From Phycisphaerales bacterium (GTDB taxonomy: Bacteria; Planctomycetota; Phycisphaerae; Tepidisphaerales; Tepidisphaeraceae): a stretch of DNA of 37,211 nt. The notes beneath the pieces are model-generated. The model did not search any database. It saw only the letters and a list, made by a program, of their open reading frames with translations, and had not been told where the DNA came from. Below are positions 1 to 37,211 of this stretch, one piece after another. How positions within the stretch are numbered: the first letter of the stretch is position 1; every line of letters begins with the position of its first letter. A program made the position numbers and the translations under genes. Location of the stretch: the NCBI GenBank assembly GCA_028288775.1, contig JAQGHP010000788.1:1-37211 (forward strand). The letters run 5' to 3'.

Positions 1-41
1 GAGGAGGGGCATGGGAATAGACGAGTCATAGCAAGATAGCA

Positions 42-150
42 ACAGACGATTAAGATTAGGATTAAGATTAAGATTAGGATAGGAGCGCTTGGAGATGCGC
101 CTCAGAGCGCGATCTTAATCTTAATCCTAATCTTAATCTTAATCGTCTGT
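42..150. repeat. Long palindrome with hexamer (GATTAA/GATTAG) tandem-repeat arms
   Basis: Left arm ACAGACGATTAAGATTAGGATTAAGATTAAGATTAGGAT (42-80); right arm ATCTTAATCTTAATCCTAATCTTAATCTTAATCGTCTGT (112-150). They are reverse complements apart from A/G differences in the hexamers; the loop has a further GCGCT/AGCGC dyad. Confidence 0.9.
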
Positions 151-251
151 GCCTTCCCCGCGGACACGGCCAAACACACGGATTACGCCCGCCCGTCGCG
201 TAAATGGTTTGAACGTTCTTGGGGTGCGCGGGGCGGGGTAGCATTGTCTCC

Positions 252-764
252 ATGCGATTATTGCTTGCGCTGTGTCTGGGGTCGTTGGTGTTCATGACGG
301 GTTGCGCTGCGCAGGAATATGACATCGTCCAGCCGCCGGAGTTTCGGCGGCATATTGGCCGGGATCAGGACGCCATCATTCGGGCGGGGCCGGTGGAGTA
401 TCGGATGCGGGCGGTGGAGGATCGGCTGGTCGTGAGGATCTTTAACCGCAGTAACGGTGCGTTGCAGTTGCTGGGGGACGGGAGTTCGGTCACGGACCCG
501 TCGGGCAATTCCCAGTTGATTTTGAGCGGGACGATTCCGCCGGGCGGATTTAAGAAGGTCGTTCTGCCGCCGACGGTTTATTCGCCGCCGCCGGGTGCGA
601 GCGTCTACCGCGGCCCGGAGTTGGGCGGGGAGCCGGGACTGCACGAGCCGCTGATGGATCAGCCGGGGTTTGGCGCGGGGCGCCCGGCGTGGGAATGGCC
701 GGCGGGCGCGGAGGTGCAAGTGATGCTGACGTTTCAAGTCGATGGCAATCCGCCATTCTCGTAG
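252..764 (+). CDS. Putative lipoprotein, hypothetical
   Basis: MRLLLALCLGSLVFMTGCAAQ: signal peptide plus lipobox (MTGC). Confidence 0.75.
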   Translation: MRLLLALCLGSLVFMTGCAAQEYDIVQPPEFRRHIGRDQDAIIRAGPVEYRMRAVEDRLVVRIFNRSNGALQLLGDGSSVTDPSGNSQLILSGTIPPGGFKKVVLPPTVYSPPPGASVYRGPELGGEPGLHEPLMDQPGFGAGRPAWEWPAGAEVQVMLTFQVDGNPPFS

Positions 765-950
765 CGGTGGACGATTCGCAAGACGCCGACGTGAGATCGC
801 GGCGACACGGTTTAGCTTTGTACGGGTAGCCGCTTGCCGTCGGTCGTCCAGAGGAACGCGAGGTGTTGGCGGGGCTTGGGGGGAACGAGGATGCGAAGGA
901 GTGCGCGTGCCACGGAGATGGGATTGCAAATTGCAAGCGGCAACCCGCCA

Positions 951-1859
951 TCACGTCCCGAGGCCGAACCTCTCTTGCACGCGGCGTTGGACGATGGCGA
1001 AGACCCAACGGTCGGCGAGCATGCCTATGACAACCATCACGATCATCACCGCAACCACCCGGGCGATGTCAGAGAACTCGCGGCCCATCTGCAGCAGGTA
1101 ACCCAGGCCTCTCCACTTTTCGACCATGAAGATCAGCTCCGCGCCCATTAGTGAGCGCCAGGCGAACGAGAATCCCGTCCGCAGGCTCCCGGCCAGGGCG
1201 GGCAGGCTCGCCGGGAGCAGCACGTACCAGTAGAGCTTCCAGCCGCGTGCGCCGAGCATCAGCCCGGCGCGGGGGTAGAGTGGCGGGATCGTCCGCAGGC
1301 CGTCGCGCAGGACGAGCGAGATCGCCGAGAAACTGCCCATGATCAGCACGAACAGGATTCCCTTTTCGTTGATCCCGAAGCAGAGCACCGCCAGCGGAAC
1401 CCAGCAGACACTTGGGAGCGTTTGCAGGCCGAGGAACAGGGGGCCGAGCATCTTGTCCACCGCGTCGAAACGCCACATGAGCAAGCCGATCGTGCCGCCC
1501 AGCGCGACGCTGATCGCGAAGCCGGCGACGAGGCGCACGCCGCTGTACGAGATGGCCTTGACCAGGGGCGTGCCGTACCACGGCTCAACCTGGGGCCGGG
1601 CGGCGTTGGCGGCGCGATCCTCCGGCAGCGGGCGCGGCCAGCCGGTGTGGAGGGGTTCGCCGAAGGCGGTATGCACGCCGACCATTTCCAGCAGGGAATC
1701 GACGACGTGGCTGGGGGCGGGGAAGACCCAGAGCTTCCACCCGATGACCCTATATGCCGTCTCCCATGAGGCCAGAATCAGCACCCAGATCAGCAGGCGA
1801 TTGAGGCTTCCAGTACGTTTCGGCCATCTCGGCGTTGACACGGTTGACCTCGTCCTCAA
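951..1859 (-). CDS. ABC transporter permease (SsuC/TauC/NrtB-like)
   Basis: Multi-TM protein with permease-like motif and context 'GARGWKLYWYVLLPASLPALAGSLRTGFSFAWRSLMGAELI'. Start uncertain: this ORF start overlaps the upstream ATPase gene by 110 nt. Confidence 0.85.
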   Translation of the reverse strand: MRTRSTVSTPRWPKRTGSLNRLLIWVLILASWETAYRVIGWKLWVFPAPSHVVDSLLEMVGVHTAFGEPLHTGWPRPLPEDRAANAARPQVEPWYGTPLVKAISYSGVRLVAGFAISVALGGTIGLLMWRFDAVDKMLGPLFLGLQTLPSVCWVPLAVLCFGINEKGILFVLIMGSFSAISLVLRDGLRTIPPLYPRAGLMLGARGWKLYWYVLLPASLPALAGSLRTGFSFAWRSLMGAELIFMVEKWRGLGYLLQMGREFSDIARVVAVMIVMVVIGMLADRWVFAIVQRRVQERFGLGT

Positions 1860-2706
1860 TCTCCTTGCGGACCAGCTTCACGAGCTGGTTGATGTCGGAG
1901 CTGTCGAAGTTGCGGGGATGGGGGAGCGACACCTGCACCTCCCGGCGGATACGCCCGGGGTGCGCGTGCAGCACGATAATCCGGTCGGCAAGACGAACCG
2001 CCTCGCCAACGGAGTGAGTGACGAAAAGGATCGTCTTGTGCGTCTGGCACCAGAGTTCCTGCAATTGCTCATGAAGCAATGTACGCGTCTGTGCGTCCAA
2101 GGCGGCGAAGGGCTCGTCCATGAGCAACACCGCGGGGTTCATCACCAGTGCCCGGGCGATGGAGACGCGCTGCTTCATGCCGCCGGAAAGCTCGTGGATG
2201 AGTTTGTCGCGCTTGGGGACGAGGTGGACCAGCCGCAATGCGTCCTCGACGCGCCCCTCGCGCTCGGAGCGCGGGACGCCGGCCATCTTCAAGCCGAACT
2301 CGATGTTCTGGGCGGCAGTGAGCCAGGGGAATAGCCCGTGGTCCTGAAAGACCATCGCGCGGTCGGGGCCGGGGCCGTCGGCGGTCTGGCCATCCAGCGT
2401 GACCGTCCCGCTGTCGGGGGTGATCATGCCGGCGGCGACGTTGAGCAGTGTGCTCTTTCCGCACCCGCTTGGGCCGACGACGACTACAAATTCGCCGGGG
2501 GCGCAGGTGATGCTGACGTCGCGCAGGGCTCGGGCGCTGGTGCCGCCGAAGCTTTTGGAGATTCCGCTGAGGACCAGTTGGCCGCGCCCTGTCGTGGTAC
2601 CGGGCGCGGGACGAGCCCACGTGGGGATGGCCACCGGGCGCTCGGCGCGCGGGGCGGGCGGTTCCGGTGCGGACTTGGTGAGGATCGGCGTTGCGGGGGC
2701 TCGCAT
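1750..2706 (-). CDS. ABC transporter ATP-binding protein (SsuB/TauB-like)
   Basis: Walker A GPSGCGKST, signature LSGGMKQR, Walker B VLLMDEPF. Likely start MRAPATPILT at 2706. Confidence 0.93.
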   Translation of the reverse strand: MRAPATPILTKSAPEPPAPRAERPVAIPTWARPAPGTTTGRGQLVLSGISKSFGGTSARALRDVSITCAPGEFVVVVGPSGCGKSTLLNVAAGMITPDSGTVTLDGQTADGPGPDRAMVFQDHGLFPWLTAAQNIEFGLKMAGVPRSEREGRVEDALRLVHLVPKRDKLIHELSGGMKQRVSIARALVMNPAVLLMDEPFAALDAQTRTLLHEQLQELWCQTHKTILFVTHSVGEAVRLADRIIVLHAHPGRIRREVQVSLPHPRNFDSSDINQLVKLVRKEIEDEVNRVNAEMAETYWKPQSPADLGADSGLMGDGI

Positions 2707-2790
2707 GGTTACGTCTCCGGTGCAGTTCGCGGGCAAGAAATTGAATGGATGGTGTAAAGTGTAAGAGTCAAAAATGCGGAGCGGCGGGAG

Positions 2791-2834
2791 GGTGGACCTT
2801 CGGTCCGACCGCTACGCGGTGAGGGCAATCCACC
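2791..2834. repeat. Cruciform-like dyad with two inner hairpins
   Basis: Outer GGTGGA (2791-2796)/TCCACC (2829-2834); inner GGACC-ttc-GGTCC (2794-2806) and ACCGC-tac-GCGGT (2808-2820). Outer and first inner stems overlap by 3 nt, so they may be alternative pairings. Confidence 0.7.
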
Positions 2835-2839
2835 ACATT

Positions 2840-2930
2840 TCATTTTGACTTTTGCATTTTGCACTTCGCATTCAATCCTTCCGGTTCATTCTGCATTCTG
2901 CACTTTGCACTTTGCATTCTTCACTTTCCC
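2840..2930. repeat. Degenerate heptamer repeat tract (TTTTGCA / TTTGCAC / TTCTGCA)
   Basis: Direct reading: ...cattttgacttttgcattttgcacttcgcattc...ttctgcattctgcactttgcactttgcattcttcac. Confidence 0.75.
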
Positions 2931-2934
2931 CTCC

Positions 2935-3987
2935 CTACTGCTGCACCACTTCACGCAAAATACTCGTGTCGATCAAGGTGGCCAGGTTCGCTTGGCGCGG
3001 GGCGAACTCAAGATCGTAGGCCCAGGCGCCCATGGTGCGGATCGTGTCTGGGAGGGGGTCGTCCACGAAACGTACCCGCTTGATCGACGATGCCAGCACG
3101 CCCTTGGGGAGCTTTTTGCCATTGAGCGCGAGGAGCGCCGCCTCGAGCTGCGGGATGTATTTTTGCGGATCGTTATTCAGGCGCACCGTCCAGCGGTGAT
3201 GCACTTGCAGGACCTGACGGAGCACCTCGGGATGATCGCGCAGGAACTCGGGGGTCGTGATGACCAGCGTGAGGATGAAGGCGTGGCCGGGCCACAAGTC
3301 CTTCTCCTCGGCAATCGGGCGTGCGCCCGTCTCGGCGATGAGGCGCGAGCCCCAGGGCTCGGGCGCCCAGGCGGCGTCGATTTCGCCGCGGGACATCATG
3401 GCGGACTGCTCGGCGTTGGCGATGGGCATGACGTTGTGCGAGTCGGTCTGGTGCAGCACGTCCGTCACGTAATGGCGGGCGGCGATGTCCTGCGTGTTGC
3501 CGTGCTGAGGGGTGGCGATGCGTCGGCCGACCAGGTCTTCCATGCGCGTGATGCCCGAGCCTTTGCGGGCGACGATCAAGACGCCATTCTCCGCCGCCCC
3601 CGCGAGCACGCGAATCCCCTGCCCGCGGCTCTTCAAGTGCCCGTTCAGCACCGGGCCGGGGCCGACGTATCCGATGTCCACCTCGCCCGCCAACACCGCC
3701 TCGATGAGCGATGGACCGGCGTTGAACACTTTCGTGCTGAGCTTGGCCGGTTCAATCGCGGATGCGAATTCGCCTGAGGATACACCCAGCACCGCCTGGG
3801 CATGGGTCAGGTTGCCGAAGTATCCGATCCGCACCTCCGCTGGCGCGACGTGGGGCTGATCCTTTCGGCCGCAGCCCAGTCCCGCGGTAAGGAGCGCTAA
3901 CGAGAAAACGACCGCAAGCGTTGGATAGCCAAAAGGTCGGCGTGGATACAGTCGGGGGAAGGAATTTCTACTGCTCACAAAGATCAT
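2935..3987 (-). CDS. ABC transporter substrate-binding lipoprotein (SsuA/NrtA/TauA-like)
   Basis: Signal/lipobox LLTAGLGCGRKD; EVRIGYFGNLTHAQAVLG...; GEVDIGYVGPGPVLNG. Adjacent to matching ATPase and permease genes. Confidence 0.88.
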   Translation of the reverse strand: MIFVSSRNSFPRLYPRRPFGYPTLAVVFSLALLTAGLGCGRKDQPHVAPAEVRIGYFGNLTHAQAVLGVSSGEFASAIEPAKLSTKVFNAGPSLIEAVLAGEVDIGYVGPGPVLNGHLKSRGQGIRVLAGAAENGVLIVARKGSGITRMEDLVGRRIATPQHGNTQDIAARHYVTDVLHQTDSHNVMPIANAEQSAMMSRGEIDAAWAPEPWGSRLIAETGARPIAEEKDLWPGHAFILTLVITTPEFLRDHPEVLRQVLQVHHRWTVRLNNDPQKYIPQLEAALLALNGKKLPKGVLASSIKRVRFVDDPLPDTIRTMGAWAYDLEFAPRQANLATLIDTSILREVVQQ

Positions 3988-4074
3988 GTTTCTTCCCTGC
4001 CGCCGACTGTACGCTGACAAGATACGAATTTCCTATCGGGATACAAGACAAATAGAGATTCGCCCCGCAGGCCC

Positions 4075-4080
4075 TATAAT
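4075..4080 (+). promoter_or_regulatory. Candidate -10 box TATAAT just upstream of recR
   Basis: TATAAT at 4075-4080, with the recR ATG at 4090; no convincing -35. Confidence 0.35.
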
Positions 4081-4089
4081 CTTGCAACA

Positions 4090-4695
4090 ATGGCGAATTA
4101 TACCCAGAGCATCCAAAGTCTGATGAGCGAGCTGGCCCGTCTGCCGGGGATTGGCATGCGGTCGGCGGAGCGGATCGCGTTTCATCTGCTCAAGCAAAGC
4201 CCTGAAGATGCGCTGCGTTTGGCGGACGCGATTCGGGACGTGAAGACCCGCATCAAGCATTGCTCGATCTGTTATAACCTGACCGAGCAGGACCCCTGCG
4301 GCATCTGTGCCGATCCCAGCCGGGATCAGGCATTGGTGTGCGTTGTCGAGCAACCCAAGGACCTACTCGCCCTGGAGGCCACGGGCCTTTACCGCGGCGT
4401 CTACCACGTGCTGCTCGGTCGGATTTCCCCCCTGGAAGACATGGAGCCCGGCGACCTCACCATCGAGCCGCTGATGGAGCGGCTGACTTCAGGCACCGTC
4501 CGCGAAATCATCATGGGCACGAACCCCACGATGGAAGGCGACGGCACCGCGCTATATGTGCAGGGACTCGTCGCCGCTCGTTTCCCCAGCGTCCAACTCA
4601 CCCGCCTCGCCCGCGGCCTCCCCGCCGGGAGCAACATCGAGTACGCGAACAAGAACATCCTGGCAGACGCGATTAGTGGCAGGCAGAGAATGTGA
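4090..4695 (+). CDS. recR: Recombination mediator protein RecR
   Basis: SLMSELARLPGIGMRSAERIAFHLL; Cys4 zinc motif CSICYNLTEQDPCGIC; Toprim region ALVCVVEQPKDLLALEATGLYRGVYHVLLGRISPLE. Confidence 0.97.
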   Translation: MANYTQSIQSLMSELARLPGIGMRSAERIAFHLLKQSPEDALRLADAIRDVKTRIKHCSICYNLTEQDPCGICADPSRDQALVCVVEQPKDLLALEATGLYRGVYHVLLGRISPLEDMEPGDLTIEPLMERLTSGTVREIIMGTNPTMEGDGTALYVQGLVAARFPSVQLTRLARGLPAGSNIEYANKNILADAISGRQRM

Positions 4696-4711
4696 GACCT
4701 AAAACGTGAAG

Positions 4712-4776
4712 ACGTGAAACGTGAAACGTGAGAAGACTTTGGTTAGCCGAGTCTTCTCACGTTTCACGTTTCACGT
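4712..4776. repeat. 27-bp perfect hairpin with heptamer ACGTGAA arms downstream of recR
   Basis: ACGTGAAACGTGAAACGTGAGAAGACT (4712-4738) is the exact reverse complement of AGTCTTCTCACGTTTCACGTTTCACGT (4750-4776); 11-nt loop. Confidence 0.93.
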
Positions 4777-4813
4777 TTCATTCCCCCCACGTTTCAGGAC
4801 CACGTTTCCCGGC

Positions 4814-5098
4814 TCATTTCCTCCCCTTTTTCTCACGGTGCGTTTTCGCTTCGGGGAACAATTTATTGCGGTCGGTTTTGACGTCGCCTTTGTCGAAGCG
4901 GCCGGCGGTGCGCATGTCGGTGCCGCCGCCGGGGATTCCGGCGGCGGCGCCTGCGCCGCTGCTGGCATCGCTCGCGCCGGTCGCTCCTTCAAGAACATCG
5001 CGGCGGCCCTGACCGGCGCGTTTGCGCGAGGACGGGGGAATGATGTCCTGGTGAATGTCGGTCTGCGAATTGCCGCCGATGCGCTTGTGCCGGGCCAT
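4814..5098 (-). CDS. Small hypothetical protein
   Basis: MARHKRIGGNSQTDIHQDIIPPSSRKRAGQGRRDVLEG...; compact, charged, codirectional with the next gene upstream. Confidence 0.5.
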   Translation of the reverse strand: MARHKRIGGNSQTDIHQDIIPPSSRKRAGQGRRDVLEGATGASDASSGAGAAAGIPGGGTDMRTAGRFDKGDVKTDRNKLFPEAKTHREKKGRK

Positions 5099-5151
5099 GG
5101 GATACTCCGGTTGCATGGCTTGCCTGCCGATTCTTTTGAGGGCAGGCGTGT

Positions 5152-6003
5152 TCAATAATCTTCGGACTGGGGCTCGGCGGATTCATCGGATTCCGCGCCG
5201 CTGGTGGTGACGTCGCCGCCGGAATGATCGACGGTGTCGAGCACGGGTCGCGGGCCGCCGACGCCTCCTGGGCGGCGTTCGTTTTCGCCTCGGGCGGGCG
5301 GCCCGCTGGCGAAGGGTGCGCTGCCGCCCTCGGTGATGTCGGGGCCTTTGGTTCGGCGTTCGCCGGGGTCTTTGGCGACTCCACCGCGGCCGTCGAATCC
5401 GATGAAATCGGCGTCGAGGTCTCCGCCACTGCCCGCGCCTGGAGGGCCCGGGGGCGCGCCCACGCCGCTGGTTCGGACGCCTTCTCCCTCCTCGCGCATG
5501 GGCCCGGTGCCGGGGTCGGGGCCTTTTCCGTAACCGCCGGGCATGACCGGTCCGCGGGCGCGGTCGGCCGGAACACCAAAGTCGAGAGCGCCGCCCACCG
5601 CGTCCGCCGCCTTGACGCTGCTGCCGACTTTATCCCGCGCAACCCCACGGCCGTGAGCCGTGCTGCCGGCGGTGCGGCGCTTCGCTTGCGCAGTGCCGGC
5701 CCGCGACACGTTGCTCTTAGGTCGCGGCGATCCAGCGCCGCGCGACTTTGTCGAGCCCGTCGAACTGGACTTTGCCCCGGGCCGCCCGGCCCCGCGGGTT
5801 TGGGATTTCTTGGACGAACGCGCCGTGGAAGCCCCGCGGCCCTTGGCGGTGGCCGTCTTCGAATTCATGGCCTTCGTTGTCGTTCGCGATTTGGCGGTGC
5901 GACCCTTGTTCGCCGCCCCGGCGGACTTCGCCGATTTTGTTCCCGAACGCCCCCCTGCCTTGGTCCCGCTGCCGCGTCGAGCGGCTTTTGATTTGATCGC
6001 CAT
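5152..6003 (-). CDS. Lys/Ser/Thr-rich histone-H1-like basic protein with Gly/Asp-rich C-terminal half
   Basis: MAIKSKAARRGSGTKAGGRSGTKSAKSAGAANKGRTAKSRTTTKAMNSKTATAKGRG...; C-terminal half is Gly/Pro/Asp/Glu rich. Confidence 0.65.
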   Translation of the reverse strand: MAIKSKAARRGSGTKAGGRSGTKSAKSAGAANKGRTAKSRTTTKAMNSKTATAKGRGASTARSSKKSQTRGAGRPGAKSSSTGSTKSRGAGSPRPKSNVSRAGTAQAKRRTAGSTAHGRGVARDKVGSSVKAADAVGGALDFGVPADRARGPVMPGGYGKGPDPGTGPMREEGEGVRTSGVGAPPGPPGAGSGGDLDADFIGFDGRGGVAKDPGERRTKGPDITEGGSAPFASGPPARGENERRPGGVGGPRPVLDTVDHSGGDVTTSGAESDESAEPQSEDY

Positions 6004-6087
6004 CTTGGCTTCTCCTGTAAGAGATACCGATGGCTTAAACTTCCGCGGGCGGAATGCCAATGGACAAAACTTCCCCCTTCCCAAACG

Positions 6088-6121
6088 CCCCGGCCCGCGT
6101 GCGGGCGCACGCGGGCCGGGG
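6088..6121. terminator. Strong GC-rich dyad, probable intergenic terminator
   Basis: CCCCGGCCCGCGTGC-GGGC-GCACGCGGGCCGGGG: perfect 15-bp stem and 4-nt loop between two minus-strand genes. No long T-run. Confidence 0.6.
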
Positions 6122-6182
6122 TGGGAATTTGGAGCCGATTCCTTGCGAGGCTGATTACACTGCTTGCCGCGCAAAAAGAGGA

Positions 6183-6743
6183 TTATTTGGCGGCATCCGG
6201 GGCCTTGGCGGCGTCCTTCGCGTCCTGGGTGCCGACTTCCTTTTCAATCGCGGCTTTGGCCGCGTCGGTCGCCTTGGCCGCGTCCGGCTTGGGCGCATCG
6301 GGCGCGGGGGCGTCCGGCTTCACGCTGGGTTCGGGGGCGGCCGGGTCGGGCTTCACTGTCGGATCGGGCACGGCTGGCGCATCGGGCTTGGGCGCATCCG
6401 GAACTTTCGGAGCGTCCGGCTTGGGCTCGTCAGGAATCTTTGGAGCGTCCGGTTTGGGCGCGTCGGGAACCTTCGGCGCATCCGGCTTGGGCGTGTCAGC
6501 CACCGGGGCGTCGGGCTTCTTCAGATCGGCGCCGGTCGAAACATGGTCCGCCGTGGGAACCACGGGTGCCGCCTGGCTGGGGTCGGTGGCCTTGGTGTCA
6601 ACGCTGCCGCCCGCGGCGGGCGCGTTGCCGACGACGGGCGCGGGGGTCTGATCCATTTGCGCGTCAGCCTGATGGCGGGCGCAGCCGACGGCCACAACAC
6701 TACCCAAGGTTAAAAGGCCAGCGAGACAAAGTTTGGTGTTCAT
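6183..6743 (-). CDS. Lipoprotein with PDAPKPDAPK-type repeats
   Basis: MNTKLCLAGLLTLGSVVAVGCARHQ lipobox; repeated 'KPDAPKVPDAPKPDAPKIPDEPKPDAPKVPDAPKPDAPAVPD'. Confidence 0.8.
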   Translation of the reverse strand: MNTKLCLAGLLTLGSVVAVGCARHQADAQMDQTPAPVVGNAPAAGGSVDTKATDPSQAAPVVPTADHVSTGADLKKPDAPVADTPKPDAPKVPDAPKPDAPKIPDEPKPDAPKVPDAPKPDAPAVPDPTVKPDPAAPEPSVKPDAPAPDAPKPDAAKATDAAKAAIEKEVGTQDAKDAAKAPDAAK

Positions 6744-6876
6744 AAGCGTTTTCCTTCCGCCGCTGATATCGACCACGCACGCGCACTTCCCCGGCGGCGC
6801 GGGGGAGGGTGGGCATCCCCGGTGCGGCCGCATTGGCAGCCCGCGCAGGGAACGTTACCTTTTCAACGGCCGCTGA

Positions 6877-7344
6877 TTACTTGTTATTGCTGTCCGTCCC
6901 GAAGCCCGGGATCTTCAGGCTGCTGGCGGCCTTGGTGGTATCGAGCTGTGTACGCAGGCCCGTCACAACGGTCTGCATCTGCGTGGAAAGCTGGTCCTTC
7001 ATTCCCTCCAGCTTCTTCATATCCGCCTCGGCGGCGTCCCACTTCTTGTCGGAGATGTCCGTGCGGACCTGCTGCATCAGCTTCTGCGCATCGGCCGAGG
7101 CGGGGTCGGTCGTGGCGACGGCGGCGTCCGCGGGCTTCGACGAGGGCACCGCGGGGACTGCCGGGGCGGTGGGCAGCGGGGGAATCGCGGGCAGCGTCGC
7201 CGGGGGCGTAGCGTTGCTCTGGGGAACGGGCTGCTGTGAAGGCGTCGAAGGCGTGGCCGGCGGCGCGGGTGTCTCTTCCTTCTTGCAACCCATGACGAGC
7301 GCGCCGCCGAGGGCGACGGCCCACAATACACGTGACTTGTTCAT
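6877..7344 (-). CDS. Small lipoprotein, hypothetical
   Basis: MNKSRVLWAVALGGALVMGCKKEE lipobox; Pro/Ala-rich linker, then a charged helical segment. Confidence 0.78.
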   Translation of the reverse strand: MNKSRVLWAVALGGALVMGCKKEETPAPPATPSTPSQQPVPQSNATPPATLPAIPPLPTAPAVPAVPSSKPADAAVATTDPASADAQKLMQQVRTDISDKKWDAAEADMKKLEGMKDQLSTQMQTVVTGLRTQLDTTKAASSLKIPGFGTDSNNK

Positions 7345-7508
7345 ACTGGCTCCCTGTAAGACTGGCGGGCTGTCAGCCGAACGGCTGGCGGCCCGATGCG
7401 TAGTACAGTTTACCCATTTTTCCCAGTGGTCCAAGGCCAACGACCGCCTTGTGGGCCGCCCACCTCCTTGCGTCCGGTCGCTTTTTAGCCGATATACGAG
7501 CGTCACGC

Positions 7509-8216
7509 ATGTCCGATCTCCAGCCACCGCCGACCGCCCCCGCCGACGCGTACAATGCCGAGTACCGGTCGCCCGGCCGCGCCACCTTTGTGAAGACGAT
7601 GGTGTGGGTCGTCGTTGCGGTTGTGCTGATCATGGTGACGCTGGTGTATTACCGTTCGGTCACGGTTCACGGCCCGGAGACCGCGCTTTTCGTCACCGGC
7701 GACCGTTCCCTCGACGGCGCGAAAGTCGTCGTGACGTCATTGGACGCCAGACGCCGGTCCTGGACCGTGCTGCTGACCCGTGACAATAATTGGAAAACCC
7801 CCGTGCTGCTCGAAACCGGCGAGTATCACGTCCGTGTCACCCACGCCGGCAACGAGATAACCGCCGCCGACTTTTCGGTTGACCCGATGTTGGGAAAGAA
7901 CCTTCCCCTGCCCTCGGCCGTCCGCGTCGTCGGCAGCGAAACGATCGGGGAAGTGGTCGTAACGCTTATCGAAGTTTTGCCACCCACGCCGCCAAACCCC
8001 AGGCCTCATCCGATCAAGCTGAGCCAAAAAAATGGGTTCCACACCATCGCGTACATCCTCCCCGGCACCTACCAGGTCACGGGCACGCACGACGGGCGAA
8101 CCGTCTACTCCGCCAACCTCACCATCGACCGCGCCACGGTCACGCGCATCGATCTCGCCAACCCGCCCAAGTCACAAAACGAGGCCGCGGAGGAAACGTC
8201 TGGCGAAGGAAAGTAG
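7509..8216 (+). CDS. Single-pass membrane protein, hypothetical
   Basis: MSDLQPPPTAPADAYNAEY...; TM segment TMVWVVVAVVLIMVTLVYY followed by an extracytoplasmic domain. Confidence 0.75.
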   Translation: MSDLQPPPTAPADAYNAEYRSPGRATFVKTMVWVVVAVVLIMVTLVYYRSVTVHGPETALFVTGDRSLDGAKVVVTSLDARRRSWTVLLTRDNNWKTPVLLETGEYHVRVTHAGNEITAADFSVDPMLGKNLPLPSAVRVVGSETIGEVVVTLIEVLPPTPPNPRPHPIKLSQKNGFHTIAYILPGTYQVTGTHDGRTVYSANLTIDRATVTRIDLANPPKSQNEAAEETSGEGK

Positions 8217-8252
8217 TCGCCTGCGGGTGGAATCTGCCGCTATCATGACACC

Positions 8253-9209
8253 ATGCCCGACGCCCCCGAACGAATCGTGCTGGTAACTGAAGGCTCCGAC
8301 CCCGTGCCGCTCGACTGGCTCCGCGGCCAGGCCCGCGTTGTCGAAGCGGGGCCGGAAGACCCGGGCTTCGCTGGTCATCTCGCGCAAGCGCAGGGCCTGC
8401 TCGTGCGCACCTACACGAAAGTAAATGACGCGCTGCTCGATCGTGCGCCGAAGCTCAAGGTCGTTGGCCGGGGCGGCGTGGGGTTGGAGAACATCGACGT
8501 CGCCGCGTGCCGACGCCGGGGGATTGAAGTCGTCTATACCCCCGACGCCAACACGCTGGCCGTCGGCGATTTCGTCCTCGGCTACATGCTCCAGCTTCTG
8601 CGCCCCTGGGCCTTCTTTCGCGACAAGACGTACGATCCCAAAGAATTCAAGCGCATCCGCGACACCGTTCGCGGCCGCCAGCTCAACGAATTGACCCTTG
8701 GCATTTTGGGAATGGGCCGCGTCGGCCGACGGGTCGGCCACATCGCCGCCCGCGGCTTTGGCATGCGCGTGCTTTACAACGACTTGCTCGACGTCCATTC
8801 CCAGCTCGATTTCCCCGCGACGTCGGTGGACAAGCCGACGCTCTACCGCGACGCGGACGTGTTAAGCCTGCACGTGACAATGCTGCCGGGCAATGAGAAC
8901 CTCATCGGCCGCGAGCAACTTGCGATGATGAAGCCGACCGCGATTCTCCTGAACACCAGCCGCGGCGAAGTGCTCGACGCCGCGGCCTTGGCCGATGCGC
9001 TGCGCAACAAAAAGCTCGCCGGTGCGGCACTCGACGTTTTCTCCCCCGAACCGCCAAAGCCCGACTTCCCTTTGCTCGGGTTCGACAACGTCCTGCTCAC
9101 GCCCCACCTTGCCGCCCGCACGTACACTGCGCTTGAAAATATGAGCTGGGTCGTTCGCGACGTGGTGGAAGTGCTGGAAGGTCGCAGGCCCAAATTTCCG
9201 GCACCGTGA
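8253..9209 (+). CDS. D-isomer specific 2-hydroxyacid dehydrogenase (SerA-like)
   Basis: Rossmann motif LGILGMGRVGRRVGHIAARGFGMRV; VVGRGGVGLENIDVAACRRRGIEV; NTSRGEVLDAAALADAL; GAALDVFSPEP. Confidence 0.93.
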   Translation: MPDAPERIVLVTEGSDPVPLDWLRGQARVVEAGPEDPGFAGHLAQAQGLLVRTYTKVNDALLDRAPKLKVVGRGGVGLENIDVAACRRRGIEVVYTPDANTLAVGDFVLGYMLQLLRPWAFFRDKTYDPKEFKRIRDTVRGRQLNELTLGILGMGRVGRRVGHIAARGFGMRVLYNDLLDVHSQLDFPATSVDKPTLYRDADVLSLHVTMLPGNENLIGREQLAMMKPTAILLNTSRGEVLDAAALADALRNKKLAGAALDVFSPEPPKPDFPLLGFDNVLLTPHLAARTYTALENMSWVVRDVVEVLEGRRPKFPAP

Positions 9210-9259
9210 GTAGACTATCGCGCCTCGCGCGGCAATTTGAGGTGAGGGCTGAGCTTCCG

Positions 9260-9317
9260 TTACTGCGTTTCGCGCAGCCAAAGCCCGCATGGGCTTTGGT
9301 CACGCGAAGAGCAGTAA
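9260..9317. repeat. Long interrupted stem-loop
   Basis: TTACTGC (9260-9266)...TTCGCG (9269-9274) cag CCAAAGCCC gcat GGGCTTTGG tca CGCGAA (9303-9308)...GCAGTAA (9311-9317). Confidence 0.85.
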
Positions 9318-9351
9318 GCGGTAGAGCACGACTCTCCAGCTTCAAGGTAAG

Positions 9352-9525
9352 ATGCCGGACATGGCAAAAAAGCCGCAAACCCTTTCCTATGAGGCTCCAC
9401 AGCACCGCAAGCGATCGCCGACGGAAACTCCGATTCGTAATCAACTCGTGGAGCTGGTTCGATCAGTCTGGATCATCCTCCTGGCCATAGGCCGCTTCCT
9501 TTCCGAGATGCTTCCCTGGCGATGA
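9352..9525 (+). CDS. 57-aa putative single-TM microprotein
   Basis: Own translation, below the ORF-track cut-off: MPDMAKKPQTLSYEAPQHRKRSPTETPIRNQLVELVRSVWIILLAIGRFLSEMLPWR*. Confidence 0.45.
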   Translation: MPDMAKKPQTLSYEAPQHRKRSPTETPIRNQLVELVRSVWIILLAIGRFLSEMLPWR

Positions 9526-9556
9526 CATTGAGATTGCAATTGTCCCCCAGCACCGT

Positions 9557-11749
9557 CTACTTTCCCGGCTCCCCCGCGAACGACACCACAATCGCCTCGT
9601 TCATCTTCCAATCGAATTTGAACTCCCGCCCCGCGCCAAGGTCCTTCCCCGTCCGCTCATCGCGGGCGTCTTTCACGTCTTTCGCGAACGTGAGAGTGAC
9701 CGGCAGGACCTCCGTCTTGAGCCCCACGGCGTTGCCGCCGCCGGTGGAGGAGACGGCGATTTCGGGGTTCAAACAGGCGAAGAGGATCCTGCGGGTGCCC
9801 TGTTTCCAGTAGGTGATCTCTACACCGTGCTCGGAGCCGTTTTTGCCGACGATACTTGCCCAGCGTTGCACGCCGGCGGCGTGGAGGGGGTTCAGAAAAA
9901 CGGCGCGCTTCTTCGCCTCCTCGGCTCCGGCGACGCGGTAGGCGTTGTACCATTGTGGCGAGAGGTTCATCAGGACTGCCGTGCCTTTGCCGTAGTGATT
10001 CGTGCTGGAAATGGGCGTGTTGCGGACGGCTTTGTTGAAGCCCGCGGGGTCTTCGATGCAGGTGTTTTCCCGGGTGAGGAATTGCTCGTAGGTTTTCCAG
10101 GAGAAGTTGGCGTCCTGGTTCACTTCGCACCAGAGCTTTCCGCCGAATACGTCTGCCGCTGACATCTTCGGGTCATGCTTGACGCCGAACATTTCATCCA
10201 GGACTCCGCCCGCCGACCGGCCCTTGCCGTGCTGGTCCCACAGGCCCGGCAGATAGTCCGCGATCACTGTGCCGCCCGCCTTGCAGAACTCTTCGATCCG
10301 TCTCGCTTCGACATCTGAAAGGCACAGGCACGCCGGGAGCACCAGCACCTTGTACTCTGCCGGGATGCCCTTCTGGATCACGTCTGCGTAGCTTAGGAAG
10401 TTGTATTGCAGCCCCTCGTCACGGAGCATGTTTTCCCAGGCGTGGCGGACGTGGTGCGAAGCGCCAAGGCGGTCGTCGCCATTGCGGTTTGTCCAGGTCT
10501 TGCCGTGCGCCTCGGCGTCGAAGATCCAGCCGAGCTGGATCGACGGGTGGCTGTAATAGATCGCCACGCCGTCGTGCATCCACTGCGCGCCGCTCATCAG
10601 CGGGCCGATTTTTTTGCCCGCTTCGAGGTACGTGGGCGCGACCTGATCGTGCCAGGGCTTGGGCGTTTTGCCGTCGAACCACCCTTCCACCCAGCCGATC
10701 ATCCCGCGGTTGCCGTGGGCGAGGTAGTACCAGGTCTGCCAGATATCGTCGTCCGCCGAGCGGTGGAAATGGCTGGTGACGGCGGGGATGGCATTCTGCG
10801 GGTTGAACGAGCGGATGATCGCCTGCGAAGAGCCGATGTTATACGCCTCGATGAACTGCACCTTGCGCATGACCTTCGCGTAGTCGTAGCCCCCGAAGGG
10901 GCTTGGGCATTGCCCGCCGACGAATCCGCAGGGCGTGGCCGGGTCGATGCCGTTGGCGTACTCGACGAGGTCGCCGAGAAAGTTGTTCCAGTAGGAATCG
11001 TTGAAAGTCCACTGGTCCATGAGCGGGCTGGCGTCGGATTCGCCGACGGTCCACGTGCGCAGCCGCGGCTGAATGTCGTTGTACGTGATCCAATGGCTGC
11101 GCTCCGGCGCGGCCGCCCCGTAAATCTCCGTGAGCCAGGCGCTGTACGCAGCCTTGTCATCCGTCACGCACCACATCGTCGGATGAACAAAGTGGCCCCA
11201 GGAAATCTCATCATCGAGCGCATACGCCGCCCGGTACGGGGAGGATTTCACCGTTTCGATATGGTGCTTGATGAAGCCGTGCAGTGTTTCGGCCATGGCT
11301 GCGTTAACGGGTTCGCTACGCACGCCCCCGGAATGCAGCTCGTTGACGTGCGGACGCATGTCGTTGCCGTCCCACAAATGCAAATAATGCTTCGCGGCAG
11401 TGTGATCGACATAAAACCGAAGCTGATTCTGATTGATCCAATCCAGCCGCCCGGTCTTCGAGCCCTCTGCCGCGATTCCATCCCAATCCACAAACGCCCC
11501 GTTATACCCGTGCTCAACCGACCACCCCCCTGAGGCCGGCGTGTACCCGATCGTCCACTGATACGTCCACGGCATGTACGTCCAAGACGGGAACGCCGTC
11601 AGCAAAACCGCCGGGTCCTGCCGCACGGGGCGGAAGTCCTTGGAGGTCTGCACGTATTGCTCGTAGGGATCGACCGCGGCATGCGCCCAAGGCACAAAAC
11701 ACAGCCCCGCCGCTGCAAGAACGATCGCCGGGAAATACCTCGCCCGCAT
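9557..11749 (-). CDS. Secreted glycoside-hydrolase-like protein (beta-galactosidase-trimerisation-like region)
   Basis: Signal peptide MRARYFPAIVLAAAGLCFVPWAHAA; acidic motif ALDDEISWG; 'YKVLVLPACLCLSDVEARRIEEFCKAGGTVIADYLPGLWDQHGK', typical of GH42-like trimerisation/amidotransferase-like domains. Confidence 0.65.
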   Translation of the reverse strand: MRARYFPAIVLAAAGLCFVPWAHAAVDPYEQYVQTSKDFRPVRQDPAVLLTAFPSWTYMPWTYQWTIGYTPASGGWSVEHGYNGAFVDWDGIAAEGSKTGRLDWINQNQLRFYVDHTAAKHYLHLWDGNDMRPHVNELHSGGVRSEPVNAAMAETLHGFIKHHIETVKSSPYRAAYALDDEISWGHFVHPTMWCVTDDKAAYSAWLTEIYGAAAPERSHWITYNDIQPRLRTWTVGESDASPLMDQWTFNDSYWNNFLGDLVEYANGIDPATPCGFVGGQCPSPFGGYDYAKVMRKVQFIEAYNIGSSQAIIRSFNPQNAIPAVTSHFHRSADDDIWQTWYYLAHGNRGMIGWVEGWFDGKTPKPWHDQVAPTYLEAGKKIGPLMSGAQWMHDGVAIYYSHPSIQLGWIFDAEAHGKTWTNRNGDDRLGASHHVRHAWENMLRDEGLQYNFLSYADVIQKGIPAEYKVLVLPACLCLSDVEARRIEEFCKAGGTVIADYLPGLWDQHGKGRSAGGVLDEMFGVKHDPKMSAADVFGGKLWCEVNQDANFSWKTYEQFLTRENTCIEDPAGFNKAVRNTPISSTNHYGKGTAVLMNLSPQWYNAYRVAGAEEAKKRAVFLNPLHAAGVQRWASIVGKNGSEHGVEITYWKQGTRRILFACLNPEIAVSSTGGGNAVGLKTEVLPVTLTFAKDVKDARDERTGKDLGAGREFKFDWKMNEAIVVSFAGEPGK

Positions 11750-11827
11750 GTTTGTCTCCTCGCGCCCCGCCCGCTTGCGGTACGTTACGCAGCGTGATGC
11801 GTTGACGGGGAATGCGTCGAGTCCTCC

Positions 11828-12202
11828 GCGCCGATGGAATTGGCCGCGGTGCGGAAAACCGCGAAGCCGCGAAAGCGCGAAGACTGACGCGAAGAAACAC
11901 CGAAAGTGTCGCCACAGATGAACACAGATAGACACGGATAGAAAACGCTTCCTGTGACATGGGCGTCCCGCCCATGCTCGATGCGCCCGGAGGCTCCGGG
12001 ATATATTGTTTTCGAATGCTTTGCTAATTCCTACGCAGCAGGCACGGGCGGGACGCCCGTGTCACGTTGGGGCTTGCTCCTCGTCTTATCCGTGTTCATC
12101 TGTGTCCCTCCGGGGCGACCATTCTTCCGCATTTCTTCGCGTCTGTCTTCGCGCCCTTCGCGGCTTCGCGGTTTTCCGCACCGCGGTTCGTTTCCACGGC
12201 GC
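11828..12202. repeat. ~375-bp nested palindrome with three layers of repeat arms
   Basis: Outer arms CCGCGGTGCGGAAAACCGCGAAGCCGCGAA (11844-11873) and its reverse complement (12157-12186), extended by GCGCCG.TGGAA; middle arms CACAGATGAACACAGATAGACACGGATA versus TTATCCGTGTTCATCTGTG; inner arms GTGACATGGGCGTCCCGCCCATGC (11954-11977) versus GCACGGGCGGGACGCCCGTGTCAC (12042-12065). Confidence 0.9.
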
Positions 12203-12203
12203 A

Positions 12204-12292
12204 AAGAAGAGTCGCTGCGCTCGGGCCTTCTCCGACCCAAGTACCGGCTGAACGTCACGGGGTACCGTGACCCATTGGGCAAACTGCCCATG
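12204..12292 (-). repeat. Composite multi-hairpin cassette, copy C (degenerate)
   Basis: Minus strand reads CATGGGCAgttTGCCCAATG-GGTCACGGTACCCCGTGAC-GTTCAGCCGGTACTTGGGTCGGAGAA, matching copies at 31129-31200 and 36540-36605. Confidence 0.75.
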
Positions 12293-12422
12293 CCGCGGCT
12301 TGCGCGGGCGGCGCATGTCACGGCTGCCCGCGCAGCGCCCCGAGTCGAAATCGGGCGCGAGTTTATACTCCAACTGCATTCGGCGATGGGCTATGCTCAC
12401 TCGGGGGCCTGATGACGATCGC

Positions 12423-15317
12423 ATGGACTCGATGCAGACCACACACGCCGCCGACGTCGCCGTCGCTTCCTCCAGGCCAAATCCCCTGCTTCCTCACGCG
12501 GTTGTGGCGGCCGAAGTAATCGTTGCGTTGGGCAGTGACCCGCACTCTGGTCTCGTGGCGGCGCAGATCGAATTGCTCCGCGCCCGCCACGGCGCGAACC
12601 GACTGGCCGAAGCGCCGCCGCCTTCGCGATGGGGCCGGTTTCTGCGGCAGTTCAACGAGCTGATCATTTGGATCCTCATCCTCGCCGCCCTCATTTCCGG
12701 GTTCATGAAAGAGTGGACGGACGCGATCGCCATCGTGGCCATCGTGCTGCTCAACGGCGTGCTCGGGTTCCTTCAGGAAGAAAAAGCGGGCAAGGCACTG
12801 GCCGCCCTGCGAAAAATGTCGTCGCCCCAGGCGAAAGTCGTGCGCGACGGCGTCGTACAGATGCTCCCGGCGGAAGACCTACTGCCCGGCGACCGCGTCG
12901 AGCTCGAGGCCGGCGACTTCATTCCCGCGGATGTGCGCCTCGTCAGCGCATCGGGACTGCGCGTGCAGGAGTCGGCGCTGACCGGGGAATCGGCCCCGGT
13001 GGACAAGGACCCCGCCGCGATGCTCGATGGCGATACGCCGCTGGCCGAGCGCATCACCATGGCCTACATGGGCACGCTCGCCACGTCCGGCAAAGCGACG
13101 GCGGTGGTCGTCGCCACGGGCATGCGAACCGAGTTGGGAAAGATCGCCGGGCTGCTGCAACACGAAGACCTCGAGCCCACGCCGCTGCAAAGGCGGCTGG
13201 CGGAACTGGGCAAAGTGATCGTCGCGGCGTGCCTCGTGATCGTCGCGATCATCTTCGTGTTGCAGGTTCTGCGGGGAAGCCCCATTCACGAAGCATTCCT
13301 CCTTGCCGTCAGCCTCGCCGTCGCGGCGGTTCCCGAGGGTCTGCCCGCGGTGGTCACCATCGCCCTGGCCCTGGGCCTGCAGCGCATGGCGAAGCGCAAC
13401 GCCCTCGTCCGCAAGCTGCCGAGCGTGGAAACGCTGGGGTCGGTCACCGTCATCTGCTCCGACAAAACCGGCACGCTCACGCGCAACGAGATGACCGTCC
13501 GCGAGGTGTACGCGGCGGGCGGGCGGTACGAAGTGAGCGGGATTGGGTATTCGCCGGAGGGGAATTTTCGCAAGACCGCAAACGCGAGCGAGGGAGGGAA
13601 CGTCGCCCGTGGCACGGGCGGCCCGCCCGTGTCGGACGCGCTTCCCCCCGATGAACCGCGCGGCACTCCAGCCGATTCCACGGAACACGGGCGGGCCGCC
13701 CATGCCACGGCAGCGCAGCCGATACTCCAAGAGACCGCTCCCTCGCTCGACCCGGACCTGATCCGGGCGCTCACGATCGGCGCGTGGTGCAATTACGCCT
13801 ACCTCGCCCCGCCCGCGCCCGGCGAAGGAAAAAGCTGGCGTCTCACGGGCGATCCCACCGAAGGCGCGCTGATGGTGGCGGCGCTGAAGGCGGCCATTGT
13901 CACCGCCAACCGCGAGCACGAACTCCTCTACGAACTCCCCTTCGATTCCGACCGCAAGCTCATGACCGTCGTCGCCCGCGGGGCAGGCGGGCACGGAATC
14001 GCCTACACCAAGGGCGCGCCGGAAGTCGTGCTGGCCCGCTGCAATTTCGAGCGGCGGGCCGGCGCGATCGTCCCACTCACCCCGGCGCGACGGAGCGAAA
14101 TCCTCGCCGCCGGCTCGGACATGGCCGCCCGCGCGCTGCGGGTGCTGGGGCTGGCCTACCGCGACATGCCAGGGGTCTGGCCGGAAGATTGTTTGGAGTG
14201 CGAGTTGGTATTCAGCGGGCTGGCGGGACTGTTTGATCCGCCGCGAGAGGAGGCGCGCCCGGCGGTGGACAAGTGCCACCGCGCCGGCATCCGCCCGGTC
14301 ATGATCACCGGCGACCACCCCGCCACCGCGCTCGCCGTCGCGCGGGACCTGGGCATCGCCCGCGAAACCGATTCCGCACTCACCGGCAAGCGCTTGGACG
14401 AACTGGACGACGACGCCCTAGCCCATGTCGTCGAGCAGACGCCCGTCTACGCCCGCGTCACGGCCGAGCACAAGCTGCGCGTCGTGCGGGCGTGGCAGGC
14501 CAAAGGCCACGTCGTCGCGATGACCGGCGACGGGGTCAACGACGCGCCCGCGGTAAAGTCCGCCGATATCGGCATTGCCATGGGCCAGGCGGGCACGGAC
14601 GTCACGCGCGAGGCCGCGGACATGGTGCTGACGGACGACAACTTCGCCTCCATCGTCGCGGCCATCGAAGAGGGCCGCGGGATTTTCGACGACATCCAGA
14701 AGTTCGTTCACTACTTGCTGAGCTGCAACACGGGCGAAGTGTTGGTGATGTTCGTGGGCGCGCTGGCCGGGTGGCCCGCGCCGCTGGTGGCGATCCAGAT
14801 CTTGTGGGTGAACCTGGTGACCGATGCGCTACCGGCGTTGGCGCTGGGGATCGAGCGGCCCGAGCCGGATATCATGGAGCGCCGCCCCCGCCCGCCGCGG
14901 GAAGGGGTCATTACACTCCGTCGCGGCCTGCTCATGCTCTTCCACGGCACGCTCATCGCCGGAGCGACCATCGCGGGCTTCGTGATGGTGCGGCGGAGCA
15001 GCCCCAACTCCATTGACGCAGCCCGGACGGTTGCATTTTGTATTTTGTCCTATTCGCAGCTCTTCTATTCCTTCGCCTGCCGCAGCCAGCGGTACACGCT
15101 GCCGAAGCTGGGGATCATGACGAATCCATACCTGCTGGGCGCGATCGTGATCTCGGGGCTGATACAGCTCGCCGTGTTCCTGCCGTTCCTGCGCGGGGTG
15201 TTCCACGTGACGTGGTTGACGTGGGAATGGCCGCTGGTGCTGCTGTTGGCGCTGACACCGGTGACGATCATTGAGGTGCTGAAGATCCTTCGGGCGGGCA
15301 TATTCCCAAAAACGTGA
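12423..15317 (+). CDS. Cation-transporting P-type ATPase (P2A / Ca2+-ATPase-like)
   Basis: [15 protein letters not shown] phosphorylation motif; [43 protein letters not shown]-terminal [26 protein letters not shown]. Contains an in-frame palindromic repeat at 13609-13708. Confidence 0.96.
13609..13708. repeat. REPIN-like inverted palindrome pair inside the P-type ATPase CDS
   Basis: GTGGCACGGGCGGCCCGCCCGTGT (13609-13632) and ACACGGGCGGGCCGCCCATGCCAC (13685-13708) are reverse complements at 23/24 positions, around a 52-bp core; open in frame ([11 protein letters not shown]...[11 protein letters not shown]). Confidence 0.93.
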
Positions 15318-15360
15318 ATAGGACGCGCTCGCACTGCGGGAGTGAGGTAAGATCAGTGAC

Positions 15361-15522
15361 GTGACACCAGACAGACGACGGCAAGTGGTTTCGTTTTCAG
15401 TGCTCGCCTTCATCGCAGCTCTCTGTTTCGTGGTGCCTTGGCCTATCGTGCTCCTGGTTTTTGTGCTCATCGGCATCCCGCTGGGAATCAAGTATGGCAG
15501 CCAGGATAAGTTTTGGACCTGA
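15361..15522 (+). CDS. 53-aa putative membrane microprotein (GTG start)
   Basis: Own translation: (M/V)TPDRRRQVVSFSVLAFIAALCFVVPWPIVLLVFVLIGIPLGIKYGSQDKFWT*. Two hydrophobic stretches, positive N-terminus; not in the ORF track. Confidence 0.45.
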   Translation: MTPDRRRQVVSFSVLAFIAALCFVVPWPIVLLVFVLIGIPLGIKYGSQDKFWT

Positions 15523-15580
15523 TGAGTCCGGGGCCGTTGGGTTTGATCGACCTGCGCTCCAAGCCTAATCTACCGGGCAT

Positions 15581-16510
15581 ATGTCGGCCAAACCTGTCAT
15601 CTGCATCATCGGCGCCGGCGCGGTCGGCGGGTACTACGGCGCTCGTCTCGCGCAACACGGGCATGACGTTCACTTTCTCCTCCGCTCCGATTTCGACGCC
15701 GTACGGCGAAACGGTTGGAAAGTGAAAAGCTGCGACGGCGACTTCACCCTCGCGCCCGGCGAATCGCACGTCTACGACGACGCGCGGAAAATGCCCAAGG
15801 CCGACCTCGTGCTCGTCACGCTCAAGACGACCGCCAACGACCAATTCGAGCCGCTGATCCGCCCGCTCGTGAAGGAAGACACCGCAATTCTCACGCTCCA
15901 GAACGGCCTGGGCAGCGAAGAGCGGCTGGCGACACTCTTCGGAAAAGAACACATTTTGGGCGGCATGGCGTTCACCTGCATCAACCGGATCGGCGCCGGG
16001 GAGATCGATCACATGGCCGAGGGATGGGTGCGGATCGGCGAGTTTGGCGGCGGGCCGAGCCCCCGCGCCAGCCGCGTCGCGGAACTGTTTTCCGCGAGCA
16101 AGATCGATTGCAAGGTGCTGGACAATCTTCGCCGGGGGCGGTGGGAAAAGCTTTCGTGGAATATCCCCTTTAACGGCCTGGGCGCGGTAATGGACCTGAC
16201 GACCGACCGACTGATAGGCACCGAAGAAGGCGTCGCGCTGCTGCTATCGATCATGCGGGAAGTCGCCGACGCGGCCAGGGCGCTTGGGGCTGCGATTCCC
16301 GAAGATCTGCCCCGCCGGCATATCGACAAAACGCGGCCGATGGGCGCGTACCAGACCAGCATGCAAATTGACCGGCGCGAAGGACGGGCAATGGAAGTCG
16401 AGGCGATACTGGGAGAGCCGCTACGGCAGGGGATGGGGGCGGGGATTCTGATGCCGCGGTTGGCGGCCTTGTATGAGATGGCGAAGGCGGTGAACGCCGC
16501 GATGGCCTAA
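15581..16510 (+). CDS. Ketopantoate reductase family (PanE/ApbA-like)
   Basis: ICIIGAGAVGGYYGARLAQHGHDVHFLLR; LQNGLGSEERL; WEKLSWNIPFNGLGAVMD; ...RRHIDKTRPMGAYQTSMQIDRREGRAMEVEAILGEPLRQG. Confidence 0.88.
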   Translation: MSAKPVICIIGAGAVGGYYGARLAQHGHDVHFLLRSDFDAVRRNGWKVKSCDGDFTLAPGESHVYDDARKMPKADLVLVTLKTTANDQFEPLIRPLVKEDTAILTLQNGLGSEERLATLFGKEHILGGMAFTCINRIGAGEIDHMAEGWVRIGEFGGGPSPRASRVAELFSASKIDCKVLDNLRRGRWEKLSWNIPFNGLGAVMDLTTDRLIGTEEGVALLLSIMREVADAARALGAAIPEDLPRRHIDKTRPMGAYQTSMQIDRREGRAMEVEAILGEPLRQGMGAGILMPRLAALYEMAKAVNAAMA

Positions 16511-16512
16511 GA

Positions 16513-16613
16513 GATTGCAAAGTGAAAATTTGGGGACAAGTGGGAGGACGGCCTGAGTCGTAACTCCGCCTTTCAATTTTCATTTTGCAATTTGCACTTT
16601 GCAATTTGCAATC
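16513..16613. repeat. Heptamer-style palindrome (TTGCAAA/TTTGCAA units)
   Basis: GATTGCAAA (16513-16521) pairs with TTTGCAATC (16605-16613); right side is a tract of CATTTTGCAATTTGCACTTTGCAATTTGCAATC. Confidence 0.75.
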
Positions 16614-16694
16614 CCCGACCCGCGCCGCGCCCGCCTACTGCAATTTCAAACGCATTGATTCTCTCCCATCCCAAGAGAAGGTATCATCCTCCCC

Positions 16695-17933
16695 ATGCAC
16701 GTCGTCATCTTCGAGGCGTCTCGCTGGCATACGTTTGCCCCGCTTTCCCTGAGCCGGCCGGTGTTTATGCTGGCGACGGGGATGAGCACCCTTTTGCAAA
16801 AGCAGTTGCGGCACCTCAAGCCCCCGCGCCTCACGCTCTGGGTGCGGCCGGAATTGGAGGAATTCTGCCGCCAGCGGGTCGCCCCCAAAACGGGCGTGCC
16901 GACGCAGATCAATGCGCCGCTCGACGACGAGCCGGCGCTGCTGATTAACGGCAGGACGGTGCATTTCGGGAAGTTTGAGTATCCGCCGCACGAAGCGGTG
17001 ATGGCGGATGACGGCGACGTGGTGCGTGCCGCGATGACGCATGATCCGGGCCTTTCCCCCCGCGACGCCTGGGACCGCACCGAGCGCTGGCTGCGGTTGC
17101 TCGAGCTCCCGCAGATGCCCGGCCAGGGGCGCTGCGTCGAATCGCTGGTGGACCTGATTCATTGGAACGACGAGTCGCTGGTGGAGGATTTCGCGCACCT
17201 GGAAACGCCCAGTTCGCCGCGGCCCGCGGGGCCGTATCACCTCGTCGAGGAGCGGGACGTGTGGCTGGGGCCGGGCGTGAAGCTCGACCCCGGGTGCGTG
17301 CTGGATGCGTCGAAGGGGCCGGTGGTGATCGGCGAAGGGGCCACGATCGGCGCGAACGCGGTGTTGCAGGGTCCCTGCTACATCGGCCCGCATGCGACGA
17401 TATCGCCGGTCGCGCAGATCCGACCCGGCACCAGCATCGGCCCCATGTGCAAGGTGGGCGGCGAAGTGTCCGCGTCGATCATGCTCGGCTACTCGAACAA
17501 GCCGCACGAAGGGTTTCTCGGCCACAGCTACGTCGGCAAGTGGGCAAACCTCGGCTCCGGGACCACCACGAGCAATTTGAAAAATACCTACGGCGAGATC
17601 AGCCTGAAACTCGGCGAGCACGACGTGCCCACCGGCCGCCGATTTTTGGGCTCCCTCATTGGCGACCATTCCAAAACCGGCATCCTCACCCGCCTGTCGA
17701 GCGGCACCTACATCGGCTTCTCCAGCATGCTCGCCGGCTCGGGCGTCGCGCCGCGGTACGTCCCGAGCTACACCTTCTGGACCGACCGCGGATCGGAGCC
17801 GTATCGGTTCGAAAAATCCATGGAAGTCGCGAAGCGCGTATTCGATCGCAGAGACCGGGCGTGGACCGCGACGGACGAAGCCGTAATGCGCTACGTCGCG
17901 GAGACGGCGTCGAAGGTGGAAGGGAAGGAGTGA
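16695..17933 (+). CDS. GlmU-like sugar nucleotidyltransferase/acyltransferase (alternative bacterial GlmU type)
   Basis: N-terminal SLSRPVFMLATGMSTLLQKQLRHL; left-handed beta-helix hexapeptides VVIGEGATIGANAVLQGPCYIGPHATISPVAQIRPGTSIGPMCKVGGEVS; SYVGKWANLGSGTTTSNLKNTYGEISL. Confidence 0.85.
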   Translation: MHVVIFEASRWHTFAPLSLSRPVFMLATGMSTLLQKQLRHLKPPRLTLWVRPELEEFCRQRVAPKTGVPTQINAPLDDEPALLINGRTVHFGKFEYPPHEAVMADDGDVVRAAMTHDPGLSPRDAWDRTERWLRLLELPQMPGQGRCVESLVDLIHWNDESLVEDFAHLETPSSPRPAGPYHLVEERDVWLGPGVKLDPGCVLDASKGPVVIGEGATIGANAVLQGPCYIGPHATISPVAQIRPGTSIGPMCKVGGEVSASIMLGYSNKPHEGFLGHSYVGKWANLGSGTTTSNLKNTYGEISLKLGEHDVPTGRRFLGSLIGDHSKTGILTRLSSGTYIGFSSMLAGSGVAPRYVPSYTFWTDRGSEPYRFEKSMEVAKRVFDRRDRAWTATDEAVMRYVAETASKVEGKE

Positions 17934-18003
17934 AGACTGAGACCTGACGGCGAAAGTGCCCCGGATGGTATGGCTTGGCTCTGTGCTTCAAGAACAAATC
18001 CTT

Positions 18004-18107
18004 TCACGCCGGGTACGAGCGATAGCGAGGCCCCGGATTCTTCGGGGTAGGGGAACTCTCCGGTCCCTCGAATCCGGGGCCTCGCTTTCAGCTCGTACCC
18101 GGCGTGA
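18004..18107. repeat. ~104-bp palindrome with ~37-nt arms
   Basis: TCACGCCGGGTACGAGC-gata-GCGAGGCCCCGGATTC (18004-18040) versus GAATCCGGGGCCTCGC-tttca-GCTCGTACCCGGCGTGA (18070-18107). Confidence 0.95.
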
Positions 18108-18158
18108 ATAGACTCAGTACTCAGTCCTCAGTCCTTGCTATCAGAAAGGGTTTCCGAC

Positions 18159-19052
18159 ATGCCTCGCCTCGCCGCGTTCCCTAAAGCGTTCATGGACGAA
18201 CTGTGCGTCAACGGGAAGATGACGCTGCGCCAGTGGGTCGATCTCTCGGCTTCGCTCGACATCGACGGGCTCGAGTTCTACAGCGGCTTTCTCGATCTGC
18301 GCGCGCCGGGCTCCTGGCCCGTGGCCCGGCGGATGGTCGAGGACCAGGGGCGGTCCATCCCCATGCTCTGCTGCTCGCCCGACTTCACCCATCCCGATCC
18401 GGCATTTCGACGGCAGCAGATCGATCTGGAAAAAGGGTGGATCGACATGGCCGCGGCGCTCGGCGGAAAATTCTGCCGCGTGCTCTCCGGGCAGCGCCGG
18501 CCGGAAGTGAGCCGGGCGCAGGGCGTGCAGTACGCCGCCGACGCGATTGAAGAGTGCATCCCCCATGCCGCGGAGCGGGACGTCACGATCATCATCGAGA
18601 ACCACTACAAGGACAATTACTGGCAGTACCCCGAATTCGCCCAGAAGATGGACGTCTTCTGCGAACTCGTCGAGCGCGTCCAATCCCCCCACTTTGGCGT
18701 CAACTACGATCCGAGCAACACGATTCTCGCCGGCGAAGACCCGCTCGAACTGCTTCGGCGGATCAAGCACCGCGTCGTCACCATGCACGCCAGCGACCGC
18801 TATCTCGCCGAGGGAACCATCGAAGACCTCCGCAAGGAGGAGGACAGCGTCGGCTACGCCAGCCGCCTCCGCCACGGGGAAATCGGCAAGGGCCTCAACG
18901 ACTACGACGCCATCTTCACCGAACTTCGCGGCGTCCATTTCAACGGCTGGATCAGCATCGAAGACGGCGTGAACGGGATCGAAGAACTCCAGCGCAGCGC
19001 GCTGTTCCTCCGCAAAAAGATGCGACAGTATTGGCCCGCCGCGACGAAATAA
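18159..19052 (+). CDS. Sugar phosphate isomerase/epimerase (xylose-isomerase-like TIM barrel)
   Basis: LSASLDIDGLEFYSGFLDLR; IIIENHYKDNYWQYPEF; FGVNYDPSNTILAGEDPLELLRRIKHRVVTMHASDR; GVHFNGWISIEDGVNGIEEL. Confidence 0.88.
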   Translation: MPRLAAFPKAFMDELCVNGKMTLRQWVDLSASLDIDGLEFYSGFLDLRAPGSWPVARRMVEDQGRSIPMLCCSPDFTHPDPAFRRQQIDLEKGWIDMAAALGGKFCRVLSGQRRPEVSRAQGVQYAADAIEECIPHAAERDVTIIIENHYKDNYWQYPEFAQKMDVFCELVERVQSPHFGVNYDPSNTILAGEDPLELLRRIKHRVVTMHASDRYLAEGTIEDLRKEEDSVGYASRLRHGEIGKGLNDYDAIFTELRGVHFNGWISIEDGVNGIEELQRSALFLRKKMRQYWPAATK

Positions 19053-19065
19053 GAACGAACACATC

Positions 19066-19253
19066 CAGCCCCGGAGGGGCGTAAGAAGCGTTAGATATTC
19101 GAACCATGTCCGATGTTCGGGGGATCCGTTCGGGCAAGGGACGATCGGAGCCGGGCAGTGTCGGCCCGGCTCCGAATGGATTTCGTCGGCCACGCAATTT
19201 GATCGTCAGAGGCGGAATGGGAATTCAGCGCTTCTTACGCCCCTCCGGGGCTG
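19066..19253. repeat. Perfect 25-bp inverted repeat pair (CAGCCCCGGAGGGGCGTAAGAAGCG)
   Basis: CAGCCCCGGAGGGGCGTAAGAAGCG (19066-19090); exact reverse complement at 19229-19253; internal hairpin CGGAGCCGGG (19146-19155)/CCCGGCTCCG (19165-19174). Confidence 0.93.
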
Positions 19254-19273
19254 TGCGCCATTCGGGATCTTTT

Positions 19274-19320
19274 CCCACGGCTTGCGCCGTGGGCTAAGTT
19301 CTTACGCCCCTCCGGGGCTG
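19274..19320. repeat. CCCACGGC-ttgc-GCCGTGGG hairpin plus third copy of TTCTTACGCCCCTCCGGGGCTG
   Basis: Hairpin 19274-19293; direct repeat of 19232-19253 at 19299-19320. Confidence 0.9.
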
Positions 19321-19370
19321 ATCGCGTGGGCTTCAGAGCCGCACGGTTTCGTAAGTCAACATTGAAATCA

Positions 19371-20042
19371 TCAACCCGCGGATACGGGTTGCGGCGATTC
19401 GATGGTTTGCAACCACTCCTCCAAGCCTTCACCCGTCTTGGCGGAAAGCTCGAAGATCTGCATCCCCGGGCGGACGGCGAGGATATTGGCATGGGCGGCG
19501 GCGCGGTCGAAGCCGACCGCGGCGGCGAGGTCCATCTTGGTAATCACCGCGACGTCGGCGGTGTTGAAGATCGTCGGGTACTTCAGCGGCTTGTCCTCCC
19601 CTTCGGTCACCGAGAACAGCACCAGCCGATGCGCTTCGCCCAGATCGTAGCTGGCCGGGCAGACAAGATTGCCAACGTTTTCGATGAAGAGGTAATCGAG
19701 CGAGTCCAAGTCCCATCCCTCCAGCGCATCCTGCACCATCTGCGCTTCGAGATGGCAGACCGTGCCGGTAACGATCTGCCGCACGGGCGCGCCGCTGCGG
19801 GCGAGGCGCTGGGCGTCGTTGTCCGTGGCCAGATCCCCCACCAACGCGGCGACCCGGTGCCGCTTCGCGAGCAGCGTCAGCACGCGTTCCAGAAACATGG
19901 TCTTCCCGGATCCCGGACTGGAGACGAGGCTGATGACCCGCACGCCCGCGTCGTTGAACCGCTGCCGCAAGGCGCGGGCGACGACGTCGTTTTGCTTGAG
20001 CACCTTCTGGCGGACTTCGACGAGGCGGGTTTGGGTGTTCAT
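19371..20042 (-). CDS. hypB: Hydrogenase/urease nickel incorporation GTPase HypB
   Basis: MNTQTRLVEVRQKVLKQNDVVARALRQRF; VISLVSSPGSGKTMFLERVL; GDLATDNDAQRL; LFIENVGNLVCPASYDLGEAHRLVLFSVTEGEDKPLKYP; ITKMDLA. Confidence 0.95.
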   Translation of the reverse strand: MNTQTRLVEVRQKVLKQNDVVARALRQRFNDAGVRVISLVSSPGSGKTMFLERVLTLLAKRHRVAALVGDLATDNDAQRLARSGAPVRQIVTGTVCHLEAQMVQDALEGWDLDSLDYLFIENVGNLVCPASYDLGEAHRLVLFSVTEGEDKPLKYPTIFNTADVAVITKMDLAAAVGFDRAAAHANILAVRPGMQIFELSAKTGEGLEEWLQTIESPQPVSAG

Positions 20043-20084
20043 CCGAAGACCTTTGTATATTAGTCGTTGTGCGAACTCGCTCGT

Positions 20085-20130
20085 TCCGGTCCCCTCGCCC
20101 TCGCACCCGGGGGAGAGGGAAAAACCGTCT
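20085..20130. repeat. Copy of the CCCTCTCCC...GAGGG dispersed palindrome family, intergenic
   Basis: Reverse strand CCCTCTCCCCCGGGTGCGAGGGCGAGGGGA, closely matching 32690-32717. Confidence 0.75.
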
Positions 20131-20291
20131 TGTGCGAAGAGCCTCGCGCACGAATTGTACGGGCGATCGGCCCGAAGGGTGAAGCGGAAAAGTCGTGATT
20201 GCGAGGCCCACCGCGCCTCTCCGCCTTTTTTGCTGTTCCCCCTGCATGGCAGAAAGCTTCTAATGCCACGCAAAGCCCTGGTGGAGCCGCA

Positions 20292-21377
20292 ATGGTGCAT
20301 GGCAGCCGAGCATGTAGGTTTCGCAACAAAGCCCTTCTCACCCTTGCGCTGCTGGCCGGGGCGAATCTTGTCGCCTGGGCCGCGGCACTGATCACTTTCC
20401 ACCATTTTGCGGTGCTTCTGGGGACCGCCACGCTCGCCTATACCCTCGGCCTGCGGCACGCGGTGGACGCCGACCATATTTCCGCCATCGACAACGTCAC
20501 CCGCAAGCTCATGCAGGAGGGCCAGCGCCCGCTGCTCGTCGGATTCTTCTTCTCACTGGGGCACTCGACCGTCGTCGTGCTGCTGTCGGTGGTGATCGCG
20601 CTCACCGCGGCGCACATTCAGTCCCGATTCCCGGACATCCAGCGCATCGGCGGGCTCATCGGAACCACCGTCTCGGCGGTATTTCTGCTCGTTATCGCGG
20701 GCATCAATCTCCTTGTGCTCCGCGGGGTGGTCGGCGCGTTCCGCCGGGTCAAACGGGGCGAACCGTACGATGAGCAAGACCCGAACGCCGCCCTCGATCA
20801 ACTGGGCGTCATGGGCAGAATCTTCCGGCCGGTGCTGCGCATCGTGGACCGCAGTTGGAAGATGTACTGGGTCGGCCTGCTGTTCGGCCTGGGCTTTGAC
20901 ACGGCGACCGAAGTCGGCCTGTTGGGCATCTCCGCCGCGGCGGCTACGCAGGGGCTGCCGGTCTGGTCCATCCTGCTGTTCCCCGCGCTCTTCACCGCCG
21001 GGATGTGCCTGGTGGATACGCTCGACGGGATCCTCATGCTCGGCGCTTACGGCTGGGCCTACGTGCATCCCGTCCGCAAGCTCTACTACAATATGACGAT
21101 CACGGCCGTCTCGGTGATCATCGCCGTCGCGGTCGGCGGAATCGAAGTGCTCAGCATGCTCGCCGGCCGCCTCAACCTCCATGGCCCCGGCTGGGACACG
21201 ATCAATTCACTCGGCAACCACATGGGCGCGATAGGAATTCTCATCATCGCAATATTCATCCTGAGCTGGGCCGCGTCCACGCTCGGGTATCGCATGATGG
21301 GCTACAAACAGCTTGAGTTCGCTACAGGGCCAGCGCTTCCCGAGGCCGACGCCGCCAAAGAATCTCCCGCGATGTGA
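20292..21377 (+). CDS. NiCoT-family nickel/cobalt transporter
   Basis: Signature GLRHAVDADHISAIDNVTRKLM; FFFSLGHSTVVVLLS; GLLFGLGFDTATEVGLL; LFPALFTAGMCLVDTLDGILMLGAYGWAY. Confidence 0.95.
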   Translation: MVHGSRACRFRNKALLTLALLAGANLVAWAAALITFHHFAVLLGTATLAYTLGLRHAVDADHISAIDNVTRKLMQEGQRPLLVGFFFSLGHSTVVVLLSVVIALTAAHIQSRFPDIQRIGGLIGTTVSAVFLLVIAGINLLVLRGVVGAFRRVKRGEPYDEQDPNAALDQLGVMGRIFRPVLRIVDRSWKMYWVGLLFGLGFDTATEVGLLGISAAAATQGLPVWSILLFPALFTAGMCLVDTLDGILMLGAYGWAYVHPVRKLYYNMTITAVSVIIAVAVGGIEVLSMLAGRLNLHGPGWDTINSLGNHMGAIGILIIAIFILSWAASTLGYRMMGYKQLEFATGPALPEADAAKESPAM

Positions 21378-21703
21378 TGGCCAATTCCCCGATAGATATT
21401 GTTGAAATACCCGCCTCGATTTTGCCACAATCTCTCCCTGGACAATTCGAGGGCTCCGCGACCCATCGGTCATACAATGGAGCATGACCGGGGAATGGAG
21501 CGCGCCGATGTTGAATCGGGGGGCTTGAGCAGCCCAAATATTCACGAGATGGTGCATAACGGTGCGTTTTGGTGCATTTGGCGAGTCGCCGGGCCGTGTG
21601 TTGGATTGACTTTCCCCCCCGATTCACCGAAGAAAGACTTTTGCACGCCGTCGTGGCCTTCCGTTTGGGCCGGGCGAATGTCGCACTTATTCCATGGACA
21701 ACG

Positions 21704-23368
21704 ATGGCAATCGCGTCACTGACCAACATCGAGAAGCATTTCGGCAAGCAGGTTCTCTTCGAGAAGCTTGATCTGACGATCGGCGAAGAGGAGCGCGTCG
21801 GGTTTATCGGGGCCAACGGGTCCGGGAAATCCACGCTCTTTAAGTTGCTCACGGGCAAGATTCAGCCGGACGTGGGGACGGTAATCGTCGGCCGGGGCAC
21901 GAAGGTCGGGTATCTCGTGCAGAATCCGGAGTTCGACCTGGAAAACACCGTGCTCGACGAGGCGGAGCTGGGCTTCGCCCAGTTGCACAAACTCTCGCAC
22001 GACATGCGCGTCCTCGAGCACCGGATGGCCGAGGCGACGGGCGGCGAATTGGAAAAAGTGCTGGAGCGGTACCAGAACGTCCAGCACGAGTTCGACATCG
22101 CCGGCGGGTACGCCTGGCAGCACAAGATGGAGGCCACGCTCCTGGGCGTGGGCCTTGGGCGCGAGACGTGGGAGCAGAAGGTCAGCGTTCTATCGGGCGG
22201 GCAGCGGTCGCGCCTGGCGCTCAGCAAGCTGCTGCTCTCGGAGCCGGACCTGCTTCTGCTCGATGAGCCGACGAACCACCTGGACCTGGCCGCCATCGAA
22301 TGGCTGGAAAAGTATCTCGCGGATTTCAGCGGGGCAGTCGTCATTATCTCGCACGACCGGTTTCTGCTCGACCGGCTCGCCACGCGCATCGTCTGGCTCA
22401 ACCGGGCACAGATAGACAGCTATTCCGGCAACTATTCTGCCTACGTCGAACAGCGCGAGCTCAACGAGCTAAGCCAGCAGCGGGCGTACGAGTTACAGCA
22501 GAAGGACGTCGCCAAGCAGCAGGAATTCATCCGGCGATTCAAGGCCGGCCAACGCAGCAAGGAGGCCAAGGGCCGCGAGAAGCGATTGGAACGCCGCATG
22601 GAAAGCGGCGAAATGGTGCGGCCGGTCACCGTGCAGCAGAAGATCAACCTCTCGATCAATTCCAACCAGCGGGCCGGCGACCGCGTGCTGCAGGTGCGCG
22701 AGCTGAGCAAGGCGTTTGGCGAGAACGTGCTGTGGCAGGAGATATCCGCGGAGATCAGCCGGGGCGAGCGGATCGGCATCATCGGGCATAACGGCTCGGG
22801 CAAGACGACGATGCTGAAGGTGCTGATGGGCCTCGAGCCTGCCGGGGCGGGCGTGGTGAAATGGGGCGCCAACCTCAAGCTCGGCTACTACGACCAGCGC
22901 CAAGACATGCTTAATCCCAAGCACACCATGATGGACGCGCTGCACTACGGCCGCCAGATCAAGGACAAGGAGGCCCGGGACGTGCTGGGCCTCATGCTCT
23001 TCGGGAACGACGACGTCGAAAAACGCATCGAGCTTCTCAGCGGCGGCGAAAAAGCCCGCGTGCGCATCGCGCAGCTCCTCGTGGACAAGCCCAACGTGCT
23101 GGTCCTCGACGAACCCACCAACCACCTCGACATCACCTCGCGCGAGGCGCTGGAAAGCGCCCTCTCCGGCTTCGACGGCACGATCCTGTGCGTGAGCCAC
23201 GACCGCTACTTCCTGGATCAAGTGGTCGAACGGCTTTGGGTATTGACCCCTCCCACCATGACCGATTTCGACGGCAACTATTCGGAGTGGGTCGAGAAAT
23301 TGAAGGAACTGGAAAAACGCGCCAAGGAGGAAGCCGCGGCCGGCAGCGCGAAGGGAAAACGGCGGTGA
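21704..23368 (+). CDS. ABC-F family ATP-binding cassette protein
   Basis: Two ABC domains: GANGSGKST / LSGGQRSRLALSKLL / LLLLDEPTNHLD and GHNGSGKTTM / LSGGEKARVRIAQLL / VLVLDEPTNHLD; linker region between them. Confidence 0.96.
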   Translation: MAIASLTNIEKHFGKQVLFEKLDLTIGEEERVGFIGANGSGKSTLFKLLTGKIQPDVGTVIVGRGTKVGYLVQNPEFDLENTVLDEAELGFAQLHKLSHDMRVLEHRMAEATGGELEKVLERYQNVQHEFDIAGGYAWQHKMEATLLGVGLGRETWEQKVSVLSGGQRSRLALSKLLLSEPDLLLLDEPTNHLDLAAIEWLEKYLADFSGAVVIISHDRFLLDRLATRIVWLNRAQIDSYSGNYSAYVEQRELNELSQQRAYELQQKDVAKQQEFIRRFKAGQRSKEAKGREKRLERRMESGEMVRPVTVQQKINLSINSNQRAGDRVLQVRELSKAFGENVLWQEISAEISRGERIGIIGHNGSGKTTMLKVLMGLEPAGAGVVKWGANLKLGYYDQRQDMLNPKHTMMDALHYGRQIKDKEARDVLGLMLFGNDDVEKRIELLSGGEKARVRIAQLLVDKPNVLVLDEPTNHLDITSREALESALSGFDGTILCVSHDRYFLDQVVERLWVLTPPTMTDFDGNYSEWVEKLKELEKRAKEEAAAGSAKGKRR

Positions 23369-23372
23369 TTGG

Positions 23373-23705
23373 GCGAAGGAAATGAACGCCAAGAGAGCAA
23401 CACGCGCGCGGGATTCAGTGAAGCGACGGGCGTATCACTTTCGAAATGAAATCGAACGCAGAGACGCAGAGACGCAGAGGTAGGAAAGAGAGAGAACTGC
23501 TGGGCCGCCCTCAGAATTCTCGAAGGGCCTTATACTCAAGCCAACAATCCTCTCCGCGCTTTCCTCTGCGTCTCGGCGTCTCTGCGTTGGATTTTATTGC
23601 CCGGACGGCCGGACGTGTCGCAGCAAGAACAGCGCAACCACTTCCCCGTATTCCTTGGCGTTTCCAGTCTTGGCGTCCTTGGCGTCTGGCATTCATTTCC
23701 TTCGC
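23373..23705. repeat. Nested palindrome: outer GCGAAGGAAATGAAYGCCA arms, inner GCAGAGACGCAGAGAC arms
   Basis: Outer GCGAAGGAAATGAACGCCA (23373-23391) versus TGGCATTCATTTCCTTCGC (23687-23705). Inner AATCGAACGCAGAGACGCAGAGACGCAGAGG (from 23450) versus CCTCTGCGTCTCGGCGTCTCTGCGTTGGATT (to 23593). Right outer flank has repeated CTTGGCGT. Confidence 0.9.
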
Positions 23706-23792
23706 GTCGGGCAACGTCGTGGATCGTTAATGGAAATTGCCCACAACCCTGCCCTATCCTGTCTCACCGCCGACGCATGAAGGAGACCCGTT

Positions 23793-24392
23793 ATGGCCGA
23801 TCCCGCGAGTGATGAATGTCTGAACGTGATCTTCCGCGAGGCACACACGCATTCGGCGTGGCTTGCCAAACCGGTGGACGATGCGCTGCTGCGGGAGGTC
23901 TACGACCTCGCCAAGCTCGGGCCCACGTCGGCGAACACCAATCCGATGCGGGTCGTTTTCGTGAAGTCGGCCGCGGGCAAGGAGCGATTGAAGCCGGCGC
24001 TGTCCCCGGGAAATGTGGAGAAGACGATGGCTGCGCCGGTGTGCGCGATCATCGCGAATGACATGCGCTTTCACGAATTGATCCCCAGGCTCTGGCCGCA
24101 CATGCCGGAGATGGCGAACGTTTTTACGCAGCCGGGCAAGGAGGAATTCGTCGCGACGTTCGCCTTCCGCAACGCGACGCTGCAAGGCGCTTACCTCATC
24201 ATCGCGGCCCGCGCGCTGGGGCTTGACGCGGGGCCGATGTCGGGCTTCGACAACGCGAAGGTGGACGCGGAGTTCTTCCCGGACGGGCGGCTTAAATCCA
24301 ATTTCCTCATAAACCTCGGCTACGGAGATCCCGCCATGCTCCGCCCTCGCAACCCGCGGCTGAGCTTCGAGGAAGCGTGCCAAATCATTTAG
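23793..24392 (+). CDS. Nitroreductase family protein, RutE/malonic-semialdehyde-reductase-like
   Basis: FREAHTHSAWLAKPVDDALLREVYDLAKLGPTSANTNPMRVVFVKS; FRNATLQGAYLIIAARALGLDAGPMSGFDN; NFLINLGYGDP. Confidence 0.88.
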   Translation: MADPASDECLNVIFREAHTHSAWLAKPVDDALLREVYDLAKLGPTSANTNPMRVVFVKSAAGKERLKPALSPGNVEKTMAAPVCAIIANDMRFHELIPRLWPHMPEMANVFTQPGKEEFVATFAFRNATLQGAYLIIAARALGLDAGPMSGFDNAKVDAEFFPDGRLKSNFLINLGYGDPAMLRPRNPRLSFEEACQII

Positions 24393-24492
24393 TGCTTTGC
24401 CCAAAATTGTGGCTGAGACCGATAACTCAATTTTTACCAGAGAAATCCGCGAACGGGTGTGCCGCGGGGATCAGATGTGCTACGATCCGTTT

Positions 24493-24729
24493 ATGACGAC
24501 TTCTTCCAACGCCGCCTCTGTTCCGCCGTCCGCCCCCCGGCCAGTCTTGATCTGGCGACCGGAGAGCGACGAAACGCACATCCAGCCGAGTCTCGAGCAG
24601 GCCGCGGGCTTCCTCGAAGTACCCGTGGCGGAGGTCCTGGCGGCCATCGATGCGGGCGACCTGCTCAAGGGGTGGTTCGTCGATTGGCAGGCGGTCTCGG
24701 CACATCCGGTCGGCGGGAACGCGAAATAG
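24493..24729 (+). CDS. Small hypothetical protein
   Basis: MTTSSNAASVPPSAPRPVLIWRPESDETHIQPSLEQAAGFLEVPVAEVLAAIDAGDLLKGWFVDWQAV...; helix-turn-helix/excisionase-like pattern only. Confidence 0.5.
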   Translation: MTTSSNAASVPPSAPRPVLIWRPESDETHIQPSLEQAAGFLEVPVAEVLAAIDAGDLLKGWFVDWQAVSAHPVGGNAK

Positions 24730-24876
24730 GCCGTTTATCCCGTGTATCCGTTTATATCGCCACACGAGGGGGAGTTTCCCGCAATACGGGCCGGTGCATA
24801 CCGGCTCGCGGTTGGCCCACGCGGTTGAAGGGTTGCATGCTGTCGTACTGAAGCTCAACCCTTTTCCCGGGCGCTT

Positions 24877-25836
24877 ATGTCAATGCAATCCTGGATCGAA
24901 CCCCTCGAATCGCGGCAACTCCTCTCCGGCTCACCCAACCTTGCCATGAGCGCCAGTCAACTGGTGTTTAGCCAGGTTGCAGGGGCCACCACCGCGTATC
25001 AGCAGATCAAGCTGAAGAACACGGGCTCCGCCAAGCTGGCGCTCGGGTCAATCTCCATCGGCGGCGCGAATGCGAGCGAGTTCACCCTCTCCATGAAGCG
25101 CATGCCCATCAAGCTGGGGCATGGCGCAACGTACAGTGTAAAAGTAGCATTCAAGCCGACTGCCGCGGGCTTGGCCAACGCCACGCTCGACGTCGCCAGC
25201 AACGACCCCGACATGGCGGTCTGCTCGGTGCCGCTCCGCGGGCTGGGCACCGACGGGGTCTTTGAAGCCCACGAGCCGTCGCTTCAGCACATCCTCGACA
25301 CGTTCCGAATTCCCGTCAACGTAGGCGACCTCGATCCCTCCACCGGCGTCCTCGATGGCCCCGGCCCCAGTGACGAAGTGCCGCTGCAACTGATGCACAA
25401 GGCCGGCAAGGGACCGGTGCGCATCACGCCGATCGCCTCCTACAGTTGGGATTCCAGCCCGGTGGCGCAATTCGGCTGGTACTCGCCCGCGCCGTCCGGG
25501 CCCGTCAATCACAAACTATTCACGATCCCCGCCCACGCGACGGAAACGCTGATGCCCAGGACGACCGGCACAACGAAGTTCGATCCGGGCAACGCCGTAT
25601 TCGGGCTCTACTCGACCTGGCCTTACCAGGCGCACGGCCCGGTCTATACCCAGGATGGGCGCAACACCTGGGCTTCGCCCACGGGCACCGATCATCAACA
25701 CGAAGTCCGTTTTTACCCGTATAAGACGCCGGACGGGAAGACGGTCGCGAACACGTACGTCGCCGCGGTCGAAGAGGCGTTCAACAGCGACTTCCAGGAC
25801 GCGGTGTTCATCATCAGCAACGTCGCGCCGCTGTAA
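24877..25836 (+). CDS. LEPR-XLL-motif protein with choice-of-anchor-D-like domain
   Basis: N-terminus SWIEPLESRQLLSGSP; 'VFSQVAGATTAYQQIKLKNTGSAKLALGSISIGGANASEFTLS...VKVAFKPTAAGLANATLDVASNDPD...VPLRGLGTDG'. Confidence 0.85.
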   Translation: MSMQSWIEPLESRQLLSGSPNLAMSASQLVFSQVAGATTAYQQIKLKNTGSAKLALGSISIGGANASEFTLSMKRMPIKLGHGATYSVKVAFKPTAAGLANATLDVASNDPDMAVCSVPLRGLGTDGVFEAHEPSLQHILDTFRIPVNVGDLDPSTGVLDGPGPSDEVPLQLMHKAGKGPVRITPIASYSWDSSPVAQFGWYSPAPSGPVNHKLFTIPAHATETLMPRTTGTTKFDPGNAVFGLYSTWPYQAHGPVYTQDGRNTWASPTGTDHQHEVRFYPYKTPDGKTVANTYVAAVEEAFNSDFQDAVFIISNVAPL

Positions 25837-25854
25837 GACCGCCCGCAACAGCAG

Positions 25855-28155
<2,301 letters not shown>

Positions 28156-28299
28156 GCGAAATACCATCCCTGGCAAATAACCCCACTTCAAGGCGGAACA
28201 CAATAGCAATGAAGCGGCGTGATGGGGAGGGCTTTATGCGTGTAGACGAACCCGTGCGGTCGGCGGTATTTTTGGGGGAATCCGACGGCAGGGATACGC

Positions 28300-29004
28300 A
28301 TGCAAGACCCGCCACCCCCCACCATCGTCTTAGCCATCGGCCGCCAGATCGGCAGCGGCGGCGCCGAGCTGGGCGAGCGCCTCGCCCGCCGGCTCAATTT
28401 TGCCTACATCGATCGCCAGATCATGCAGGAAGCCGCCCGCTGCCTGGGCGTTGACGAGGCACATCTGCTTCACCGCGCCGAGCGCACCACAGGCTTCTGG
28501 GAGAAACTCGGTCACATCCTGTCCATGGGCATCCCCGAAAGCGTCTACACGGATGCACTGAGGGTTCCGGAGGTTACGGACGTCGCGCTGTTCGGCGTCT
28601 CCATGCAGGTGATTCGCGAGCTCGTTTCCAACCGCGATACGGTGCTCATCGGGCACGCCGGGTTCCACTGCCTGCGGGGTTGGCCGGGCCTCGTGAGCGT
28701 ATTCACCCACGCCCCGCGCGAGTTTCGCGTCCGCCGCATGGCGATGCGGTATCACATCACCGATCCCGCGGAGGCCCGGGCCGTGATCGATCGCACGGAT
28801 GCCGAGCGCGAGCGATTCATCCGCCAGATGGCGGGCGTCTCATGGACCGATGCCCGCAACTACGATTTGTGCCTGGACATGAGCCGCGTCACCTTCGACA
28901 TGGCGGAGCAGATGGTGGTGAACCTCATCGAGCAGCGCATAGGTATCCTCGCCGCCACCCCGGCTCCGGTTGCGGCCCCCTCTGCCTCCCAAGGAGAAGT
29001 TTAG
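28300..29004 (+). CDS. Cytidylate kinase-like family protein
   Basis: TIVLAIGRQIGSGGAELGERLARRLNFAYIDRQIMQEAA; RETVLIGHAGFHCLRG-like region; FIRQMAGVSWTDARNYDLCLDMSRV. Confidence 0.87.
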   Translation: MQDPPPPTIVLAIGRQIGSGGAELGERLARRLNFAYIDRQIMQEAARCLGVDEAHLLHRAERTTGFWEKLGHILSMGIPESVYTDALRVPEVTDVALFGVSMQVIRELVSNRDTVLIGHAGFHCLRGWPGLVSVFTHAPREFRVRRMAMRYHITDPAEARAVIDRTDAERERFIRQMAGVSWTDARNYDLCLDMSRVTFDMAEQMVVNLIEQRIGILAATPAPVAAPSASQGEV

Positions 29005-29080
29005 CGCAGTCAATTCAAGACTCATCGCGGAGACACGGAGGCGTGCCCAAGTTTCCGTGGCCGCGCAGTTCAGGGATGAA

Positions 29081-29226
29081 AATCGAACGCAGAGATGCCG
29101 AGACGCAGAAGTAGGAAAGAGAGAGAATGAGTGAGCCGAATGCCGGCCCCTCGCGAAATCCTGGGCACCCAGAAGCATTCCTTTTCTCCCTCCTACCTCT
29201 GCGCCTCGGCATCTCTGCGTTCGATT
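29081..29226. repeat. ~146-bp palindrome, same family as the inner part of 23450-23593
   Basis: AATCGAACGCAGAGATGCCGAG (29081-29102) is the perfect reverse complement of CTCGGCATCTCTGCGTTCGATT (29205-29226); pairing extends imperfectly through GTAGGAAAGAGAG/CTCCCTCCTAC. Confidence 0.94.
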
Positions 29227-29241
29227 CTCTCCCATTCCCTC

Positions 29242-29271
29242 TTGGCGACTTGGCGACTTGGCGACTTGGCG
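29242..29271. repeat. Octamer tandem repeat TTGGCGAC (~3.75 copies)
   Basis: cTTGGCGACTTGGCGACTTGGCGACTTGGCGg. Confidence 0.92.
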
Positions 29272-29367
29272 GTTCAGCCCTCCTCTTCACCAAGAAATCA
29301 TCCGCAATCCACGCGGCACGGCGAGCGAGGCACCCTCCATGTCTCCGTTGGTGAAAATTCCTCCGCG

Positions 29368-30960
29368 CTAATGCGCCATCACCGGCCCCGCGTGGGCCCG
29401 GGCTCGGCGGAAGAGCAGCACGCCCGGTATGCTCAAGAAGCACAGGATTGCCATCCCGCGGAAAATGTCCACGTACGCCCAGAGCTGCGCCTGTTGCAAC
29501 AGCACGGCGTAGAGCTGACCGGCCGCCTGGCCCGCGCCGGTAACCGTCCCGTTGTGCGCGCCAAACGTTACCGCCGCCGATTGCAGGAACTGGCGGTATG
29601 CCTGGCCGAAGGGCGTCAGGTGGGAGACCATGTAAAACTGGTGCGCCTGCGACCGGCGGACGATCATCGCCGTCACCACGGAAATGCCCACCCCGCCGCC
29701 GAGATTGCGCAGCAGGTTGAAGAGCCCCGTCGCGCTGCCCATCTGCTCGTTGCGCAGCGTCCCCATCGTCATGGTCGTCAGGGGCACGAACACGAACGCG
29801 GTCCCCAGGCCGTTGAAGATGTTGGGCCAGAAAATGTTGCGCGTGGAGATGTCGAGCGTGAAATCGCCGAACAGGATCAGCGAATACCCCAGCATCGCGA
29901 AGCCGAACGCAATCAGCGCCCGCGCATCAATCACGCCGATGAGCCGGCCAACGACTATCATCGCCACCATCGACCCTATCCCGCGCGGGCTGACGGCCAG
30001 CCCGCTCTGCGTCGCCGGGTAGCCCATCAGCGTTTGCAGGAACAGCGGCAGCAGTGTGATCGAGCCGTAGAGCACCGCGCCCATCATCGTCATCAGCGCA
30101 GTGCCCACCGCGAAATTGCGGTCAGAGAAGATCCGCAGGTTTACGATCGGGTCCGGGATGATCAATTCCCACGTTACGAACGCCACCAGCCCCATCGCCG
30201 ACAGCGCCGCGAGAATCTGGATGAAGCGCGAGGAGAACCAATCTTCGTCCTGGCCCTTGTCCAGCATGATCTGCAAACAGGCCACCCACAGTGCGAGCAG
30301 GCCCAGGCCGACGAGATCGATCCGCCCCCGCCTTGTGGCGCGAATGTACGGCGGATCTTCGATAAACGTCTGCGCCAGGAGGACGGCAAGAATTCCGATC
30401 GGGAGGTTGATGTAGAAGACCCAGCGCCACGAGTAATTGTCGGTGATCCACCCGCCCAGCGTCGGCCCGATGATCGGCGCGACCACCACGCCCATCCCGA
30501 AGATCCCCATCGCCACCCCGCGCTTGCTCGGCGGAAAGCTCTCGAGAAGCACCGCCTGCGAGATGGGCTGAAGCGCCCCGCCCCCCGCGCCCTGCAAAAT
30601 GCGCGCGACGATCAGCATGCCCAGACTGCTGGCCACGCCGCACAGCCCCGACGCGATGGTGAACACTCCAATGCAGGCCACCAGGAACCGCTTGCGCCCG
30701 AAGTACCCGCTGAACCAACCGGTCGCCGGGAGCACAACGGCATTGGAGACGAGGTAACTGGTGAGCACCCACGTCGCCTCGTCGTTGCTCGCCGACAGGC
30801 TGCCGGCGATGTGCGGGAGCGCGACGTTCACCACGGTCGTGTCGAGCACCTCCATGAACGTGGCGGTCATTACCGCCATCGCGATCACCCACGGGCTGGC
30901 CCGCGGACGCCACACCGCGCTGACAGGCAAACCGCCGGGCTGGGCCGTAGCGCTTGACAT
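29368..30960 (-). CDS. MFS transporter, DHA2 family (EmrB/QacA-like)
   Basis: VMTATFMEVLDTTVVNVALPHIAGSLSASNDEATWVLTSYLVSNAVVLPATGWFSGYFGRKRFL, the DHA2 signature; about 14 TM pattern. Confidence 0.95.
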   Translation of the reverse strand: MSSATAQPGGLPVSAVWRPRASPWVIAMAVMTATFMEVLDTTVVNVALPHIAGSLSASNDEATWVLTSYLVSNAVVLPATGWFSGYFGRKRFLVACIGVFTIASGLCGVASSLGMLIVARILQGAGGGALQPISQAVLLESFPPSKRGVAMGIFGMGVVVAPIIGPTLGGWITDNYSWRWVFYINLPIGILAVLLAQTFIEDPPYIRATRRGRIDLVGLGLLALWVACLQIMLDKGQDEDWFSSRFIQILAALSAMGLVAFVTWELIIPDPIVNLRIFSDRNFAVGTALMTMMGAVLYGSITLLPLFLQTLMGYPATQSGLAVSPRGIGSMVAMIVVGRLIGVIDARALIAFGFAMLGYSLILFGDFTLDISTRNIFWPNIFNGLGTAFVFVPLTTMTMGTLRNEQMGSATGLFNLLRNLGGGVGISVVTAMIVRRSQAHQFYMVSHLTPFGQAYRQFLQSAAVTFGAHNGTVTGAGQAAGQLYAVLLQQAQLWAYVDIFRGMAILCFLSIPGVLLFRRARAHAGPVMAH

Positions 30961-31105
30961 CGCTGCCCAACCCGCCCGCAATTTCGTTGCCGGGGCCAGC
31001 GGCCTCGGCCGACAAGAGTGCGCGGCACATTCGGCGGCTCCTGCTCCCTCCTACGGTATTCCCAGGGATGGATGGGACGGGGTTCGATGCGCACCTCTGC
31101 CATGA

Positions 31106-31307
31106 CATGGGCGGCCCGCCCATGAAGTGGCACGGGCAGCTTGCCCGTGGTCACGGTACTCCGTGACATTCGGCCGGTGCTCTGGCCGAAGAAAGCAAAA
31201 TGTGGCACAGCCGCCCCCGGCTGTGTTCCGCTGCAGGCGGGAGAAGAAAGACACAGCCGAGGGCGGCTGTGCCACACGGGTCCTGTAGGTTTGGCTCCGA
31301 ACCTAGC
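31106..31307 (+). repeat. Composite multi-hairpin cassette, copy A
   Basis: Successive hairpins: CATGGGCGGCCCGCCCATG (31106-31124); CACGGGCA-gct-TGCCCGTG (31131-31149); GTCACGG-tact-CCGTGAC (31150-31167); TTCGGCC...GGCCGAA (31169-31190); TGTGGCACAGCCGCC.../...GGCGGCTGTGCCACA arms (31201-31276); AGGTTtggctccgAACCT. Confidence 0.92.
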
Positions 31308-31313
31308 AGTCGC

Positions 31314-33017
31314 TCACGGCAAGGCGTTAAAGAGGTCGATCAGCGATTGCACGTCCGTGGGCAAGATCGGCGGACGAACGGATTGCCTCTCCCAGCCGAA
31401 CAATGCTTCCACCGCCGCCCCGCAGATTCGCCCCTGACACGGCCCCATCCCGCAGCGCGTCTGAAGCTTGGCCGCGAGCCACGATTCGTGCCCGTGGAGG
31501 CGTTCGAACGTCACGTCTTCGCACCGGCACACGATCGTGTCCGGTCGAGGCAGGCTCCGCAATTCCTGCCGCAATGCGAACGCAGCCTCAAGCCGCCGGG
31601 CAAATACGCGAGCCCTGTCGCGGGCGCGAAACAGAGCCCGCGCCCGCCCAGGCTGATCCGCAGCCGCGTACCCCGCGATCTGTCCTTCGAGCAGCGAAAG
31701 GTCGAGCCCGCCAATGCCGGTGATCTCCCCTGCGGCATACACACCCGGCAGCGAAGTCTGCTGTGAAGCATCCACGCCCACCGCGCCGCACAAAATTTCG
31801 CAACCGAGCAGAGCCGCGAGATCGGTGTTGGGAACAAGCCCGAACCCGCACGCCAGATAATCGCAGTGCTCGGTCCAATCCGTCCGCCCGTCGCTGAGCG
31901 TGACGGACGCGAGCCGCCCCTCGCCCGCTGCCGAGGTCGGCCAGCAGCCCGCGGCGAAGCGAATCCCGCGCAGCCCCCGCCGCAGATCAAGCGCTTGCCG
32001 CAGCTTTGCCGGATGCCCGAGCAACCCCATTCCGAAGCGCGCCAAGTTTTTCCGCGGCGTCTGCTCGGCGATGAGTCGCACGTCCGCGCCGCGATGCCGA
32101 AGGTACGCCGCGACTGCCAGCAACAGCGGCCCTGAACCTGCGACCACAACGCGCTTGCCCTCGATCGGTAACCCCGACTTCACCATCGCCTGCAGACCAC
32201 CCGCCCCCATTACATTCGGGAGCGTCCAGCCCGGAAACGGAAGCAGCAACTCTCTCGCGCCCGTTGCGAGCACGAGCCGGTCGCAAGTGAAGGAACGCGC
32301 TTCGCCGCCGGTCTCGGCGAGGAGTTTGCCCGGCCCGTTTGCGCCGATGATTTGCGTGCCGGGAAACATCACAACGCCGCTCTTGCGAACGCGGTCAAAC
32401 CATCGGCCGGCATCCGCGCCTACGGGATGATCGCCCTGCGCCCGCCAGATTTGCCCGCCCGCCGCGGGGTTGTCGTCGATGACGGCAACGCGCCGGCCGG
32501 CCTCCGCGGCGCAACACGCCGCCGCGAGCCCGGCAGGGCCGGCGCCGACGATGACCACGTCGAAAACGTGCGCCGATGTGTTTCCGCGAGGGAGTTCGTC
32601 TGCCTTCCGCACGCGCGATGGCTTCGAAGCGGGCCCTCCGACAGTGCCTGGGAGATTTACGCTATTCGACGCTCGGCCCCTCGCCCCTGCCCTCTCCCCC
32701 GAGTACGAGGGAGAGGGAGGCTGGTCGCTCGCGCTTGCGAGATCGCATTGAAGTGGAGCGCCGCTTGCTTGCGCGCTCGTGAGAATTTCCATCCCCGCCC
32801 GCACCGTCATCTGACAACTTCTGCATTGCCGCTTGCCGTCGATTTCCACCCTGCATTCGAAGCAGACGCCCATCCCGCACACCGGCCCGCGCGGCTCGCC
32901 GCTTGCCGATTGGCGGGTGACTCCGCCGGTCGCCGCGCACACCGCCGCCGCGACGGTGCAACCCACGGGCACCTTTGCGCGCGTCCCATCGATCGTGATG
33001 GACATTTCCTCAGCCAT
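31314..33017 (-). CDS. FAD-dependent oxidoreductase with N-terminal 2Fe-2S domain and C-terminal Cys cluster (D-hydroxyproline dehydrogenase alpha/gamma-like)
   Basis: N-terminal CGMGVCFECRVEIDGKRQCRSCQ (Fer2-like); FDVVIVGAGPAGLAAACCAAEAGRRVAVIDDNPAAGGQIW; C-terminal CRCEDVTFERL...TRCGMGPCQGRIC. Confidence 0.9.
   Translation of the reverse strand: MAEEMSITIDGTRAKVPVGCTVAAAVCAATGGVTRQSASGEPRGPVCGMGVCFECRVEIDGKRQCRSCQMTVRAGMEILTSAQASGAPLQCDLASASDQPPSPSYSGERAGARGRASNSVNLPGTVGGPASKPSRVRKADELPRGNTSAHVFDVVIVGAGPAGLAAACCAAEAGRRVAVIDDNPAAGGQIWRAQGDHPVGADAGRWFDRVRKSGVVMFPGTQIIGANGPGKLLAETGGEARSFTCDRLVLATGARELLLPFPGWTLPNVMGAGGLQAMVKSGLPIEGKRVVVAGSGPLLLAVAAYLRHRGADVRLIAEQTPRKNLARFGMGLLGHPAKLRQALDLRRGLRGIRFAAGCWPTSAAGEGRLASVTLSDGRTDWTEHCDYLACGFGLVPNTDLAALLGCEILCGAVGVDASQQTSLPGVYAAGEITGIGGLDLSLLEGQIAGYAAADQPGRARALFRARDRARVFARRLEAAFALRQELRSLPRPDTIVCRCEDVTFERLHGHESWLAAKLQTRCGMGPCQGRICGAAVEALFGWERQSVRPPILPTDVQSLIDLFNALP
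32680..32717. repeat. CCCTCTCCC...GGGAGAGGG dispersed palindrome inside CDS
   Basis: CCCTCTCCC (32690-32698)-ccgagtacga-GGGAGAGGG (32709-32717); in frame, encoding PPSPSYSGERAGARGRA; second copy at 20085-20130. Confidence 0.88.
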
Positions 33018-34140
33018 GGTGGGCCGCGACAAGTGACCGTGAAGGGAGATAAGGCGCGGTCGGGATTTTCGACTCGCGCCCCAACACGTGGTCCACGATC
33101 AACTCTGCCGTCGCGAGTGAAGTGGTGATCCCCAGCCCTTCGTGCCCCGCCGCGATGAGTAGCTTCGGATCGTCCGCATGCGGCCCGATGAAGGGAAGCG
33201 AATCGGGCGTCGCGGCCCGAAAGCCCGTCCAAGTCCGGATCACCGACAACCCCGCGAGCCCCGGCATATACGTCGTCGCCCGCGCGAGCATGCGATGGAT
33301 CATCCGATGTTCCACCGCGCCGCCCTCCGCGCCGAACTGCCGGGATGAGCCGATGAGCAACTGCCCCGTCGGTCGCGGCTGCACGTTAAACGCCACCGAA
33401 TCCCCATCCGACCCGTGCGCGCTTTTCAGATACCCCAGTTCGAGCAATTGATGATTGACGAAGCCGGGGTATCGATCGGTAATCACCAAGTGCCCTTTCC
33501 GCGGCCGGATCTCCAGATCGGGCGTGAGCTCGGTCGCCGAGGTCCCGGCCGCGTTCAAGCAGAAGTCCGCTTCGACACGCGTACCGTCATCCAGTTTCAC
33601 TTCCCCACCGTTCAGCGCAACCACCCGTGCGTCCGTCCGAACCTCCGTCCCAAGTCGCCCGGCAGTGCCGAGAAGAAACTGTGCCACAACCGGCGGATAG
33701 ACCACGCTATCGCCCGGGATCAGCAGCCCCCCGGCCATGCCCCCGCACAGGTTCGGCTCCATCGCCGCGAGTTCCTCTCTGGTTAGCGCGCGGGACTCGA
33801 GTGACCGCTCCGCATAGTGGCGCTCTTTGCGATGCACCTCGGCCATTTCCTCGTCATCCGCCGCCACCCAGATCGTGCCGTAGCGGGTGAATTCCGCCGA
33901 CTCAGGCAATGACGGCGCGAGGGCATCCCAGAGCGATTGCGAATAGCGGCAGAGCGCGAACTGAGCCTCGGAATCGTCCATCACCGTGACGTGCCCCATC
34001 CCCGCCGCCGTCGCCCCGCTGCCGGCGGGCCGGTGGTCGAGAACGATGACGCGGAACCCTTCGCGCGCCAGCGCCGCCGCACACGCAGCACCGACGATGC
34101 CAGCGCCCACAATCGCGACGCGCGTCTGCCGGGGGTTCAT
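33010..34140 (-). CDS. FAD-dependent amino acid oxidase (DadA-like; D-hydroxyproline dehydrogenase beta-like)
   Basis: [92 protein letters not shown]. Confidence 0.92.
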
Positions 34141-35087
34141 GCGCGAATCCCCGCGCAAAAGGGGTCGTTCGAATTGAGTACCAACGTCGCCTCCGCGTTC
34201 ACGTACGCCGACCCGCGGACGTGGGGGATGATCTTGTCGCCTTCGATGGTTGCATACGCTTCAAACACGCTGCCGATGATGCTCTCCTGCCGCCAACGCT
34301 GCCCTTCGCGGAGCTTCCGATCCTCCACCAGGCACGCGATCTTGGCGCTCGTCCCCGTCCCGCAGGGCGAGCGGTCGTACGCCTTCCCCGGGCACAGCAC
34401 GAAATTCCGGCTGTCGCACCCGGCAATCGTCGGCGGGCCGAACAACTCGATATGGTCAATTTCCGCGCCGTCCGCGCCGGTGACGCCTTCTCGCACGAGG
34501 GCCTCGCGCACGCGCCACGCAAAATTCGTCAGCCGCTCCACGTTCTTCAGCGACAATTCCTGCCCGTGATCCGAAACGAGAAAGAACCAATTTCCCCCCC
34601 ACGCGATGTCGCCGATGACGGGACCGTGGCCGGCCACGTTCACCTTCACGCCCTTCGCGTGGCGGTAGCTGGGGACGTTTCGGACCGTCACATGATTCGC
34701 GTCTTCCAGCGTCGCGCTGACGACCCCCACCGGCGTCTCGATCCGATGCGTCCCCGGCCCGATGCGCCCCATGTGCGCAAGCGTCACCACCAGCCCGATC
34801 GTCCCGTGCCCGCACATGTTCAGGTAGCCGACGTTATTGAAAAAGATCACGCCCGCCGCACACGTCGGGTCCACCGGCTCGCAGAGCAACGCCCCGACCA
34901 TCACGTCCGAGCCCCGCGGCTCATTGACGACCGCCGATCGGATCGCATCGAATTTCTCGCGAAAAACCGCCACCCGCGCCGCGAGACTCCCGGAGCCCAG
35001 GACAGGCCCGCCGGAAATGATCACGCGCGTCGGCTCGCCGCCGGTATGGGAGTCGATCACCTGAATGCGCTGGACGAAGTCAGTCAT
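34137..35087 (-). CDS. 4-hydroxyproline 2-epimerase (proline racemase family)
   Basis: [25 protein letters not shown] and [14 protein letters not shown], so both catalytic-type cysteines are present. Confidence 0.93.
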
Positions 35088-35118
35088 CCTTCACCGTCAT
35101 TCTCCACGTTGCGCCATC

Positions 35119-35210
35119 GTGGCACGGGTTTTCAACCCGTGCTAGGTTCGGAGGGAGGCGAGCGACGCTATCTGCCAACGCATTTCGCACGGGTTGAAAA
35201 CCCGTGCCAC
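35119..35210. repeat. REPIN-like inverted palindrome pair with GGGTTTTCAACCC hairpins
   Basis: GTGGCACGGGTTTTCAACCCGTGC (35119-35142) and its exact reverse complement GCACGGGTTGAAAACCCGTGCCAC (35187-35210), 44-bp core. Confidence 0.96.
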
Positions 35211-35300
35211 GCCAACGCCATCTGTTCGCCCGAAATTCCGCCCACTCTGCAATTGCGATGCATCAGCGGTGCGCCCATGTCGCAACAACGCAAACTTCCC

Positions 35301-36206
35301 TCAAATCTTCGGCAGCGTCGGCCGCGTGCGGATCGCCTTGCGGATGATCCCCAAAACCTCCTCCCGCTCCGCCCCCGCCAGCGGCAATCGCGGCGGCCGC
35401 ACCGTCTCCGTACCATACCCGCACTCCGCATTCGCCAGCTTGATGTACTGCACGAGCTTCACGTGCGTGTCCAAATGCAGCAGCGGCGTATACCAGCGGT
35501 AAATCTCCCGCGCCTCCTCCCATCGCCCCGCCATCGCCAACCGCCACACCGCGCGGTTCTCCGCCGGGAACGCGTTCACCAAGCCCGACACCCACCCCAC
35601 CGCACCCAGCAGCGCCGCTTCGAGGGCGAGATCGTCCACGCCGCAGAAAAGAATGTATCGATCCCCCACCTCATTCTTGATGTCCGTGATCCGGCGGACG
35701 TTCTCCGACGATTCCTTGATCGCCACCAGCGTCGGCTCGTCCGCCAGATCCGCGAACATCTTCGGCGTGATATCCACCTTGTACGAAACCGGATTGTTGT
35801 AAACGAGGATTGGCAGATCGCTCGCCTTCGCGACGGCGCGGAAATGGGCGATCGTCTCCCGTTCGTCCGATTTGTAGACCATCGCCGGCAGCACCATGAG
35901 GCCGTCGGCTCCAGCCTTCTGCGCGTCCGCCGCGTAGCGGCAGGCGAGGCGAGTGGTGTACTCCGCCACGCCGCTGAGCACCGGCACTCTACCCGCGACG
36001 TGCTTCACCGTCGCCCGCAAAACCTCCATCTTCTCGGCATATTCCAGCGAGCAGTTCTCGCCGACCGTGCCAAGCATGATGAGCCCCTCGATGCCGGCAT
36101 CGAGCATCGCGTCCAGATGCTTGAGCGTCGCGGGCACGTCGAGCGAATGATCGCTTTTGAACTGCGTGGTAGCCGCGGGAAAAACGCCGTTCCAAGTCAC
36201 TTTCAT
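35301..36206 (-). CDS. Dihydrodipicolinate synthase family (1-pyrroline-4-hydroxy-2-carboxylate deaminase-like)
   Basis: GVFPAATTQFKSDHSLDVPATLKHLDAMLDAGIEGLIMLGTVGENCSL; PILVYNNPVSYKVDI; LVAIKESSENVRRI (Schiff-base Lys context). Confidence 0.9.
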   Translation of the reverse strand: MKVTWNGVFPAATTQFKSDHSLDVPATLKHLDAMLDAGIEGLIMLGTVGENCSLEYAEKMEVLRATVKHVAGRVPVLSGVAEYTTRLACRYAADAQKAGADGLMVLPAMVYKSDERETIAHFRAVAKASDLPILVYNNPVSYKVDITPKMFADLADEPTLVAIKESSENVRRITDIKNEVGDRYILFCGVDDLALEAALLGAVGWVSGLVNAFPAENRAVWRLAMAGRWEEAREIYRWYTPLLHLDTHVKLVQYIKLANAECGYGTETVRPPRLPLAGAEREEVLGIIRKAIRTRPTLPKI

Positions 36207-36254
36207 GATCGGACCTCAGTTAGAGCCGGGCACGTTTTGGTTGCTTCCAGCGGA

Positions 36255-36287
36255 AATCGAACGTACAGACGCCGAGGCGCAAATGAG
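36255..36287. repeat. Solo, decayed arm of the AATCGAACGCAGAGACGCC repeat
   Basis: AATCGAACGTACAGACGCCGAGGCGCAAATGAG; compare 29081 AATCGAACGCAGAGATGCCGAGACGCAGAAGTAG. No matching opposite arm seen nearby. Confidence 0.7.
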
Positions 36288-36393
36288 CACCGCGCCGCAG
36301 AGCGAAGTCCCCGTGTCGATGAAGTTGTGCATGGGATGCTCCTTCGCCGTTCGATTGCGAGATCCTATCAAACGGATAATCGCGTGCGCGTCC

Positions 36394-36606
36394 CATGGCA
36401 CGGGCGGCCCGCCCGTGGGCGGCGGCACTCTGCCGCGTTGACCGTTACTCGGGCATGTGTGGCACAGCCGCCCTCGGCTGTGTTTTTATCTTCCGCCTTC
36501 GGCGGAATCACAGCCGGGGGCGGCTGTGCCACATTGCTTTCTTCAATCCGAGTACGGATCGAACGTCACGGAGTAGCGCGACCATGGGCGGGCCGCCCGT
36601 GCCACG
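36394..36606 (-). repeat. Composite multi-hairpin cassette, copy B (triple nested)
   Basis: Outer CATGGCACGGGCGGCCCGCCCGTGG (36394-36418) versus CCATGGGCGGGCCGCCCGTGCCACG (36582-36606); inner TGTGGCACAGCCGCC.../...GGCGGCTGTGCCACA (36458-36533); innermost TTCCGCC-ttc-GGCGGAA. Minus strand matches copy A in order. Confidence 0.93.
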
Positions 36607-36625
36607 AAATGCGGCCAGCCAAAGC

Positions 36626-37211
36626 CTACGTCTTCCTCGCCGCTTTCATCGCTCTCCCGGATTTTCCGCTCATCAGCTCTTCGATCTCCTCCGGCTCGAT
36701 CGGGATGTCCGCCATCAGATCCACATTGCCCGTTTCGGTGATCAGCACGTCGTTCTCCAGGCGAATGCCGAAGCCCTCTTCCTTGATGTAGATGCCCGGC
36801 TCCAGCGTGAGCACCCAGCCCGGTTGCATCGGCTTTTGCGGCAGACCCAGGTCATGTACATCGAGCCCCAGCGGGTGGGCAACGCCGTGCATGAAATACT
36901 TTCGGACTGCCGGGTTGTCCGGGTCCTGCTTGCGGACTTGCGAGGGCTTGAGTAGTCCCAGGTCCACGCATTCCTTTGTCGTGAGTTCTTCGGCCCGCTT
37001 GCGGAGGTCGCGGGTCAGGACGCCGGGGCGCATCTCGCTCATCAGTGTGCGGAAGACGCGCAGAACGGCGCGGTAGACCTCCTTCTGTCGACGGGTGAAA
37101 CGCCCGCTCACGGGGATCGTGCGGGTAAGGTCCGACATGTAATTCCCATACCCCGCGGCCACGTCCAGCAGCAGAAGCTGCCCGGCCTTGCAAGGCTGGT
37201 CGTTGCTGACG
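36626..37211 (-). CDS. M24 family metallopeptidase (Xaa-Pro aminopeptidase/prolidase-like), partial at window end
   Basis: LLLLDVAAGYGNYMSDLTRTIPVSGRFTRRQKEVYRAVL; MHGVAHPLGLDVHDLG; LTLEPGIYIKEEGFGIRLENDVLITETG; the frame is open to the window edge. Confidence 0.94.
   Translation of the reverse strand, partial: VSNDQPCKAGQLLLLDVAAGYGNYMSDLTRTIPVSGRFTRRQKEVYRAVLRVFRTLMSEMRPGVLTRDLRKRAEELTTKECVDLGLLKPSQVRKQDPDNPAVRKYFMHGVAHPLGLDVHDLGLPQKPMQPGWVLTLEPGIYIKEEGFGIRLENDVLITETGNVDLMADIPIEPEEIEELMSGKSGRAMKAARKT

Follow-up and report, generated by a model that had tools for sequence, protein, structure and literature searches.

How can the two arms of a palindrome stay alike when they are built of short tandem repeats whose unit differs from one palindrome to the next? 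This question is raised by several structures in the window, i.e. the whole stretch of 37,211 nucleotides analysed here, which is one contig (C310) of a 6.29-Mb Phycisphaerales genome in 801 contigs. Array statistics were collected from 556 kb sampled from the window's own genome, in which strict tandem arrays with a period of 6-9 bp were recorded; an array was scored as partnered when an inverted or a direct copy of it lay within 400 bp, with swapped flanks as the control. Syntenic sites were compared with a sister species (G001), the sole same-genus neighbour compared, the genome of which is incomplete.

Tandem-armed palindromes in the window

The palindrome at the left end of the window has two 39-nt arms composed of GATTAA/GATTAG hexamers. 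Inverted-repeat comparison placed the left arm at 42-80 on the forward strand and the right arm, which is 92% complementary to it, at 112-150 on the reverse strand. The arms enclose an asymmetric centre (CGCGCTTNNAGATGCGCCTCAGAGCGCG, 81-111, forward strand) that is conserved in the family, of which 24 copies were listed. Downstream of recR (4090-4695) lies a palindrome of ACGTGAA heptamers from a dispersed family, with a left arm at 4712-4738 (forward strand) and a right arm at 4750-4776 (reverse strand) that form a perfect 27-bp complement; its predicted folding energy is -53.5 kcal/mol. RNA folding gave z-scores of -11.5 for 42-150, -11.3 for 4696-4790, -4.0 for 16513-16613 and -8.0 for 23450-23593.

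All five structures named by the sequence-only reading are present, although two of them required correction. The palindrome described at 16513-16613 exists but is asymmetric: the TTTGCAN palindrome spans 16514-16605, with a 17-nt stem between 16514-16530 and 16589-16605, and its right array (16571-16612) has about six TTTGCAN units, whereas the left arm has only about two. The structure at 11844-12186 does possess inverted CGCGAAG arrays, but it consists of several concentric palindromes rather than a single one, in which a core of GTGACATGGGCGTCCCGCC is surrounded first by a CACAGATAG-type layer and then by two layers of CGCGAAG. The outermost left layer (11828-11873, forward strand) pairs at 85% with 12157-12202, the right part of this layer having about 20 or more copies in the sister species. 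The second CGCGAAG layer (11875-11904, forward strand) pairs at 87% with 12125-12154, and the third (11908-11940, forward strand), of CACAGATAG/ACACGGATAG-type units, pairs at 82% with 12087-12119; inverted-repeat comparison assigned the right-hand layers to 12087-12202 on the reverse strand. The innermost palindrome, GTGACATGGGCGTCCCGCCC, occupies 11954-12065, with arms at 11954-11985 and 12034-12065 (84%). The GCAGAGAC octamer palindrome lies at 23445-23598, with arms at 23445-23480 and 23563-23598 (92%).

Three further structures in the window had not been reported by that reading. A degenerate TGCAAAR/GTCAAAATG palindrome with approximate limits (2751-2876) is located between two ABC importer genes; the strict partner test returned no pair for it, and its part at 2838-2876 matches copies in the sister species at 94-97%. 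A CTCAGTC palindrome (17925-18136) contains in its loop a separate palindrome (18003-18108), which has sister-species copies at 87-90%. A second GCAGAGAC palindrome (29078-29229; arms 29078-29122 and 29185-29229, 89%) is the longest inverted repeat of the window and forms one family with that at 23445-23598, with copies also in the sister species. The array scan and partner test also gave a CTTGGCGA octamer array (29241-29271, reverse strand) that has no inverted partner.

Inverted pairing across the genome

The sampled 556 kb contain 56 strict arrays of period 6-9, compared to none in a third-order Markov control. An inverted partner within 400 bp accompanies 35 of the 56 arrays and a direct partner accompanies three, with 3.9% in the swapped-flank control. 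Chance is thus excluded by the array count together with the excess of inverted partners over both controls, and the inverted-array palindromes are real and genome-wide. It had been stated beforehand that arrays mostly without an inverted partner would overturn the observation; the partnered fraction is 57-75%, depending on the threshold. Scanning periods from 5 to 12 revealed that 41 of 61 arrays have a period of 7, and none a period of 5 or 11. Five of the six family mates sampled show the pattern (pooled, 20/32 arrays with an inverted and 2/32 with a direct partner), and in two class-level genomes none of five arrays had an inverted partner.

It is hardly credible that the palindromes are chance or artefact, either slippage arrays lying near reverse copies or repeats mis-assembled in a fragmented genome. 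The 801-contig assembly and the position of some copies, including that at 42-150, at contig edges would agree with such an origin; however, the inverted-partner statistics rule it out, and other assemblies show the same pattern, among them G020 (5/5 arrays) and G013 (2/4), the latter a genome in one contig, while array presence is associated across syntenic gaps of two species, as described below.

Repeat units form dispersed families

The units had been taken as specific to each locus. This was not borne out, and a locus-specific origin was rejected, as ACGTGAA, GATTAA and other units occur as dispersed families. The units are a small shared vocabulary with a patchy distribution. Each tandem-armed palindrome falls into one of a restricted set of small families with arms of 6-8-bp units, and the abundance of a family differs strongly between sister species. 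For the ACGTGAA family, AACGTGAAACGTGA matches this genome 81 times, the sister species three times and ten family mates 0-3 times each, from which a recent expansion is probable. The ACGTGAA arms are found at many places, and these copies often share the inner stem GTGAGAAGAC..GTCTTCTCAC, the loop of which is about 13 nt long and variable. The exact ACGTGAA core gave no match in 84,980 species genomes, a set from which the genome studied here was possibly left out, and a literature search for the repeat strings found no paper.

The GATTAA element is present at about 40 places in this genome and about 14 in the sister species, with its asymmetric centre conserved; beyond the genus, the ten genomes searched gave weak matches only. 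This centre has no fixed orientation relative to the gene strand (8 vs 6). Inverted TGCAAAR arrays were found in no other genus of the same family of bacteria, and match exactly in Planctomycetota, Chloroflexota, Latescibacterota and Acidobacteriota contigs, although any single contig of these public assemblies may have been binned wrongly. Overall, the interior is conserved among GATTAA elements and partly shared among ACGTGAA elements; TGCAAAR elements from different phyla have unrelated interiors.

Unit replacement at syntenic sites

The site downstream of recR carries inverted arrays of four units: ACGTGAA in this genome, AAGTARA in the sister species, GTAGACR/GTGGATR in G021 and ATTGCGG in G005, the last two representing two further genera. 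The convergent neighbour is shared by this genome, the sister species and G021. In G003 the site has a TTGATAG array without a clear partner, and the other genera compared at recR have no array downstream. Further sites were compared on five contigs picked for carrying arrays, against the one incomplete sister genome and with a home-made gene caller. Inverted arrays are present in both species with a changed unit at recR, L084:1117, L087:9682, L087:10723 and L016:1388, the change at L087:10723 being between an octamer and a heptamer. The unit is kept at L084:1545, L038:1387, L038:7074, L077:3355 and window 16513, where the sister species has a syntenic TGCAAAR palindrome; at L084:1545 the arms read identically in both species and the centre has diverged. 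Nothing comparable was seen in the sister species at L077:1769, L087:11683, window 23456 and window 29078.

Scoring of 41 syntenic gaps gave arrays in both species in nine, in this genome only in six, in the sister species only in three and in neither in 23 (Fisher p=0.003), where the choice of array-bearing contigs raises the rate but affects the between-species association less, and a few of the gaps counted as positive hold CCCTCTCC palindromes in place of true arrays. The expectation that architecture outlasts sequence is thus supported by the four units at recR and by the other sites with a changed unit; comparison of unit identity at the same locus, as had been recommended, revealed that both arms change together at recR and at other syntenic sites. 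The hairpin beside a given gene is often retained in the sister species with another repeat word, a sign that its shape may be maintained or copied without regard to sequence.

Gene context and nesting

Nearly all paired elements are located outside called genes. The 63 elements in gaps comprise 43 between same-strand, 17 between convergent and three between divergent genes, compared to 57%, 18% and 26% expected from intergenic length. In the same-strand gaps, 34 of the 43 elements are nearer to the upstream stop, with a median distance of 26 nt versus 75 nt to the downstream start. Purine-rich left arms account for 33 of 40 elements, compared to 59 of 127 other inverted repeats. The p-values for these left arms (4e-5) and for the scarcity in divergent gaps (3e-5) are both optimistic, because copies of the same family are not independent.

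Among the intergenic inverted repeats whose loop measures at least 60 nt, 26 of 66 hold another inverted repeat in the loop, compared to one of 62 equal-length flanking non-coding windows; the 26 are not all independent, as some composite families recur and a nest with several layers contributes more than once. The inner and outer repeats mostly have their centres within a few bases of each other, and arm identity gave no clear age order within nests (12 vs 8 for the inner or the outer repeat as the younger). Such concentric nests fit insertion into short loops and outward extension of a hairpin alike.

Origin and upkeep of the palindromes

Between the arms there is no excess of G-U wobble on the gene strand (20 G-U vs 36 A-C), so transcript pairing is apparently not what keeps the arms alike; in the GATTAA family the mismatches on the centre-oriented strand are 28 G-U versus 18 A-C, which is not significant. 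Maintenance of arm identity by selection on the RNA was rejected, the wobble test being negative or in the wrong direction. Unit variants follow the same order in both arms at window 4712, L062 and L084:1545, and in one syntenic GATTAA/GAGTAA pair of the two species the centre is inverted. The variant order, the joint change of the arms and the inverted centre fit DNA-level copying between arms. An inverted centre is the product expected from exchange between arms, and could also result from an independent insertion in the opposite orientation. Some GATTAA copies have unequal unit numbers in their two arms, so arm copying is not continuous; such inequality fits slippage added on copying. The sequence-only reading knew of no mechanism for the symmetry, which was too strong, as template switching (PMC8794818) and the inverted heptamer pairs of Xanthomonas (PMC4692102) are already known.

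We propose, at evenly balanced confidence, that the elements are dispersed non-coding palindromes of gene 3' ends, whose arms are copied by template switching in addition to slippage, one palindrome following another at sites that tolerate them or resemble terminators. At the hairpin, a polymerase could use one arm as the template for the other by template switching, through which the arms would be both made and kept symmetrical, and slippage would change the unit number within them. A new palindrome would land at or within an existing hairpin and replace the old arms as those decay; the site would thus remain palindromic despite the change of unit, because the arriving palindrome succeeds a decaying one. 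The sites would persist where gene 3' ends tolerate a strong two-way hairpin, or use it as a terminator or 3'-end barrier. Dispersal of the families would require a further process besides arm copying.

The same elements might instead be bidirectional intrinsic terminators, selected on the transcript hairpin, with the arrays a cheap way to a long stem whose sequence is free so long as it pairs. A stable predicted hairpin shortly after the stop codon is indeed found, as in intrinsic (Rho-independent) terminators; the 3' location, the scarcity in divergent gaps, the stable folds, the arms at L084:1545 that are identical in both species around a diverged centre, and the outward 10 nt, which are T-rich (0.335 vs 0.204), all agree with this explanation. 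However, five or more T in 10 occur in only 22 of the 80 outward flanks, the mismatches lean towards A-C rather than G-U, and some sites of this genome have no such element in the sister species. We consider terminator selection unlikely as the explanation of the arrays, though the position, the stability and the T-rich outer flanks suggest that the elements may act as two-way terminators or 3'-end barriers.

Descent from non-autonomous REP/MITE-type elements is doubtful, yet deserves some weight. Such elements would be moved by a transposase from elsewhere, which might favour the loops of hairpins close to the ends of genes; their symmetry would be that of terminal inverted repeats. The dispersed multi-copy families with a recent species-specific expansion, the nesting in loops, the presence of an element here at one or more sites that are closed in the sister species (L087:11683), and the Y1 transposases detected in 12 of 12 genomes searched point in this direction. 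At the closed site, however, no clear target site duplication was recognised, and the flanks of other sites are too diverged; for the tandem-armed palindromes, neither a footprint of insertion nor a mobilising enzyme came to light. The centres of the TGCAAAR elements are unrelated across phyla, unlike copies of one transposon. This genome has four Y1_Tnp matches, and the two whose flanks were inspected bear other ends, namely Acido-Lenti-1 repeats and a GGGGACGCAGTTAGT repeat. Neither of these two loci, out of the four matches, has a RAYT with tandem-unit ends, and on their evidence a RAYT/Y1 transposase is an unlikely mobiliser.

Returning to template switching with succession, a more general version is that gene 3' ends inherit hairpins, where new tandem-armed palindromes of any unit arise or are captured and replace the old, the architecture being inherited and the sequence not; we put this forward tentatively and hold it to be rather improbable. 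If true, the secondary structure of a site in a bacterial genome can survive full replacement of the underlying sequence, and the origin and upkeep of intergenic hairpins, by mutational copying, mobility or selection, become testable by comparing close strains. Conserved intergenic features would then be overlooked wherever sequence alignment is the only tool, both in Planctomycetota and in other phyla with the same repeat words.

Comparison with known repeat systems

REP elements (Di Nocera et al. 2013, PMC3733652) are extragenic palindromes, 20-40 bp long, that bear an unpaired GTAG or CGTC tag. Similar to REPs, the present elements are extragenic palindromes downstream of genes, lie in same-strand and convergent gaps and fall into several families within one genome; however, REPs have no tandem-unit arms (PMC3733652). 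Among the copies read, the REP tag is absent: GATTAA copies end in paired ...TCGTCTGT, and ACGTGAA copies have no constant tag. The elements were not classed as REP or MITE, because they lack, or do not display, the defining tags or footprints.

The TAACTGA heptamer repeats of Beggiatoaceae, Cyanobacteria and Bacteroidetes, with 169 direct sets and one indirect (PMC4679880), are likewise intergenic heptamer arrays of patchy distribution across phyla, but they are direct and lie upstream of start codons, whereas the arrays here are inverted and lie 3' of stops. In replication template-switch (quasipalindrome) mutation, one event can create or re-match a long stem (PMC8794818), so that both arms change jointly, as they do here. 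Those cases concern RNA genes; the tandem-armed stems described here are dispersed between genes, and template switching is the mechanism proposed for them.

The closest resemblance is to the GGGAATC heptamer arrays of Xanthomonas (Rehm et al. 2015, PMC4692102), which form 70 and 75 convergent inverted pairs in two genomes, lie at a mean of 28 nt from the upstream ORF versus 160 nt from the downstream one, and are rare between divergent genes. Both systems comprise dispersed intergenic heptamer arrays with a nearby inverted second array; in both, the arrays sit closer to the ORF upstream and seldom occur in divergent gaps (here 3/63). The Xanthomonas arrays have a single unit and are discussed chiefly for G-quadruplexes; most units here, including ACGTGAA, TGCAAAR and GATTAA, have no G-run such as GGG. 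Many units coexist here, with nesting and with unit exchange at syntenic sites. Altogether, the elements belong with the Xanthomonas-type inverted heptamer pairs, to which they add the multiplicity of units, the nesting and the replacement of one unit by another at the same site.

A Y1 transposase gene of the REP type is bracketed by matches to the Rfam family 'Acido-Lenti-1 RNA' (RF01687) that form inverted ends, both in the genome from which the window derives and in one other genus. Matches to this family lie at 19066-19321 of the window and, in two further stretches, at 1781-1940 and 2439-2531 of L037 and at 1270-1314 and 1936-1980 of L258. Because of this inverted arrangement around the gene, RF01687 appears to represent a terminal repeat belonging to a RAYT-like element, instead of or in addition to an sRNA. 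In another stretch, L038 (13038-13902), inverted AACGGGGACGCAGTTAGT-type repeats are located on both sides of a Y1 transposase gene.

A recurrent composite element, in which the loop of a CCCTCTCCC...GGGGGAGAGGG palindrome holds a GTAG-tagged, REP-like GTAGGGTGGGC palindrome, was found in the sampled stretches L051 (1438-1663), L054 (948-1168) and L065 (8959-9182). Also present in the window are GTGGCACGGGC/GTGGCACAGCCG-type palindromes that are rich in GC and whose arms lack tandem units (13607-13710, 31201-31276, 35118-35211 and 36387-36613); some are nested, with 36396-36604 enclosing 36458-36533. On the minus strand of the window, an NMT1-type ABC importer (951-3834) consists of a permease, an ATPase and a binding protein, two genes of which are separated by a degenerate TGCAAAR palindrome.

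Follow-up and report, generated by a model that had tools for sequence, protein, structure and literature searches.

What is the nested palindrome that separates two divergent genes of this Phycisphaerales bacterium, and how did its layers come to stand one inside another? The window, the whole 37,211-nt stretch of DNA that was analysed, comes from a 6.29 Mb MAG (801 contigs, 89% complete). The first-pass annotation had described a nested 375-bp palindrome at 11828-12202, and this was borne out by four nested inverted pairs (11828-11873/12157-12202, 11875-11904/12125-12154, 11908-11940/12087-12119 and 11954-11985/12034-12065) and by the folding of the strand, which reached -145.7 kcal/mol compared with -74.6 +/- 4.4 in dinucleotide shuffles (z = -16.2). 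The palindrome, referred to below as the composite, is real and lies far beyond chance. As had been claimed, its outer pair has a perfect core of 30 nt (CCGCGGTGCGGAAAACCGCGAAGCCGCGAA) and the flanking genes are divergent. The minus-strand gene (9557-11749) codes for a protein that has a Glyco_hydro_42M domain and a signal-like N-terminus; the plus-strand gene codes for a P-type cation ATPase (12423-15317, with an ATG at 12423 and an open frame from 12267). The annotation was wrong in giving the right arm about 11 extra nucleotides. The two middle arms do not differ in length and can be aligned over 33 nt with no gap (GTCGCCACAGATGAACACAGATAGACACGGATA / GTCGCCCCGGAGGGACACAGATGAACACGGATA), and the right one carries substitutions instead, clustered in its first unit.

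From outside to inside, the composite consists of an outer layer O (CGCGAAG), a middle layer M (CACAGATG) and a centre C (GGGCGTCCCGCCC). The left O arm (11842-11897, plus strand) has CCGCGGTGCGGAAAACCG followed by CGCGAAG units, and its inverted counterpart lies at 12132-12187 on the minus strand; beyond the O arms there is a weaker outermost complementarity. The M arms, left at 11908-11940 (plus) and right, inverted, at 12087-12119 (minus), are built of 10-nt units (CACAGATGAA). In the centre stand two REP-like palindromes, GTGACATGGGCGTCCCGCCCATG at 11954-11976 (plus) and CACGGGCGGGACGCCCGTGTCAC at 12043-12065 (minus), around a loop (11977-12042) that is conserved across copies of the composite. 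No strand is assigned to the loop or to the composite as a whole. The window also holds an Acido-Lenti-1 RNA (RF01687) at 19274-19319, which scored 54 bits, above the gathering score.

The composite is a member of a dispersed multicopy family in its own genome. A search of that genome with the element, as a 349-base query, gave 112 matches. Twelve places, including the window, cover 300 or more of the 349 bases, and partial copies occur at more than 30 further places. The other near-full-length copies are 73-80% identical to the window copy and agree with it in layer order, linkers and loop. The M motif had 135 occurrences in the search, against none for a control motif. When the loci of this genome were tokenised, 18 had M inside O and none had O inside M; inside M stood C at 25 loci and a different palindrome, G, at 12. 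The depth of a fourth palindrome, T (GTAGGGTGGGTGTACTCGCCCACC; GTAGGGTGGG...), varies from copy to copy, and some copies of the composite have lost the centre. An assembly artefact was rejected for the family as a whole because many copies have distinct flanks and because M palindromes are also present in a single-contig genome (G013). Several MAG contigs end at or near such repeats (G000:C530, G001:C604, G001:C363 and others), and the repeats may therefore contribute to assembly breaks.

Other palindromic repeats were observed close by. One dispersed repeat (GTCGCTGCGCTC...GTACCGTGAC), at 12212-12297 in the window, adjoins many of the composites in this genome. The P-type ATPase gene contains, in frame at 13609-13710, a palindrome of 102 nt that belongs to the related G type (GTGGCACGGGCGGCCCGCCCGTG...CATGCCACGG), and a congener (G001) has a similar palindrome within its own ATPase gene (L129). 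Palindromic elements are known within Rickettsia genes, and the one at 13609-13710 resembles those.

The two outer layers of the composite match the arms of a particular gene, GxxExxY. In the congener G001, one O...O' pair (L141) encloses a GxxExxY gene (TIGR04256, E = 4e-37) whose product scored 127 bits against a family cut-off of 35. One PF13366 gene was detected in the window's genome (120 bits, cut-off 22); this GxxExxY gene lies between pyrB and pyrC with O arms on its flanks. The O arms of the composite are identical to the arm on its left at 49/53 and 49/52 positions (92-94%), with an alignment score of 86 compared with 32 for the best shuffle. A count of the outer 23 bases of that left arm, allowing two mismatches at most, gave 62 in the window's genome, 17 in G001 and none in another 59 genomes of the class. 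The M layer corresponds to the arms that flank GxxExxY genes of other genera (G008, G024, G042, G004 and G006; L212, L179, L181, L184 and L177). No M-type GxxExxY gene was detected in the window's genome, which is 89% complete, though M arms are abundant there. The match of the O and M layers to these arms points to a partnership, not described so far, of a nuclease with dispersed repeats.

Inverted arms are a regular feature of this gene in the class. For 62 GxxExxY loci with usable flanks, mismatched flank pairs served as the null, and the inverted flanking arms lay above its 95th percentile in 55. The locus's own right flank was the best of the 62 partners in 47 loci and among the top three in 58. 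Matches in direct orientation were rare (7), and windows displaced 600 nt outward matched in 2 of 55. RAYT loci, the positive control of the flank method, were bracketed by inverted repeats of a different kind. The GxxExxY arms repeat a 9-10-nt unit three or four times in tandem. They mostly lie no more than tens of bases from the gene, and the unit types include CGCGAAG, CACGAAG, CGCCAAG, CGCAAAG, CACAGAG, CGCAGAG and CACAGATGAA, among others. A scan of named genomes with a four-sequence GxxExxY alignment gave at least 571 relatives, of which 80 were kept. Within these 80, matched arms were seen in Chloroflexota, Cyanobacteriota, Bacteroidota, Planctomycetota, Acidobacteriota, deltaproteobacterial groups and others, and arms exceeded the null in 47 of 77 loci, the null being itself raised because arms from different genomes resemble one another. 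Matched inverted arms were present on plasmids of Bacteroides finegoldii (radA-GxxExxY-FAD protein gene) and Sphingomonas parapaucimobilis (fabD-GxxExxY-fabG), and the plasmid survey also found paired arms near the gene in Gemmatirosa. At the level of sequence, both the association of gene with arms and its inverted geometry are established.

GxxExxY (TIGR04256/PF13366) is a stand-alone protein of about 130 residues. Its conserved D81, E91xK93 and Q105xxxY109 are PD-(D/E)XK residues, and they include a QxxxY motif of RecB type; in 60 sequences D, K and Q are invariant, and E and Y are kept in at least 90%. The AlphaFold model (pLDDT 95) found its best fold match in the Cas4 protein SSO0001 (Z 9.6). 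Behind it came many PD-(D/E)XK enzymes, among them archaeal Holliday-junction resolvases, whose Z scores of 6-7 tied with those of many others. By its residues and its model, GxxExxY is a predicted PD-(D/E)XK nuclease of Cas4/RecB-like type. It shares the fold and the D, ExK and QxxxY residues with nucleases of that type but differs from them in standing alone between inverted arms; the loci read showed neither a CRISPR nor a helicase partner. A sequence search did not find a solved structure, and to our knowledge no enzyme activity has been described. In the literature searched, that outside subscription, GxxExxY was named in passing mentions only, and nothing relevant was found for the arm sequences. 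On this scope, the novelty of the pairing is provisional.

The composite is probably a miniature mobile element of composite build, with O and M as inverted arms of GxxExxY type and C as a REP-like pair, whose arms are mobilised in trans by GxxExxY. The mobilisation is our inference. The inverted arms would be the substrate of the nuclease, which would cut or nick the hairpins or cruciforms that they form. Gene-less hairpins could then copy or move in trans, as REPINs do via RAYT. New elements would tend to land centrally in an existing hairpin, which would add layers, and the finished composite would spread as a unit. We give an even chance to the wider proposal that GxxExxY and its matched arms form a widespread, undescribed dispersed-repeat system, in which the nuclease propagates gene-less hairpins in trans, the intergenic DNA of phyla in large number has been seeded, and hairpins landing in hairpins produce nested composites.

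The evidence for mobilisation by GxxExxY includes the co-variation of arm type, gene and gene-less dispersed copies. Arms were classed by units ending in AAG, GAG or GAT, with nine labels assigned by eye, and placed on a protein tree built from the GxxExxY core only, because the arms themselves encode N-terminal residues. In GxxExxY genes with M-type arms (L179, L212, L184), the arm encodes the N-terminus (MNTDEH...). Arm type required 9 changes on the tree compared with 25.9 when shuffled, and GAT arms alone required 2 compared with 12. Dispersed arms were commoner in genomes with a GxxExxY gene after the genes' own arms had been subtracted (p = 0.0002), and 13 of the 14 nearly complete genomes without the gene were also without dispersed arms. 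The odd arm variant of the only GxxExxY gene in G006 has 68 copies in that genome, 4 in G014 and none elsewhere. In G015 and G013 the dispersed subtype is that of one of the genome's own GxxExxY genes. There are exceptions: in G039 the arms of the gene differ from the common CACGAAG repeats of the genome, and G021, G025 and G040 have arms with no GxxExxY gene detected. The gap between pyrB and pyrC holds a full GxxExxY cassette in G000, G001, G013, G020 and G022, with arm types that differ between genera. In G006 it holds a palindrome without the gene, whose arms are those of the GxxExxY of that genome, and in G002, G014, G015 and G021 the site is empty and the gap measures 15-20 bp. Inheritance of arms and gene together could alone explain the co-variation.

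It is also conceivable, but unlikely, that GxxExxY, as a selfish gene of homing type, inserts itself at the centres of pre-existing palindromes, which spread by other means. The gene does occupy a hairpin centre like any other centre, and other palindromes land in such centres too. However, arm type tracks the protein tree, nearly all GxxExxY genes have arms even in genomes with few dispersed arms, and genomes that lack the gene have few gene-less arms. The closeness of the fold to Cas4, the low copy number of the gene and its one orthologous locus in several genera would suit a protein that controls or silences the repeats, or a defence nuclease that uses hairpins as sites, with no mobilisation involved. 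Such a role appears decidedly improbable, since it leaves unexplained both the higher counts of dispersed arms in gene-bearing genomes and the genome-specific arm variants.

The system closest in behaviour to GxxExxY and its arms is RAYT/REP, in which a low-copy gene has inverted flanking repeats that co-evolve with it (PMC2817692, PMC3116915, PMC8049555). GxxExxY likewise is a low-copy gene between two inverted copies of a dispersed repeat (55/62 loci), and the same repeats are dispersed as gene-less hairpins. They co-vary with the protein, as seen in the tree changes and the genome-specific variants, and the orthologous gene position has changed repeats. The systems differ in that RAYT is an HUH transposase (IS200/IS605-like Y1), whereas GxxExxY matches TIGR04256 and PF13366, with a PD-(D/E)XK fold, and not Y1_Tnp. 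They also differ in that GxxExxY arms are tandem 9-10-nt units and the RAYTs of the same genomes carry other repeats. The Y1_Tnp genes at L082 (G000:C306) and other RAYT loci are bracketed by the REPs AGCCCCGGAGGGGCG and GCCCACGGCGCAAGCCGTGGG. These are quite unlike the O and M arms, so that two separate repeat systems exist in one genome.

That the layers are ordinary RAYT-mobilised REPs or REPINs is very improbable. RAYT (Y1_Tnp) genes are present, with 4 matches in the window's genome, T is GTAG-tagged, and C and G resemble tagged REPs (PMC3733652), but the RAYT genes here are not bracketed by O or M arms. RAYT was rejected as the mobiliser of O and M, since RAYTs carry other REPs. The C and T layers, which begin GTGA/GTGG and GTAG, respectively, do resemble tagged REPs and could be RAYT-dependent; RAYT mobilisation is plausible for these two and not for O and M. 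No RAYT flanked by T or C was found in the RAYT loci examined, and no link of C and T to GxxExxY was found. The composite can also be likened to a MITE, as a gene-less inverted-repeat element whose ends, the O arms, are those of a gene-bearing element in the same genome. It departs from this model in that the GxxExxY product is no known transposase and in that elements of this type are almost wholly palindromic and multilayered.

The nesting of repeats within palindromes has precedents. Nested small dispersed repeats of Nostoc were reportedly described by Elhai in 2008. REP dimers are inserted in longer palindromes in A. variabilis, T. roseum and H. neapolitanus (PMC3733652). The present family differs from these cases in having three or four layers in a fixed order, two of them matching the arms of a nuclease gene.

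The first-pass annotation had offered two origins for the layers, sequential insertion and a replication template switch, and had suggested a search of relatives for intermediates. Relatives do have single layers, each forming a simple hairpin. In G001, the orthologue of the L014 site has the same O shell with T and another palindrome in the centre, not M and C. In the same congener the L011 site is empty and the L010 site holds an unrelated palindrome. At the composite's own locus the G001 contig stops within the ATPase gene, short of the site. G016 has kept the glycosidase-like gene beside a different neighbour, and no palindrome was found next to that gene in the stretch read. The empty-site junctions (L011 in G001; pyrB-pyrC) are too diverged for a target-site duplication to be read. 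Sequential nesting is supported by the lone layers in relatives, the hierarchical order, the varying depth of T and the L014 shell round another centre; on this comparison the nesting of layers is real, and composites recur as units. It is hardly credible that one replication template switch made the composite on site, and this origin was rejected: the arms are indeed inverted and nested, but about 12 near-full-length copies have common linkers and loop, the modules and their order recur, and a single switch is unsupported because arms within a copy are no more alike than arms of different copies (permutation p = 0.32, with no signal of within-copy homogenisation among the copies' arms).

Short repeats such as CACAGATGAACACAGATG, CACGAAG, CACAGAG and CGCCAAG are common between the genes of many environmental bacteria, and the literature searched, that outside subscription, gave no explanation for them. 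A tie to one uncharacterised nuclease family would explain these repeats. It would also supply the first functional hypothesis for GxxExxY, with its at least 571 relatives, and would add to RAYT/REPIN an independent counterpart with an unrelated nuclease.

Follow-up and report, generated by a model that had tools for sequence, protein, structure and literature searches.

The window analysed here, a stretch of 37,211 nucleotides that forms contig C310 of a 6.29-Mb draft genome from a Phycisphaerales bacterium (G000; 801 contigs, 89% complete), contains a gene for a P-type ATPase whose reading frame runs through two inverted copies of a hairpin repeat. How such an element came to lie inside a coding sequence, how old it is and what keeps its two ends alike are the questions that this locus raises. 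We hold it very probable that the element is a REPIN-like unit that was inserted in frame in an ancestor and is translated as a tolerated loop, that its arms are kept while its core drifts, and that the same has recurred elsewhere.

The element and its host gene

The first-pass annotation had described an inverted palindrome pair in frame within a P-type ATPase, after the DKTGT motif, and this is confirmed. The ORF is open across the entire element, the Pfam families listed in Table 1 support its assignment as an ATPase, and the DKTGT phosphorylation motif occupies residues 399-403, upstream of the element; the gene is codon-typical on either side (0.25 and 0.23). The inverted sequences, 26 nt each at 13607-13632 and 13685-13710, are 96% complementary and lie 52 nt apart, the limits of arms and core (54-nt core) in Table 1 being set by the 23-nt REP unit. 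Folding of the window copy as single-stranded DNA, with DNA parameters, gives a z of -7.5 (the three in-frame elements: -7.5, -10.1 and -9.7).

Table 1. Positions of features in the window, counted from its first nucleotide
Feature	Positions	Strand	Remarks
Perfect inverted repeat (27/27 nt) of another kind	48-138		GATTAAGATTAGG array
Perfect inverted repeat (27/27 nt) of another kind	4712-4776		ACGTGAAACGTGAAACGTGAGAAGACT
Noncoding REPIN, GTGACACGGGCGTC subfamily	11954-12065	.	66-nt core; just upstream of ATPase; absent from the first-pass annotation
P-type (P2A-like) cation-transporting ATPase ORF	12267-15317	+	host of in-frame element; 1016 aa; Pfam PF00122, PF00689, PF00702, PF13246, PF00690
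Probably over-extended start of ATPase ORF; later start codons exist	12267-12482
In-frame REPIN-like element	13608-13709	+	34 codons, ATPase residues 448-481
REP arm 1	13609-13631	+	GTGG head, then CACGGGCG/CGCCCGTG hairpin; same in congener
Core, 54 nt (18 codons)	13632-13685	+	fast-diverging; 28/54 vs congener
REP arm 2, inverted	13686-13708	-	23/24 vs congener
Two adjacent REP units, direct orientation	31102-31149	+
Inverted pair, related REP family (TGTGGCACAGCCGCC...)	31199-31277	.
Noncoding REPIN, subfamily of the ATPase copy	36395-36605	.	165-nt spacing; second inverted pair 36458-36533 nested within

An AlphaFold model of the protein (24 sequences, mean pLDDT 76) has pLDDT <50 at residues 440-492, between a strand (434-437) and a helix (496-507), so that the encoded segment is predicted to form a disordered loop where the chain enters the nucleotide-binding domain; this fits the earlier suggestion of a low-complexity loop in that domain. 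Residues 1-72 of the model also have pLDDT <50 and the first start codon of the ORF is therefore probably not the real one, the start being probably over-extended and the first ~72 residues not real protein.

REPINs are inverted REP doublets that occur in high copy and are mostly extragenic (Bertels and Rainey 2011, PMC3116915), and the element resembles them in being an inverted hairpin pair with a short spacer, in belonging to a high-copy, mostly extragenic population, in having ends that are more conserved than the spacer and in forming a predicted ssDNA hairpin. It differs from them in that the ATPase copy stands in frame within a conserved gene and has been retained in more than one species, and in that the REP spacers here fall into several classes, near 23, 54-66 and 133-177 nt. 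The unpaired tag reads GTGG in the window arms and GTGA in other copies, not the GTAG by which the GTAG-tagged REP superfamily is recognised. Since none of the four PF01797 loci of the element's own, incomplete genome has a REP arm in its fetched flanks (see below), 'REPIN-like' is the safe label.

The repeat family and its copies inside other genes

A 21-mer from the arm, allowing <=3 mismatches, finds 285 forward and 285 reverse matches in G000, where the near-palindrome is often scored on both strands, versus 2 + 2 for a reversed-pattern control; within the window there are 10 matches against 0.00 expected, and at <=2 mismatches the arm is matched in 20 of the 61 genomes searched. The repeat is thus not confined to the ATPase locus, and the palindrome copies reported near 36394-36418 and 36582-36606 are indeed present and intergenic (36395-36417 and 36583-36605), with no coding frame across the pair in the sampled-locus test.

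How the arms are arranged was read from the window together with 60 contigs picked for exact arms (61 sequences, 635,723 bases), which hold 167 arms at <=4 mismatches. Neighbours less than 400 bp apart on these contigs are inverted with heads out ('+-') in 55 of 78 cases and heads in ('-+') in 1, and on 40 contigs of the congener G001, described below, the figures are 25 and 2 of 31. Intragenic copies are the exception: when complete pairs in G000 with a core of 44-74 nt are scored phase-blind, a coding frame spans 3 of 40 (in the ATPase, in SMC and on contig C332) and does not span the other 37, and in the sampled-locus test the counts are 3 of 65 pairs in G000, one of these from a locus that was sampled as an SMC orthologue, and 2 of 29 in G001.

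A profile of the translated elements, built in a single phase and searched in 397 genomes of the class, matched 6 of them at E <=0.001, the in-frame status of each match being judged by frame and codon bias. Besides the ATPase, G000 has in-frame elements in the SMC hinge (C314), a DUF4011/AAA gene (C182), a PD40-propeller protein (C332), a propeller/Ig-like protein (C513), ValRS (C612) and a second AAA-type gene (C624). Among relatives they occur in the ATPase and SMC of G001, in SMC and ValRS of G010 and in PurL of G025, and the other profile matches are noncoding, are broken by stops or are not spanned by a coding frame.

Two loops recur as hosts. REP pairs occupy the SMC hinge loop in G000, G001, G010 and G016, the last with a GTAG head, among 25 aligned SMC sequences; G003, G004, G011 and G026 carry longer, unclassified inserts there and the remaining sequences have little or nothing. 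In the SMC hinge loop of G015 (L390) we also observe a different in-frame inverted repeat of the CCCTCTCCC type, translated LPLPPGEGWGEG...PLTLTLSQRERE. Among the ValRS sequences listed, those of G000 and G016 have REP pairs in loop 1, which precedes ATTRPETML, and that of G002 has no sequence there. The G000 ValRS (L240 about 1-340, C612, - strand) carries, close to the contig edge, another insert in which several repeat families are joined (PSPQPSPPSTRERE, YPGEREGV), and this insert also holds a REP pair in another phase (WHGRPAR...RAGRPCH).

On contigs that were selected by their arms, the pairs spanned by a frame (ATPase, C182, G001 SMC and loop 1 of the C612 ValRS) all read in the RGTGGPPV phase, in four independent genes. 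Of the 74 readings of the 37 noncoding pairs, 30 are open in that first phase, 41 in another and 0 in the third. A coding-phase preference is suggested; a strict rule was rejected, as the profile searches cover one phase only and the pair in the C612 ValRS at the contig edge reads in another. Intragenic cores in G000 are mostly 54 nt (SMC 69) and noncoding ones 59-66, with one of 54 on C686, which is suggestive of a special 54-nt coding core, but the cores in G010 ValRS and G025 PurL are 48 and 60 nt and we do not adopt it. The pair on C686 (L343 1501-1602), the sole noncoding pair with a 54-nt core among the 37, is interrupted by in-frame stops and may once have been intragenic.

Translated intragenic REP dimers are already known. 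Di Nocera et al. (2013, PMC3733652) reported REPs wholly within ORFs of several species, often as dimers coding for 20-30 residues, in uvrA, recB, tRNA synthetases and other genes, suggested that they may occupy flexible loops, and found them most in Opitutus terrae, the verrucomicrobium with the highest number of GTAG ones, and in R. conorii. The ATPase element is of this known kind in a new lineage, so that the first-pass statement that no equivalent had been described in this kind of genome was too strong. The head is different here, GTGG or GTGA, with GTAG in the SMC copy of G016, and neither a divergence of arm versus core between orthologues nor a transposase inside a host frame is described in those parts of PMC3733652 that are drawn on here. 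An older precedent for in-frame insertion, also pointed to by the first-pass annotation, is that of the Rickettsia palindromic elements, which are about 150 bp long and fall into several families, each with a conserved peptide (reviewed in PMC10969869); the likeness to the present element lies in their description as mobile palindromes that stand in frame within genes not related to one another.

Age of the insertion and the contrast between arms and core

The 34-residue segment is absent from all 22 aligned ATPase orthologues, which are 42-61% identical to the window protein (24 were tried, L100 and L083 being left out for stop codons), and from 16 of 18 ATPase rows from relatives in the class, some of them more distant ATPases, the remaining two being G000 and G001. 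Orthologues without the repeat are thus also without the peptide. A long tblastn span at L095 that looked like an insertion turned out to be two neighbouring ATPases. The copy number, the excess in the window and the orthologues lacking the segment rule out both a chance palindrome and a conserved loop, and the earlier description of a REPIN-like, lineage-specific, high-copy repeat is borne out by the 285/285 matches, the heads-out pairs and these 22 orthologues.

The congener G001 is a MAG, Phycisphaerales bacterium RYN_428 (contig JAQGHH010000620.1; a fragmented draft, 60% complete), and its ATPase carries the element at the identical place and in the identical frame. The two proteins are 87% identical, with codon-aligned flanks at 82% and third positions at 63.5%. 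Because the cores are of equal length and homologous, a single ancestral insertion before the split of G000 and G001 is the natural reading, and the element would then be no new event in G000 but older than that split.

Between these genomes arms and core have diverged very differently. The ATPase arms are identical at 24/24 and 23/24 positions (47/48 together) and the core, compared without gaps, at 28/54, versus 13.8 in shuffles, of which 0 of 5000 scored as high. In the SMC element the arms agree at 24/24 and 21/24 positions, the lower figure reflecting a decaying arm 2 in the G000 copy, and the core at 43/69 (shuffled 18.3), with flanks at 85.7%. When only arm codons for the same residue are considered, 29 of 30 are identical over the ATPase and SMC elements, where codon-matched flanks predict 18.8 (P about 1e-5). 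Windows of eight identical codons do arise by chance in these two genes (21/844 and 20/638), so that constraint is not proved by any one arm and the argument depends on all four taken jointly. G000 and G001 share too few orthologous intergenic REPINs for arm and core to be compared there on a matched basis.

What holds the arms might be selection on the host, for a function of the loop or of an mRNA hairpin in pump regulation, translational pausing or mRNA stability. Synonymous-site conservation in the arms and the strong hairpin predicted with DNA parameters would both be in keeping with this, but the REP pair sits in unrelated proteins and is missing from most orthologues, and one SMC arm is decaying; we regard such selection as a possible but not a likely cause. 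Quasipalindrome template switching is a mechanism by which one arm can be corrected against the other, and it would slow their divergence with neither selection nor other copies. The near-perfect match of the arms within the element (26 nt, 96%) and the G001 copy, with 0 mismatches to the consensus in both arms, are consistent with it, but it would make the arms equal to each other and not to a genome-wide consensus or to the arms of another species, and we think it unlikely.

The two species might instead have acquired their elements independently, the loop being a hot spot and the arms alike as recent copies of the same subfamily. From one genus to another, different REP variants are seen in the SMC hinge loop and in ValRS loop 1, so insertion at a single site does recur, and one intergenic site common to G000 and G001 holds different REPINs (L189/L280). 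In both ATPase and SMC, however, the cores are equal in length and clearly homologous, well above their shuffled values, which makes separate acquisition very improbable for these copies. That the locus is a pseudogene or mis-assembly, open by luck, has the draft state of the genome in its favour, but the frame is open and codon-typical on both sides and intact in two separate genomes at 87% protein identity, and this scarcely credible reading is largely refuted by the congener.

Transposases and the proposed origin

REP hairpins are substrates of Y1/HUH transposases (PMC6006769, PMC3116915, PMC8049555). In G000, 0 of 4 PF01797 loci have a REP arm of the GGC, GTC or TTTCCAA type at <=5 mismatches in the 3.1-3.3 kb fetched (about 1.2-1.5 kb per side), and the best-scoring of these loci has an internal stop. 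The connection comes from relatives. ValRS loop 1 of G026 (L430 2158-2928) contains a 257-residue in-frame insert consisting, in order, of four REP units, a Y1 transposase domain with the MPNHIH motif and two inverted REP units. The domain matches Pfam Y1_Tnp (PF01797) with 24.6 bits against a cut-off of 23, and NCBIfam NF047646 (REP_Tyr_transpos) with E 5e-18 and 65 bits, below that model's own cut-off of 80 bits. The REPs that flank this RAYT-like domain are of the GTC subfamily, and as judged from sequence the unit would tie the arm family of the ATPase element to a Y1/HUH transposase. The ValRS of G012 (L435) has a 222-residue insert in another loop, at residues 732-953 of the frame 553-3624, with a Y1 transposase domain (26.2 bits) that has on each side an inverted dimer belonging to a different repeat family (PLAHARGS / ASPERERGV).

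The open frames that join ValRS and transposase in G026 and G012 run for 1308 and 1617 codons with no stop. Among the matches listed for these two genomes, ValRS matches outside those contigs are 26-34% identical, as we infer would be expected for IleRS and LeuRS. Quentin et al. (2018, PMC6006769) described REPtrons as a Y1 transposase gene flanked by REP structures, placed class 3 TnpA_Y1 mainly in Planctomycetes, and discarded a few unexpectedly long proteins as gene fusions or annotation errors. The transposases of REPtrons are stand-alone genes there, whereas in G026 and G012 the unit lies within the ValRS frame. In the open PMC literature, subscription papers being outside its scope, we found no paper describing an essential gene whose frame holds a REP-transposase unit, and none of a contrast between arm and core at fixed sites or of reuse of the same loops.

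Taken as an old in-frame insertion, the ATPase element would be a non-autonomous unit that most likely owes its spread to a REP-associated Y1 (HUH) transposase working on ssDNA, and we infer that a RAYT mobilised this copy. It would have entered the gene before the two sampled species split, in a length-variable loop that lies past the phosphorylation motif and ahead of the main part of the nucleotide-binding domain. Because its length is a multiple of three and there is no stop in the host frame, it would be translated as a 34-residue disordered loop, in a pump that probably still works. The arms may be held by homogenisation from the many other copies or by a hairpin constraint at the level of DNA or RNA. 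By the same process other housekeeping genes would have received in-frame REP pairs, the same SMC and ValRS loops more than once, and relatives would have gained whole repeat-transposase-repeat units; an insertion into a gene would persist only where it keeps the frame, brings no stop and falls in a surface loop.

REPINs are usually studied as extragenic, and a lineage in which they repeatedly lie in frame within conserved proteins offers a natural screen for permissive loops (the N domain of P-ATPases, the SMC hinge, ValRS). With arm and core comparable at fixed positions, the cause of REP conservation becomes open to test. The nested transposases are also relevant to the question of what keeps RAYTs intact. 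Park et al. (2021, PMC8049555) describe RAYTs as single-copy, vertically inherited, domesticated transposases whose function is unknown. In G026 and G012 transposase and ValRS form one uninterrupted frame, which is the sole match at ValRS level listed for each genome, so that a frameshift or nonsense mutation in the transposase would also break ValRS. We put forward, tentatively and as a rather doubtful proposal, that the REP/RAYT system of these Phycisphaerae lies partly inside the frames of essential genes and that ValRS, held hostage, keeps the transposase intact. If true, this would give a simple answer to the long persistence of such transposases, and the short REPINs that are read as part of the ATPase, SMC and ValRS would make up the system's non-autonomous counterpart, kept at lengths and in frames that the proteins tolerate.

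Follow-up and report, generated by a model that had tools for sequence, protein, structure and literature searches.

A high-copy nested palindromic repeat of Phycisphaerales, probably a REP dimer with a structured spacer that folds as single-stranded DNA

Three copies of a multi-hairpin repeat in a Phycisphaerales contig

The window (the whole 37,211-nt stretch of DNA that was analysed) is contig C310 of the draft genome G000, which comprises 6.29 Mb in 801 contigs and is 89% complete. A probable hydroxyproline catabolism cluster occupies the minus strand at 31314-37162, with genes for an M24 peptidase, a DHDPS-family protein, a proline racemase/epimerase, DAO, and Fer2/Pyr_redox oxidoreductases. 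Two copies of the repeat described here (copies A and B) lie in or beside the spacers of this probable cluster, as does a different GTGG-REP pair (GTGGCACGGGTTTTCAACCCGTG, inverted) at 35119-35210, between the DHDPS-family and proline-racemase genes. A first-pass annotation, made from the sequence alone, had proposed that one cassette occurs three times, as copy A on the plus strand and copies B and C on the minus strand; all three copies are real, and every module lies where it had been placed.

Copy A (31127-31276, plus strand) begins with a left-end REP, a GTGG guide-like tetranucleotide followed by CACGGGC-AGCTT-GCCCGTG (31127-31149), and continues through hairpin H1, GTCACGG-TACT-CCGTGAC (31150-31167), and hairpin H2, TTCGGCCGG-TGCT-CTGGCCGAA (31169-31190); the covariance-model match covers 31127-31196 and scores 94 bits. 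An inserted REPIN-like inverted repeat, TGTGGCACAGCCGCC...GGCGGCTGTGCCACA, follows on the same strand at 31201-31276 (arms 31201-31225 and 31252-31276). Directly upstream of copy A lies an extra REP hairpin, CATGACATGGGCGGCCCGCCCATG (31101-31124, plus strand). The covariance model detected no right end at its expected place (31285-31305), where the plus strand carries GTAGGTTTGGCTCCGAACCTA, a portion of a third, GTAG-type REP.

Copy B is a complete 211-bp element on the minus strand (36395-36605). Its left end (36536-36605, 85.8 bits in the covariance model) consists of the REP (36605-36583), H1 (36582-36565), and H2 (36563-36542), and is followed by a REPIN centre (36533-36458), so that the modules run from 36605 down to 36458 in the order of copy A, as annotated. 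The stems quoted for this copy also agree, H2 being TTCGATCCG/CGGATTGAA with one G.T wobble, and H1 being GTCGCGC/CCGTGAC with one G.T wobble and one C.C mismatch. Copy C is a complete but decayed 343-bp element on the minus strand (11954-12296; 68.6 and 25.3 bits for its ends), whose left end (12231-12296) retains the REP (12296-12273), H1 (12271-12254), and a decayed H2 (12252-12231); it carries the GAGCGCAGCGAC centre motif, with GAGCGCAGCGACTC at 12222-12209 after the left end, and, as had been noted, has no GTGGCACAGCC arm, and no REPIN. Copies B and C both extend further than the annotation had allowed, each being closed by an inverted right end on the plus strand: in copy B at 36395-36462 (or 36395-36457; 38.7 bits), with the REP ATGGCACGGGCGGCCCGCCCGTG and then the CGGCACTCTGCCG hairpin, and in copy C at about 11954-12019, where the covariance model finds a GTGACATGGGCGTCCCGCCCATG REP.

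Anatomy of the repeat

A BLAST search with copy A against its own genome returned 88 matching stretches, with E-values down to 1e-45 besides the self-match, and the covariance model of the left end (R1) gave at least 118 matches in the same genome, a count that includes some right ends and is a lower bound as it takes in nearly all of the 123 scored candidates. Together with the z-scores of -11 to -13 obtained on folding as DNA, these numbers exclude a chance arrangement. Alignment of the matches shows three parts, namely a left end (LE), a centre, and, in inverted orientation, a right end (RE). Reading inward, each end consists of GT[AG]G with its REP hairpin, two hairpins with TAC(N) loops, and a AGAGCGCAGCGAtC motif, and the whole unit is thus a nested palindrome, an outward-facing pair of GT[AG]G REPs, each with two inner hairpins and the AGAGCGCAGCGAtC motif. 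The left end starts with GTGG and CATGGGC-NNNNN-GCCCATG, and continues with H1 (GTCACGG-TACT-CCGTGAC), H2 (TTCGGCCGG-TACT-CCGGTCGAA), and GAAAGC. The right end, read inward on the other strand, has the design of the left end built from other stems, namely GTGGCACGGGCGGCCCGCCCGTG, GCGGCGG-TACT-CCGCCGC, and TTGGCCGG-TACT-CCGG....

REPs have been defined by a GT[AG]G tetranucleotide at the foot of a 6-13 bp short-loop hairpin (PMC6006769, PMC3733652); here, nearly all of the 108 parsed ends start with GTGG or GTAG, followed by a stem of 7-8 bp and a loop of 3-5 nt. The ends also pair as REP dimers do, inverted, with the tetranucleotides outside and at a fixed spacing. The unit takes a compact form in two other genera, measuring 190-195 bp in 17 elements of genome G022 and 183-188 bp in eight of nine elements of genome G016, so that 25 of the 26 measured elements fall within 183-195 bp. 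In this form an inner inverted motif, AGAGCGCAGCGATC ... GAGCGCTGCGCTCT, connects the two ends, and the same motif follows H2 in most copies of the congener G001 (the metagenome-assembled Phycisphaerales bacterium RYN_428, JAQGHH01) and in copy C of the window. An inverted right end was detected within 700 nt of 30 of the 49 left-end copies in the genus, and some of the unpaired copies stop at contig edges. Pairing is more complete in G022, where the genome-wide list gives a partner to 32 of the 43 strong ends and a local search adds seven (39 of 43, with four single ends); none of the strong ends of this genome are paired at a gene-sized spacing. Several G022 copies (L258, L259, L261, L262, L264, and L274) are flanked on both sides by an outer inverted layer, CATCCTGAGAGGGTGTTNAAGAAC..., which may be another nested mobile repeat.

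Copy number, range, and genomic setting

An unbiased sample of 100 contigs of G000 (835,708 bp) contains 12-13 strong ends, equivalent to about 95 in the whole genome, and the repeat is thus present in about 95-118 copies in its own genome. The left-end model also gives 73 matches in G001, 84 in G003, 83 in G016, and 70 in G022. Among 249 genomes of the class, matches above about 40 bits occur only within the host's family, and the weak matches of 31-35 bits outside this family are most likely ordinary REP pairs. Within the family, the element is absent from several near-complete genomes.

According to gene calls made with a hexamer model built in this analysis, all but one of 53 copies (52) lie between genes, in random orientation to their neighbours (16 ++, 10 --, 11 -+, and 9 +-). 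The ratio of the two orientations relative to the upstream gene is 27:23 (p = 0.67), and it is 16:10 in the co-directional cases (p = 0.33). No description of the repeat in Phycisphaerae was found in the open-access papers searched.

A chimera with a REPIN centre and turnover between congeners

The inverted repeat on the right-hand side of copies A and B, which had been annotated as part of the cassette, is present in both but belongs to a separate repeat family: copies of GTGGCACAGCCGCC...GGCGGCTGTGCCAC, itself a REPIN of the GTGG type, also stand alone in G000 and G001. In G000, the left end is fused to this REPIN at 22 places with essentially one junction (GAAAGC-AAAA-TGTGGCAC), whereas none of the 21 left-end copies in the congener G001 carry the fusion. 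The unbiased sample of G000 contains 12 left-end copies, of which four carry the fusion and one more a remnant of it, the remaining seven having a GAGCGCAGCGAC-type centre or a decayed form. The composite with the GTGGCACAGCC...GGCTGTGCCAC arm is therefore a younger chimera, in which a second REPIN sits in the centre of the element. The simplest reading is that one fusion occurred in the G000 lineage and that the whole composite was then copied. Accordingly, the module order proposed for the cassette holds in part, the order REP-H1-H2 being kept across genera and the full order with the GTGGCACAGCC arm being confined to this species.

Six G001 elements could be located together with their neighbourhood in the sample of G000, and five of the six loci differ. 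The element is found at the same site in both congeners at one locus (L105/L177), with a different interior. It is cleanly absent from G000 at another (L106/L217), with both flanks matching, and this is the only clean two-sided empty site; the four further G001 elements that are absent from G000 have one matched flank each. The exact junction at G001 L106/L140 versus G000 L217 is hidden, as the intergenic sequence is too diverged to align. With one clean empty site and such divergence, the differences may reflect gain or loss.

Covariation and the nature of the folded strand

The first-pass annotation had taken the varying stems of the three copies as compatible with selection on structure. 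Copies have now been collected from the host and related genomes, and covariation across about 100 ends from eight genera bears this view out, as the stems change and still pair. In the observed hairpins, 93% of the H1 positions are paired (107 parsed hairpins with 30 different 5' arms), compared with 77% (maximum 81%) in 2000 shuffles of whole 3' arms, and 88% of the H2 positions (101 hairpins with 52 different 5' arms), compared with 71% (maximum 75%); since the hairpin registers were picked by hairpin quality, the absolute percentages are somewhat inflated. On the untouched MAFFT alignment, the per-pair counts exceed those of all 500 shuffles in cells paired, double-change cells, and covariation score, but not in the number of pairs or pair types. 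Many of the double changes are shared by descent within subfamilies, so that the cells outnumber the underlying events. The stems differ between ends, subfamilies, and genera, yet remain complementary, and the same TAC(N) loop is found inside stems as different as GTCACGG/CCGTGAC, GCCGTGG/CCACGGC, GCCAAGG/CCTTGGC, GCGTCGG/CCGACGC, and GCCGCGG/CCGCGGT.

Near-pairs on the GT[AG]G strand are G.T in 34 events and A.C in 14 (p = 0.006); part of this excess may come from the method, since the detection model and the hairpin picker alike prefer G.T to A.C. At the right ends, whose folding strand is the other strand of the element, G.T also prevails, by nine to two. Because the excess appears on each end's own strand, one transcript could not favour both, which points, suggestively only, to single-stranded DNA. 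Furthermore, the centre of the element is freely replaced by GTAG-type REPINs, GTAGGGTGGG REPINs, and other repeats. The random intergenic orientation, the G.T bias, and the exchangeable centre all favour single-stranded DNA as the folded form. Covariation alone could stem from hairpin-templated repair, and strong covariation of intergenic hairpins need not signal RNA.

Search for the mobilising enzyme

Y1 transposases of the RAYT/TnpA-REP type read a GT[AG]G foot as their signature (PMC6006769, PMC2817692). G000 has three RAYT-like genes, none of which reaches the NCBIfam cut-off, and a single IS200-like gene; RAYT-like proteins are encoded on its contigs C764 and C307. A scan of 33 Y1_Tnp loci, by covariance model and by a finder of GT[AG]G hairpins, showed the ends described here at none of them and other GT[AG]G hairpins at a few. 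No cognate Y1/RAYT gene flanked by these ends was found in G000 or in the related genomes examined, and, with the G000 draft being 89% complete, such a gene could be missing from it. No autonomous copy occurs among all the strong ends of G022 and G013. One G022 end (contig C56, L265) lies about 770 bp from a Y1 gene; it belongs to a truncated element with no partner beyond the gene, and was rejected as a candidate. A RAYT phylogeny built on the 20 of 40 proteins recovered by a motif filter contains no clade that tracks the element-rich genomes, and some members of the family have many Y1 genes yet lack the element. As no Y1 gene was found between or beside the ends, we infer the mobilising enzyme rather than observe it.

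Relation to known repeats and rival explanations

Rhodopirellula baltica and Opitutus terrae are among the PVC bacteria from which GTAG-tagged REP head-to-head (HH) dimers are known; some of these dimers have structured spacers or are lodged in other palindromes (PMC3733652). The Phycisphaerales repeat shares with such dimers a short hairpin with GT[AG]G at its foot, the outward pairing, the intergenic location, the high copy number, and the compensated stems, but differs in that each REP is accompanied by two TAC(N)-loop hairpins and an inner inverted motif within a unit of 183-223 bp, and in that no adjacent RAYT was found. The REPINs of Pseudomonas fluorescens SBW25 are doublets with a simple spacer, typically spaced at 71 and 110 bp, and are thought to be moved as single-stranded DNA by a RAYT (PMC3116915); the present repeat is likewise an extragenic inverted REP doublet that forms a long hairpin with compensatory changes, but at about 190 bp, with four extra hairpins in the spacer, it departs from the published REPIN range (about 71-110 bp), is about double the length, contains at least six hairpins, and has no linked RAYT. 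Like the BIMEs of E. coli, it combines REPs of alternating orientation and further recurrent modules into a mosaic whose order and content vary, whereas its symmetrical shell is fixed across genera and only the centre is exchanged. A subterminal hairpin with a 5' tetranucleotide guide at each end, and small non-autonomous derivatives, are features shared with IS200/IS605 ends and Y1-associated REPs (PMC6006769), which differ in having a transposase gene between or beside the ends. As the repeat has the features that define REPs and REP dimers but neither a linked RAYT nor a simple spacer, it is a variant of the known REP-dimer kind.

Copies A-C are therefore probably a non-autonomous, intergenic head-to-head REP dimer of the REPIN/BIME type, with a spacer of unusual structure and a fold adopted as single-stranded DNA, rather than an RNA gene. 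Such an element would work and move like a REPIN: each end would act as folded single-stranded DNA, its GT[AG]G foot would be bound and cut in trans by a Y1 transposase resembling RAYT/TnpA-REP, and copies would spread to intergenic sites on either strand. In the G000 lineage, one REPIN would have landed in the centre of the element, and the composite would then have been copied onward as one unit. It is somewhat unlikely, though conceivable, that the repeat represents a distinct class mobilised as single-stranded DNA, with ends made of three hairpins (the REP and two TAC-loop hairpins) where one would be usual, recognition by an enzyme of this Phycisphaerales family, and a centre serving as a landing pad that captures REPINs and spreads the chimera.

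The annotation had also suggested a check for a discrete transcript, and a structured RNA (a cis-regulatory leader, a 3' end or terminator, or a small RNA) that was duplicated while selection on its fold produced the covariation would account for the strong hairpins in an RNA fold (z -14), the compensatory changes with G.U-like wobbles, and the intergenic location. This explanation is very unlikely, as the copies have no preferred orientation to genes and are dispersed in the form of inverted pairs, the folding strand differs between the two ends and each end favours G.T on its own GT[AG]G strand, the interiors are freely swapped for unrelated repeats, and the cassette matches no Rfam family, Acido-Lenti-1 elsewhere being the only passing match in the window. 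Terminal inverted repeats, uniform length, and the lack of autonomy, together with the extra outer layer of inverted sequence, GAGAGGGTGTTNAAGAAC, that encloses some G022 copies, would also suit a MITE of a DDE transposon, in which the outward REP is the terminal inverted repeat recognised by a cut-and-paste transposase that duplicates its target. Unlike the terminal repeats of DDE elements, however, the left and right hairpins behind the termini diverge independently, and the outer layer is missing from many G022 copies and from the inspected G016 and G000 flanks; a MITE is decidedly unlikely. In the flanks read by eye (G016, G022, and G000), no consistent target duplication was seen. Palindromic sites kept by the host for gyrase, nucleoid, or IHF-type binding or as boundaries, and spread by duplication or gene conversion with hairpin-templated correction, have a precedent in the REPs and BIMEs of E. 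coli, which bind gyrase and IHF (PMC2817692), and would fit the copies whose site is shared by the two congeners (L105/L177). The patchy range within one family, many members of which lack the element, and the differences at five of the six anchored loci argue against an essential shared site, and such host-kept sites are an unlikely explanation.

For the REP-dimer reading, the repeat illustrates how REP-type sequences build layered units in planctomycetes: a palindromic shell is kept across about nine genera, while its centre gives way to another mobile palindrome, the resulting hybrid being amplified in one species, providing a traceable case of how mosaic repeats such as BIMEs arise. The strict TAC loops amid freely changing stems raise the question of which protein reads the loops.

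Other repeats in the window

Several further repeats accompany the three copies. A 100-bp GTGG-REP dimer (13609-13708) lies in frame within a P-type cation ATPase gene (12423-15317), where it falls between the E1-E2 ATPase and nucleotide-binding Pfam domains. The sites 23445-23609 and 29065-29229 belong to a further family of palindromic repeats (CGCAGAGACGCAGAGG...); the orthologous spacers of G001 (contig C613) are about 285 and 370 nt shorter, making this repeat a presence/absence difference between the congeners. Imperfect direct repeats with a 33-nt spacing (GGAGCGTCCGGCTTGGGC...) are found at 6243-6519, possibly in a repeat-rich coding stretch.

The Rfam Acido-Lenti-1 RNA (RF01687) is matched at 19274-19319, within 19066-19325. 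It behaves as a dispersed repeat, with 110 matches in G000 and 52 in G001, and many of its copies are inverted pairs roughly 160-280 nt apart. On G000 contig C306 (L001, 1301-2045), inverted Acido-Lenti-1 hairpins stand on either side of an IS200-type Y1 transposase gene, and the Rfam small RNA family may thus be the hairpin end of a Y1-transposase element. With its hairpins flanking an IS200-type gene and its copies dispersed through the genome, Acido-Lenti-1 offers a parallel, within G000, to the hairpin repeat.
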